From Halicephalobus mephisto (taxonomy: Eukaryota > Nematoda > Chromadorea > Rhabditida > Panagrolaimidae): a stretch of 64,000 nt of DNA. The first letter of the stretch is position 1. Each line of letters begins with the position of its first letter. The DNA is taken from assembly GCA_009193035.1 (NCBI GenBank), contig SWDT01000104.1, positions 1 to 64,000 on the forward strand. Reading direction: 5' to 3'. Under the pieces are notes generated by a model. The model searched no databases and had not been told where the DNA came from. It was given only the letters and a program-made list of their open reading frames with translations. Made by a program: the position numbers and the translations under genes. Below, piece after piece: positions 1-64,000 of the stretch.

Positions 1-1514
1 AGCCAAAGGCTAAATTTAAAGTGAATTTAAATATTATTTAATTTGAGAAAATTTAAATATTATTTAATTTGAAACTAATTTTAGTATTATTTAATTTGAA
101 ATTGTTGGAAATCAGAAAGTTCAAGAATATGAGGGCTAACATCTCCTGGAGAATAGTTGCCTTCAAGACCTAACACCCCATAATAGAATATAAAACAGAT
201 TTTGCAACTTCCATCTGATCTGAGATACTTTCCTGCTTATCGCTATTCGTATTCCCTATAACCTTACTCTAGTGCTGTCTGTAAAGCATTATTCTCATTA
301 AATGTACTTTCTCCCGAAGATTTGACAGAAATAAATTTTAGTATTATTTATTTTAAAATAAATTTTATTATTATTTATTTTAAAAATAAATTAACTATTG
401 TCTAATTTATAATAAATTTAACTACTGTTTAATTTGAAATTTATTTTATTATTATTTAATTTTAAAATTTATTTTATTATTATTTAATTTTAAAATAAAT
501 TTTAGTATTATTTAATTTGAAAACTTACCGGAAGAAGGATACAGAGAATAAGTTCGATAATTTGCTGGATTTCGATAGCCATTTTTATCGATCAACTGAA
601 AATTTTTTTTAATCAAAATATTATTGAAAACCAATAGATAATCAACTACATATGGCAAATAATATTTTTATAAAACAAGAAATAAATCATAGTATGGATT
701 TTCAAAATTTCACAGAAATTTAAAACTTTTAATTTTAAAAATAGGAAAATTTAAGGATTTTAGGAAATTTTAAACATTTTCGAAAATTCTAAAAATTTTT
801 AATATTTTCGAAAATTCTAAAAATTTTTAAAAATTCAAAAATTTTAAAAAACATTTATTAATTCAAAAAATCGAAAATCATTAACTCCCACATGAAAAGT
901 AAAGAACAATAAACCTAAATCGATCACTGGAATAGATCTCTTCGGGAAGTTTGGCCAGAGGCGAACAGACTTGTCGAACAAAATCCGTCTTTCCTTGTCC
1001 GAAAAATGCCGATTTTTACACCAAACGGAGATCCGCATTTGTTTTTGCTTTGAAAAAATTCTCAACTTTCCGAAAACGCGGTAAAAAAACAGTTTTTACT
1101 GTACAAAAAAAATTAACGAAAATGAATGACTAAGACAGATTTCGAAAGTCTTCTAATTTTTGTCGTTTCAATTTTCACGATGAATCAATAATGAATCAGT
1201 TTTCGAATTGAAAAGCTTTTGATTTTTCTGGAAAAAGTAGTTTCGTAGAAAATTCAAAAATTCGAAGATCGTTGAAAATAAAAAAAACAAAATTTTCAGA
1301 ATATTTCAAAATTGGAGGATTTTTCAAATTTTCAGAATTTTGCAACAAATTTTAAATTCATTTAAAATTGAAACTTTTATATTTAGTAATTTCTAAAAAT
1401 TCGTGTTGAGACAATTTTGTAAAAACAATTATTTTTAATTTTTACAATAGTAAGCTTAAAACTAACAAGTCGTTTTATTTAAAGTAAAAAACTAATATAG
1501 AGTCTAGGATAAGT

Positions 1515-1935
1515 GTTAGGATAGAAAACAGAAGTATATTAATTATTTTTATTAGAACAATAAAAATATAATTATTATATATTTTCTACACAAGACAACT
1601 GAGAATCTCATTCATACCCTACAGTGTCTCATAGTCCCTGATGTTCAGGTTATCATTTCAGATCTTCTCTTTTTAGGCTAGTTCCTGTCTTGACAGTAAT
1701 CTACTAATAGATCGGACTATATCGATTCAAAATCGGCTGTTGAATTAGAAAACAGAAGTATATTAATTATTTTTATTAGAACAATAAAAATATAATTATT
1801 ATATATCCTCCACATAAGACAACTGAGAATCTCATTCATACCCTACAGTTTTCCATACTTCCTGATGTTCAGGTTATCGCTTCAGATCTTCATTTTTTAG
1901 TTTAGTTTTCTATTCCAACAATAAGTCTACTGACT
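1515..1935. repeat. ~230 bp direct duplication, two copies
   Basis: Two copies (about 1520-1700 and 1750-1925) share long near-identical stretches, including a TTAATTATTTTTATTAGAAC block and a block around ACTGAGAATCTCATTCATAC. No coding frame is evident in either copy. The surrounding 1-1500 is AT-rich sequence with many TATTTAATTT-type simple repeats and no gene I can support. Confidence 0.8.
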
Positions 1936-2239
1936 TGAGAAAATATGCATTGCATAAACAATGGAGACAAATTGAGCGTGAAAGAATGAAATTTTTTCGA
2001 GTCCAGCTTTCAGCTTGAAACATGACAGGAACTTGGTCAAAATTGGTGTGAGAATGAATGTGACATGACTATCTTGATTAATTTTAAATAATTTTGAAAA
2101 AAATTTCTAAGAAAATAATTACAAATTTTAATTAAACAAATATTCAATGAATTTTAGCTTTTTAAAATTAAATAACTTTGGAATTTTATTGAAAATTAAA
2201 AAGTGAAATTGATTTTTCAAATACAAATGGAGAAATTTT

Positions 2240-2530
2240 TCTTTTAAAAAAATAATTTAATATTGGAACATAACGCTAAAATTTTTGAGAAAATTTTTAT
2301 ACAAAAATTGTTTAATTTTAGTATTTTTTTAAATTAAATAATGTAATCATATTTTTTAACTCTAAAAAAGTACAGTTTAATAGTTATTTGAAATATAAAA
2401 AAAACATTTTTAAAAAAATAATTTAATATTGGAACATAACGCTAAAATTTTTAAGAAAATTTTACATAAAAATTTTTTAATTTTAGTATTTTTTAAATTA
2501 AATAATTTCGTCTTATTTTTTAAATTTTCC
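2240..2530. repeat. ~166 bp direct duplication
   Basis: A block beginning AATTTAATATTGGAACATAA occurs at about 2248 and again at about 2415, followed in both by similar AT-rich sequence. It is non-coding, low-complexity intergenic DNA. Confidence 0.7.
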
Positions 2531-2984
2531 AATATATATACAAAATTACAAAAAATACAAAAAGTATTTTGTAAATTTTAAATTTTATAAAACAGTTTAA
2601 TTTTTAAAATACATTAATTTTTAAAATTTTATAAAATAGTTTAATTTTTAAAATTTTATGAGAAAAGTAAAATCGTATTGGAGATTTCATATCCAGATAT
2701 AATTCCGCATTTTGGTTTCCAAAAGGAAAAAAATAAAAAAGTACGAAACACATTCCGAGGCTTATCTGTCTTTATTGACTAGCAAACATTGAACAACCAA
2801 AAGATTAAACATAATCAAAGAGTTTTAACGCCATTATATCAATGACCTTATGACTGGAAAATATTTTTCAGTAAGTCAAAGACTAACAAAAAAATAAAAT
2901 TTTAAAATTGGCAACCGGTTTTTCATTAATGGCCTTTTTGATGGTTTTGATTAACGATTTGAAAGACCATTTTTCGATTTCGGA

Positions 2985-3335
2985 GATTGCGGGTAACTGA
3001 AACCACGAAAAATTGTACTATTTAAAAAATTACTTTTCGATTCTAAAAATTGTAGATAACTGAAACCACGAAAAATTGTACTATTTAAAAAATTACTTTC
3101 TGATTTTAAAAATTGTAGATAACTGAAACTATGAAAAATTATATTATTTAAAAGATTATTTTTCGATTTTAAAAATTGTAGATAACTGACATTAAGAAAA
3201 ATTATATTGTTTAAAAAATTACTTTTCGATTCTAAAAATTGTAAATAACTGTAACTATGAAAAATTATATTGTTTAAAAAACTACTTTTCGATTTTAAAA
3301 ATTATGAGTAACTGAAACCAAGAAAAATCGTACTA
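2985..3335. repeat. 62-63 bp tandem repeat, about 5-6 copies
   Basis: The unit contains GATAACTGAAACCACGAAAA followed by an AT-rich spacer with TTACTTTTCGATT. Copies diverge slightly toward the right end (AACTATGAAAAATTATATTG). No reading frame persists across copies, so this is a minisatellite rather than a coding repeat. Confidence 0.8.
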
Positions 3336-3469
3336 ATATTAAAAACAAAAAACGGGCGTGGTTATGAAATAGTCCCATTATTGCTGTTTGGAAATTGTTA
3401 CAAAACTAGAATTCTGAGTCACGGAAATCAAATACGTAAATTTTCACTAGTCTAAAAATCCTAAAGTCA

Positions 3470-3745
3470 CAAAATTCTGGAAAATTTAAAAATTTCTATG
3501 AAAATTTTATAAAAGTTAGAAACTTTTAAGATTCTAGAAGATTCCAGAAGATTCTAAAAAGCCACAAAATTCTGAAAAATTTAAAAATTTCTATGAAAAT
3601 TTTATAAAAATTAGAAACTTTTAAGATTTTAGAAGATTCCAGAAGATTCTAAAAAGCCACAAAATTCTGAAAAATTTAAAAATTTCTATGAAAATTTTAT
3701 AAAAATTAGAAACTTTTAAGATTCTAGAAGACTCCAGAAGCTTCT
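3470..3745. repeat. ~95 bp tandem repeat, three copies
   Basis: Units contain GCCACAAAATTCTGAAAAAT and end with AGATTCTAGAAGATTCCAGA. The second and third copies are nearly identical. Non-coding. Confidence 0.75.
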
Positions 3746-3999
3746 ATGAAATCATCGAAATTTTGAAACTTTTATTTTCTGAAAGATTCTAAAATTTACA
3801 CATATTTTTAAAGCTTCCATTAAAGTTTACAAACTTCTAAAAATTTTCACAAGACTTTAGCAAAGTAAAAGTATTCTTGTTTCAACAGACAAAAACGTAA
3901 ATTTTTAAAAATAAAAAGTATGAGAAATTTTTCGAGTCGTAAATAATCGTATTTGAAGGGTCAATGCAAAATTTCAAATATCAACTATTTGAGATTGTA

Positions 4000-4395
4000 C
4001 GACCGTTGTTCCCCTCTATTTCGTAAAATTGATCTCATTTATTTCGTTTTTATATTAATTTTTTTATAGTTAAATTAGCATCTCAATTGAAAAAAAATAA
4101 TTTAGAAAGAATTTTAACATTAGTGAGAATTAAAAAGAAGAAAAACAAGGAGTAAATGCCGCTGGGAAAAAACTACCGTACAGTTCATAAATAAATTGTA
4201 TGATAGTTGATCTTCTATTTCTTAATATATAATTTATTTCATTTTTATATTTTTTTATAGTTAAATTAATCTAATATCTCAGTTAAGTAAGAAAAAATTA
4301 ATTTAGAAATAATTTAAAAATTAGTAAAAATTAAAAAGAAGAAAAACGAAGAGCAAATGCCGCTGGGGGACTACTGTCGTACAGCCCACCTGAAG
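4000..4395 (+). repeat. Dispersed ~190 bp repeat, two tandem copies
   Basis: Two copies (about 4000-4195 and 4205-4390). Each has a central AT-rich part with TTTTTTATAGTTAAATTA and a right part with AAAAAGAAGAAAAAC followed by AAATGCCGCTGG and a CGTACAG end. Related copies lie at about 5650-5810 in the same orientation and at 60100-60660 in the opposite orientation, so this is a dispersed family and not only a local tandem. Confidence 0.7.
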
Positions 4396-4799
4396 AGAAA
4401 ACTTGGTACAGATCAATTTCCTTTTATCCCAATTTCGGATAAACCAGGATTTCAGGTCAGAAATGATCGAAAACATTTTTGATTTCATAGGTGATCATTT
4501 TCGACCCAAAAATTTAAATCGGAGAATTTTCAAAATCGAAAATTTTTTAGTTACAGTATCTGAATAAAATTGAACAATATTAAATAATTTTTCAGAATTT
4601 TTCAAGTTTATTATTTTTGAAGTTTTGAAAAATTTTAAAATTTTGTAAAAAATATTTTTAACTTTTATGATCCACGATTGGGATTTTTTCAGAAACATGT
4701 AAACAAAACTTTTATCTTTTTTAGTCTCAACTGGAAAATTCCTAAAATTCACATCAAGATAATCTTTTTACAATTCCGTTGTGAAATTTTTGTTTTTTA

Positions 4800-5135
4800 C
4801 AATACTATAATTTTCAAAAAAAAATAAAAACAAGAAATTTTAGAATTTTTGATCTTAATTGGAAAATTCTAAAATTCCGTGCTGAGAAAAATTTTGGAAT
4901 TTTATATAAAAATTTTGAAATTTTTATAGCATTATAATTTTCAAAAAAAACTAAAAACAAAAAATTTTAGAATTTTGGATCTTAATTGGAAAGTTCTAAA
5001 ATTTCGTGTTAAGGAAAATTTTGAAATTTTTATAACATTATAATTTTCAAAAAAAATAAAAACAAGAAATTTTAGAATTTTTGATCTCAACTGGAAAATT
5101 CTAAAATTCCGTGCTGAGAAAAATTTTGGGATTTT
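4800..5135. repeat. ~115 bp tandem repeat, about three copies
   Basis: Units contain ACAAGAAATTTTAGAATTTT and GGAAAATTCTAAAATTCCGT. AT-rich and non-coding. Confidence 0.7.
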
Positions 5136-5649
5136 TGTACCATATAGTTGTTTTATAATAATCTTATTGGTATCTTTGAAAAGTACGTAAACAAAGTACT
5201 ACAGTTCCCGATTAAAATAGAGAATACAAGATCTACAAAGAGATAATTTTAGAATCTTGTGGGATAGATTTATTTTCGTGATAGGATGACTGAAATCCAT
5301 CTAAAAAACAAATCACTGTAATTTTCGATAAAAAAAAATCGAAAAAGTTTTATCATGACATTTCTGTTTTTACGATACATAAAAGAGATTTAATAAATTT
5401 ACTTTTATTTAATAAAGATCAATTAAGAGATTTTTGAAGTTGAAAAAAATTTTTAAAAATTTCGAAAATCGAAGTGGTTTCTCACATGTTCGAGTTTCCA
5501 CGTTTTCCGAACCTCAGCCAGCTCTTGATTGTCAACAATCGTTGATTTTTACGGGACAGCAACTATTAATCCATAAAAAAGAGAAATTGAACATTCGAAC
5601 CATGAAACAACCAATGGAAGAAAGAACTGTCCCACAGATGCTCCCCAGC

Positions 5650-5815
5650 GACAGTTGCTCCCTTATTTCGTGAACTTTATATAATTCCTTCCGTTTTTAT
5701 GTTTTTAGTAGTTAAATTAACTTAAGATTTTTATAAAGAAAGAAAAAAATTAATTTACGAAAAATTTCGAAACCAGCACAAGTCAAAGGAGCAACTATCG
5801 CTGGAAATTATCGGC
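5650..5815 (+). repeat. Diverged copy of the ~190 bp dispersed repeat
   Basis: It resembles the units at 4000-4395: TTTAGTAGTTAAATTAACTT near the left, then AAAAAATTAATTTACG, then AGGAGCAACTATCGCTGG at the right end. It runs directly into the minisatellite at 5820-6230. Confidence 0.55.
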
Positions 5816-5819
5816 AGAG

Positions 5820-6230
5820 GGCAAGTATGGAAGGGGAGTAACTCTCGAAGGAGTTATCTGTCAGTGGGGAGTGACTCTCGAAGGAGGCATATATCAGTGG
5901 AGAGTGACTATCACTAAAGAGCAATTGTCAAAGAAGAACAACTATCACTGGGTAGTTTCTATTACTGAGAAGTAACTATCACTAAAGAGTAATTGTCAAA
6001 GAACAACAACTATCACAGATGGGCCTCCATCATTGGGTAGTTACTGTCATTAAAGAGTAACTATCACTAAGGAGTAACTATCGCTAAAGAGTAATTACCA
6101 AAGAAGAACAACTATCACAGATGGACCTCTACCACTAGGGAGCATCTGTCACTGAGGACCTCCGTTACTGGGGGACCTCCATCACTGAGGACCTCTGTCA
6201 CTGGGGAACATCTCTCATACAGCCGATGGG
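5820..6230. repeat. Degenerate minisatellite (AACTATCACTAAAGAGT-like)
   Basis: Many imperfect short units built on ACTATCACTAAAGAG, AACTATCACAGATGG and GACCTCCATCACTGAGG. Unit length drifts around 15-18 bp and the last third is GC-richer. No frame is kept across units. Confidence 0.75.
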
Positions 6231-6601
6231 AGGAAATAAATCAACAAAGGACAAAAGCAGATTGTGAAAGTTGGTCGAGTAACGGAACGCGCGAGTCAAT
6301 AACAATTGAAAATTCTGTATTTGTTTTCACGTGACGGAAAACAGGGAAATATTCAAGTTTATCCGTTATAGATTTATTGATGAACAAACATCGACAAAAA
6401 CGAAAAAATTTCCCAAAATTTAAAGAGTTTATATCTCTTTTAATTCTCCACAAATTAATAAATTAAACTTATCAATCAGAAAACTGAACAAAAATTAATA
6501 TTTATCAAATTTTTTAAAAAATTAAATTTTTTTTTTTAAAACATAAAAAGTAAGGAAATAGTGCTTTCTCTGTCTTCTCTGGCGCGTGTTCTGTCCGCCT
6601 G

Positions 6602-6840
6602 CTATTCAACCAGTTCTTTAGCTTTATATATGTACGTTTCTTCTACGGACGCGGCTGTGATGACGTTTTTTCCTTTGCGCGGTTCAACTTGAATCACAAC
6701 ATGTGGGCGAATAAACTTCCTTGGATGTCTGAGCCATATTAATTTTTGCACAAACTGCCTTGAAGGCAATTGATATATCAGTTCTCGGAGGAGAATCCGA
6801 TTGGAAAAGATCTCCGTAATCAGGTGATTAGAAATTGATT
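6602..6840 (-). CDS. Possible terminal exon of an unrecognised gene
   Basis: Reading the minus strand, a frame is open for about 78 codons and ends at TAG (6602-6604). The inferred peptide includes PRKFIRPHVVIQVEPRKGK and ends in YIYKAKELVE. It has no ATG, so an upstream exon would be needed. This stretch is clearly GC-richer than its surroundings (about 6540-6930), and codon use looks like that of the real genes in the window. Against it: the best upstream acceptor (reading TTTTCCACAG, near 6856) is followed by stops in all three frames, so no convincing splice into the frame was found. I do not recognise a family. It could instead be a promoter or UTR island. Confidence 0.25.
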
Positions 6841-6929
6841 ATTGCAGCTGTGGAAAAGAAAGCCGGTTTGAAGTGACCCTTTAGAGGGAAATGAAGTGCA
6901 TCTCGTTTTGTGGTGTTTGAGTGGAAAAT

Positions 6930-9300
6930 TTTAAATTTGATGTATTTTTTCTAAATTGCCTTTTAAAGTGAAATCAAGATGAAAATCAGCAATTTAGTCA
7001 ATAGTGGAAATGGGAATCCTAAAATCGAAGATTAAGATAGGAATTGTCTATTTCGAATCAATTTTAAGCTAATTCGAATTCGAAAATCAAGAAATCCGAA
7101 TTTGAGCCAGATTAGTTTGATCTAAAATCCGAGACTTCAAAAATCAACAACTCTAACTAGTGTCATTTTTCATGATTCTTTTCTGAAAAATATTATTTAA
7201 TTTGAAGTCATTAATCCTTCGGTATTTTAAAAACTTGACTACGGGGAAATTTTTAGATATCAAATACTAATTTTAACGATGTATAATATTTAAAAAAAAT
7301 CAAGTTGGATATATGGAAAATTTCTCCGTAATTCTATCCAAAAAATACAATTAATAATGGACTTTATAATATTGGGTGTTGTTCATCAAATCGATTTGGG
7401 TTTTAACTATCGATTGACATGTGAATCGTTTGATTCAACCGATTATGGACTGAGGTAAAGTAAACATTGTAAGGGATTCTGGTTTCTTCCCTTAATTGAC
7501 AATGGTTAACTGGTCACTTTATTCCAGTAGTCAACAGTACAAATTAACAACCACTCTTTTTGAACAAAATATAAACATATCTTATCTTAGTTGAGCTTCT
7601 GTAAAAAATTTGCTATTATTTTTAGATATTTCCAGAAATAATTGATACATACTAAACTTTTCAAATTTTTATTTTTTATATTACTTATTTAATGAATTTC
7701 TACATTTATAAGCATTGGACAAAACTCCCATTCGTTTTTGATAAATAAATCACAATTTAATGATTAGGTTCCAGTTTTCGGACTCATGAAATATGTTGTT
7801 TAAAAATTGAATGAAATTGAAGGACACTTCATCAACATTATGTTTTTATTTCTCTACATGTGACTTTGAGTAACTTTCACGAGATTTTCAAATCATTTTT
7901 TTTTAAATTTGTGACATTTTATAATTTTCGTGTTAAAAACCGAGATTAATGAAATTTTTATTTTGCAAATTTTATTTTTGGAGATAATAATAGATTTGTT
8001 TCAATGCTTCGACTACTATACTAACACTTGGAATTTGTAGTGAAACAAGCCTTCGTGATGTTCTACCGTCAAACCAGAAAGGTGAAAGTATAATTAACAT
8101 CTCATTGAATACGATTTAAATATTCAAAAAAATGATCAAATTCTTTGAATTCCGCACTGAAGAAATTTACAAAAAAGTATGAATTATTAAGAGACTTTCT
8201 AGAACGAACCTGTTCTTATCTCCAAATATCTATGAAAATAAATTATGAATAATAAAACTTTTATTAGCATTTTATTTTAGAAATAATGAACTGTCGGAAA
8301 TTTTTTTAAAACTATTCATTTCGAGAATCTCATAAAAACAGCTGAAGATAAACACGGATGAAAGAACCACTTAATATTGATGTAGTCTGTCAACTTCGAA
8401 AACTGATAATTAAACAGTCCGCTCTGTTTGATTGATGTTTGCAGATTGGAAGTGCACTCTTGAAATCTATTAAACTCCAATACTAGAAAAAGAGTACGGA
8501 AATTCGCTGAATACGTTCAATTACTAATTCGTAAATGATCTTTTTGAAACTCAGATTTTAAACTTTTATTGTGCATTATTCATTTCTGCGGTTGTTTGAA
8601 ATAAAAGTTTTTTAAAATTTAATTAAAATGCGATAAATTTAAGATTTATAAGAATAGAAATAATTTTGGAAAGTTACTTTATCGAATCTAAAAAGCCGAC
8701 AGAAACGGTAGTTAGTTCATATTAAAAAGTACACTAAATCGAAGACTAATTTGGTCTGTTCTCATTGTTATTGTTTCTATTTTTAATAAATTTAATAATT
8801 TTGTTTCATTCGGATCTTCTCAAGTAGATAAATGTGCACTTAATAGAAGAAATTATATGATGTAAAATTCTGATGATAGATATTCTCATGTATGTTATTT
8901 AAATCTAAATCTTAAAGATTGTTCTTAAATTTCTAAAATATTGCTTTTGATTTTAAAGAACTCTTACAAGAAGATATTTGCGATCGATATAGCTTTAAGG
9001 ACTAATTGATTTCGGATTTCTCTAAAAAGCATCTTTTTTGCCGGTATAAAATTGTAGATATCATTGTGATCAATTATATTTTGTTTTTTCTTAATCTAGT
9101 TCCAAATTCCTAGAATAATCATTGTCTTGTTCCATGCTGCAGAAAGTTAAAACTTCCCAAAGAACGAGTTTCTCGTCAAAGTGCTCAATCTACTTCAATT
9201 TCTGTCATCTTTTTTAATATTTTGAATCTTAATTCTATTTTTTAATTCTTTTGATCTTGTAATAATTTTGACCATTTTAATTTTATAGAGAACTTTTCAC
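6930..9300. other. Intergenic, no supported gene
   Basis: About 2.4 kb of AT-rich sequence without a splice-consistent coding frame on either strand. The right end near 9160 holds the upstream motif shared by the LAPTM-like genes. Confidence 0.6.
9162..9195 (+). promoter_or_regulatory. Shared upstream motif, LAPTM-like gene 1
   Basis: GAACGAGTTTCTCGTC followed by a CTCAAT stretch lies about 150 bp before the start codon. The same relative position in genes 2, 6 and 7 carries a closely matching block. Role as a promoter element is inferred from this conservation only. Confidence 0.4.
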
Positions 9301-9315
9301 CAAAAGTACTGGGAT

Positions 9316-10032
9316 ATGATGAAAACTGAAAACAACACCTTCTGTGGAATCCATGTTAGAGTTTGTTATTTAAACTGATAAATAAATCTCCAACAAAAAT
9401 TTTTTAGAGACTCGCTAATGTCCTTGCTATGTTGTCTATAGGTTCCCGCATTTTACATATTCCGATGATTATCATCAGTCAGTACTGGATTCTGATTCCG
9501 TACATATTGATTATTTCCCTTATGGATGTTGCGGTTCTGCTAGCTGGTTTGTTAGAAAAGCCTTTTCTTTACACCCCGTTCCTTATTTCCAGCGTAAGTA
9601 ATATGATCAATTAATGGTTGTTTTATCAAAATAATAAATTTCAGCCAATCTTAATCTTTAGTGAAATATTAGAGATTGTAATACTCACTCTTTTTATTCT
9701 TTCTACTCCAAAACTACTCGCAGAATCCATTTTCCATGAGGAAAGAAACTTAAATACCACGATTTCGATCGTTTCTTCAGATGATTTGAGCCATATAACA
9801 GGTTAGTAAATGTTCTTTTGAAAATTGAGTTATTCTTCGTTTTCCAGAGATAAAAATCTTCTTGATCACTGTATCAATCATCTTGATTATCGTTCAATTT
9901 TTGAAAATCTACTACTGGATTGTTGTCAGTAAAGCTCACAATTACATGACGAAGAAAACTTCTACAAGAACGGAAGGAAACTACGATATAGCAGGAAGCA
10001 TAGCTAATGCGCTTAGTATTGGTTGTATATAG
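9316..10032 (+). CDS. LAPTM-like four-TM protein, gene 1
   Basis: Four exons: 9316-9360, 9408-9593, 9645-9801, 9848-10032 (phases 0, 0, 1), giving 190 aa. Exon 1 encodes MMKTENNTFCGIHVR. The CxxHVR ending is the family hallmark and corresponds to the CCHVR motif at the N-terminus of LAPTM4. Exon 2 (62 aa) carries TM1 and TM2, exon 3 TM3 and a luminal loop, exon 4 TM4 and the cytoplasmic tail. The position matching the usual family start reads ACT instead of ATG (before FHQKYWD), so translation must begin at a downstream ATG and this protein is shorter at its N-terminus. It is also the most divergent member: AGLLEKP replaces the usual ADKYEKP, and SKAHNYM replaces RARAYMI. LAPTM proteins act in late endosomes and lysosomes; that role here is by analogy. 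An AATAAA-type signal lies near 10250. Confidence 0.75.
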
Positions 10033-10715
10033 TGCATTTAAAAGATTATTGATTAAATTCTTGATCGAAAAATGAACCAAGCATCGTTCGTCGTGGTTTG
10101 CTATGAACACTGCAAGATTCTTTCTTTGACCTCAAATTTGGTTATCAATCCTATAATGATAATACAATTTGTATTTATTTATTTACTAGTCACATCTTGA
10201 CTTTGATCATAAAATATCAAATATCAAGAAAATATTTTTAATGAAAGAAATAAAAACAAAATTATTGTATTTGTTTGACTTTTTTGATGAAAATCAATAT
10301 TTGTGAAAAAAGCATGAATTAGTGATGCATATAATTCAATGAGATCCATCAGCAATTAAAAGACAAGTATCAATATGACAATATTCTGACAAATCGCTGA
10401 AATATCTCTAAAAATTCTAAATTCTTAAAGATAACGTTCTCTTTGCAAATTTTACAAATCATTTGTAAATGTTCCAAGATGCGAATTTGAAAGTATTTTT
10501 CGAGAAACTGATTGCGACTGGTTTAACTTCAAAATTAAATTAATCTCAAAGTTCCCTTCAAAGAATCTTCACGTAGATCGTTAATGAGAAGGGAAAAATA
10601 GATGTTATTCTAAACAATTAAATTTCTCACTTTATTTCAACATTACTCCGATTTTCTAGAATATCACCTGACTCTTGTTGTCGCATGTTACAAAACACAT
10701 CAAAGATCCATAAAC
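10033..10715. other. Intergenic between LAPTM-like genes 1 and 2
   Basis: AT-rich 3' flank and spacer. No coding frame, RNA gene or repeat recognised. Confidence 0.6.
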
Positions 10716-10716
10716 A

Positions 10717-10745
10717 GACAAGTTTCTTATTGATGTATTCAATCT
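10717..10745 (+). promoter_or_regulatory. Shared upstream motif, LAPTM-like gene 2
   Basis: GACAAGTTTCTTATTGATGT followed by ATTCAATCT, about 129 bp before the ATG. It matches the blocks upstream of genes 1, 6 and 7. Confidence 0.4.
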
Positions 10746-10845
10746 CGATTTGGTTTTTGCTGTTTTAACAGTTTGAGATCATATTTTTTTATTTTCGTGT
10801 TCAGTTCTGAATTAAGAATATTTTAAGGAATTAAGTTTACAGAAA

Positions 10846-11623
10846 ATGTTTCGCCAGAAGTATCCGGACGTAGTGAAACCAGAATACATACTTTTTTGTT
10901 GTGGAGTACATGTTAGGGTAGGTTAGATGAATAAATAACCAACTTTGACTACAAGTTTTTAGAAAATGGCCAGCATCATTGCCATTGTTATTCTATTGTT
11001 CCATGTTTTAGGTCTTTTAACAGCCATTATTTTCTACAACTGGCTCCATATTCTGTTTCTTTTAATTTTTTCTTTTCTTGAAATCTTCATTATTTTGGCA
11101 GATAAATATGAGAATCCCAGCTTCTACCTTCCTTTTCTTATTGTTTATGTGAGTTACATGATAGAAGAATAGTTGCATCTCTAATCGCAAAAATTCAGGG
11201 AATGACACTTATTTTCCAAGCAATGCTGATCGTAATATCCATAATTTACATCTTCATTCCTCAAAAGACTTACAGTAAGTATATCTTTGAAGTTAAAATG
11301 AAATCAAATGCTTTCGTTTCTATTAATTTTTCAGATAAGGGCGTTGATCGAACAGGTTAGTGATTATTTTCGGCAATTCTGTAATCACTTTATTTTTAAT
11401 AATATTAGGACTCGTAAGTTTCATGGTAATCTTCATGATAATCATTGAACTTATTATGCTCTCCTTCTGGAATATTGTCTACAGAGCCCGAGCTTATATG
11501 ATCGCCGAAGTTACTTCTGGAAACGTCCAAATAAGCGTTGTTACAGATGAATATAACTATCCTCCACCTCCTTACTGTAATGCAGTACAAATAGAGTTGA
11601 AGAACTATCAACCAAAATCTTAA
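10846..11623 (+). CDS. LAPTM-like four-TM protein with PPPY tail, gene 2
   Basis: Five exons: 10846-10917, 10963-11148, 11199-11274, 11335-11355 (a 21 bp micro-exon), 11409-11623; phases 0, 0, 1, 1; 189 aa. The N-terminus MFRQKYPD ends in CCGVHVR. Four hydrophobic segments follow, with the family block ADKYENPSFYLPFLIVY after TM2 and WNIVYRARAYMIAE after TM4. The cytoplasmic tail contains PPPPYCNA, a PPxY motif. In vertebrate LAPTM4/LAPTM5 such motifs bind WW domains of NEDD4-family ubiquitin ligases and direct lysosomal sorting. This is the only member of the array with the motif, which supports the LAPTM assignment. Poly(A) signal AATAAA at 11778-11783. Its closest paralogue here is gene 5, which shares KMASI at the exon 2 start and a micro-exon. 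Confidence 0.85.
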
Positions 11624-12641
11624 TCGAAGAACAAATTAAGCGTTGTTCATAATAGGAACGAAGTTTTAGTGGTCTGGTTAATTTTTATCTCCCAAAGGTG
11701 GATTATAAGCTATAATCTTATCATGAATAATGCTTAGTTGATTTTCTTATTAATAGTTTAGTTACTTATGTTATAACAATAAAACTATATGCAGTTATTT
11801 TTTTTTGCATCTTGCCGTTTATAATAAAATGGTTTTATAGGAAATTTAAAAAAAAATGAAACAAAATATGATATTTATTTGTCATCTCGTTATTTATATA
11901 ACTTGGCTTAAGTTAGTAAAGTTGATAGTTCAACTATAGTAACAGTTAAAGAAGTATAAATTTAACAATAATTCGACTAAAGACACAAGTTTTGTTGCGA
12001 AGACATTGAACAGTCTTTTTTATTGTTCTAACTCAATTTTTAATATATTTTCTATGTAGTTATCAATCCCAAAAATATAAAAATTGACGAAAATAACAGA
12101 ATTTCAACAAAGAATAAGATGAAAGAAAAATAAGTTCATGTTGATGAATTTTGAAAAATCTGTGTTTCGAGTCAAATGTGATCAAAATAATACTTTTCTT
12201 TTAATTATTGATCAATAATGTTAAACTATCAGTTTTACAAATCCAAATATCTCCTACTAGATAATGTAGGGCATAAACAGAGTTGAGCATGGAGATTTTA
12301 CTTTTCCACAAAAAAAACTTTCAAAGAAGATATTAACTTGTGGTTAATGTTTACCGTGATTAGCAAATAAATACAGATACTAGTACTATTAAAGAATCAT
12401 AAATCATGATTATGATTGAAGAACACATCAAGTATTGTTCGTAGCGAAATTATTTCTTCAAAAATACCATCAAAAGATTGAAAATCAATAGAATTACCAA
12501 ATAGCAAAACGTTTGCAACATCATAAACGATACTCGATTCATTCTTCCAGAATCAGATTTGTTTGTTAGCTTTTAATTGCACTTTGGTTTCATCAAGTCG
12601 AGATGTGAAGGATTTTCCTCTTTGCTTACGTCAGAACTTTT
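11624..12641. other. Intergenic between convergent genes 2 and 3
   Basis: About 1 kb of AT-rich sequence between the 3' ends of gene 2 (plus) and gene 3 (minus). Nothing else recognised. Confidence 0.6.
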
Positions 12642-13308
12642 CTAGTTATTTCTAGAAACAACTTCGGCAATCATGTGAGCTCGGGCTCTACGTACAATGC
12701 TCCAATAATAGAATCCAGAGAATTCAATAATGACAAGATTGATCAGCAGAATCGTCATCGCTAGAAATCAAACCATAAATTAATTTTCAAAAGTAAATTC
12801 ACTAACCTATTTGAGTATCCACATCAATCGAGAAAATAATCGAAGCCAATGTTCTTAAGCCACTGTTTGCGGAAGATATGAGTTCGATCAAGTTTAAATC
12901 CAACAAGTTGAAAAGAATAAGACCTATGAACTTCACTAGTCCAATGATAAGTAGAAATCCCTGGAATTTTTACATTTTATAAAGATAACTTCCGCGATTA
13001 CGGTACTTACTACAATAATGAGGAAAGGAAGGTAGAGGACAGGTTTTTTAAATTGGTCTGCCAGAAGAATAAAGATATGAATATGAAGAATAATTATATG
13101 AAAGAAAACATAGAATTCGTACTTGTAAAATAGCGCTGTCATAAAAAGCATAGCACTGTAGGTCAAACAAAAAAAGGCAAAAAAACTTGTCAATTGCTGA
13201 AAAAATATCTACTTACTGTGACCAAACATTTGGATAACATACCCTAACATGAATACCACAACTTAGATAGTCATCTTTCATCGGATTTGGATTGTTCTGA
13301 TGTGTCAT
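12642..13308 (-). CDS. LAPTM-like four-TM protein, gene 3 (inverted)
   Basis: Four exons on the minus strand: 13243-13308, 13011-13196, 12807-12960, 12642-12760; phases 0, 0, 1; 174 aa. Exon 1 encodes a 22-residue start ending in LSCGIHVR. Exon 2 is again exactly 186 bp and ends in ADQFKKPVLYLPFLIIV. Exon 4 ends WSIVRRARAHMIAEVVSRNN with no PPxY. It is the only member of the array on the minus strand and lies head to head with gene 4, so a local inversion has moved it. The four-TM arrangement and exon structure make the family assignment firm; cellular role is inferred from LAPTM. Confidence 0.82.
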
Positions 13309-14437
13309 TTTCTGTAAAACTGTACTGTGTAAAACTATTGCAAATTTTGAAAAATCGAAACGAAAGTAGAACAAAGATTTCAGTTCAAAATCTTTAGTAT
13401 CTATATTGAATTTCTGAAACGAATTTGTTATTCTTGAAAGACAACCGGAAAAATAATTATGTATAGTAAAAGTAGTAAATCCTTACCAACTATTTTGGAG
13501 CTTGAGGAATAATGAAAATTAAATATAAGTTAACCTGAATTTCGATTTCTTGATGTTGAGATACAATAGATTTCAATAATCAAGTTTTAGTTCTACCGTC
13601 ATTCAGAATTACTAATTTCACTGTTAGGCAAATACTTTTTTTGGACAAAATAAATTAAACGAACAAACAAAAATTATCTTCATTTTCCTATTTGATTTTA
13701 CAAGAGTAGAAACTTGATTCAAAATAGCTCTTTGAATGAGATTATAACTCATTTTATATTGTATTTAACATATATTTAGAATATGTATTTAATTTTTGTT
13801 ATATATATTTTGAAGTAAAAAATCTTATAATTGAAAGTTAAAAACAGAAAAGTTTTTCCTTATTTGTCGTTCTATCAACCATCTATCTTGATTTGTTCAT
13901 TTTTTACATTAACGTCACTAAATTTAGTAATTCTGTCCGTAATTCAGTGTATTCGTTTGTTCACTACAGCTGACTAATTGTTTTTCTCAAAATTAAATTA
14001 AAACCAAAGACAGTATTCGAAATAGTGTCTTCGTTACTTTATTCTGAACACAAATCTCAAACTTGGATAATTAAACCTTATAAACGCGCTATAAAATACA
14101 AACGCAACACGATCGATAAATTTTTGTTAAGACTGTTAGCAGTCTCTCTGGATCGATGGTGTTATCGCTGTTCCGATCAGACACATAACAGCTTGAGTTT
14201 GTGAATGCTCCTTATTATTTTATTTTTATAAAACGTCAGTAAAACCGGATTTTAACTTCTGAATATACTTTTTAAAGTCTCCAAATTGCTACAGAACAGA
14301 TTTGTAAAGACCGTTTTGAGCGAATTATTTTTTCTTGTTGTTTTTGTAGGAGTTTCTCAAGAATATATTCGATCTGAATTTGATTTCTACCTGATATTTT
14401 TAACTTACAGTAATTTTAGAAATTAATTTTACAGGAA
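13309..14437. other. Divergent promoter interval between genes 3 and 4
   Basis: About 1.1 kb separating the start codons of two head-to-head paralogues. AT-rich, no coding frame found. Both promoters must lie here. Confidence 0.55.
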
Positions 14438-15269
14438 ATGGCCCATCAACAGAATTCCGATACGGTAAAGCCTAATTATGAAATCTGTGGATTTCATGTT
14501 AGGGTATGTCATCTGAACATTGAATAATTATCAACTGGAAGTTTTTTAGACAGTAACTAGAAACATTTCCTTCTTCACCATATTCTTCTTTGCTCCATTT
14601 CTTCAGGAAGCCCTTGTCAATGATTACGGATTTACAATTCTGTTCATCCAAATTCTTTCTTTTATTCACATCTTCGTTGTTCTGGCAGACAAATTCGAAA
14701 AGCCAGTCTTCTATCTTCCTTTCCTCATCATTATGGTGAGTAACATCATTGTGAATAAATATTTTTGTAAAAAATAACGCTATGCAATCTTCGGCCACTC
14801 AATAGTAATAACGATTCTAATCAATACACAAAACTTTACTAACAGTTTATATAACTTTTGAATTTTTCAACTCACAACCTTAAAGGGAAGGAAGAGTATA
14901 AAACTTTTCAGCAAATCCTGCTTTTCATCGGAATAATACAATTCATAAGAAGCATAAGCTTCGCTTTTGCCAATCCAAAGGATTTTATCAAACACATCTC
15001 TAATGAAACGACTAATTCAACAACTCTAGGCTTGGATATTTATCCAGATCACAATCTTCATAATGGAAGTTAGTAAATATTTCTCCACGAACTTAGTTAT
15101 CTTTTACTTTTCAGCATTCATGATATTTTTAATCATTTTTGAACTTTTTGGATTCTACTATTGGAACGTTGTTCGCAAAACTCGAGCTTACATGACAGCT
15201 GAGATAGCATCTGGGAACTTTCACAGAAATTGTGCCATGATCGGATGGGAGAATTTCTCATATGCCTAA
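14438..15269 (+). CDS. LAPTM-like four-TM protein, gene 4
   Basis: Four exons: 14438-14503, 14550-14735, 14912-15068, 15115-15269; phases 0, 0, 1; 187 aa. Exon 1 encodes MAHQQNSDTVKPNYEICGFHVR less the final junction and ends with the family CxFHVR. Exon 2 is 186 bp and ends ADKFEKPVFYLPFLIIM. Exon 3 carries TM3 and a luminal loop with NET and NST sequons that could be glycosylated. Exon 4 has TM4 and WNVVRKTRAYMTAE, then a short tail without PPxY. The intron after exon 2 is unusually long for this gene (176 bp). Poly(A) signal AATAAA at 15454-15459. Family role is by analogy to LAPTM endolysosomal proteins. Confidence 0.85.
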
Positions 15270-16068
15270 TCTGGTTCGACAGGATTGAAATTCAGAAAAA
15301 TTACCTAATTTGTGGTCGAAGAATAAATCAAAGATTGTTTATAATAGTCCTTAGAAAACTTTGGATAATTTATTCTTCGGTAAAAAATTGATGATATTAC
15401 AGCTTTAATGAGAAGACTACTTGCTTATTTATTAGTTTCATTTTGATTTTGACAATAAAGTACGTTTTTGAAGACTATTTCCATATAAAACAGAGATAGT
15501 TACTAAGTTGTAATTTTTTGGTGTTTTTTAATATTTGAGGGAGGATTGAGACTAATAACTTGGATAATTCAATGCTATTGATTAATACTTGGCACCCGAA
15601 GGATGGATTGTAGTCTACGTCACACCTTGTAGATTTGAGGATGCTGAATCGAATAATATTTACCATTACAGAATTAATTCGAATGTGATGTAAGGAATTT
15701 TGGATAACGTCATTAAAGCTTTTAAAACCTTTTAGAATCGTGTGCGAACTTCTAAATGCATCAGAAATTGAAGATTCTAGAAGCTCATAGAAATTCACGC
15801 CGAAGTAATTTCGTAAAAATGTTTATTCTCAGTTTTTATAATAGTATAAAAATCCTAATATATTCATTTGCTCTTCACCAAGAATGCACATCTTGCCAAA
15901 ATTTTATTTTTTAACTTTTTCATTAGAATCTTCCAGAATCCAGTGAAAACCTTTGGATCCATCAAAAATAGGATATTCAGGAAGCTTCTAGACAATTATA
16001 AAAATCTCTGTTAAGACAATTTTCAATAACGCATTTTTAATTTCTATAAGAATGCAACTTTCCGGTCA
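15270..16068. other. Intergenic between gene 4 and the GH1 gene
   Basis: Contains the 3' flanks of two convergent genes. A 107-codon minus-strand frame at 15475-15798 has no recognisable features, no splice context and ordinary AT-rich composition; I do not call it a gene. Confidence 0.55.
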
Positions 16069-18328
16069 TTAATAGGCCTGATTGGGAGAGAATCCGACCA
16101 CCTTTCTTTCGCTGACGACTTTAGCGTAGAATTTTGCGGAATCTTTCTGGGTCCTGGTTCTCTGGGGATCGTTGAAGTCCACGTGGTAGAGTCCGAACTT
16201 GGTTTCGTATCCGTCTTTCCATTCAAAATTGTCCATCAAACTCCATGCATTGCTGTAATCGAAAGATTAATTCAATTTTAATTCACACAAGAAACGAACT
16301 ATCCGATCACTCGAGCCCCGTCTTCGTTAATGGCTCTGCTGACCGCAGTCAAATGACCTCTGTAGTACTTGATTCTTTCGTTGTCATGAAGTCCGATGTC
16401 GGAAATAGAATCCATGCATCCGTTTTCAGTCACCATCATTGTCGCATTGTAATCAAGATGGAGTTGCTTGAGAGCCTCCCTCAGACCATCTGGAGTGTAC
16501 GCGATCCAAGGATTGCTGGCGTTAACCCTAAAATATAAAAGTTATGATTCTTTAGAATTCTTAAAAAATCACTCAGAGTTTCGTAAACTCTCAAGCTTCT
16601 CAAAGTTCGTATCGAGATGCCTTTGCACGAAAACGGATATTTGCAATAATCTGGTTATTGGAAAAAAGGAACTTACAGTCTCCAAGGTTCCTTATATGAG
16701 TTGACCAATCCCCAGTCAGTGTTTCTCTGGAAGTCGGATATGAGAAGGACCTGTTTCTCCGCTGGAGTCAAAGCTCGGCTCACGAAGGCCATGTAGTAGT
16801 TAACTCCAAGGAAATCTGCTGATCCCTTGAGACTGTTAAGTTCTTCTGGAGTGAATTCTGGGAGTCTTGATCGATTTCTCATCATGTAGTTGATGGAGTG
16901 ATCTCGGATGGTGTCCTTCACGACCTGAGGGTAGTCTCCGACGAAAATCGGATGCGCGAACCATCCGAAGGCGAATTGGAACGAACGTCTTCCAGCAGCC
17001 ACGTCATCGGGATTCGTAGGGTCCTTGGGGTAATAAAAGGCTCCTGAGAGGGTTATTCCGATTATTCCGTTCTGGGGACCTTGGTATTTTGCTCTGTAAA
17101 CCTCTACGGCTTTCATGTGGGATCTCAGAAGGTTGTGAGCAGCCAAGTACATCGTGTACTCGCAATGAGCGGCAAACTCTCCTGGGGCATGGACTGTTCT
17201 GGTTCCACAGTAATCGTAAGTGACGACGGACAGCGGCTCATTCAGGGTTATCCATTTCTTGACTCTGTCTCCGTATTGAGCGAATATGAAATCAGCATAA
17301 TCAGCAAATCTATCCGCGATGAAAGGGTTCAGGAACCCTCCCAAGTCTTGGAGGTACTGCGGCAAGTCCCAGTGGAACAAGGTAACTAAGGGCTCGATGT
17401 TAGCTGCTAGGAGGGCGTTGATTAAGTTGTTGTAATAATCAACTCCATCCTGGTTTACTGTAGCGTTGGTTCCGTCTGGGAAGATCCTCGACCAAGAAAT
17501 GGAAAATCGGTACTGTTGGACTCCGAGTTCCTGGAGCATTTCAACATCTCTTCTGTATTGATTATAGGAATCACAAGAAACATCTCCGGTTTGGTTGTAT
17601 TTGACCTTGTTTGGTTTGTGGGAGAACACATCCCAATTTGAAGGACCTTTATCTCCGGCATTGTAACCTCCCTCGATTTGGTAGGCAGACGTGGCAACTG
17701 CGAACTTGAAGTCTGCGGGGAATGAAAACTCAACAGGATCCTAAAAGGATTAGAATTAAAATGACGTTTTCATAAACGACCAAACATACAGATGCTCCAT
17801 TAGGGACGCAGTTGTTGCCGGTATTACAACAACATGTTCTTACCATTCCGTTGACAGTACAGCCTCCTGCCTGAAATCAGCTTGGTGTAAGAGTTTTATA
17901 ATTATAAAAATTAAAGTTATTGTGAATTGGTCTCGAGATGAATTTGTACGTGATTGTAGAAGAAATAAGAAAACGAATAGATTTCCGTAGTAATTTGTCA
18001 AACTTAACATTCTCTCACTGTGACTAATTCCACACAAAAATTCAAAATTCTAAGAAATTATGCATTGTTTTTTGCTTAATTACAACACTATAAAAATTCA
18101 TTAAGAACTTACTTGGCAAACCAAGTCCTCATCACATCCGAATTCGTATCTGATGTCTTGTCCGTCATTGTAGTACCTTGTGAAGCAGTAATTCGCGTTG
18201 TTACAAGTCTGAATTGACAGGGGAACTACGGACATCTGATTATCCAGCTCAGTGAAACTCCCATTCTGGCACTTGCGACATGCTACGAACGATACTAATC
18301 CAAGAATAAGGAGAATCTTGAATTCCAT
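16069..18328 (-). CDS. Secreted ET/Ly6-like domain fused to GH1 beta-glucosidase
   Basis: Five exons on the minus strand: 18113-18328, 17790-17870, 16677-17740, 16300-16527, 16069-16252; junction phases 0, 0, 2, 2; 590 aa. Residues 1-17 are a signal peptide ([17 protein letters not shown]). Residues ~18-99 form a small cysteine domain with CNNANYCF and [11 protein letters not shown], the pattern of nematode ET-module/Ly6-like proteins. Residue 100 onward is a complete GH1 domain: [19 protein letters not shown] start, acid/base Glu ~267 in TLNEP, nucleophile Glu ~488 in VTENG, and [19 protein letters not shown] near the end, so it should hydrolyse beta-glycosides outside the cell or in a secretory compartment. 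The GH1 exon has no start codon of its own, and the cysteine-domain exon has no stop before its donor. The Tyr codon in VIGYN is rebuilt across a 47 bp intron (TA|C). A GH1 with an N-terminal Ly6-type domain is not an arrangement I know; known nematode GH1 proteins (klotho-like) lack it as far as I recall. Confidence 0.82.
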
Positions 18329-18842
18329 GGTCGAAAACCAATCGATCGGGGATTTACCTGGAAAAATTAATCAAATCAACAAGTCGGGCCGCAAAAGCTA
18401 TCAATCTCTTCAGGATAAAGCAACAATGCAGTTAAACTAGAATTGACTTCGGATTATCTTGGTTATGGGTAGTAAAAAGCGATTTTTTTCGGAAGCTGCT
18501 AAATGAACTATATTTTCGCTGTTTTTAATTTTAATAAAACTGCGTTGCTTTTTAATTTTATATTATAATATTTATAGTTATATAAGGGGACTTATAAGGA
18601 TTTTAATGACAAAAATGAACAAAAATTAATAGCATTTTTATTAAATTTTCATTATTCAAAAATAAAAAATCACTAAGCACTTTTCGAACAAAAAAATTGT
18701 TTTTTTTTCGCAACAAATGGGAACAATAATTCGAAGTTGACTCTTCGGTTTTAAATAAAACTCTTAATCAAGTTCTCTACGCTTGAGGTTCGCGCTTTTA
18801 TTCCGTGAGCCTCATTTGTGATAACACACCAAATTAATGTTC

Positions 18843-19290
18843 CCGTGATTTTCACCCATTTTAAATATCAGCAATGTAATAAAAGTCAGTGATGATGGTC
18901 AGATATGTCAAACAATAACTTCCTTATTGCTTGTGCTTTCTTCGAACACGGTAATTAACGTCTCCTTCCTGGTTGATAAGACTCCAATGACCTTTTGTCG
19001 TGGCGTTTAGAATGCGGATTGCAAGCTGAGGAAAAAAATTTTAGGTATACGATAATTTTATGTTTTCATTGAATGGAACTTACTACTCGAACATCAACAA
19101 CCCTATTAAATAAAAATTTAAATACATTGTCAAAAAAATGTAGAATAAATATTAAAGAACAATAGTTATTTTTAGAATTGAACAAAAATTATCTATACTA
19201 GCGTAATAAGATTTCCCAATATCATATCTGAAATTAGTGTTGAATCTTGATCTTTAAAATTCGGAAACTTAAAATTCAATACCAATGTAA
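18843..19290 (-). repeat. ~430 bp duplicated segment, copy 1
   Basis: Nearly identical to 21194-21640 across about 430 bp. It includes an orphan coding-like exon (see separate entry) and a 25 bp block (about 19122-19147) that is inverted relative to copy 2. It lies directly upstream (in gene orientation) of the fused GH1 gene. Confidence 0.85.
18927..19028 (-). CDS. Orphan C-terminal exon, copy 1 (unrecognised)
   Basis: On the minus strand, a good acceptor (TTTTTTTCCTCAG) is followed by 33 sense codons and TAA: the peptide starts LAIRILNATTKGHWSLINQE and ends YRVRRKHKQ. A preceding GT donor (CGAGTA|GTAAGT near 19084) would join in phase to a short upstream exon ending VVDVRV. No further upstream exon could be recognised. 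The basic C-terminus (RVRRKHK) and splice signals suggest a real 3' exon, but it could be a gene remnant. No family recognised. Confidence 0.35.
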
Positions 19291-20292
19291 TATTTTAACA
19301 TGAAAAGAATGCATTAAAAATTAATATTTTTACAATGAATTCAAAAAAAAAATTAAGGTTTAGATTGGTTTTAATTAATTTGAGTTAATTAATTGGAAGT
19401 TAGAAAATCTAAAAATTCAAATTATTGTAAAAAGTTCTCAACATATGGCGTTCAAAAGGTGATGGAAATTGTAAATTTCTAGAACTACTGTGGGATTATC
19501 TTGTTTATAGTTTATTTTGAAAATGTAACATTTAAAAAAGCTGTTAAATACTATTTTCGATAATTTATAAAAAAATCTGCCGATGAAACCACAGTTCTCC
19601 TATTAAAATCCACAACAATCTCATTAATCTTTTTTAAGAACTTGATAGAATTTTTTACATATTTTTGAAGTGAATTATATGCTTTGCAAAATTCCCATTT
19701 TTATATCGTGAGAATGTTTATATTTTGCATCATAACTTCTAAAACAGAAACTAAGAAGGAATCGGCGATAGATTAACTTTTAGGTCTCAGTGAGATCGTT
19801 CCTGACATATATTAAACTTTGCCATTGATGTATTCTGAAATTGCAATTAATGGTTTCACAATTAGGGGTCACAATGCATGATGTAATTTCTTTCCTCTTC
19901 CTAAAAAGTGGTCCGTTTTTTGACGCAAACGCCGTACAAATTACTTCTAAAAAATCGGTTCAGAAGTTTTCAGATTTAATTCAATATTTTTAACAACTAA
20001 ATTGTAAGTTAAATCATTTGAGGATCTGATATGTGCCAGAATTACTTGTATCAAAGAATGACCCTTGTATCTCAAAACGAAATAAGAAGTCTTGAACCCC
20101 AAACATAAATGGTATTGCATAATATATCTTTATTTTTCTAACTTTACATTAGAGTATAGTCGGTCTTACTTTACGAAAATAAGACATCCGAAAGTAACAA
20201 AAAAGAAGGGATTTTGGATTTATCAGAATCAGCGGTAGAATTTTTGTATGGTTTATAGAACCTTCAACTGGATCTGCGAAGTTGTTAGGTAG
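19291..20292. other. Intergenic between the duplicate and the ET/Ly6-like gene
   Basis: About 1 kb AT-rich. Short open stretches occur on the minus strand (near 19960-20090) but without start or convincing splice sites. Confidence 0.5.
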
Positions 20293-20667
20293 TTATCCAA
20301 AGAAGTCTACACCGTTACAAAGGTTGGTGTTACAACAACAAGTTCGGAAAATTGAAGCTCGGCTTCCGAATCCAGTGGCCGTGTGAGTACAAGCAGGGTA
20401 ATTCTAGAATAATAAAACTGAATTAGTTTTCATAAAATAACGAACCTGGCAAGTCACGTTGGCATTCTCTCTCGTAACGCAGCTATAAAAACTTCCTAGT
20501 TTGCCGTTGATGAGTCCGAATGATCTCAAGCAGTAATCAGCGTTTCGGCAGCCAGTGGATCCCAAAGGTTGATCAAAATGAGCTCCTGGAAGCTTAACGT
20601 CGATTCCACGATAACAAGTTATTGCCCATGCCAGAGGCAACAAGAGAACGAAAAGGAAAACCTTCAT
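20293..20667 (-). CDS. Secreted ET/Ly6-like cysteine-rich protein
   Basis: Two exons on the minus strand: 20446-20667 and 20293-20403, joined in phase 0; 110 aa. MKVFLFVLLLPLAWA is a signal peptide. The mature part starts TCYRG and has CRNADYC in the middle and RTCCCNTNLCNGVDFFG at the C-terminus. The CCCxTxLCN ending is the hallmark of nematode ET-module/Ly6-like three-finger proteins. There is no hydrophobic tail for a GPI anchor, so the product should be freely secreted. It is clearly paralogous to the N-terminal domain of the gene at 16069-18328: same cysteine spacing and the same intron position after TCQ/VCQ. This copy stops where the other runs on into GH1. Function unknown. Confidence 0.8.
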
Positions 20668-21193
20668 TTTTGCTTACCTAAAATAACTTAAGATTAGTAT
20701 ACAGATTCCTTATATTTGTAAAATTCGGACACTATTTATTTAAAACAGCTTAGCAATAAATGAAATAGTTGATCAATCTTGTCAATTTGTCCAAAATTGT
20801 GCCTTAATTCTCGAAAATGATAACATTTTAGATTTTTACTTTTGGCATTTTTATAAATTTTCTCAAAGATCTGGTTTTAATTATGTTAAAAAACATCATT
20901 GATGGAATAATCAAAGAGTCTGCTATGAGACATAACTTCTTGATAGAAATTATGGCTTCAGAGGATTGATTCGCAAGAAACAAAATTGATCTCAACAATA
21001 AACGCGGCTTATAGCAATAAGAATAAGATTAATTTTACTAAAATCGGTAAACTTCGAAATCAAAGTCTTCACCTTGCGCGTAATGTTTAACTGCATTTTG
21101 ATATCGACCTCTTTATAGACCTCAGTACTACCTAATCAAAGTATTCCTAAGAAGGTCTTTGAATTACTCTACGAGAGTTCCCGATATGAGTCT

Positions 21194-21640
21194 CCGTGAC
21201 TTTTTAGGGGTTTTAAAGATCAGCAATGTAATAAAAGTCAGTGATGATGGTCAGATATGTCAAACAATAACTTCCTTATTGCTTGTGCTTTCTTCGAACA
21301 CGGTAATTAACGTTGTCTTCCTGGTTGATAAGACTCCAATAACCTTTTGTCGTGGCGTTTAGAATGCGGATTGCAAGCTGAGGAAAAAAATCTTAGGTTT
21401 ACGATAATTTTATGTTTTCATTGAATGGAATTTACTACTCGAACATCAATAATTCAGTTAAATAAAAATTTAAATACATTAATATTTATTCTACATAATG
21501 TTTTTGACAAAGAACAATAGTTATTTTTAGAATTAAACAAAAAGTATCTATACTAGCGTAATAAGATTTCCCAATATCATATCTGAAATCAGTGTTGAAT
21601 CTTGATCTTTAAAATTCAGAGATTTAGAATCATTGAATAT
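21194..21640 (-). repeat. ~430 bp duplicated segment, copy 2
   Basis: Second copy of 18843-19290, lying upstream of the ET/Ly6-like gene at the same distance (about 2.34 kb period) as copy 1 lies from the fused gene. The unit therefore duplicated together with an ET/Ly6-like gene. The block at about 21480-21507 is the reverse complement of the matching block in copy 1. Confidence 0.85.
21267..21368 (-). CDS. Orphan C-terminal exon, copy 2 (unrecognised)
   Basis: Same acceptor, frame, length and TAA as copy 1. The peptide differs by His to Tyr and by a GlyAsp to AspAsn pair; all the base changes seen in the frame alter the protein. The upstream donor region is weaker here (GTAAAT in place of GTAAGT) and the short upstream exon seen in copy 1 is not conserved. 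Either a decaying copy or a non-coding repeat. Confidence 0.3.
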
Positions 21641-24114
21641 GCAGTTTAAATTTCTATATTTCACTTAAATGAGATCCAACTGCTAAACAAATTTCTGTTA
21701 TTTTCAGACGACTATGAGAATTAGTTGTTTTAGTTCTATTGCTGATCTCATGATTTTGATATCTCGTCCTAGTACGATGTATTGAGAATTCTAACGTCCA
21801 TCAAACGATACGAAACTTAACTTCCTCATAAATTATCTAGACCGTATCAATTTGTGTTCGAAAAACAATTGGAAATTTTGAGGGCTCTATATCATTCAAA
21901 AAGAAAGAAAGTCAATTGGATTTTATTTAACTAAAGTGCAAAAGTTTAAACATTATATGCTATAATTCTGAAGATCGATTTCTAATCTTAAATTTGTATT
22001 TGTAATTGCAGGATCTGATTACTGCGTTCTAGTTCCTTTTTGTAAGTATAAGAAAATTGTTAAATTGTTGAATGAAGACTAAAAAGTGCAAAGTTATGTA
22101 ATATGGTTAGTAATTAGATATTTTTTCCCTGTTTCTTGTTCTTATTTCTTCATTTCCTTTATGAACATATCTTCATCAAGTTTGAGTTTTTAAAATAAAC
22201 ATTCCAAATTTATTTCACATTAAGTGGTAGGAAACGATTATTAAATCTCAAAATTTCTTTACTTATATAGTGGCTATTGCTGTAACAACACGTTTTTGTG
22301 CTTATCTAATACCATCAAAAAGTCTAGAAATTTCATACTAACTCCCATGAGTGTCACATCTGAGTTAGTCGCAAAGATATCATATATCGCTCATGTAACT
22401 CGTGAGACAGAATCCAGAACGGTTTATTGGGTCTTCAAAAATTAAATTCATCTGATTGTTGATTTCTGAGAAACTTCTGACATTGAATTTTAATTCTAAA
22501 GCCATTTGGAGAAAGAATCAAAACCTCTATCAACTTCATATTGGAGAAAAACCAGATATCTGATAATTGAAAAAGTCTGACGTACTATTAGTTACAATAA
22601 AAATCAGACCATAACCCTATAAAGAAAACCATAAAAAATTCTTAGAGCTGATAATGGGGATTTTATTGCAGGGGGATCAATAATTGTTGTTTTTGATATT
22701 TTAAGTTTGTATAAATCTTATTTTTTATTTTCATATACAATTATTGGACAAAAAATTAGTTATCATTGTATTTGACTTTCTGCATCTAGGTAACCTTCGT
22801 TCACAAACCATCATTAAAGGAGGAATCAAAGATTATTATCGGTTATTACCTTCAATTTCTTTGGTCCTTGTGAACTTTGTATCTGAGTTCCATATACTAT
22901 ATTTAGATAAATTAATGGCTTTTTTGCTCTTCGAATGTTTGTAGATTTTATTTCCCTGTTTAATATGTTCTTTATCTGCAAAGACAGCTACCTATCATTA
23001 TCTGTCTATTTTAACTGCTTATGAACTTTGTTCCTGGTTGCATTCATTATTCTTGGGTAAAGAAAATCAATGATTCTAAAGTTTTATAGAAAGAAGTTAA
23101 AGCACATCAAAAAACAGCATAATATTCATATAATATCTAGTAATTCGAATTAATTTAAAAACTAATAATCGGAAATGCACTATATGAATCTCAACGACTT
23201 TGGAAAAAAGAACATTCATCATTGAAATCTGTTACGCAAGACTGTTATATAAAATAGGACACTTCCTGAACAACCTTAATCTCAAAAATGCATCCAAATT
23301 ATAAAAAGTAGAAATTTGGAACTCATTGTGTATTACTTATTTCTGGAGTCATCTAAACAGATTTGATCGACAAGCTCAACTAAGATGTGATAACTTTCAA
23401 AGTGTTTTAAATTGAAGCAGTTTTTCTGAAGGGATAGTGTCTGATTTGAATAACTAATGAATATTGTTAATAGCTTATTTCAAAAAGCTCAAAGGAATGG
23501 ATCTGCTTAGCTCAATCCTATTGTTTTAACCTCTACTTTTATTGTTCGAGTAATTGTTTATGTAGCTGTTCTTAAATTTGACATATGGATCCTTGATTAA
23601 TAATTCCCAAGATTTTGATTTTGTTTTTTGTAAGAAAATATTTAATATAGAAGGTTAGGAGTTATAGAAGTTTGAAAACTAGTGTCATGCTCATGTGGAA
23701 GATTTGGATACAGACCTTATATATAAATTGCAACTATTTCATGATATGACTTTCAATTCGAGTACTTTTTTAAGAAAATTGTTTTCATCAATCTAGCCAT
23801 ACCGTTGTGTTAACTTCATTAATCTTTTATGAGAGATCATTAATTCTAAATCTACAGTAAAGGGAAGATGTTATTCCAAGTAGTTAAATTGTGAGCTTTA
23901 TTTCAATGACGTATCTATTTCCTAAACGAAAGGATGATTCATGGTTTCTTAATTACAAACTCTATCATTTAGAATGAAAAACTAGTTTATCTTCGGTGAA
24001 TTCAATACAAAATTGCTTTCAGTCGGATATTTTAATCGTTTAAAGTTATATTTTTAATCTTATTTTAGTGTTAATAGTTTTGAACTTACAATATTTTAAG
24101 TAATTCTATAGAAC
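21641..24114. other. Intergenic, no supported gene
   Basis: About 2.5 kb AT-rich sequence between the duplicate and LAPTM-like gene 5. I searched for the family CCGxHVR exon and the ADKYE block and found neither, so no hidden array member is supported. Confidence 0.55.
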
Positions 24115-24873
24115 ATGTTTCGTCAAAGATATCCGGATATAATGAAACCTAAGTACAAAACTATTTGCTGTGGAGTCCATGTTAGGGTAGGTTAGATGAA
24201 TAATTACCTTATTTTGATTACAATTTGTTAGAAAATGGCGAGTATCGTGGCTATCATTACTGTACTCCTACGCATCGTCTATCTTATACATGCTATTACT
24301 ATTGAAAGCTGGATCTCCTTTCTAGTTATTTTGCCTTTTTCTCTTGTCGAACTTTTTATTCTTCTGGCAGATAAATACGAGAACCCCGACTTCTACTTCA
24401 TTCCACTTATCGTTTACGTAAGTAATGATTGATAAACACTTATTTTTTAAACTAAAACGTTTAGGGGATCAGACTCTTTGTGATATTTGTAATGAATATA
24501 TTGCTTGTTGTCGGTGGTGCTTATTGGCTGAAATTCAACTACGAATCTCTTGGTAAATCTAGATTCACCTTAAAGACTACGTCTTTTGATATTTTCTCAG
24601 ATCAAGTACTAAGTACAGGTGGGTGACTGTGTGCTTGAAAAGTTCATATTTCGTTCTTTTTCAGCTCTTATAACAATTAGCATCATAACCCTTCTCGGCC
24701 TGGTTATGATTGAGTTCCTTGTTTTTTACTCCTGGAACATTATCCGCAGAGCTCAAGCTTACATGATCGCCGAAATCCTTCCTAGAAAATCCATAATAGA
24801 TAGTGGGGGACTCCTTTCTCAATCCTCAGATATTTATATCGACTTAACACAACCGCCGTTAAGGATTCATTAA
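24115..24873 (+). CDS. LAPTM-like four-TM protein, gene 5
   Basis: Five exons: 24115-24186, 24232-24417, 24465-24552, 24601-24618 (18 bp micro-exon), 24665-24873; phases 0, 0, 1, 1; 190 aa. N-terminus MFRQRYPDIMKP and CCGVHVR. Exon 2 begins KMASIVAII and ends ADKYENPDFYFIPLIVY. The tail after TM4 has WNIIRRAQAYMIAE and then a longer polar end with TQPPLRIH, with no PPxY. N-terminal sequence, KMASI start of exon 2 and the micro-exon make this the sister of gene 2, although the fused GH1 locus lies between them. The micro-exon encodes only DQVLST of the luminal loop. Endolysosomal role is by analogy. Confidence 0.84.
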
Positions 24874-25290
24874 TTGTATTTTTAGTTAAAAATAAATTTA
24901 ACATTAACATTGACAATGACAATGACGGGATTAGTGCCTTTTTATTTTGAAAATTGATTTCTTTTTCATTGTTCTAAATAAAATTCTAAGGATTATAGTT
25001 TGTAGATCTGGAGAGCTCAAGTGTAATTTTCGACATTACTTGCAAATTGTTCAGTTTTTAGTTGAGAAATAGTTTTCGGGAAAATTGTTGCAAGTGATCT
25101 GATCTGGAAATAAAATTGATTTTGATAATCTTTATTAAGAAAGTTTCTTATTGATTGTCCATTTAAAGCAAAAATTAACGTTATGCTAAACAATTAAATT
25201 TTGAATTTGATTTCAAAGACATTCTTTCTCTTTAGAATAGCTGTTCATCTATTGTGTCACATGATACGGAATGAATTAAATTTTTAAAAA
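24874..25290. other. Intergenic between genes 5 and 6
   Basis: AT-rich spacer with no recognisable gene. Confidence 0.55.
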
Positions 25291-25325
25291 GACGAGTTTC
25301 TCATTTATGTATTCAATTTAACTTC
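25291..25325 (+). promoter_or_regulatory. Shared upstream motif, LAPTM-like gene 6
   Basis: GACGAGTTTCTCATTTATGT followed by ATTCAATTT, about 140 bp before the ATG. Best match to the blocks upstream of genes 2 and 7. Confidence 0.42.
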
Positions 25326-25432
25326 CATTTTCGTTGGACAATTCTAACATTTGAGACTAAAGTTTTCTCTTACACTCCATTGTTGATTGTCTTTGACTTC
25401 CAATTCACTTTAACAGTTTAATTTTGCTGAAC

Positions 25433-26122
25433 ATGGTACAGCCGGAACTTCTGAGTGCGATAGAACCTAAATATCAAGGTTGTTGTGGGATCCATGTTAG
25501 AGTATGTCATTTACATATAAAAGTATTTATGAAACATTTTTTAAGATACTAGCCAGCTTGTTTGCCACCATTTTCCTATGTTGGAACATCGTGTTGATTG
25601 TAGTAGTGATTAGAGACTACTTATGGTTCCAGAGTCTTTTTCTTTTAATTCTTCTTCTTAGTTGCATTCCCGTTCTTTTGGCAGATAAATATGAAAATCC
25701 AGCCTTGTACTTGCCTTTCCTCATCGTCTACGTAAGTACATTATCAGCAAATATTTAAAAAAGTGAAAATTCTAGGGATCACAATATGTCTTTGGAGGAT
25801 TGCTTATGATAGCACTCACAACTGGCTTCTTGTTTTTTCCGAACTTCTTAACAAAATTTGGTTCTCATATAAAAAGTACCTCAAATACTGTGACTTCGAT
25901 TGTTTTCGCAGGTGACCAAATTGATAAAATGGGTTGGTGGATTTTTTCAACAATTGAGCTATACTTTGCTTTCTAGTGTTGGTAATTTGGTGTGTCTGGT
26001 CCATAGTGATCTTTCTTTTTGCACTCTACACTTGGAACACTGTTCGTAGAGCCCGAGCTTATATGATCAACGAAGTCGCCTTTGGAAGCGTTCAAAAAAA
26101 GTTACCAAAACCGGATCCGTAA
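25433..26122 (+). CDS. LAPTM-like four-TM protein, gene 6
   Basis: Four exons: 25433-25501, 25546-25731, 25776-25911, 25977-26122; phases 0, 0, 1; 178 aa. Exon 1 ends GCCGIHVR. Exon 2 is 186 bp, ending ADKYENPALYLPFLIVY. Exon 4 carries TM4 and WNTVRRARAYMINE, then a short lysine-rich tail. The donor of intron 3 is a weak GTGACC, but the spliced frame is the only one that preserves the family C-terminus. No micro-exon and no PPxY. Same predicted topology as the other members, with both ends cytoplasmic by analogy to LAPTM. Confidence 0.82.
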
Positions 26123-27270
26123 ACCTTTTACTTCTCTAATTCTATCTAACAAAATTACATTAGGTGACAAATAATCAAGTGCATAATTGAAAACTGAGCT
26201 TAACATTGTTCACAATGAAGTCAACATTTTTTGGCTCGAAGATTCCTTTCATCCTTACTCTCAATGCTGTTTTGAACGATGCTTCTACTATGAGCAGTAC
26301 CTAACTTGTTATTTGGTCACTATATTAGTTATTAATTTTGCAAAAACAACAACATGGGTATATGTTTGTCAATCATTTCATAATTTTAGGTGTAAATATT
26401 CTTCTCATTATAAACCATAGGAAACAAAGATTTATTGTGGTTATTTTTGATTCAGTCGATATATGTCATATTTTAACAAGAAAATATGAATTAATAGGGT
26501 TGGTAACTCAACAACATTAATCAGTAATCAAAGGAAGAAGATAACTCTAATCATAATTCGGTTTCGTTCAATCTTTGTTTAAGAGTTACCAGATATCCAA
26601 TACAAATAATAAAAAACTGAAATTTGTGTTATGCATAATCTAATTCTGTGCATATTTCGAAATAGAAATAAATTCGCTTCATAATTGTAACTAACGTACT
26701 GCAATTTTCAAATTTGGTTTAGATGAAACCTCTTTTTAATGCAGTAGAGTGGAATCCAGAATGCCGATAAACATGTTTGGTAATTTATTTTAAAAAATCA
26801 TCTGATTAGTAAATAAGTGCAACGAGTCATCAGTATTTTCCCCTACTCCTGTTACTCGAAAATAATTTGTTTGTTTATCATTTCTAGAAAAGGAAGGAAA
26901 TAAATGATTGAAAACTCGCACTGCTGATTCTGATTTTAGTATCGACTGGACTCTGAAAACTAGCATTAAGAGTTGTAAGATCTTGAAGATGGTAAACTGT
27001 TCGAATAAAAGTCTGAGAGGTCATTTAGAAATCATCCGCAATATTTCTGTCGAAAGTCTTTTCGGAAAACTGACTGGAAACGATCCAACTATAAGAATGA
27101 ATTCATTTCAAAGATATCAGTTTGAAAATTTCTCATTACTTGTGAATTGAAAGTACAAAGTAATGTTGATCTAAATATTTAGCTTTGAATTATGTGTCAA
27201 GAATACACTTCTGTTCCAGAACGGCTGTTGATCTATGATGTGTTATGACACCACTTAAATTCAGTTTTTA
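26123..27270. other. Intergenic between genes 6 and 7
   Basis: About 1.1 kb AT-rich. Several short frames (for example 26908-27150) show no homology that I can see and no splice context. Confidence 0.55.
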
Positions 27271-27273
27271 AAA

Positions 27274-27305
27274 GGACGAGTTTCTTATTTACATGTTGTA
27301 TCTGA
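27274..27305 (+). promoter_or_regulatory. Shared upstream motif, LAPTM-like gene 7
   Basis: GGACGAGTTTCTTATTTACA followed by TGTTGTATCT, about 135 bp before the ATG, matching genes 2 and 6. Confidence 0.4.
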
Positions 27306-27408
27306 TATTGATTTTTGTGAAATCTTATGACATTGAATATGAAATTCTTTCTTTTACTTTAATTATTATCCATTTACAACGACGCATAATAGTTTCCTTT
27401 TAGAGAAA

Positions 27409-28124
27409 ATGTTTTGTCCAAAATATCCGGATATAGAAGAACCCAAGTACGACGGTTGCTGTGGGATCCATGTTAGGGTATGTTATTTCAATATTTAATT
27501 ACAATTGGTTTAATTTTTTAGATGTTAGCTAGCGCTCTTGCTATCATTGACTTATTCTACTATGTTATGTATATTATTATATTTTTGATTTTCAACGAAT
27601 GGCACCTAATGGTCTTAATGGCGATCCTCTGTTTCTTTGACATTGCTGTTCTTCTAGCGGACAAATACGAGAAGCCGATTTTCTACCTCTCTTTCCTGGT
27701 TGTTAACGTAATTACCATGATCGATAAATACTTATTTTATAAAAATGAAAGCTTTTAGGCGATCGTGATTTTCCCCTTCATATTGCTCACCATTGCAGGC
27801 TTAGTTATCATGATTTTTTCCCCAGAATTACTAACTGAACAAAATCCTGACATGAAAAATGCCTCAAACATTATGACTTCGACTACTTCCTTAGATATTT
27901 CAAGTAATAAAACAGGTTGCTTAATGTTTTTTGATAATTTAACTGTACTTTGCTGTTTAGGAATAACAACTGATATTATCATCTTTATAATAATGATATT
28001 TATTACATTGTATCAGTGGAATATCATTCGGAAAGCCCGAGCGTACATGATTGCTGAAGTTCTCTCTGGAAACGTCCAGCATAGTTGCCCTGGAATACAA
28101 GAGGAACAAATCCCACCTGTCTAG
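27409..28124 (+). CDS. LAPTM-like four-TM protein, gene 7
   Basis: Four exons: 27409-27477, 27522-27707, 27759-27915, 27961-28124; phases 0, 0, 1; 191 aa. N-terminus MFCPKYPDIEEPKY, then GCCGIHVR. Exon 2 (186 bp) ends ADKYEKPIFYLSFLVVN. Exon 3 has TM3 and a Ser/Thr/Asn-rich luminal loop with an NAS sequon and an NKT sequon at the intron junction. Exon 4 gives TM4, WNIIRKARAYMIAE and a short acidic tail ending IPPV. Poly(A) signal AATAAA at 28364-28369. Closest relative is the broken copy at 29872. Confidence 0.84.
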
Positions 28125-29871
28125 TTCTATCCTATTGAATTGAACTTATGTCGATATATTCGTATGTTATTAAAGAATAACAAACATCGTTCGAGATTAG
28201 GACCAATTTCATCTCGTTTACAGAATCTGTTCTGTATTCTTTAAAAATATATATCGAATGGTGATCCTTCCGTGATTGATGTTTGGTTCCTCTTCCACCC
28301 ACGAACTTGATTACGAATCTTATGAAAAATAATATATTTATTATTCATACCCTTAAAGTTAACAATAAAATACAAAATTTCTTTTCATCGAAGATATGGA
28401 AACAAAATTTCTACTTTATGATTCCATTGATGTCTCATGTTAGAATAAAAAATTAATTAATAAGGTTGATAATTAACATTGTTAATTGACAGTTAAGATA
28501 ACTCAAACATAATTGTATTTCGATGAATATATAATCTCTGTTCAAAAATTGTTGAAAAAGCTTTTATCGGTTCTGAAGTATTGAAAATCAATTGGATTTG
28601 TCTTTCTATTTTCTGTTCCATAATATCAAGCGAGATATCTTAAAAAACATCAAACACATTTCATAGTTTTTTGGGTTCATTATGACAATTGCGCGAACTT
28701 TCCTTTGAGCAAAATCGAATTTTATAACCCCTCAGTTGATTTGTAAAAAAGAATGCTTTCCTTTTGAAATCAGTTTGAAAATGGACCATGAACAATGAGA
28801 ATTTGACTACCCCCGGTTTTATGATTTACAAAATATAGAGCACCAAAAACCTTTAAAAATAAATAATTGTAAGAACATTTTAAATTCATGTGCAAAAATA
28901 GCCACTGTAGAATGTTGATGTAGTGTTACTCAATATGATCTCATCTAAAAAAGACTGTTGACCGAACAAAATGATGAGTAATGCTGAATGACGTGCGAAA
29001 ATCGAATGTTGACTGTTGAAGTCGATCGAACCTAATTACACCAGAAAAAACGAGTAGATTTGCTGGGAAAGTTTACTTCTGATGATTTATTAAATATCTA
29101 ATACATAAAGTGTAGATTTGAAACTCTCACTGTAAATACTTTGTCTGAATCAGCTTAAAAACAGATTTATCTCAGAAGTCCACCTAAGATACTACAAAAT
29201 TCATGTTTCTTTAACATGAAACACTTCATAATTCTATAACTAGGCTCATAAGATCGATAAATATTTTTGAAAATTCACCCAACTTGAAAGGGAGCGAGAT
29301 GAACCTCGCTATTTTTGACTATTTTTATTACACGAAATTAATTTATCTTTTTGATTTCTAAGTAAGACTACAACTTGTGTGATCGGAAATTCTCAGAATA
29401 TTAATTCTGATTGTAGTGTCAAAATGGCTCCATGAAACCAATATTAAAGGTTCTTAGATTCTAAGTATTGTTATTTGTACATCTTAGAAACTATTAAAAA
29501 ATCACTTAAAATTTTTCTTCTAGGGAAACCATTTTTTCATAAAAATCATTGCAACTAATCTAATTTTAAAATTAAATTCATATGGAAAATTGTCAAAAAA
29601 GTTCTATTCTGATTGTTAATTTGGAGTTAAAATTAGTATTATTTTAAATAAATTTTGAATTTTAGTTCCTGAATATTCTGACTTTTTGTAATTCTGATTG
29701 TCCCGTCTTTCGATATAGAACGAATTAAATTTACGAAACCGTTTTTGTCGATGTACCTAGTTTCAGTTTGATTTATCGATTATTTTAACATTTAGTTTGA
29801 ACTTTGTTCGTTAGTTTAATTTTTATTATTTTTATTTTGTAATAACATTCAACAGCTTAATTTTAGGGAAA
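28125..29871. other. Intergenic between gene 7 and the pseudogene
   Basis: About 1.7 kb AT-rich sequence without a recognisable gene or clear repeat. A degenerate version of the shared upstream motif (around 29731-29765) precedes the pseudogene. Confidence 0.5.
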
Positions 29872-30467
29872 ATGTTTCATCAGAAGTATCCAGACATAGA
29901 AACACCCAAGTACGAAGGTTTTTGTGGGATCCATGTCAGAGTATGCTATTTCAATACTTAATTACCATTAATTTAACTCTTTCAGATATTAGTCAGTGCT
30001 CTTGTTATTCTCATTTGATTCTCTTTGTTTTATATATATTGATATTCTTCTAGCAAACAAATATGACAAGCCGATCCTCTACTTCCCTATCTTGTCTTGA
30101 ATGTGACAAGATTAATAAGTATTTCTTATAAAAGAGAAATTTCCAGGTCATTTTCGTTATTTATGAAATAGTTTATCGTGTCGTACTCATAGGTGTACCT
30201 TTGTCTCCAGAATTACTAGCCAAACTTAATTTTAATGCAAGAAATGATCTAAATAATATGATTCGGACTTTTTTCCCGATTAGTTGAATAATAAAACAAA
30301 TTAGTGGGTAATCTTTTAATGATTTAGTTATAATTCGCCTTTTAGAACCAATGATCGGACTTATCCAGCCTGTCGACGCAGTGGAAGATAGTAGTAGTGG
30401 AGAACAGCAGATGAATCATCAATGCAAAAGAGGCAAACAGTCAACGTCGCAGTTAACGACTAAATGA
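29872..30467 (+). pseudogene. Broken LAPTM-like gene copy 8
   Basis: Exon 1 (29872-29940) is intact: MFHQKYPDIETPKY and FCGIHVR with a normal donor. Exon 2 starts after TTTCAG at 29986 but hits an in-frame TGA at 30016-30018 after about ten codons. The TM1-TM2 region is also shortened, and a remnant of the ADKYEKP block (reading ANKYDKP) persists out of frame. Exon 3 remnant (from 30147) matches gene 7 (SPELLAKL versus SPELLTEQ) and ends at TGA 30285-30287. TM4 and the RARAYM block are absent; instead an unrelated 40-codon frame (30346-30467) sits after a TTTTAG acceptor in the expected phase. A loss-of-function copy closest to gene 7. Confidence 0.82.
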
Positions 30468-30525
30468 AGTATCATTCATGACGGGATCGAGAGTTCTTTC
30501 CTCAATTATTCATCCTCATTACGTA

Positions 30526-30850
30526 AAAGAAAAATTCAATTGATGATCTCATCATGAATAATATTTGAGAGATTATTCAATTACGATGCTGTGTTTTGGT
30601 TTTTCAAACATCACTCGTAACAAGATCGGTATGTTTGTATTACAATATTCATACAACATTTGTCGTCGGAAAAATTCAATTAATGGTTCTACAATGAATA
30701 GTACTTGATATATTATTCGATTACGATGTTGTGTATTGGTCTTTTAACTACTATTCGTAACAGAATCAACATATTTTTACCATAATATTCATACACTATT
30801 TGTTGTTGGAGAAATTCAATGGTTCTACAAGGAATAATATTTATTATTTA
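30526..30850. repeat. ~139 bp tandem repeat, about 2.3 copies
   Basis: Units start near GGAAAAATTCAATTAATGGT and contain a TTACGATGTTGTGT block and a TATTCATACA block. It lies just downstream of the LAPTM-like pseudogene and is non-coding. Confidence 0.7.
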
Positions 30851-33320
30851 CCCACGAAATCGGATATTAGTACTTCGAAATTGACAACATCAAATACTAG
30901 CTGTAACTACGGTATCAGGTTACTCAACTACGTGATTTTGCAGAAGTTATAAATGGTGACTGCTTTTGCATTTTTTGCTTCTAGGATGTTTACAATTAAC
31001 AACCGGAATCTTATTGCGAAATTTTGTTTGTGAAGAATCAAATTCACTGTTCCACGATTGTTGAGCGGCTATTGTTGAGTCCGAAGCATTGTAAGGAATG
31101 CTCGATTTTGACAAGGATCATTTCTCAAATCTCAAGTTTTTTTCTCTTCAAACAATGTCCATCCATTTTCGTGTAATCCAAAAACCGGAAGTTACCGGTT
31201 TTTTTGTAATACATGGTCACTATTTTATGCTCATTGAATTATAAATCCTTGTTTGGGTCTCAATTTCCACAGATTGTCTATGAAAATCTTTAAAAATTGA
31301 ATAAAACTAGTTTATAAAATTTAATCACAGAAAGTTTATTTTTTTCAGTTAAACAATGGGATTTATCTTTGGGAAATCTATTGTTTACGGTATTCGGACA
31401 AGGATGCAAAACATCGGATTTTGAGGTTTTCCAGAATTTCCTGGGTATTTTTAGGATTTCGGAAGAACATGAAAATACAAACTTGCACTTTTCTTCTCAA
31501 CCAGAAATTTTTTAATTCTCATAAAAATTTTTAATTTTATATAAAACGATTTAAAACACTGGAGAAATAATTGAAAACAGAATTTTACACTTTTCTTCTC
31601 AACCAGAAATTTTAAAATTTCCTTGAAACAGTTTTTTTCGAAATTTTACTATTCATTTTTTTTAATATTTGGAAAATTTCCATGAAATGTATCTTGAATT
31701 AATCTCTGAAGCGAATTTGGGAAATATAAAAAACCCAATACTGCATGGTCAGCAAACAGAAATCGCTCAAGGCTTCGTTGAATTTGAGTTACTTATGAGT
31801 TGATTAAACAACAAAAAACCTTAATCCGCGAAATCAGGTTCACAAAAAGTACTTCATCAAGAAACTTTTGTTTACAATGATGAGATGAAAGACAAAATTG
31901 TTGACTATTACGCATAAAAAATTTCCAATTGCATGGATTACTCGTAACTTTTTTAATTTCAGAAACCGCAATCAATAGAAATTACTGGATCGAACGATTG
32001 ATATTCAAATTAAAAATTAAAACCTTCCAATTACAGTATACTTTGAGTACATTTCAAAAGCAGAAATCAGTTTTTTATTAAAATTAAAATAATTTTAAAA
32101 AAATTTTGTGCAAAAAGTCCGGAAATTTTCTGAAAAAAGATTTTTAAAATTGTTCACTTAAAATTAGACAAGATGATGTTTGTCCACAAAGTTCTGAAAG
32201 ACCACAAAACTGTTCAAAAAGGGTTTTTAAAATTGTGCTATTACAAAAATAGAAATTTTCATCAAAAGAAATTTCAAAATTTACCTCAATATGAACTTTT
32301 CAGTTAAGATTAAAAATTACAATTGAATATTTACTTAATTCTGAAAAGTTTTAAAACAGCACTTTTGTAAAAAATGGAAATGCTTGTCGAAGATTTTTAA
32401 AAATTATGCAGACGTGACTTCTAGGACTTTTTCGTTGAGGCTAAGAACCCTAAAATTTAATATTTACATATTTCTAAAAAGTCCCAAATTATACAATTAT
32501 AAAAAGTTGTGAAATTCCAAAACTTCCTCAACGCGAATTTTGAAAGTTTCCAATCGAGACTAAAAATTATAAACTTTAATATTTTAACACTTCTAAAATC
32601 TTTTAAAAGCACACAGTAGATTCCGAAAAACCAAAATCGTGTACTACTGTGTAGTTTTATTCAAATACTGTAATCGTAAAAATTTACCTAAGACAAACTA
32701 CTTTTCGCACTCTTAAAATCCAAAAATAAACAATAAAAAATTTTTTGATTTTAGTCCTAAAACTTCGAACAATCGATAAAACCCTCAGGTGGACTCTTCA
32801 CCTTGAATAAAAAGGTTTCTTTGGTTTTACCTCCAATCTTACACAATACCAAAAGTCCAAATTAGCCGCAACTGTTTTTTATTCACTAATCGTCTTTCAA
32901 GTCGACTCGAATATGAAGACGACATTTCCGGATTCACCTGAACAAGTACCTCTTTTCCTTTCTCGAGACTCCCCGAGATTTAACTTGTTACTTTTTGCAA
33001 TCTCAATTTTATCGGACCAAGGTGGACACGAAAGAAAAATTTTGCAAAAAAGCAAAGTCCGAGAATGTTCAGGATGTAAAAATCAACTTGTGAAAAAAGA
33101 GCTATTCGCTCATTTGTCTGGAGACACTCGAAGATGAGTCAATACTCGACAAACTCTGAGTCCTCGAGCCCGGAAGCACACTGTACTCTTTTTTATCCGT
33201 CAATTCGGCCTCTTGTTGATACTTGGTCTTCTAGTAGGAATGAGAAAGGGATGAGCAAGTCTCTCGACGCTGACAAACAAGCCCAGGGGGAGGAGGGAGG
33301 ACTGGATGGACATGGGTCTT
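30851..33320. other. Intergenic, no supported gene
   Basis: About 2.5 kb. AT-rich until about 32890, then more balanced composition approaching the next gene. A 9 bp inverted repeat (AAAAACCGG ... CCGGTTTTT) lies at 31180-31203. The frames at 32913-33439 have no recognisable product and overlap the promoter below. Confidence 0.5.
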
Positions 33321-33328
33321 CAGGGTCC

Positions 33329-33336
33329 TATATAAG
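33329..33336 (+). promoter_or_regulatory. TATA box of the Cys/Gln-repeat gene
   Basis: TATATAAG in a locally GC-richer context, about 84 bp before the ATG at 33420. A canonical TATA box at this distance suggests a strong, regulated promoter for the downstream secreted protein. Confidence 0.6.
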
Positions 33337-33419
33337 CCCACAATTGGGACTGATTAACCACAGTTACAGTTCGTTGTCTCATCATCTCTTCCTGCATTTA
33401 AGAAGGGTTTGCATCGAAC

Positions 33420-34821
33420 ATGGCTCGAGTTGCTTTTAGCATGATCTGCGCTATTGCGCTTCTTAGCACGGTTTACGCGGTAAGTTCTCAAATAAAATGT
33501 AAATTTTACCTTAATATACTATAGGATGAGGTTGTTATCCGTGCCAAGCGTCAGAACTGCGGCAGTGCTGGCTATTGTGGTAATTCCTGCTGTCCTCAAC
33601 AGCAACAGCCAACCTGCGTCTGCACTCCTGTTCAACAAGATCCTTGCTGCCAACAGCAGCAGCAACAACCTGCTTGTGTCTGTACCCCTGTTCAACAAGA
33701 TCCATGTTGCCAGCAAGAACAACAACCCGCTTGTGTCTGTACCCCTGTCCAACAAGACCCTTGCTGCCAACAACAACAGCAACAGCCTGCTTGTGTCTGT
33801 ACTCCAGTCCAACAGGATCCTTGCTGCCAACAGCAACAACAGGACCCATGCTGCCAGCAACCGAGCCAACAGCAAGAATGTAACTGTATTCAAGGTTGGG
33901 ATTGAGTACTGTATCATTAGTAGATGGCATGGATTTTAGTGACCATCCAAGCCCAATGTATCTGCAACCAGCAACAGCAGGATCCTTGCTGCCAACAGCA
34001 GCAACAGCAACCTACTTGCGTCTGTACCCCTGTTCAACAGGACCCTTGCTGCCAACAACAACAGCAACAGCCTGCTTGCGTCTGTACCCCTGTCCAGCAA
34101 GATCCATGCTGTCAGCAGCAACAGCAACCCGCTTGCGTCTGCACCCCTGTCCAACAAGACCCTTGCTGCCAACAACAACAACAGCAACCAGCTTGTGTCT
34201 GTACTCCAGTTCAACAGGATCCTTGCTGCGAACAGCAGCAACAGCAACCCGCTTGCGTTTGCACCCCAGTCCAACAGGATCCTTGCTGCCAACAACAACA
34301 ACAGCAACCCGCTTGCGTCTGCACCCCTGTTCAACAGGACCCTTGCTGCCAACAACAACAGCAACAACCCGCTTGCGTCTGCACTCCGGTCCAACAGGAT
34401 CCTTGTTGCCAACAACAACAGCAACAACCCGCTTGCGTTTGCACCCCAGTCCAACAAGATCCCTGCTGTCAGCAACAAGAGGCGGTCACTTCCCAGCCTT
34501 TGACTATTACTCTCCAGGTGACCTAGAGTAATATAAATTTCGATTCAAGTCCTTGTTACAGATCCAATGCCCTCAACAGTGCCAACCCTCCTGCTCTTCC
34601 CAGTGCGTCCAACAAAACCTTCCAGCCACCATGTCTTGCTCCACTAATAACTGCCAATGTCAGCCTGGGTTAGTACAGCATCCTATTACTTCTAGGATAT
34701 AGTTATATAAGTGTACAATTAATACTGTGGCAATTTTAGATACACTCAGTGCGCCCAGGGTCAGTGCTGTCTCCGCTACAAGTACATGAGAAGACGTGCT
34801 CGTCGCTCTGTCCGTGCCTAA
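33420..34821 (+). CDS. Secreted Cys/Gln-rich repeat protein
   Basis: Five exons: 33420-33479, 33525-33894, 33940-34517, 34562-34668, 34740-34821; phases 0, 1, 0, 2; 398 aa. Exon 1 is exactly a 20-residue signal peptide (MARVAFSMICAIALLSTVYA). A dibasic RAKR follows, a likely proprotein cleavage site. The body is 12 copies of a ~20-residue unit, CVCTPVQQDPCC followed by five to six Gln and PA, four in exon 2 and eight in exon 3. The C-terminal part is non-repetitive (CQPSCSSQC, NNCQCQPGYTQC, QCCLRYKYMRRRARRS) and has the look of a nematode secreted cysteine-rich protein. The Cys pairs suggest extensive disulphide cross-linking, as in a matrix, eggshell or cuticle component; this is inference. 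Repeat length polymorphism between individuals is likely. Confidence 0.85.
33600..34480 (+). repeat. Coding ~60 bp minisatellite
   Basis: Nucleotide repeat underlying the 12 protein units, interrupted by intron 33895-33939. CAA/CAG runs and TGCTGC pairs recur. Long open frames in the other five frames here are by-products of this periodic composition. Confidence 0.85.
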
Positions 34822-34992
34822 GCAAATTCTGAGGGCAAATATTGTATACAATGGATTTGCGAGTTATGATTGCTTTTAAACATTGTCTGTAATCAATATT
34901 GTCGTGAATGAACACAAATATTATGAGAGTTGTTATCAGCAAGCAATTTTGTTTTATCGAAACAGCATTATTTTATTTTATCGATTAATAAG

Positions 34993-36073
34993 ATGGCAGA
35001 TTTTCCTTCGTTTGAGTTTTCATCAAATAATTCTAATACCGTAGGATTTCAATTGCTTAGGAATCTTCTGGACCTTCCACATGAGAATGAATTGAGAATT
35101 CCCGATGAAGATGATCCTTATAAATATAACGAGAACGATCTACAATTCATCAGAAAACTCAGCGGTAGAGTATCTGAAAATATGGTAGAAGAAGTCAATC
35201 ATCGTCCGACCAAGTTCCCTATGGCAAGGAAGAAAATTTCGATTAAGTGGAATAAGTGGACGAGAAGAGAAGACGAGGAAGCGAGGAATCTGTACAATGT
35301 CATCAGAGAAATCAACATCCATCTAAGAGTAAGTTAAGCTTTAATTTTCCATAATTTCCAGGTAATTACAGTACAGTCCTGATACGGATGACGCAGTGAA
35401 ATATCTGATTACTTTTTACGGATTTGGAATTACTGAATTCGAAATCAATATTTTCACGGAAGTCATGGATGCATCGCTATCTGTTTTGATGAACGACATC
35501 CATAAAAACTGTGTATCTTTCCCTCCAAATCTCTTGCAGTACATCGCAGTGGTTGTTGTGAAGGCTCTGAATTACTTGAAATCGAAGTTGAACGTTATCC
35601 ATCGGGATATCAAACCCGACAACATCCTCTACAAGAAAGGCAAACCTGGCTACATCAAAGTCGCCGATTTTGGGATTTCTAGGATTTTAACAAATTCTAA
35701 AGCAACAAGTCTCGTAGCTACGCAGATTTACATGCCCCCAGAAAGAATCAAAAACTCTAGAACGGAATACGGAGTGGAATCGGACATTTGGGGAATCGGT
35801 ATAGTTCTTTTGGAGCTGATTAGAAACAAACATCCATTGTTGAACATGGATGAAGATCCGAGAAGACTATCGATCATCGAAGACAGACTCTGCAGCCTTG
35901 AGAATGGATTCATCTTTGAAAGAGACGGTAATTTCAATGACGACAGTTTTGAATTTATATCTCAGTGTCTGAAACCGTTTGAATCAAGACCGAAAAGCTA
36001 CAGTACTTTGATGGAGATGAACTACATTAAGGAATTCGAAGAAAACAGTTCCAATTGGGCACAGTATATATGA
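34993..36073 (+). CDS. Divergent MAP2K-like protein kinase
   Basis: Two exons: 34993-35328 and 35372-36073, phase 0; 345 aa. The acceptor at 35371 is chosen because the earlier AG leads to a stop. Kinase landmarks: beta-3 lysine in FPMARKKISIKW (Lys ~80), alpha-C in VIREINIHLR, catalytic loop VIHRDIKPDN (Asp ~191), VADFGISR (Asp ~211), MPPERI in place of APE. The DFGISR and activation segment SKATSLVATQIYMPPERI resemble p38/JNK MAP kinase kinases. The glycine-rich loop is degenerate: LSGRVSENMVEEV has one Gly where GxGxxG is expected. With Lys, HRD and DFG present, weak activity is possible; a signalling role is inferred. It starts 171 bp after the stop of the upstream Cys/Gln gene on the same strand. 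Confidence 0.82.
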
Positions 36074-36104
36074 TAAAATACTGCACGGTTTAGAGTATTT
36101 GAAA

Positions 36105-38795
36105 TTATTGTTTTTGACATTCTTGATTGATATCGTAACTCATAAACGGTACGCTTCTGGCTTTGAAGTCGTCTATAGAACAGAAATCGTTTTTGCATCC
36201 GTCGACGAACGGCGTGATCACGACTGGATCAGAAACCACGTTTTGTATGTAAACCACCTGTAATCATATTGTACGAAATTAGAAATATTTGTTTTCCAAT
36301 TAAAATGAATTATCTCAACATGAATTTCTATATTTTTTCGATAAGAAACCGGAATTTTCCGTTTAGGTAATTCTGCAAAGTTCCAAAGAACACCCAACAG
36401 CTTGGAAAAAATTCCGGAAACATCTGTGATGTTCGATAATGATATCTAACTATTGAATTAAGGACATATTTTGGACTCAAGTCTGGTCGTTAAAACCATC
36501 TGTGTTTAGTTCTGCAAAATAGTCAAGATCAAAATTAAAATCGAGTTTCTGCGCAACAAGTGTGTCGACTACTGTTTCAATGTTGCAAGCAAACTGCGGA
36601 TTTTACTTTGGTTTTTAAATTACCATAAATGCAAAAATAAAAATATCAATCTATTTCAATATTGCAAGCAAACTGCGGATTTTACTTTTTTCCTAATTTC
36701 AATGCTGACCAATCCACCTAAACTTTGCAACTAAAATATAAATTTTACTTTTACTTTGATGTCGACCGTTTTATAGACTTCACCATGGCGAAAAGTACCG
36801 ATAAAACTTACTCTGACGTAGTAATTTCCGTCGTTTTTTTTCCAAAGTTCCAGAATCAAAGTAGCGGCGTAATCGGGACGTTTTGTTCCGACAACTTCTT
36901 CTTTGGCTTGAAGAGCTCGAAGGAAAGCCCCTACCGTAGTATCGTGCTGAATTTAAATAAATACTTTAAAAACAAAAAATAAAACTTACTGCGGAATACA
37001 TGTAAAATTTTATTTTACTTGCATTTTGAATAGCTCTGTCCATGTTGTCTATTACGGTTTTGAGCAAAACTCCTGATTTTAATTTTATTAATTCTGTGTC
37101 TGATCCTTGGCCGAATTGGTCGCTTCCGTCCAAGTAGTCATCAGTCATCCATTTCCCGTTACAGTAGGTTTCCCAGAGGCTGTCTGTGATCCAACGTGGA
37201 AGTGTTCTGTTGTAGATTTTCTAAAAAACAAAAATATTTAATTTTTCGAAAATTCTAGAATTTATCAAGTTTTGAAATTTTTCAGAATCCGAAACTTTTG
37301 TCTTTTGTAAAAATCTTTCAAATATTACAGAATTTTATAAAAATATTAAAATTTTTAAATTTTTTCGAAAATTAGATTTTTATAAAAATTCGAAATAGTT
37401 TTTATTTAAAAAAGCTAAAGTTAAAAATAAACCTCGATCAAAGTCGACGCATAAAAAGCAGAAACACCTTCGTAACTTTCGAAATTAGAAGTGTTAATTC
37501 CGGTATTTTTGGAGATCTGTTGCAAAAGAGGCTGAAAATTAATATTTTTAACAAAAATAACAATTTTTAAAATCATTTACCTTTTGAGAAGCCATGAAAT
37601 TCTGAAAACTAACAGCCATCAATCTGGATTCCTGAATCTGATCTGCTCGTGGACAATCAGCACTGGTGTGTAATAACTAGAATTTCGAAATTTATAAAAA
37701 ATTAAAAAATAAACTTCTTTAATAATAATTAAATTTTAAAAAATAAAAAATAAAAAAAAAAATAAACTTTTTTAATGATAATTAAATTTTTAAAATTTAT
37801 AAAAAATAAATAAAATTTTTTAATGATAATTAATTTTATAAAAAATAAGAAAATCCTTTAATAATTAAATTTTTTTTAAGATTTCGGAAAAATCAAAAAT
37901 TTTAACTTTGTTTAAAATCTGTTTTTTTTATTGTAAAGTTTGTAATTTCTCTAAAAAAATTGCTTTTTAGGAACTTTTGAAAATAGATAAAAATTAAAAT
38001 CTAGTTATTTTAGAAATATATTTTTGTAAATTTATAAATTTATTGTTGAATTGAGCACTATTTGAATAGAAGCTTGTATAACTTTGGTCTCGAAGCGAAA
38101 CACCCTGAGGACCAACGAAAGGTGTACAATTGTGTATTGATGGTAATTTTGAGATTGTGCAATAATTTTTGCAGTTGTGATTTATTTCGTGTCTCGGGTC
38201 ATATGAAGTTGTTTTATATATTTCTCGTCTGCACGCGGATCAGGAACCATTAATTTCGATCTAACATTTATAAAAATTCTTACATGGTCCGTTTTGATTT
38301 CTACAGTATGAACCGGGACAGGAGTCCAGGGACTCGGCCATTGACTGGATTCAGGATAAGTGGTGTTACTGTCGCGGTAAAATCCGGCTAAATGAGAATA
38401 AGCCGACATCAAAGTTCTGTTGTAATCGGTGCTTCTGACATGAACCTAAAAATACCTTCAAAAAAGTCCAAAAAATTAAAACTTCACATTGTAGTCCTTG
38501 TACTCCGTGGTCATGAAAGGGTACTCGATGGTGTACCTTTCTCTGATCTTCATCCCTTGCTCGAAGTGCTGCTTCATCCCCAACTACAGTATGATTAAAG
38601 TTAAAATTTCGAAACCAATCCTACCGTAGTCAACTGACCCCAAGAAAAAGGCCAAGAATCCTCTTGATAAGGGTCGTTGGGGTAGGTGCCCGTAGGGGTT
38701 CGATCCCCGTGTCTGAACAGGGTCTGGACAAGCAGCAATTCATCCCCGAAGATAACTGGAAAAATGAAAAAAAACAAAAAGTTTTTTAAAATCAT
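36105..38795 (-). CDS. Secreted histidine acid phosphatase
   Basis: Eight exons on the minus strand: 38625-38795, 38488-38583, 38284-38445, 37581-37676, 37433-37531, 36990-37220, 36812-36946, 36105-36257, all joined in phase 0; 380 aa. N-terminal signal peptide MILKNFLFFFIFPVIFG. The catalytic histidine is in LFRHGDRTPTGTYP (His ~29), followed by GQLTTLGMKQHFEQG and VHVRSTDYNRTLMSA. The proton-donor HD pair is at residues ~286-287 in YMYSAHDTTVGAF, split across an intron. This is the full set for the histidine acid phosphatase family, which in nematodes (pho genes) includes intestinal secreted enzymes that hydrolyse phosphomonoesters at acid pH. Cys-containing C-terminus (GCKNDFCSIDDF) is also family-typical. 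Its stop is only 31 bp from the stop of the convergent kinase gene. No sign of damage. Confidence 0.9.
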
Positions 38796-39019
38796 TTCTA
38801 AAAAAACCAAGTATTTCTCGATTCTGGAGTCTATTAGAGCGGAAATTGAATCACTTCCGCCGACGGAAAACCGTTAACCTGGAAAACGTGACTTTCATCG
38901 ATAAATGACGATTCACGACAAAATTGCCGAAAATTTTTCAAAAAAATCCAAAAATCAATTTTAAAAACAATGTTTATAAAAATTAATGAATTTCATTATT
39001 AATGTAAAAAACTTAAATT

Positions 39020-39800
39020 AACTCCTACCGCGAAAATTCTTACTGATCGTCTCGAATCTGCTAGTTATCAACGTAAGTAGATTTTGTGCAGAGAAGTACG
39101 ATAAGCACAAAATAAACTCTCACTACAAAGATGTTCAAAGACTATGATAAAAGTGATCACTTACCAGTTCAAGCGGAAATGGATAAAAAATAAAATCAAA
39201 AAAAAATTAACTCTTATTATGAAAATTCCTAACCATAAGAAATTCAACTTTTTTGAATATACATTAATATAAAAAATCAACTTTATTAAAAAAGATTTCT
39301 GAAAAAAAATATAAAGTTGATTATTTTTTAGTTTAAGAGGAAATGGATAAAAAATAAAATCAAAAAAAAAATTAACTCTTATTATGAAAATTCCTAACCG
39401 TAAGAAATTCAACTTTTTTGAATATACATTAATGTAAAAAATCAACTTTATTAAAAAAGATTTCTGAAAAAAAATATAAAGTTGATTATTTTTTAGTTTA
39501 AGAGGAAATGGATAAAAAATAAAATCAAAAAAAAAAACTAACTCTTATTATGAAAATTCTTAACCATAAGAAATTCAATTTTTTATGAATAGAAGTTTGT
39601 GTAAAAAATCATCTAAGAAAAATAAAATTAACTCCTACCGCGAAAATTCTTGCTGATTGTCTCGAATCTGCTAGATATCAACGTAAGTAGATTTCGTGCA
39701 GAGAAGTACGATAAGCACAAAATAAACTCTCACTAAAAAGATGTCTAAAAACTATAATACAATTCATAGTCTACCATTTCAGAAAGAAAGGGGAACGAGA
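39020..39800. repeat. Nested direct repeats upstream of the phosphatase gene
   Basis: A ~160 bp block with ACCGCGAAAATTCTT and GTGCAGAGAAGTACGATAAG occurs at about 39025-39180 and 39625-39780. Between them a ~175 bp AT-rich unit (TTATGAAAATTCCTAACC) is tandemly repeated two to three times. Non-coding. The remaining spacer to 40835 is very AT-rich with AAAATTAAAATAACTTT-like repeats. Confidence 0.75.
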
Positions 39801-40835
39801 AATAAAATTAAAAAAAATTAAAATAACTTTTACCACGGAAATTTCCAATAACCATAAGTTTAATAATTTTTGATATTTTTCAATAAATAAAGATCAACAT
39901 AAAATTTAAAAAAATTAAAATAACTTTTATCACGTAATTTTTCAAAAATTATTATAAATTACATTTTTGCATAAAAACCAACATAAAGATTTTAAAAATT
40001 AAAATAACTTTCATTATGAAAATTTTCGAACTATTATAAACTATTTTGTGTGCAAAAATCAACATAAAATTTTTAAAAATTAAAATAACTTTCACCACGT
40101 AATTTTTCAAAAATTATTATAAACTATTTTTTATGCAAAAATCAACATAAAGATTTTAAAAAGTTAAATTCTCATCATGAAACTTTTTGAAAACTATAAA
40201 TTGGTTTTTTGTGCAAAAATTAATCGAAAACAGAAGTCAACTTTACTACGAGGACTTCTGGAAACAATTAAGATTCATTATTTTTCTAGTATTTTAGTAT
40301 TTTAATGAACTATTTTAAAGACAAAAAATTATATAAAATTAAGATTAGATAAAAAATTAATAATTAACTCGTGTCTAAATTTTGTCAGTTTTTAAATAAA
40401 AGTAAAAATTTGCATAAAAATTTTAAAAAATTAAAATTGACTTTTATCACGAAAATGTTGAAAATTATGGAGTTTTTTTATTTTCTCAAAAGAAGTAGAA
40501 ATTAGCATAGAAATAATATTTTTTTAAAATATCAACTTTCAAATGAAAAATTTTCAAAAATTACAAAATTTGTTTTTTTTAAATAAAAATTATTTCAAAA
40601 CATTTTAAAATGCAATTTTTGTGATCAGGATTGTTTTTTTATTTTTTGTCATTATTATTATCGGATTTAATGCGGAATAAATTAAATTTAAAGTAAAAAA
40701 TAAAAATAATTTTAATGTTATTTTTAAAAGTACTTTTTCTTCAACTTTGGCTAAGCATCCTGAATGCCAATCAGCGGCGTTTCGAATTTTTTGTTTTTAT
40801 TTTTTTTACTTTTTTGTTTTTCTTTTTTTCCAAAA

Positions 40836-42969
40836 ATGACTTCAGATGCGGATGTTGAAATCGACGAAAAAGAACCTGAACATGTCGATGTTGTTGCTGA
40901 TAGGAAATTGTTAAATCCGAATTTCGACAAGTACATCATCAGCACCCAGGATCTGCCGGTCTTCAAGCAGAAACTCCCTGTTTCACGTAAGTCATATATG
41001 AATCAAGCAATTAATACCGTATATTTAGTAAGGATCGTAGAACCTTCGACGGATCAATGGTCGAGACAAGAGATGAAGTTGTTTTCGATGGTTCAGCCTG
41101 TTTTTTTCGACATGGTGAATTCGAACGACTCTTTTTTGGTTTTTTTCTTCCTTAACACCAATGGCGAATTAGTCAAAACCGAGTTCGATGGAGAGGTATG
41201 CTATATATTTAACTGTAATTTGGACGTGATTTCAGGCCAAAACGTTTTCGAAAATTTCTGAAGTGGCTCTCTCTTATCCGGTTCTTCCTTCGGATTCCGC
41301 AAGTCTCGGAAAAGACCACTTTCCGGTCTCAATGAACTTTGCCGATGGCCATGTTGTTTTTGTCGCTGATGGTTATGGCAGATTGTTGATTTACAAAACT
41401 GACAACCGAACTGGAACCCACGGTTGGGAAGTAAGGTTATAAAAATTTGCACTTTTTAAACATTTTTTCCAGCTTCTTGATGTATTCCACCTTCCTGGAT
41501 CTCGTGCTCCGAACTTCGAACATGGGGATAATGTCGGATATCCATTTATAATCTCAGATGTCAGAACTTTATCGGAGAATAAATATGAAGTTTTGCTGAT
41601 TTCTGTCTTCAAACGCGCTCAAGAAGAAGTCAAATCAGATCCAGAAAAAACAGCTTTCGCGAACGAGATCCATTGGTTGACCTTCGAAATCGGTAAGTTA
41701 TTATTTTCAATTTCACAGTTGTTAATGTACTTCAGAACCCCATTCCAAGGTGAAATTGTCTCGTTCTCGTCGATTTGAATCCGATGGAAACTTGGAATTA
41801 GCTACATTCGATCGGTTTGCTGAACATGTCATTATTCTCTCCGGAAGGAAACCCATTGTTGTTTTTGATTCTTCTAGAACTGTTAAGAAAATCCGAAAAG
41901 TCGACAAACAAGAACCTCAGGAAGTGATCTATGTCTGGAAACAAACAGGAGAAGATATAACTGTCCTTTTCAAGCTCCCTGGATCTGTTTCTAAAAACAA
42001 CATCAAAGTCACCATGAAGCCTAAATTTCTGACTTTCAGCAACGGACAAGAAACACTGCTTGATGGCGAATTGTTTGCGGAAATTGATCCAGATGGAAGT
42101 TCGTGGACTTTAGAAGTGAATCAAGAAAGTGGAAAACAAGTAACAAGGTTTGTTTTATGCATTTTGTTTACTGAATAATTAGTTTTCAGTGTTGAAGTGA
42201 TTTTGTCAAAAAAAACAAAATCGTCCGTAAAATGGACGTCATTGGTTCCAGAAGACAAAAAAGGAAAAGAGATTGTTGAAATTGTCGAACAACAAGCTCA
42301 TATTCCTGTTGAAGAAAGTACTTTGAACCCTAATCACTTGGAGGATGTCGACATGACATCTGATGACGATCTTAGTTATCTCTCATGGATCAATGGAGAA
42401 AGTGACCAAGTTGACAAGATTGTGGGTTATTTCGTCGTGTAATTTTTGCAGTGATTAATTTAGGCAAATGTATCATTCCGTCAGATTTTGTTCGTTCAAC
42501 AATTAGACTACAATCTTCCGATTAGTCTGTGCATTCGAGAAGACGTCGATGGAATCCTCTATGACTTTACTCACTCCCCCATAAAACACAAATATACTTT
42601 TGATGCTTTTGGATACGTTCAAGCAGGGAAAAGTTCTCGAAGATTTACGTTGTGTTCTCCAAATGGATCAACTGCAGCTGTTGTCGACAAAAGAAACCAT
42701 GTTTATGTTTACTACAAAGGGTCAAGTGCTCTAGGTAAGGTTGATTTAATTTGTTTAATCATTTTTAATATTTTTTAGGATCTACTTTGAGAAATACGAA
42801 AGATAAAAAACAAATAACAATTGCGAAACAATTTGTGGTTTCGTTGATTGCTGTGGATGAGGATTATCAATCTGGAAATTGTAATCAGGATATTGTGGCT
42901 GCAATAGCGACAAATAAGTTTTTAGCGATTTGTACTGAAGGATGTTTTTACATTGCATGTATTGAATAA
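40836..42969 (+). CDS. NudC domain-containing protein 1 orthologue
   Basis: Eight exons: 40836-40986, 41029-41195, 41236-41430, 41473-41692, 41736-42147, 42190-42421, 42464-42734, 42779-42969; phases 1, 0, 0, 1, 2, 0, 1; 612 aa. The layout matches NUDCD1 along its length: N-terminal RKLLNPNFDKY, a middle region with SDGNLELATF, a CS/NudC domain at ~305-390 (VIYVWKQTGEDITVLFKLPG ... SSWTLE), then SLCIREDVDGILYD and FGYVQAGKSSRRF near the end. CS domains mediate co-chaperone contacts with HSP90; vertebrate NUDCD1 associates with RNA helicase and splicing factors. The first intron is only 42 bp, a multiple of three with no stop, so an unspliced form would add 14 residues. The ATG at 40836 is chosen; the upstream in-frame ATG at 40764 precedes only a low-complexity Phe-rich stretch. 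Confidence 0.9.
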
Positions 42970-43287
42970 TTTATGTGAATTATTGATTTTTTGTTTATTG
43001 TTTTTTGAAGGAGTTTTGATGATCATTGACCTAGAAATCAAAAATCTTTCTCGTCAAAGTCCAGAAGATCAAAAATGCACAAATTTAACACTTGGTTCTT
43101 GTGTCTTTTGTGTTGTTTCCTATTGGACAATCTTTGAAAAAACTGATTTTTTCTATTTAAAAGATTAAAGAAAATTGATTTTTTCTTTTTAAAAGATTAA
43201 AGAAAATTGATTTTTTCTATTTAAAATATTAAAGAAAATTGATTTTTTCTATCTTAAAAAATTAAAGAAAATTGACTTTGTTTTAAA
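42970..43287. repeat. ~32 bp tandem repeat in the NUDCD1-UGT spacer
   Basis: From about 43130 to 43280, four units of AAAATTGATTTTTTCTATTT plus a short AAAGATTAAAG-like tail. The spacer before it has nothing recognisable. Confidence 0.75.
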
Positions 43288-46200
43288 ATGTATAAAAATA
43301 TTTTTATTTTTATATTATTCTTTAAAACTTTAAATTCGTCAAATATTTTACTATTTAATTGTATAGAATGTAAAACACATTTGTTGAGTTTTATGCCGTT
43401 GATTCAAAGGTAAAAAATATAATATTTGTGTCCCAAACATTTTAGAATTTTTAAAAAATTTAAAATTAAAAAAATTATTCTGTTAAATGTTTACTTTTTT
43501 ATAAAATTTTAGATATTCTTAGAATTGAAAAGTGGTTTCTGGATTCTGAAGACCAACTATTAATTTAGATTCGGAATTTAACAGTCTGGTTACTGTATTT
43601 GAGATTTTTTTGTTCAACTCTCGATATTGTAAAATTAAAATTGAAGATTAATTTTGAAATTTTGTATTTTGAAGACCAACTGTTAATTTAGATTCGGAAT
43701 TTAGAAGTCTAGTTACTGTAGTTTAGATACTTTTTGTTCAACTTTGGATATTGGAAAATTCTAAAATTAAAATTGAAGGTTAATTTCGAAATTTTGGATT
43801 CTGAAGACCAACTATTAATTTAGATTCAGAATTTAACAGTCTGGTTACTGTATTTGAGATTTTTTTTGTTTTTGTAACTACAAATTGTAACGTAAATGTT
43901 CAGGACACAAATGTTAGCAAAAAAATTTTGATTCAAAATTGATTTATTGTTTAGGTTGGCTGAAGACGGACATAATATTACAGTATTCCAAGCTGATGCA
44001 AAACCTATAACTGATTTAGGGAAGAATATTCATGGGATCAACCTTGTTACAGTAAGAGAAAGACCAAAAGAAATGGGTAAAATTTAAAAATATACTGTAA
44101 AATGAATTTCGTTTTAGTGGAGCGGATTTTTAAGACGAATCTTCATGGATTCATGTTGTCGTTGATATTTTACTTCACCGAGATCGGATTTTATAAGGTT
44201 TATGAAAATCATGCTGACAAGGTACGGTGATTTTTGAATTTCGAAATAATGAATAAAATTGTAATTTCTAAAAAATTCCAGAATCTATAGGATTCTGAGA
44301 AGTTAGAAAATTTAATAAAAGTTTTTGGAATCTTCTAAGATCATCTAGAAAACTGTAGAATGTTCAAGAATCTAATAGAAGATTCTGAAATTAAAAAACA
44401 TCTAAAAATTAGGTTTTTAAAGTTATCGGAAGATTCAAAATTCCTGTAGAAATTATTTCGTAATGATATTCATTTTTAATTTTGATATTATGATTTTAGT
44501 TTTCTGAAATATTCCGAACTAAATACGATCTAGTGATTGTCGATGAGCTTTTTTCTCTGCATGGAATGATGACGGCGGAGATATTGAAGAATCTATATGG
44601 AACGCCCTATGTCATCTACTCTCCCACTCACCATACTTCTTTTTTCCAGGAAATTACGGCCTTAAGCAGGAATTACGGAGCCTATATGGGGATGTTCACG
44701 AATATCCCGGAATCCTACGACGATCGTTACCAACCTTCGAGATTCTCGGACAGATTGTTTTCAGTTATGGAGTCTGCTTCTGAAGCCATAGCCGTTAACC
44801 AAGTTGTTTTTTCTTTGACGAAGATTCCTAAACTTTTCAATTTGGAACATGAATTTGAATTCACAAAATTCATTTCCGACGGATGGCTGTACATGAGTGA
44901 ACATTTCGACAAAATCGGCCAGATAATGCCTTGTACGTTTTGGTTACCTAATTTCTTTTCTAAAAAACATTTTTAAATAATTCTTCAAAATCAATCATGT
45001 GTCAAAATTTAGGTTTTCCCAAAAGTACTTTCGAAATCTGCACTCCAATTTTGTTAAACATCTTTCTGAAATAAGAAAATTCAGAAAATTTGCAAATTCA
45101 TGGTTCTATTTTTTCTTGATTAAATTTAAAACTAATTAGATGATTATAATCAGTGCAAAAAATATCTTTGATTCTAAAATTGAACTATTGAGACTAATTA
45201 AATTAAAGTAGAAAACTAATTGTTTCGAAAAAGTTGATCGAAGTTCGCTTAATAGATAAGTCGCTTTTCTCTTGTGATATATGAAATTCATATTTTTTAT
45301 ATTTTCTGATTCTGGAAGAACGTTTAGCAACAATTTCACACGGATTTTGAATCCTTATCTGACAAGTTACATAACGAGACATCGATTATTCTAGAAAATT
45401 GCTTCAACTGAATCTTGATGTATAATACACTCGATTTCTTGCTTCAGAATAACTTTTACCAAAGCTTAAATATGATTTCTAGATATCTAGTCCATAAGCT
45501 GCATAATAAGACTGTGTTTTAAAAATCTTTTTCAAATTTCGATACGTACGTAAATAATGGGTACAAGGTATATAATGTATCGATATATTAAAGCAACTCT
45601 TATACATTGGATGCATTATATTCAATGTATTAATACATTAAGTTGATATCGGTGCGTTGTATGCAGTGTACCAATATATTAAAACAGCTCTAATGTATCA
45701 GATATTTTGCATTTAATGTATCGATGTATAAAGCATGATATCTGTGGATTGTATTCAATATATCGATGTATAAAGCATGATATCTGTGCATTGTATTCAA
45801 TATATCGGTATATTAAAACAACTCTTATATATTGGATGCATTATATTCAATGTATTAATGCATTGAAGCCATTTTAACGTATCTTTTTTGTGTGCGACAT
45901 ATAGTATTTTTCTTTCATCTAATTATCTCTCTCCAAAATAACTGTTACTAAAAATTAAACACAAATTTTCTACATATAGTCGATAAGCTGCAAAATGAGT
46001 TGAAACTTGTTTCAAAGAACTACTTCAAGTTTTTTTTATTCTTAATTTTGTAATTTTCAGATTCCCAAGACACCTTTGGAGTTGGTTCCCACTGCCAAAG
46101 TGGCTCCAATGTCATCAATGACAAAACACTTTCAAAAGAATGGTTAGACTTCGTAGAAGATCCAACATCAAAGGGCACTATTTATGTTGCCTTTGGCAGT

Positions 46201-47167
46201 ACAGTATCCTGGGATGGAGCTCCGGAGCAGCTGAAAAATAGCCTTCTTTATGCATTTGAAGAACTGGAGGATTACAGAATCATCTGGAGTTATAATGGGG
46301 AATTTCCCCAAACACCGAAGAAACACATCAAGTTTTCGAAATGGACCCCTCAAGCAGCAATTCTGAGTCATGGAAAAACAAAAGTTTTCCTAACTCACGG
46401 AGGATTGAAGAGGTAAGGAATCTGTAACATTCACGATGTGACACTCGTGTCCCAAAATAAGATACTTGTGTACTAGATATTTGTGTACCAGACATTTGTG
46501 TACTAGATATTTGTGTACTAGATATTTGTGTACCAGACATTTGTGTACCAGATATTTGTGTACCAGATATTCGTGTTCCGAATAATTATATCCTAAGCAT
46601 TCGTATACCAGATATTCGTGTTTAACTTTGGGACACAACTGTTTAAAGAAGAAATGTCTTATTTCATGATTGAAATATCTGGTACACTGATATTTGATTC
46701 CATAACAGAGCGTTTATGGCCTTAATATGGATATATAAAAGTGCCATTTCAGCTTAAAAGAATCTCTCTGTTCTGCAGTTCCGGTCGTCTTGATGCCGAT
46801 TCTGGCAGAACAAGCATTCAACGCCAAAGTGTGCATCAACATGAAGATAGGACAGAGCTTAAGTAAAATGACTTTGACGAAAGAAAAGGTCTTCAAAGCC
46901 TTGAGAGAAGTCCTCGAAAACCCCAGTTATGCCTCCGAAATCAAAAAAATTCGGGAATTTTATCTGGACACTCCTATTCCTGCTCTAGATTACGGTGCTC
47001 ACAAAATCAGTAAAATGACAACTTTGAGGAAAAAACACGGAGAACGGCTCTACGATTACGGTCATGAAAAACTTTTTAAAAAGAAAGGAATGGCTTTGGA
47101 CAAATTCAGATACCACTGTATCGATTATATAGTAATCATAGGATTATTAGTATTAGCGTTGAAGTAA
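43288..47167 (+). CDS. UDP-glycosyltransferase (UGT), membrane type
   Basis: Six exons: 43288-43409, 43955-44076, 44118-44221, 44500-44932, 46061-46412, 46753-47167; phases 2, 1, 0, 1, 2; 515 aa. N-terminal signal peptide MYKNIFIFILFFKTLNSSN, then THLLSFMPLIQRLAEDGHNI, the usual start of the acceptor-binding half. The donor-binding half has GTIYVAFGST, KFSKWTPQAAILSH and FLTHGGLKSLKESLCSAVPV, the UGT signature, ending PILAEQAFNA where PxFxDQxxNA is typical. The C-terminus has a TM segment (IDYIVIIGLLVLAL) but lacks the usual basic tail after it. UGTs conjugate sugars to small lipophilic compounds in the ER lumen. A Glu replaces the usual Asp of the DQ pair that binds the sugar (AEQ), which might alter donor choice. 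Poly(A) signal AATAAA at 47179-47184. Confidence 0.87.
43534..43880. repeat. ~130 bp tandem repeat in UGT intron 1
   Basis: Units start GATTCTGAAGACCAACTATT and include AGTCTGGTTACTGTATTTGA; about 2.6 copies within the first intron. Confidence 0.8.
45553..45890. repeat. Degenerate AT-rich repeat in UGT intron 4
   Basis: Repeated GCATTGTATTCAATATATCG-like units of variable length (about 35-55 bp) fill this part of the 1.1 kb intron. Confidence 0.65.
46455..46625. repeat. 15 bp minisatellite in UGT intron 5
   Basis: About ten units of TTGTGTACCAGATAT with C/T and A/C variants (ACTAGATATT, ACCAGACATT). It gives an open but meaningless frame on the minus strand because the unit length is a multiple of three. 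Confidence 0.85.
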
Positions 47168-47184
47168 GTAAAAAATACAATAAA

Positions 47185-49480
47185 GCAAGATTAGAAGCAA
47201 ATCCAATAATAAAAAAATGAGCATTACTGGATTAATTTTCGAAAAGAATGAAAATATTTAACAACTGTAAATTTAAATTTTTGTATTGAAGTTTTACCCG
47301 TTTTTGTTTTTTTATATTATTAAATTTACTTTTTAAAAAAAATAAAAAATAAATTTTAAAAAATTTAAATCCAAGTTTTCATGTTGAATTTTTACTTTTT
47401 TTTAGTTCTTTTTACATTATTAAATTTACTTTTTAAAAACTAAAAATGTAAAACCAAATTTTCTTGTCAGGATTCAATCAGATTTTTTACGTTATTAAAC
47501 CTAATTTGTAAAAACAAACAAAATGTGAAAAATTCAAAACCAATTTTTCGCGTCAAAATCCTACTTGTTTTTGTTCTTTTTTACATTGTCAAGTTTGTCT
47601 TTAAAAAACTTAAAAAATGTAAATTTATGTTTGAATCTTTTGTTTTCTTTTAAGTCGTCAGATTTCTTTTGTAAAAAAGACAAAAATGAAAAAAAAAAAC
47701 ATAAATTCAAATTTTTCGTGTCAGGAATTGGCTTCCTTAATTCTCTTTTACGTTACTAGTAATATATTGTAAAAAATGCGAAAATTTTTAAAATTTAAAT
47801 CCGTATTTTAATCGATTTTTATATTATTAAATTTATTTTAAAAAATATAAATTTAAATTTTCGTTTTGAGATTTTTAAAATTTTGCATATTATTAGAAAT
47901 ATTTTGTAAAAATTTCGAAGTTACTTAAAAATTAAAATTTATATTTAAATTAACTTTTTAGGAAAAAATAAAAGTACTTAAAAATATTAATTCTTTCTCA
48001 CGCCTTGGTTCTGGATTAGATTAACTTTCAAAAAAATAAAGTTACGTGAAAAAATAAAAACTAATTTTTGCACCAGAATTGACTTATTTTAATTTTTTTA
48101 CATTTATACTTTTTTTAAAAATATAAAAAATCAAAAAGCATGACTTCAAAGTTTCGTTTTGGCTTTATATTATCAAATTTTAAAAAATTAATTTATTTTA
48201 AAAGATAAATTTATTTTTATATTTTTGTTTGACTTTTTTTGTTTTTTTATATTACTAAATTTTAAAAAATAAAAATATTTTAAAAGATAAATTTATTTTT
48301 ATATTTTTGTTTGACTTTTTTTGTTTTTTTATATTACTAAATTTTAAGAAATAAAAATATTTTAAAAAATAAATTTATTTTTACATTTATGTCCGATTTT
48401 TTTATATTATCAGATTTAGAAGAAAATAAACGCCTAAAAACATGAATTTTTAATTTTAGCAGATTTCTTTCAAAAATTAACAAACATATCTGAAAAATTC
48501 AATTTATTTCGACGTCGAATTTTTGTTTTTTTTTTCATATTAGATTTATTTTAAAAAACACTTTAAATATTTAAAAAATAAAGTAGTTTTTTATCAAAAT
48601 TTGATTCAAGTTGATTTTTTACATTTTAAATTAAAAAAAATAAATTTATTTTTATACAAAATTCGGAATTTTTCTATCACCATGTTCGAAAAAATTTAAA
48701 TAATTTAAAAATTTAGTTTTCATGTCGAAATTTGATTCAAGTTGATTTTTTACATTACAAATTTAAAAAAAAATATTTTAAAAAAAATATTTTAAAAAAA
48801 TATTTAAAAAAATATTTAAAAAAAATAAATCTGTTGTCATGCCAAAGCCCGACTCGCTCTGGTTCTCTTTCGTATTACCAGATTTCTTTCACAAAACAAA
48901 CATACCTAAAAAATTAACTTTTTTGCATTTTATACTTTCACTCGCTCTGGTTCTCTTTCGTATTACCAGTTTTTCTTTTTAAAAAACAAACATATCTAAA
49001 AAATTAAGTTTTTTGTATTTTATAATTTTGTTTATTTTAATTTTTTATTTTATCTGTTTTATTTTTAAAAAAACCTAAAAAATTACTTTTCTGTGTTGAT
49101 GTTTGACTCGCTCTGGTCGTTTCCATTTTACCATTTTTCTACTTAAAAAAGACAAAAATGCCTAAAAATATAACTTTATTTCCACATCCAAATTTCACTC
49201 GCACTGATTTTATATTTTACCAGTTTTATTTTAAAACTACCTAAAAAATTACTTTTCGTGCTGATGTTTGACTCGCGCTGGTTCTCTAATGGTGCCAGTT
49301 TTTCTAGTAAAATCGCCATGCCTAAAAACTCGTTTTTCTCACACTTAAGCTTTACTCGCACTGGTTTTGTTGTATTTTACCAGTTTTACTTTAAAAAAAG
49401 AAGACAGAAATACCTAAAAATGTAAATCCAAGTTTTCGCGCCGAAGTTGACTCTCTCTAGATCTGGTTCACTTTCCCAAT
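47185..49480. repeat. AT-rich spacer with degenerate ~100 bp repeats
   Basis: From about 47300 the sequence is a degenerate repeat with TTTTTATATTATTAAATTTA-type units. From 48840 onward units carry GACTCGCTCTGGTTCTCTTT and TTACCAGTTTT separated by AT-rich sequence, about seven copies with decreasing similarity. The GC-richer block gives the array its recognisable phase. No gene. Confidence 0.65.
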
Positions 49481-49572
49481 TGACTCGCTCTCTTCCGTTT
49501 CATCTGTGTTGCGGAAGTTTTCTTTTTTTCCAACTAACCTTGATCTTTTGGGGTGTTCAACCGTTGCTGACA

Positions 49573-52500
49573 ATGAGTCACAAGAAATCTGCTCATCGAC
49601 ATCACCGACCGTTTTATCTGGATGCTCTTTCTGGATTTCTCAAAGCCTTCCTGTTTGTCTACGATATCGTCGTGTATCTTCCGTTCAAGGTCTTCGCTAA
49701 TCCCGAGGAGAAGAAAGCCATTTCATCTCGGATAAAGGTTTGGATTTCATATATGAATTTTAATTTTTTACAAGTAATATTTTTTCAATAAGTAGTTTTA
49801 GGTACGATTTTTCGGATAGTTATTAATATTTTTCATATATCGGGATTAACTATAAAGGACAGGGGCTTTTCTACCTCATATCCTAATCCATGGGTTTTTA
49901 GATCCATTCAGGGAGAATATATTCCGAAAAGTTAGTTTCAAAACTGCACAACATTGCGAACTCACGGTCGCACAGAGCTAAAATTTTAGGCTTCTTTAGT
50001 TTTTAGAAATTCCTAGAAATTCGTGTCGAGACAATCTCATAAGGAGTTCATATATAATTTTCACGATATGACTAATTCCGAAGTACTATAAGATCACTAA
50101 ATAACCACCACCAAAACAGAAACCAACATAGCCTAAAATTTTGAAAAAGTTGAAAATTCCTTTCGAGATCCTAAATATGCCAATTTTTCACTTTTATAGT
50201 AATGTATTTTTAGGGTAAACCTACTATCAAGGATGACCCTGGATCCCCTTGGCGTAATGTCGAGGTTATGGGAAAGCCCTTGAACAACTTGGTTTTCTCC
50301 GATTGTCCTACTCTAGGTTCCGTCTGGGATCGTGCTGCTTCGATGTACTCCAATGAACCCTGTATGGGCTGGCGGGAAGTCCTTGAAGCTTTGGAAGAAG
50401 AACAATCTGATGGGAAAAAATTCCAGAAACTTGTTCTCGACAAATATCAATGGATGACGTATAGTGAAGTCAAGAACCAAATCCAAAATATACAAATGGG
50501 TTTAAACAAGATCGGAATTTGTCAAGGCGACAAAATTGTGATTTTTGCTGAAACCAGAAAAGAATGGATGATGACCGCTATTGCTTGTTTCAAATTGGGT
50601 GTTCCTGTAGTTACCGTATACGCTACCCTTGGGGAAGAAGCAGTAGCTTACGCTATGAAGGAATGTGATGCGGTTGCTTGTATTACTGTAAACTCTCTAC
50701 TTCCTAAAGTATTTACAGCTATTAGAGATATTCCAGCAATTAGGAAAATTGTGTACTTTTACGATCTTTATCAAAGTCCTGAGGAAGAAAAAACCGCAAA
50801 CAAAGCTATTATTGAATTGTTTGAAGCAATTGATTGTAAGTTGTATTCTCTTGACCAGATTATGACATCTGATGCTGATACTGTAAGTCTCAATGCTGAT
50901 GTTAAACCTGATGATTTGGCTATGATTATGTACACTAGTGGAACAACAGGAAACCCTAAGGGTGTGATGCTTTCTCATAAGAATATTATTGCTGCTTTAG
51001 CTGGTCAAAGTCATGCTGTTCCAATTGGACCTGCTGATACGGTTATTGGATATCTGCCACTTGCTCATATCCTTGAAGTATGTGCTGAAATGGTTTGTCT
51101 TGGAAAAGGATGCAGAATTGGTTATTCATCTGCTCAAACATTGTTTGATCGTGCTCCGAAAATTAAAAAAGGTTCTGTAGGTGATTGTGGTGCATTAAAA
51201 CCTACAGTAATGGCATGTGTACCAGCAGTTATGGATCGTATTTATAAAGCAGTTCATGATGAAGTTCGACAAAGTAGTCATATTTCTAGAGAACTTTTTA
51301 GAATTTGTTATGAAAGAAAACGCATAAGATATGAAGATGGATATACAAGTTTAATAATGAATCATCTTGTATTTAATAAAATAAGAAAATTATTAGGTGG
51401 AAAATTACGTGCTGTTCTTTCTGGTGGAGCACCATTAAATCCAGATACACAAAGATTTATGAATATTTGTTTTTGTTGTCCAGTTGTTCAAGGTTATGGT
51501 TTAACAGAAACATGTGGTGGTGGAACTATTGCTGATCGTAAGTTTTAAAAATTAAAAAAATATTAAAAATATGATTATAAAATTAAAAAAATATTAAAAA
51601 TATGATTATAAAATTTAAAAATTTTAAAAATATGATTATAGAATTTTAAAAATATTAAAATATGATTATAGAATTTTAAAAATATTAAAATATGATTATA
51701 GAATTTAAAAAATATTAAAATATGATTATAAAATTTAAAAAGTTTTAAAAATATGATTATAGAATTTAAAAAATTTTTGATAATAATTAAAATTTTTTTT
51801 ATAAATTTTATATTGTTATTATTTTGAATTTATTAGTTTTTTTTGGATGTTTTTATAGATGTAGAAGGTTATTTTAAATTGATTAATTTTTAGAAATTTT
51901 GTTAATAGGATTGTAGGTTCTGTATTAATGTCTTTTTTGACATTTTCAAAAATTTTTGAATGAATTTTGAAATGTTTTATTTCGTTTTGTACTTTTTATA
52001 AATAAGTAAATCAATTTTTAAATATCCTATGAATGGATTTTTTTGGTGATTAAATTTTTTTGAATGAAAAATTTGATTTTTACTGAAATTGTTTATTGAA
52101 ATTTGAATAATTTTGTTTTTAGAACATGATCTCAGTACTGGTTCTGTTGGTCCTCCACTTACTTCTTGTGAAATTATGCTTCGTGAATGGAATGATGGAG
52201 GTTATTCTCCACGTAATAGAAGACCACAAGGAGAAATTTTGATTCATGGTGATCATGTTGCTATTGGATATTATAAAAATGAAGAAAAAACTAAAGAAGA
52301 TTTTATTGAAATTGATGGAAAACGTTGGTTTGCTACTGGTGATATTGGTGAATTTCGTGAAGATGGAGCTCTTCGTATTATTGATCGTAAAAAAGATTTA
52401 ATTAAATTGGCTCATGGTGAATATATTTCTTTGGGAAAAGTTGAATCAACTTTAATAACAAATTCTTTTATTGATAATATTTGTGTTGTTGGAAATATTC

Positions 52501-53137
52501 GCCGTAGTTATCTTATTGGTTTAGTTGTTCCAAATGAGAAAAATGTTCGTGAATTGGCTAAAAATGTAAGTTTATATTTTTTTTGAATTTTTGTTAAGTT
52601 GTAAAATTATTGTTTTTATAGAGTATTGTTAAGTGTGGTTTTTTTGGATGTTTAGAAGTACTTATGGAATATGACTTTTTGGGAGTAGATAGAGAATTGT
52701 GTATCTTATGTTATTTTGGTTTGGAAGTTTATCTGTATAGAGAAAATATAGTTTTGAAATGCTGAGAAATTTATTAAATTATTAATAAGCATAAGAAATG
52801 GAAATTGTAAGATGTTTTAGGTTTTGAAACTTTAGAAATTTTCTTAAATTTTTAAAAGCTTATTTGCGGTTTTTTGTAATTGTATGATTTTTAGAATAAT
52901 ATTGATATTAATGACTGGAAGGTGTTGTGTAACAACAAAACTTTATGTGAATTAGTTAATAGTGAACTTCAAATTCATGCTAAAGGAAAACTTCTACGTT
53001 CGGAGATTCCTCAGAAGATTCATCTATGTCATGAACCATGGACTTCGAGTGCTGGACTACTTACTGAAGCATTGAAGTTGAAGAGAAAAAATATTGAGAA
53101 AGCGTACGAGAAGGAAATTGCAGATTTGTTTCGTTGA
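49573..53137 (+). CDS. Long-chain acyl-CoA synthetase (ACSL3/4 type)
   Basis: Four exons: 49573-49737, 50214-51537, 52123-52565, 52895-53137; phases 0, 1, 0; 724 aa. The first exon carries a hydrophobic segment (GFLKAFLFVYDIVVYLPFKV) that should anchor the enzyme in ER or mitochondrial outer membrane, as in ACSL3/4. The AMP-binding loop is YTSGTTGNPKG at ~295, the adenylate motif is GYGLTETCGG, and the FACS signature region reads WFATGDIGEFREDGALRIIDRKKDLIK. Length fits ACSL3/4 (about 700-720 aa). It activates long-chain fatty acids to acyl-CoA for lipid synthesis. The 3' half of exon 2 and exon 3 use more A/T-ending codons than the 5' part of exon 2. Poly(A) signal near 53294. Convergent with the ERICH3-like gene. 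Confidence 0.92.
51545..51780. repeat. ~28 bp tandem repeat in ACSL intron 2
   Basis: About eight units of AAATATTAAAATATGATTAT with minor length variation, directly after the intron donor. Confidence 0.8.
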
Positions 53138-53549
53138 AGAACACCTCGAAGATGAAATTAACAGGTTTTTTCTTGATTAATATTTTCCTGATAATTTTTT
53201 TTTCTGATTTTTATTATCAGATATAATTGGAAAATATTTGTTGATTTTTATATAATTATGAATAGGATTAATGTCCTACTTTATTTATTAACCAGACAAT
53301 AAATTAACAAAAAATCTCGTTTTAGCCAAATTACCATATTTAATAAGCTCGAATCTAAGGGGATACCGTGATTTATGATTTTTTTTGTTCTAAAAAAAGC
53401 AAGGAGCATTTTTTGATTGACCGTATTTAGCCAATTTAAAAGCAAAAGAAAATAATTTAAAAATAATGAGAAATTCAGCGCGTGCCATCACTGTCACACT
53501 CCGATGATGATCAAATACCAGAAAGATTATGGTAGAAAAAATGGGTTTT

Positions 53550-53892
53550 ATGTAGTATGGTTTGTAATATTGGAAGCGTTGATTGTAACTTGATTCGTTG
53601 TACAGTAATAGGGAGTAGTGTAGACTGATGAGATATGTGGAATAGATTCTGGGAGTGGAATTCTTGATGATGTCTAAAGCTTCTACTTTAAAAGTTGTGG
53701 AAGAAAAACACAAAATTTTCAAAACAAGATTTGACAATTTCGTATTTCTCACAACTCCTGAAGTACAAGTCTTGGAGATATCATCATGAACTTTTAGAAC
53801 CTATTCCATGAGCTCACCAATCTACAGTACTCACTATTACTGTATGACAAACCAAGTTACAACCAGTACTTCCAACATTCTAAATCATACTG
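53550..53892. mobile_element. Palindromic MITE-like element, copy A
   Basis: About 340 bp. The left half (from AGTATGGTTTGTAATATTGG) and the reverse complement of the right half (AGTATGATTTAGAATGTTGG) align over about 130 bp, so the element is an imperfect inverted repeat able to fold back. It ends a few bases beyond the stop codon of the ERICH3-like gene (53896-53898 on the minus strand). No transposase is encoded. Copy B lies at 56643-56985 in reverse orientation. Confidence 0.75.
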
Positions 53893-53895
53893 TAT

Positions 53896-56800
53896 TTAAA
53901 GTTCTCCTTGACCAATTTCGCTTTGTTCATCCTCGCTTTTTGGGAAATGGTCGGATTTGTGGATGGATTCGTGGTCGGATTCTTGATAAGGATTTGAATT
54001 CTCTTCAGACATGTCGATTCCATCTTCCATGAGTTGATGAGAATCGCCATTTGGAGAGTGAATAATTTCTGATTCATAATGATGTTGATGATGATCTTCG
54101 TCGTAATGAGTTTGGTTAACATTAGGACTTATGGGGGTTGGGGGTTCGGATATTTCATCTACTTGTGAATCTCCAAAATCAGAAGCAGCTGTTATTTCAA
54201 TAGAAGGTTGAGTAAGAAGATTGATTGAATTTCCTTGATTTTGATTAATCAAATTATTTGGATTTTCATCAACAGGAGAATTTTCAACGATATCTAGTGA
54301 TTCTGGTTTATGTTGAATTTCTCTTTCATGATGTTCAAAACTTTCTAATGATCGAACAGAAGTCCCTAATGGATCTAAAGTTTCTGATTCTTCAAATGGT
54401 GTATTACTATGAATAACAGCGAATTCTGTAGGATTCTGATTATCTACAGTATTGGAATGAATGTATTCAGTAGGAGTAGGAGTTAATTTTTCGAAATCGT
54501 GAAGTTTATCTTCATCGTCCCCTGGTGCTTCACTTTGACTCTGGAATCCAGCATCTGAACTTTCGTTGAATCTGTCTTCTGTTGTGTGATGTTCTGATTC
54601 GAATTTGTGAACAGAATCATGGTCGTCAGCTTCAGAAGCACTGAAAGAAATGTTGTCTTGAGTCTGGGAGATTTGTTCAGAAGATTCTTGGTAGATAGAT
54701 TGTTGCATTGGATCAAACGAAGATTCGTTGAAATTTTCTGAAGTTGTGTGATTTCCAATTTGTTCTTGGTCATCAGGATGACTGGATAAAGTATGGATTT
54801 CTCTTAGTTCGTATTTTTCTTCTGGATCTTGTTCGTGATGTTCTTCGATTTTTTCTTCTTGATCAATGACGTCATCACTTGGATGTTCAGATTCTTGAGG
54901 TTGATCTTGATGAACAATTGAATCACTTTCTTCTTTTTGAATATCTTCAGGTTCTGGTTGATATTCTTGAACTTGTTCTTGTTCATCTTGGTGAATAACC
55001 GTATCATCAGTTTCTTCTCTATGATCGGATTCAGCTTCTGATTGGTGTTCTGGATGAGCAATGTAATCATCCGCATCCTCTTTTGTTTGAATATCTTCAG
55101 GTTCTGGTTGATATTCTTGAACTTGTTCTTGTTCATCTTGATGAATAACGTAATCATCAGTTTCTTCTCTATGATCGGACTCAGTTTCTGATTGGTGTTC
55201 TGGATGAGCAATGTAATCGTCTGCATCCTCTTCTTTTTGAATATCCTCAGGTTCTGGTTGATATTCTTGAACTTGCTCTTGTTCATCTTGGTAAATAACG
55301 TAATCATCTACATCCTCTTCTTTTTGAATATCTTCGTGTTCTTGTTCATCTTCTCGAGGTTGTGGTTGATCATCCTGATGATCGTTGGAATCATCTACTT
55401 CTTGTTGGACATGTTCAACTTCAGATTCTTGATGTTGTTGTTGATCATCTTGTTGAATAACATAATCATCTACATCCTCTTTTTGAACATCTTCATGTAC
55501 TGATTCTTGTTCATCTTCTTGAGGTTGTTCTTCGTGATGAAATTCTTTTTCCATCGATTCTTCATCATGGATGGTTTCAACTACATCAACTTTTTCGACT
55601 TCATGATGTTCCTCGATGGTTTCAGCTTCGTGTTGAGATTCATGTTGGCTTTGTGTCTCAGAACGAATTTCTTTGTCACCAGGGTATTCTGCTTGTGGTT
55701 CTTCAGATTCATATTCAATCTCTCGTTTTTGAATAACATGTTCATGAAATTCGTCCTCAGGATTTTCGTCTTCATGATGTTCAATATTTTCTTCTTGTTT
55801 GTTTGATTCTGATTCATTGTTTGAAGTTTCTTCAAAATGTTGGATTTCTTGAGGATGTTGATCTTCATCCTGAGGATTCTCATCTCCTTCACTTGGTACA
55901 GGGCTTTTTTCTCCTGTCGTTAATCTTTCAGCAATGGTAGAAACTGCTTCATTGAAGGCTTCAGTTGCTGCAGAAGCCCCGGTCGAAATCGCAGCTGCCA
56001 AACCTGAACTTTGAGTGTCTTCTTGTTCTTCATTGCCAGTTTCTTCTGGAGTCAGAATACGTTCCTCATCAGGTTCACTTTTGTCTTCCTTTTCGTAAGT
56101 TTCGTAGGAAACTTCCTCGTGATGTGAATCAGTTTCTTTTTCCCCTTCTGGAGTAAGTTCTCTTTGTTCTTGTTGATGATGGATATATTCGACTTCATGT
56201 TCTTGTTCGGGTTCTGATTTCGGAGTAGGTGTTCTAGTTTTACTTTCAACGACTTCAGATTCCTCAACTTCTTGACTTTGAAGTTCCACTTCGCGGTCTT
56301 CAGATTCATCGTTATCTTCGTGAACAAAAACAGCTTCATCGACTCCACCTGTTTCAGGTTCTGATTTCGGAGTTGGTGTTCGAGTATTACTGTCGACGAC
56401 TTCAGCGGTTTCGATTTCTTGTTTTTGGGATTCTATTTCAGCATTATCATTTCTATCACTACTTGCACTAAGAGCTGCAATAGCTCCACCGACTGCAGCT
56501 GCTCCAGCTGCCAGGATACCTCCCAGTCCCTTGGATGAACTTTCACTAGTCTTACTCGAGCGAGATTCACTTGTTTTCTGAGTTCTCGGAGGTTTTGATG
56601 GGGGTCTAAAAACCTTTTTTAGTATTGATTTATATTATATAATATGATTTAGAATGTTGGAAGTACTGGTTGTAACTTGGTTTGTCATACAGTAATAGTG
56701 AGTACTGTAGATTGGTGAGCTCATGGAATAGGTTCTAAAAGTTCATGATGATATCTCCAAGACTTTTGCTTCAGGAGTTGTGAGAAATACGAAATTTTCA

Positions 56801-59680
56801 AATCTTGTTTTGAAAATTTTGTGTTTTTCTTCCACAACTTTTAAATTAGAAGCTTTAGACATCATCAAGAATTCCACTCCCAGAATCTATTCCACATATC
56901 TCATCAGTCTACACTACTCCCTATTACTGTATAACGAACCAAGTTACAATCAACACTTCCAAAATTACAAACCATACTGTATAATGGAATAACTTACGTA
57001 GATCTTTTAATATTTTCTTCTTTTTTCAATGGAGGCAATTTCACTCCTGTAGTACTCTGCGTCATGATCCTCTTGGCTGGTGACATCCTTCTGTGTCTTC
57101 TGGGAGATTGGGATTTGTTTTGGCGTTTTTTATGTTCTGAAGACCCTTGTAGTTGTCCGTTCGGTCCCGGTTTGAGGGACTTCAGTGATCTAAAGATTTA
57201 AAGTTATTAAAAGTCTTTGAAATACCAAGCAAGCTGTTAAAAATGCCTGTCTGACAAGCTGCACAACCAGAAAGAAGCGAGAGTTACTGTAGAAAAGGTG
57301 AAGGTAAAATTATACTTTGTGGAAATTAGAAACAAGTGTTATTAGAAAAACATCTTGACACGACTTTCTAGAATTTTCTGGAAACTTTCGAAATCTAAGT
57401 TTTGAGTTTCCACAAGGTTATGGACGCTTCTGAAGATCCTCGAAGGCTTCAGAATCCTCCATTGGATTCTGGGAGATTCTAAAAACTTCTAGAGAATTCT
57501 CAACTACTTCAGGAATTTTCATAAGATTCCAGAAGGTTTCAGAATCATCCATTGGATTATGGGAGATTCCTGAAGTTTCCATGAGATTCCAGAAGGTTTC
57601 AGAATCTTCCATTGGATTATGGGAGATTCCTGAAGCTTTCGTGAGATTCCAGAAGGTTTCAGAATCATCCATTAAACCTTATAAGATTCTTAAAATATCT
57701 AAAAATCCAAAACGTCTTCCATGAGATTTCCTGGAAAATTCAGAATCTTAGTCTCCGGAAGATTCTAGAAGCTTCTACAGAATTCTAGTATGAAGTAACA
57801 ATGGAGAAAGATACGGTAGTTAAAAGTTAAAACAACATTGAAAAATGTTAGTGAAATTACAGAGGGACGAAACTCTCATTCCCTCCCGCGGACCTTGTCG
57901 GGTCGTGCAGCGTGTTAGTGGCCGTGAGAGGTGGTAGAGACCTTCTTCTGAAGAACCACGACGTCTGCATCGATGGCTGATGTCTGGCGAAACTGTAAGG
58001 ACCGAAAGAAACATCACGGAATCTTTGAAGTTTTTGAAGTTGCTTCAGAAGCGAATCTTTGTAATTATGAAGAGTAGTGTCATCCAACTGAAAAAAATTA
58101 TAAAATTAATTTTTTAATAATTAAAACCTTGTGGAGAAATTGGTACTTGAAGGCATTGGCCGCAAGTCTGTCATATGTGTTCCGAAAAACCGGAGCAGAA
58201 GTGGGTTGTTCGTAAGTTGTTTCGATTCTTTTTATGATTTCCGTGTCTTCGAAGCTCGTAGAAGAAGCTCTTCTTCTTTTGGAACTCCTGATCGGCTGGG
58301 TTTCGGCTCTATGAGGACGGGAAAGACTTCTCGAAAGATTGTTCCTTTTCAGTTCATCCGAGTTAGTCATTCCGCTCTGAATAATTAACATTTTTATTTT
58401 TTTAAACCAAAAATAGATATTATTAAAATTTAAAATTTTATAGTTTTTCAAATTCCAAAAAATTGAAATTACATTGAATTTTTTCAAATTTTAAGTTTTG
58501 TAAAATTATAGAAAATTTTCATTCGATTCTGGAATATTTCAGAAGCTTTCACAAATTTTTGGAATTTTTAGAATCTTTCATTTAATTCTACAGTAGTCTG
58601 TGCTTCATATTATCAAAGTTGGAAGTCAGGATTCAAAGTCGAAATTTGAATTTTTCGTGTTAAGAAACATTTTGAATCATATTTGGATTCAGAATATCCA
58701 AATACCAAGTTCTAACTTAATTTACATAACAGAAAAAACAAGTTTTTGAAATAAAAAATCTATAAAAGTTATCATAAATTAAAAATCTCAAAATTCAACC
58801 TCGAATCCTGAGTTCCAACTTTGATAATATACAGTACTCTGTTCCGTACTGTGGAAGTTGAAGGTCAGAGTTCGAGGTCGAAGTTTGGACTTTCTGCGTT
58901 AGAGCAATTTTCATGGATTTTTTGTTTCAAAAAATTGTTTGTCTTTCGTAACTTGATAGTTAGAATCTGATATCTGGATGTTTTAAATCCAAAGATGACT
59001 TGCGAGTCTATCCTAGCACGAAAATTCCGAATTTAAACCTTGATTTTTGACTGTCAATTTTCACAAAACAAGACACCAAATATTTCTGCAAATTCCATAA
59101 ATTCTAAAAACTTTTAAAAATTCAGAATTTTAAAATTTCAAAAAATTCTATAAATTCTAAAATTTTCCAAAAATTCAGAATTCTAAAAATTTCTAAAAAT
59201 TCAGAATTCTAAAAACTTTCAAAAATTCGGAATTCTAAAAATTTCTAAAAATTCAAAATTCTAAAAATTCTAAATTCTAAAAATTTCTAAAAATTCAGAA
59301 ATATTCATAAAATACCGTAAACTTATAATTTTTATAAATTCTAAAAACTTTCAAAATCATCTTTGAAATTTCAGAATTACTGCTTAAATCCTTACTCTGA
59401 TCTTTCTGTAGATTTCGACTTTTTCAGCAGCATCGTATTTCTTTTGTAAATCCGCCAATTGGATCAGAATCCTCTCTCGATTTTTCAGCATCATCTCCAT
59501 CATCGCGTGATGTCTTGCGTAAAGTTCGCTTTCGACGTTTCCGTTCCTAGCCACGGGAACTCCGTTGGAATCCAGAAGCCCCATTCTTCTCAGATGTTTC
59601 TGCATATGTGGAAGAGAAAAATACTGTCTCAGATGGACATCGTAGAGAGGATTGTAATTTTCCAAAAGCGATTCAGACAT
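53896..59680 (-). CDS. ERICH3-like glutamate-rich protein
   Basis: Five exons on the minus strand: 59396-59680, 58128-58376, 57861-58087, 56998-57189, 53896-56605; phases 0, 0, 2, 2; 1220 aa. The start is the ATG at 59680. The N-terminus, NPLYDVHLRQYFSLPHMQKH followed by LRRMGLLDSNG, matches the conserved N-terminus of vertebrate ERICH3 (YNSLTDKHLAGYF, RRHLLRSGLI), a protein linked to primary cilia. Exons 2-4 include LHNYKDSLLKQLQKLQRF and GVKLPPLKK. Exon 5 (903 codons) is a Glu/His/Gln-rich tail with a short Ala/Gly-rich stretch (GGILAAGAAAVGGAIAAL), a duplicated RTPTPKSEPE block and a ~50-residue internal repeat (PEPEDIQKEEDADDYIAHPE and following), about 2.5 copies. The tail is predicted to be disordered. 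Ciliary role is inferred from ERICH3. Two inverted palindromic elements bracket the last exon. Confidence 0.8.
54940..55310 (-). repeat. 150 bp coding repeat in the ERICH3-like tail
   Basis: Direct repeats of 150 bp encode the ~50-residue acidic unit; adjacent copies differ by a few bases (TTTTTGAATATCTTCAGG / TTTGTTTGAATATCTTCAGG), so expansion is recent. Open frames on other strands here are by-products. Confidence 0.8.
56643..56985. mobile_element. Palindromic MITE-like element, copy B
   Basis: Reverse-complement counterpart of 53550-53892, lying in intron 4 of the ERICH3-like gene. The two copies align end to end and are more similar to each other than the two halves of one copy are. Confidence 0.75.
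57420..57690. repeat. 60 bp tandem repeat in ERICH3-like intron 3
   Basis: About four units with GATTCCAGAAGGTTTCAGAA and TCATCCATTGGATTATGGGA. The unit length is a multiple of three, which leaves a spurious frame on the minus strand. Confidence 0.85.
58609..58828. mobile_element. 220 bp inverted-repeat element, copy 1
   Basis: Terminal inverted repeats of about 32 bp: left ATTATCAAAGTTGGAAGTCA, right end the reverse complement with one mismatch (GAGTTCCAACTTTGATAAT). Internal part is AT-rich and non-coding. It sits in intron 1 of the ERICH3-like gene. A diverged half-copy follows at about 58840-58905. Same family as 63440-63659 and 63677-63896. Confidence 0.82.
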
Positions 59681-60095
59681 GTCCACAATAATACAGTAAT
59701 ATTAAAATAGAATTGATTTTTTTAATGAAGATTGAACCCGAGAATGCCGTGGGAAATATCACAGCTAAAAAAGTATTTTTAAAAATTAAAAAATTTGAGA
59801 CAATTATCCGCGATCAGAAAATTTTAAATTTAAAAATATTTTTGAATTTAAATTTTTTTTTTCGAAAGACATTTGGCAGAAAGATCCGAAAAGTCTATTT
59901 TTCAATTTCCTACTGTATGGTTCATTATCCAAGTTTAAAAGTTTTAAAAATTTAAAATTTACTTATTTTACTAAAAATGTTAAAAATAATCAATAAGCCT
60001 GAGGGGATATAATAAAAAAATTAAATTTACAAAAAACGAACAAATTTGACATCATTATTCATAGTACCGCGTTATGGTTGAAATATAAGTTGGTC
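59681..60095. other. 5' flank of the ERICH3-like gene
   Basis: AT-rich; promoter of the minus-strand gene must lie here. No other feature recognised. Confidence 0.5.
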
Positions 60096-60099
60096 CCGA

Positions 60100-60665
60100 C
60101 ACGATTAACGCAAGAATTGCTCTCATGGGCTATACGGTAGTAGTCCCCCAACGGCATTCGCTTTTTGTTTTTCTTCTTCTTAATTCTCACTAATTTTTAA
60201 ATTCTTTCTAAATTAATTTTTTCTTACTTAACTAAAGTATTAAGTTAATTTAGTTATAGAAAAATCAATATAAAAATAAGATAAATCTTACAAAGTAGAG
60301 AGAGCAAATGTTGTACAGTTCTTCAGCAACAGTTGTTCCCCATTTTTCTTTTTTTAATTCCCACTAATTTCGAAATCCTTTCTAAATTAATTTTTTTCAC
60401 TTAACTAAAATATGAATTTAATTTAGCTACAAAAAATCAATATAAAAAAAATAAACGAAAGGCTGTAAGACAGTTGGCCCCCATTTTTTCCTTTTCAATT
60501 CTTACTAATTTCGAAATTCTTTCTAAATTAATTTTTCCTTATTTAAATAAAATATTGAGTTAAGTTAATTATAAAAAAACTAATACAAAAACGAAATAAG
60601 ATGAATTTCGCGAAATAGAAGAGCAGCAATACCGCCGGAGGGCAACTGTCGTACAGTCCTGGTAT
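60100..60665 (-). repeat. Dispersed ~190 bp repeat, three copies in inverse orientation
   Basis: Reverse-complement counterparts of the units at 4000-4395: AACGGCATTCGCTTTTTG, then TTTTTCTTCTTCTTAATTCT, then AAATTCTTTCTAAATTAATT. Three copies at about 60110-60300, 60320-60475 and 60480-60660. Confidence 0.65.
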
Positions 60666-60769
60666 GTGATGTACCGTAAGAAATCGGACATCAAGTTGTT
60701 GTTTTACTTTGTAATCTAACTTTTAATATAGCTTATTATCGTCAGCAATCCCTATTCGAGTCCGAGTGC

Positions 60770-60870
60770 TGCTGGCCCCAGCGGACCCCTAAGGTAAAGT
60801 GTGACCCCTAAGGTCAAGGTGTGACCTCTGAGGCCAACGTTTGACACCTGAGGTCAAGGTGGCAAGCCCG
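60770..60870. repeat. Short GC-richer tandem repeat
   Basis: Four to five units of about 20 bp built on GACCCCTAAGGTCAAGGTGT. The units are locally palindromic (CCTAAGG). Confidence 0.7.
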
Positions 60871-61229
60871 TCTTCGCCACATTCAGCAGTTTGCCAGAAC
60901 TTCCAGATGCCTGCGGATTTGGAAAGTTTCCGTCAAGCTCGATTACTGGGCTCGCTTTAATCTTTTATCTTTAATCCCTATTGTTCAAAATTTCTATTTT
61001 CTAGCATTGTCGAAAACCAATCAAAAAATCACAAAAATCATTTTAAAAAAATTTAACTTTTGTTATTTTTCTACTGTACGATTTAATTATTTAAGTTTAA
61101 AATTGAAAATAGATAGATTTCAGATTCGATAAACTATCTTGTGCCAAAAACAATCAATACGCCTAAGGGCATTTAGTGAAGTGGTTAAATTTATAAAAAA
61201 CCGAAATGTAACATAATCAAAAACATCAT

Positions 61230-61790
61230 TTTTTATTTCTTACGTCATAGTCTGTCTAAATTCATTTTAAAAAATTAAATTTAAAATTAGGAATTAATTT
61301 AAATCGATAATTTTTAGGATTTTTAAATTTAAAATATATATAAATATATTTAAATCGATAAAAAACAAAAATTTATTACCATATAAATGATGTTTTATTT
61401 TTATTTAAATTCATTTTCTAATTTAAAATATATATAAATATACTTAAATCGATAAAAAAACAAAAATTTATCATTTATTAAATGTTTTATTTTTATTCAA
61501 ATTCATTTTTTAATTTAAAATTAAGAATTAATTTAAATCGATAATTTTTAGGGTTTTTAAATTTAAAATATATATAAATATATTTAAATTAATAAAAAAC
61601 AAAAATTTATTACCATATAAATGATGTTTTATTTTTATTTAAATTCATTTTTTAATTTAAAATTAGGAATTAATTTAAATCGATAATTTTTAGGGTTTTT
61701 AAATTTAAAATATATATGAATATACTTAAATCGATAAAAAATGAAAATTTAAAACATCATTTAACTGATGATATTTTTGTTTTAAAATTT
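61230..61790. repeat. AT-rich tandem repeats
   Basis: Units with AATTTAAATCGATAATTTTT, a TATATATAAATATA stretch and ACAAAAATTTATTACCATAT, about four diverged copies. No gene between 60870 and 63030. Confidence 0.65.
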
Positions 61791-62149
61791 ATTCGAATTT
61801 AATTTTAGAAATAAATTTAAATTTCGACAAACTATTTCGTCTGATGATTACCAAAAACAACTACTTTTCCCTGAGGGTGTTTTGGAATAAAAAAAACGAA
61901 CATATTTAACAAAATTAAAATCGAAAATTTACAACTCACTAGATTCTATTTTAAAATTCCAATTACTCAAATTTAAAATTCGAAATTAAAGAATTAAGTC
62001 CTACTAGTTGTCTAACCACAAATTGAACAAGATTCCAGTCACTTTTTTTTCTAAATCCCGAGGGGAAATATACTTTTCATTATTGGGTTAATTCAGCACC
62101 ACTTTACTGCAGAAGACCGTCGTTCCTTCTGGCCACTCTTCCAGAACGC

Positions 62150-62345
62150 CTCAATTTTCATTTTCATCAAAATTTTCATTTTTATCGAAATTTTCATTTT
62201 TATCGAAATTTTCATTTTTATCAAAAAAAAATTTTCCATCGAAATTTTCGTTTTTATCAAAAAAATTTTTTTCATCGAAATTTTCGTTTTTATCAAAAAA
62301 AATTTCCATCAAAATTTTCATTTTTATCAAAAAAAAATTTTTTCA
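62150..62345. repeat. TTTTCATTTTTATCGAAA-type microrepeat
   Basis: About ten units of 17-30 bp (ATTTTCATTTTTATCGAA and A-rich variants). It creates a spurious Lys/Ile/Met frame on the minus strand. Confidence 0.8.
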
Positions 62346-63019
62346 TCGAAATTTTCGAACTTATAATTTTGAAAAAATATCGAAATTGAATTTTCTGAAT
62401 CAAAGTTCTACAATGCAGCTGAAATTGTAATTCACCGATTCTACAGTAACAGAATTAATAAATTGGAAATTACCAGGTGCAAAGGATCAAAAATGATGAA
62501 AAAAATTCCTAAATTAAATTATAAAAAAATTAAAATCATTTTTGAAATATTATCACAAAAAATTTTAAATTATAATATTTTAAAAATTAAAAATTTTATA
62601 TTTTCGAAATTTTTTAAAAAATTAAAAATGTTTAAAAATATTGATTTTAATTTTTTAGTGAATTTTTGAAAAATTTAATTTTAAAAAAATTTGGCAAAAT
62701 ACGAATGTCGCCAAATTTGCGTCTTTGGCAAAGTGAGAACGAATGCCAATTATCGTTTTTTAATCATTATAAAAATAAAAATAAAAATAAAATTTTTAAA
62801 TGTCTTGACACGAATTTTCAGAATTCATAAAACTTCCGGAATTCTTGATTCTGTAATTTTAGGCCTAAAACAATCTTCAAAATTACGAAATATTCGAAAA
62901 TTCTATTTTTCATAAAATTTAAATCAATAAAAATGTTTAAAAACGAAAATTAAAAATGTGTTAAATCGATAAAAACCACATTGGAAAATTTGATAGTTAT
63001 TTCATAATGAAATCTAGTT

Positions 63020-63215
63020 TTTGATCAACAATCCGTGTCCGAGTGGAAACGTGAAGGGACAAACGGAGGAGTCCATGTTGAGGCTGCCGTCGAGAGCAAA
63101 CATGGCTGTTCATTTTCTCAGAAAAAATTTAGGAAAAGACGAATTTGGTTTTTGAGGACGTCGAACAGGGACGACTTGGCTCGTACCAGAGTGGAACCGG
63201 AGATTGGGGGCATTT
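63020..63215. other. GC-richer island, possible exon of unknown strand
   Basis: This stretch stands out from AT-rich surroundings and is open for 60 codons on the plus strand, with a shorter minus-strand frame starting MPPISGSTLVRAKSSLFDVL. Neither has convincing splice partners within the window. It could be an exon of a gene running past the window or a promoter. Confidence 0.25.
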
Positions 63216-63439
63216 AGATATTGAAATTGATTTTCAACATACTTAAAATCAAAGTTGTAAATAAAAAAGGAAATTATGAATGTTTGTCGAGGTCAACAAA
63301 AGTGAAAATGGATCGGATTTCTGAAAATTCGAGTTGACAATGGGAGGAAACAAGGGATAACCGTCCGTTCCCATTGCGAAGAACACGAGTTCGAAAATTG
63401 TTCAATGTATTCAATTTTAAAGCCAAATTTCTGCTTCAT

Positions 63440-63659
63440 ATTATCAAAGTTGGAAGTCAGGATTCGAGGTTAAAATTTGAATTTTTCGTGTTAAAAAATA
63501 TTTTGAATCATATTTGGACTCAGAATATCCAAATACCAAGTTCTAACTCAATTTATATAACAGGAAAAACAAGTTTTTGAAATAAAAAATCTATAAAAGT
63601 TATCATAAATTAAAAATTTCAAAATTCGACCTCGAACCCTGAGTTCCAACTTTGATAAA
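63440..63659. mobile_element. 220 bp inverted-repeat element, copy 2
   Basis: Same terminal repeats and interior as 58609-58828; the right end reads TTTGATAAAA, a small loss of symmetry. It is followed after about 17 bp by copy 3 in direct orientation. Confidence 0.82.
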
Positions 63660-63676
63660 ACACAAGACTGCTTCAT

Positions 63677-63896
63677 ATTATCAAAGTTGGAAGTCAGGAT
63701 TCGAGGTTAAAATTTGAATTTTTCGTGTTAAGAAACATTTTGAATCATATTTGGATTCAGAATATCTAAATACCAAGTTCTAACTTAATTTACATAACAG
63801 AAAAAACAAGTTTTTGAAATAAAAAATCTATAAAAGTTATCATAAATTAAAAATCTCAAAATTCAACCTCGAATCCTGAGTTCCAACTTTGATAAT
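63677..63896. mobile_element. 220 bp inverted-repeat element, copy 3
   Basis: Nearly identical to copy 1 over its length. The adjoining CTTCAT on the left and ACGCAGCA on the right suggest the full inverted repeat extends several bases beyond ATTATC. Confidence 0.82.
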
Positions 63897-64000
63897 ACGC
63901 AGCACTCGTCACAAAAGTCCCTAACGACCATGACAGTAGTGACGTTGCCAAATTAGTTGCAGTAATGAAGAACAGAAAAATTGCTGTCGCAGAATGCCAA

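What the first reader, a model, noticed from the sequence alone, without database searches (positions are those of the whole stretch)
16069..18328. In-frame fusion of an ET/Ly6-like domain to an active-site-complete GH1 glycosidase
Seen: the GH1 exon starts at FPADFKF-type sequence with no Met. The preceding exons encode a signal peptide and a cysteine domain and join in phase 0 without a stop. Both GH1 glutamates (TLNEP, TENG) are present. A neighbouring single-domain paralogue ends with a stop exactly where this gene continues. Known: Ly6/ET domains are binding modules, often at membranes; GH1 cleaves beta-glycosides. Inference: a captured binding module could target the enzyme to a glycan, receptor or surface.
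Basis: partly seen in the sequence, partly recalled or inferred. Interest (0 to 1): 0.85.

Follow-up and report, generated by a model that had tools for sequence, protein, structure and literature searches.

The report
Ly6-like domain fused to secreted beta-glucosidase
A nematode gene joins a small cysteine-rich Ly6-like domain to a sugar-cutting enzyme; the fusion is real, old and shared by at least three genera of one nematode family, though what the added domain does is not known.

Summary
The fusion is real and exactly placed. Five exons (minus strand, 18328-16069, all introns GT-AG) encode 590 residues: signal peptide, a 10-cysteine domain, then a complete GH1 with both catalytic glutamates. 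It is neither a private chimera nor a recent capture: nine listed database proteins, from three Panagrolaimidae genera and one metagenome, carry the same domain in the same place, and the window's own genome holds three fused copies and one unfused GH1. The junction intron is phase 0 in all three; dN/dS between the two closest copies is about 0.1 in the cysteine domain. 'ET module' is not supported as a name: none of ten fused domains scanned matches Pfam ET, although ET arrays exist elsewhere in this genome. Cysteine spacing, predicted strands and a few weak matches point to a three-finger (Ly6/uPAR-like) domain, but no curated cut-off is reached and its fold was not tested by a structure search. 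Most likely this is a secreted beta-glucosidase positioned by a Ly6-like module; the binding role is inference. New variant of a known kind.

The parts
18278..18328 (-). start codon and signal peptide (about residues 1-17)
   Evidence: coordinates from the exon map; hydrophobic leader judged by eye; the corresponding stretch of relatives P0066 and P0123 is modelled as a helix
18113..18328 (-). exon 1: signal peptide and first part of the Ly6-like domain (Cys 20, 42, 48, 65, 71)
   Evidence: profile match E 1.7e-30 for the exon's frame, a profile that includes this sequence
17790..17870 (-). exon 2: second part of the Ly6-like domain (Cys 76, 85, 86, 87, 93) and linker NGAS
17741..17789 (-). 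junction intron, phase 0, 49 nt, GTATGT...TTTTAG; same place and phase in two paralogues in this genome
16677..17740 (-). exon 3: main GH1 exon; acid/base Glu in TLNEP at 17248-17234
16300..16527 (-). exon 4: GH1; nucleophile Glu in TENG at 16430-16419
16069..16252 (-). exon 5: GH1 C-terminal part (WSLMDNFEW) and stop codon
20296..20667 (-). neighbouring single-domain Ly6-like gene (two exons; intron one residue after the fifth Cys, phase 0, as in the fused gene)
   Evidence: sequence, intron read by eye; genome search; kinship controls

Best explanation
The gene encodes a secreted GH1 beta-glucosidase-type enzyme whose N-terminal accessory domain is a three-finger, Ly6/uPAR-like disulphide domain. 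Shown: the gene structure, the active-site motifs, conservation in Panagrolaimidae, three copies in this genome and low dN/dS in both halves. Inferred: the protein is secreted, the domain folds as three fingers with five disulphides, the enzyme is active, and the GH1 exon took the place that an anchor-like tail holds in a single-domain relative. Proposed mechanism: the Ly6-like domain, joined by a short conserved linker to the N-terminal side of the GH1 barrel (away from the substrate pocket, from general TIM-barrel geometry), holds or positions the enzyme at a protein or glycan partner in the gut lumen or on a surface, while GH1 cleaves beta-glycosides there.
For: Gene model and motifs. Nine of the 229 listed database proteins have the domain in front of GH1; five of them helped build the profile, the other four score E 3.5e-24 to 1.6e-18. 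They come from Panagrolaimus, Panagrellus, Halicephalobus and an unnamed metagenome. The same genome has two more fused genes, one with exon lengths 216/81/1061/228/184 against 216/81/1064/228/184 here. Among the ten fused proteins compared, the ten cysteine columns are filled wherever the sequence is present, except two that are lost together in P0123, as a disulphide pair would be. dN/dS (NG86) is 0.097 for the mature domain and 0.063 for GH1. Ten fused copies that reach both motifs (three of this genome, seven from databases) all keep NEP and TENG. AF2 models of P0066 and P0123 give six strands in the domain, mostly with pLDDT over 80. Three of ten fused domains match a three-finger Pfam model weakly: QVR, Toxin_TOLIP, Lypd6; none of 10 shuffled controls does. 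The unfused relatives P0074, P0128 and locus G4 start at GH1 without a visible leader.
Against: No binding partner, substrate or localisation is known. The window's own domain matches no three-finger Pfam model even weakly (only BLTP1_N, E 0.46), and no such model reaches its cut-off in any member (best QVR 19.9 bits against 27.3). The Asn after the last Cys, typical of Ly6 domains from recall, is V, I or T in all 12 fused copies. The structure searches were filled by GH1. No transcript was seen. dS is 1.7 and 2.4, near saturation, so dN/dS is rough.
Confidence: 0.5

Rival explanations
1. Leader and folding module: the Ly6-like unit mainly supplies secretion, folding or protease resistance to what was a cytosolic GH1, and binds nothing.
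For: Unfused close relatives (P0074, P0128, G4) begin at GH1 without a visible leader, while the fused copies with a complete start have one, judged by eye. A stable disulphide domain could protect the N-terminus.
Against: A leader alone would not need ten conserved cysteines in domains that are on average 39% identical.
Confidence: 0.25
2. Oligomerisation or regulatory module: the domain packs on the GH1 of the same or a second chain and sets quaternary structure or activity.
For: Short linker with an Ala invariant in six fused copies and fair pLDDT through it.
Against: No inter-chain or inter-domain contact was computed; the barrel's N-terminus lies away from the pocket (general knowledge).
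Confidence: 0.15
3. Gene-model or assembly artefact: two neighbouring genes read as one.
For: No transcript was available here; the junction is a short 49-nt intron.
Against: Same junction in two other loci of the genome and the same architecture in nine listed database proteins. P0122 carries domain and the first part of GH1 in one 402-codon frame, longest contig 1720 bases. The GH1 exon has no Met before residue 167.
Confidence: 0.02
4. Catalytically dead, Klotho-like co-receptor built from GH1 plus a receptor-type three-finger domain.
For: Klotho chains are among the PDB sequence matches of P0066; three-finger domains are common in receptors (general knowledge).
Against: Both glutamates are present in the ten fused copies that reach both motifs; the other motifs checked are intact too, except NFY for NYY in P0121.
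Confidence: 0.05

Closest known systems
GH1 beta-glucosidases of animals (termite 3ahz, aphid myrosinase 1wcg, human cytosolic beta-glucosidase 2e9l/2zox)
   Different: No cysteine domain: by sequence the best stretches of the 60 PDB matches shown for P0066 begin at residue 94 or later
Ly6/uPAR (LU, three-finger) proteins such as LYPD1 (6zss), Quiver, GPI-anchored Ly6
   Same: Eight-cysteine core spacing (pattern recalled), CC...C end, six predicted strands; weak, non-significant matches
   Different: Below every curated cut-off; Asn after the last Cys missing; an enzyme follows instead of an anchor tail
ET module (PF01684)
   Same: Cysteine-rich nematode domain; the single-domain neighbour scores 14.9 bits against a cut-off of 25
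   Different: The ten fused domains scanned do not match it; ET arrays above cut-off lie elsewhere in the genome, on C296 and C315
Lactase-phlorizin hydrolase and other tandem GH1 proteins
   Same: GH1 of the animal lineage; top hits
   Different: Several GH1 repeats there; here a single GH1 behind a cysteine domain

Membership tests
GH1 beta-glucosidase | Pfam PF00232 above its cut-off over the whole domain | tested here: met
   503.7 bits against 22.6, profile positions 3-451 of 453
GH1 beta-glucosidase | acid/base Glu (NEP) and nucleophile Glu (TENG) | tested here: met
   residues 266-268 and 487-490; roles of the two motifs recalled
GH1 beta-glucosidase | hydrolysis of beta-glycosides | not testable with these tools
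   needs an enzyme assay
ET module | match to PF01684 above 25 bits | tested here: not met
   no ET match for five fused proteins or the ten fused members of A5; the one ET match is the single-domain neighbour, 14.9 bits. The domains of G2 and G3 were not scanned with Pfam
Ly6/uPAR (three-finger) superfamily | eight-cysteine core with adjacent CC before the last Cys | tested here: met
   one copy, P0123, has lost one cysteine pair; reference pattern recalled
Ly6/uPAR (three-finger) superfamily | Asn directly after the last Cys | tested here: not met
   V, I or T in 12 of 12 fused copies; Asn is present in both single-domain genes
Ly6/uPAR (three-finger) superfamily | curated three-finger Pfam model above cut-off | tested here: not met
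   best QVR 19.9 of 27.3 bits, in P0123's domain; none for the window's own domain
Ly6/uPAR (three-finger) superfamily | three-finger fold | tested here: inconclusive
   six strands predicted in two relatives; fold searches were filled by GH1
Klotho (GH1-type co-receptor) | loss of catalytic Glu | tested here: not met
   both Glu present; that Klotho lacks them is recalled

The most novel reading that the evidence does not exclude
A three-finger domain has become a dedicated, covalently attached targeting or glycan-binding module of a glycosidase, a function like that of carbohydrate-binding modules but from a receptor/toxin fold, fixed before these Panagrolaimidae genera split and since duplicated.
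Probability: 0.2. Interest if true: 0.75.

Novelty: new variant of a known kind. Interest (0 to 1): 0.52.

Why it matters
It is an old, duplicated enzyme architecture that domain annotation does not show: the nine fused database proteins carry only PF00232 in the precomputed list, eight are named as a beta-glucosidase or similar and one as hypothetical. If the Ly6-like part binds something, it gives a testable case of a three-finger fold aiming a glycosidase, in culturable free-living nematodes such as Panagrellus redivivus.

Tried and rejected
Recent private chimera: rejected by relatives and paralogues.

ET module: rejected as a label.

Anchored alternative product by retention of intron 2: in the window gene it would add a hydrophobic tail and a stop. 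In G2 the equivalent read-through is not hydrophobic; in G3 it is a longer, mostly polar tail with a short hydrophobic end. Not consistent, so I do not build on it, but it is not excluded.

Search with residues 1-102 alone found nothing: 7 candidates, none at E up to 10. It relies on exact 5-residue words, so this is a limit of the method.

Kinship of the single-domain neighbour to the fused domain: BLASTP of the pair gives E 6e-4 at 26% identity. Against the profile of 12 fused domains it scores 10.7 bits, reached by 1 of 500 full shuffles and 6 of 500 shuffles with cysteines held in place; its sister copy 7.5 bits, reached by 2 and 36 of 500. In pairwise comparison the neighbour against the window domain is reached by 1 of 1000 such shuffles, the other five pairs by 93 to 462 of 1000. 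Sequence support beyond cysteine spacing is marginal; intron position and phase agree. A first version of this test lost rows through duplicate names and is not used.

One origin of the fused GH1 as a strict clade: not rejected (AU p 0.167; p 0.055 with the three other genome loci added and P0126 left out). But the unfused P0074 sits inside it in the free tree, and well-supported branches force at least two changes of state, so a loss or a truncated gene model of P0074 is needed. The tree rows were picked by hand: the nine fused proteins, nematode GH1 and some other animals, 34 of the 229 listed proteins and 33.

Fold of the cysteine domain: structure searches were filled by GH1; the rows span mainly residues 104-586, a few starting between 29 and 80. 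PDB sequence matches of the domain are not significant: neurotoxin II E 0.14 and a muscarinic toxin-like protein E 0.7 for the window domain; eight unrelated chains at E 0.38 or worse for P0122's domain; kinetochore NNF1 E 0.45 and LYPD1 E 1.4 for the profile.

YN00 dN/dS failed; only NG86 is given.

The C5 hit (E 0.019) reads, by eye, like a proteasome subunit and was dropped.

Literature: searches listed nothing about such a fusion (one search found no paper at all; one search listed 8 of 90). Only listings and abstract starts were seen, except passages of PMC6872716. The library holds open-licence papers only, so absence from print is not shown.

Full report
Observation. On the minus strand five exons (18328-18113, 17870-17790, 17740-16677, 16527-16300, 16252-16069) join without a stop into a 590-residue, 67-kDa protein; every intron is GT-AG. 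Residues 104-579 are a full GH1 domain. The catalytic motifs TLNEP (17248-17234) and TENG (16430-16419) are present, and so are the other GH1 motifs checked, YQIEG, HWDLP, NYY and WSLMDNFEW. The first Met of the GH1 exon is residue 167, so GH1 has no usable start of its own there.

Conservation elsewhere. A whole-protein search found five Panagrolaimus and Panagrellus proteins of 549 to 619 aa covering 98-99% of the query at 45-47% identity. A second search with a profile of residues 1-365 added P0121, P0122, P0123 and the partial Halicephalobus protein P0129. A profile of the cysteine domain finds it in nine of the 229 listed database proteins and in the window protein; five of the nine and the window built the profile, four did not. 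All eight named carriers are Panagrolaimidae by genus (for Halicephalobus sp. NKZ332, P. redivivus and P. davidi; the other Panagrolaimus names); P0122 is unnamed. Unfused nematode GH1 in the lists (Steinernema, Strongyloides, Parastrongyloides, Rhabditophanes, Acrobeloides, Plectus, one Panagrolaimus sp. ES5, one Panagrolaimus sp. JU765) show no such domain at E up to 1. P0126 and P0104 begin inside GH1 and cannot be judged. Only the best 120 rows of each search were seen, of 7420 and 4645 below threshold, so fused copies elsewhere are not excluded.

The same genome. G000 (59.9 Mb, 331 contigs) gave 13 GH1 exon matches, which I group into four loci. The domain lies upstream of GH1 at three of them: the window, C241:161752-164854 (G2) and C241:154388-159397 (G3). 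G2 has exon lengths 216/81/1061/228/184 against 216/81/1064/228/184 in the window; in G2 and G3 the junction intron is phase 0 and the following exon starts GATCC, as in the window. G3 has the whole domain in one exon. The fourth locus (G4, C238) starts at GH1 and groups with the unfused P0128. P0122 reads domain and the first part of GH1 in one frame of 402 codons (longest contig 1720 bases); whether that is cDNA is unknown, and its last residues look out of frame by eye.

Age and selection. In the GH1 tree fused copies form two groups, one with the window, G2, Halicephalobus and Panagrolaimus (96/92, with the unfused P0074 inside), the other with G3, the Panagrellus proteins and P0122 (100/100). 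Both groups occur in this genome, so the duplication, and most simply the fusion, precede the split of these genera; this needs P0074 to be a loss or a truncated model. Monophyly of the fused copies is not rejected, narrowly (AU p 0.055; 0.167 in the earlier set). Between window and G2, dN/dS by NG86 is 0.097 in the mature domain and 0.063 in GH1, with dS 1.7 and 2.4, near saturation. Mean pairwise identity over the 45 pairs of ten fused copies is 39% in the domain and 54% in GH1.

What the domain is. Of the ten cysteine columns in ten fused copies, eight are filled in every copy that reaches them; the other two are missing together, only in P0123, as expected for a bonded pair. Spacing fits the eight-cysteine three-finger core (recalled) plus one extra pair. 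Of the eleven members of A5, each on its own, twelve Pfam families are matched by one member each. Five belong to the three-finger group or, for ET, resemble it: QVR 0.0015 (P0123), Toxin_TOLIP 0.07 (P0075), Lypd6 0.49 (P0121), and Activin_recp 0.021 and ET 0.035, both in the single-domain neighbour. The other seven have no evident link, and the window's own domain matches only one of those (BLTP1_N, 0.46). Ten shuffled fused domains gave two unrelated matches and none of this kind. AF2 models of P0066 and P0123 show six strands there, mostly with pLDDT above 80. No cut-off is reached and the structure searches were filled by GH1. I call it Ly6-like, not a proven member.

The neighbour. The single-domain gene at 20667-20296 has its intron in the same place and phase, one residue after the fifth cysteine (read by eye). 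Its sister at C241:150141-149405 lies near the two fused paralogues, has the same intron and ends in a hydrophobic, GPI-signal-like tail (judged by eye). The window copy stops before such a tail. This suggests that in the fused gene the GH1 exon stands where an anchor tail once stood; sequence support for the kinship is marginal.

Mechanism. Shown: gene structure, conservation, low dN/dS, intact active-site motifs. Inferred: secretion, three-finger fold, enzymatic activity. Proposed: the domain positions a secreted beta-glucosidase at a partner. It joins the N-terminal side of the barrel, so direct gating of the pocket is less likely (general TIM-barrel geometry). The main rival is a leader or folding module.

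Source. The closest named database protein is from Halicephalobus sp. NKZ332 (65% in the domain over 71 residues, 74% in GH1 over 147). Window GC is 30.6% and the assembly 59.9 Mb; a published H. mephisto genome has 32.1% GC (passages of PMC6872716). A Halicephalobus-like panagrolaimid is likely; the species is not established.

Noticed in passing
18859-19128 and 21211-21480 (also 19154-19275 and 21509-21630): Direct repeats, 94-95% identical, flanking the single-domain gene; by eye they hold an exon-like open frame ending RRKHKQ. A 140-base part of the repeat was found at no other place in the genome.
   Followed up: partly
about 20840-21000 (+) and C241:150722-153588 (L033): By eye the window holds a broken remnant of a gene whose open copy lies beside the Ly6-like genes on C241. 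Two of its open stretches match no Pfam family above cut-off; one of them, searched in the genome, is found only there.
   Followed up: partly
17741-17789: If intron 2 is retained the protein ends in a hydrophobic tail and a stop; G2 lacks such a tail, G3 has a longer one with a short hydrophobic end.
   Followed up: partly
33525-34523: Open frames with a 60-base tandem repeat encoding a Gln- and Cys-rich unit (QQQQPACVCTPVQQDPCCQ).
   Followed up: no
53899-56634: Long open frame (912 aa, minus strand) rich in Glu and Gln with a 150-base internal repeat.
   Followed up: no
9829-15269 and 27759-28121: Several similar short membrane-protein-like exons, by eye a local family.
   Followed up: no
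C296:68391-74528 and C315:7370-7933: ET-module arrays above the Pfam cut-off in the same genome, on other contigs than the window gene.
   Followed up: no
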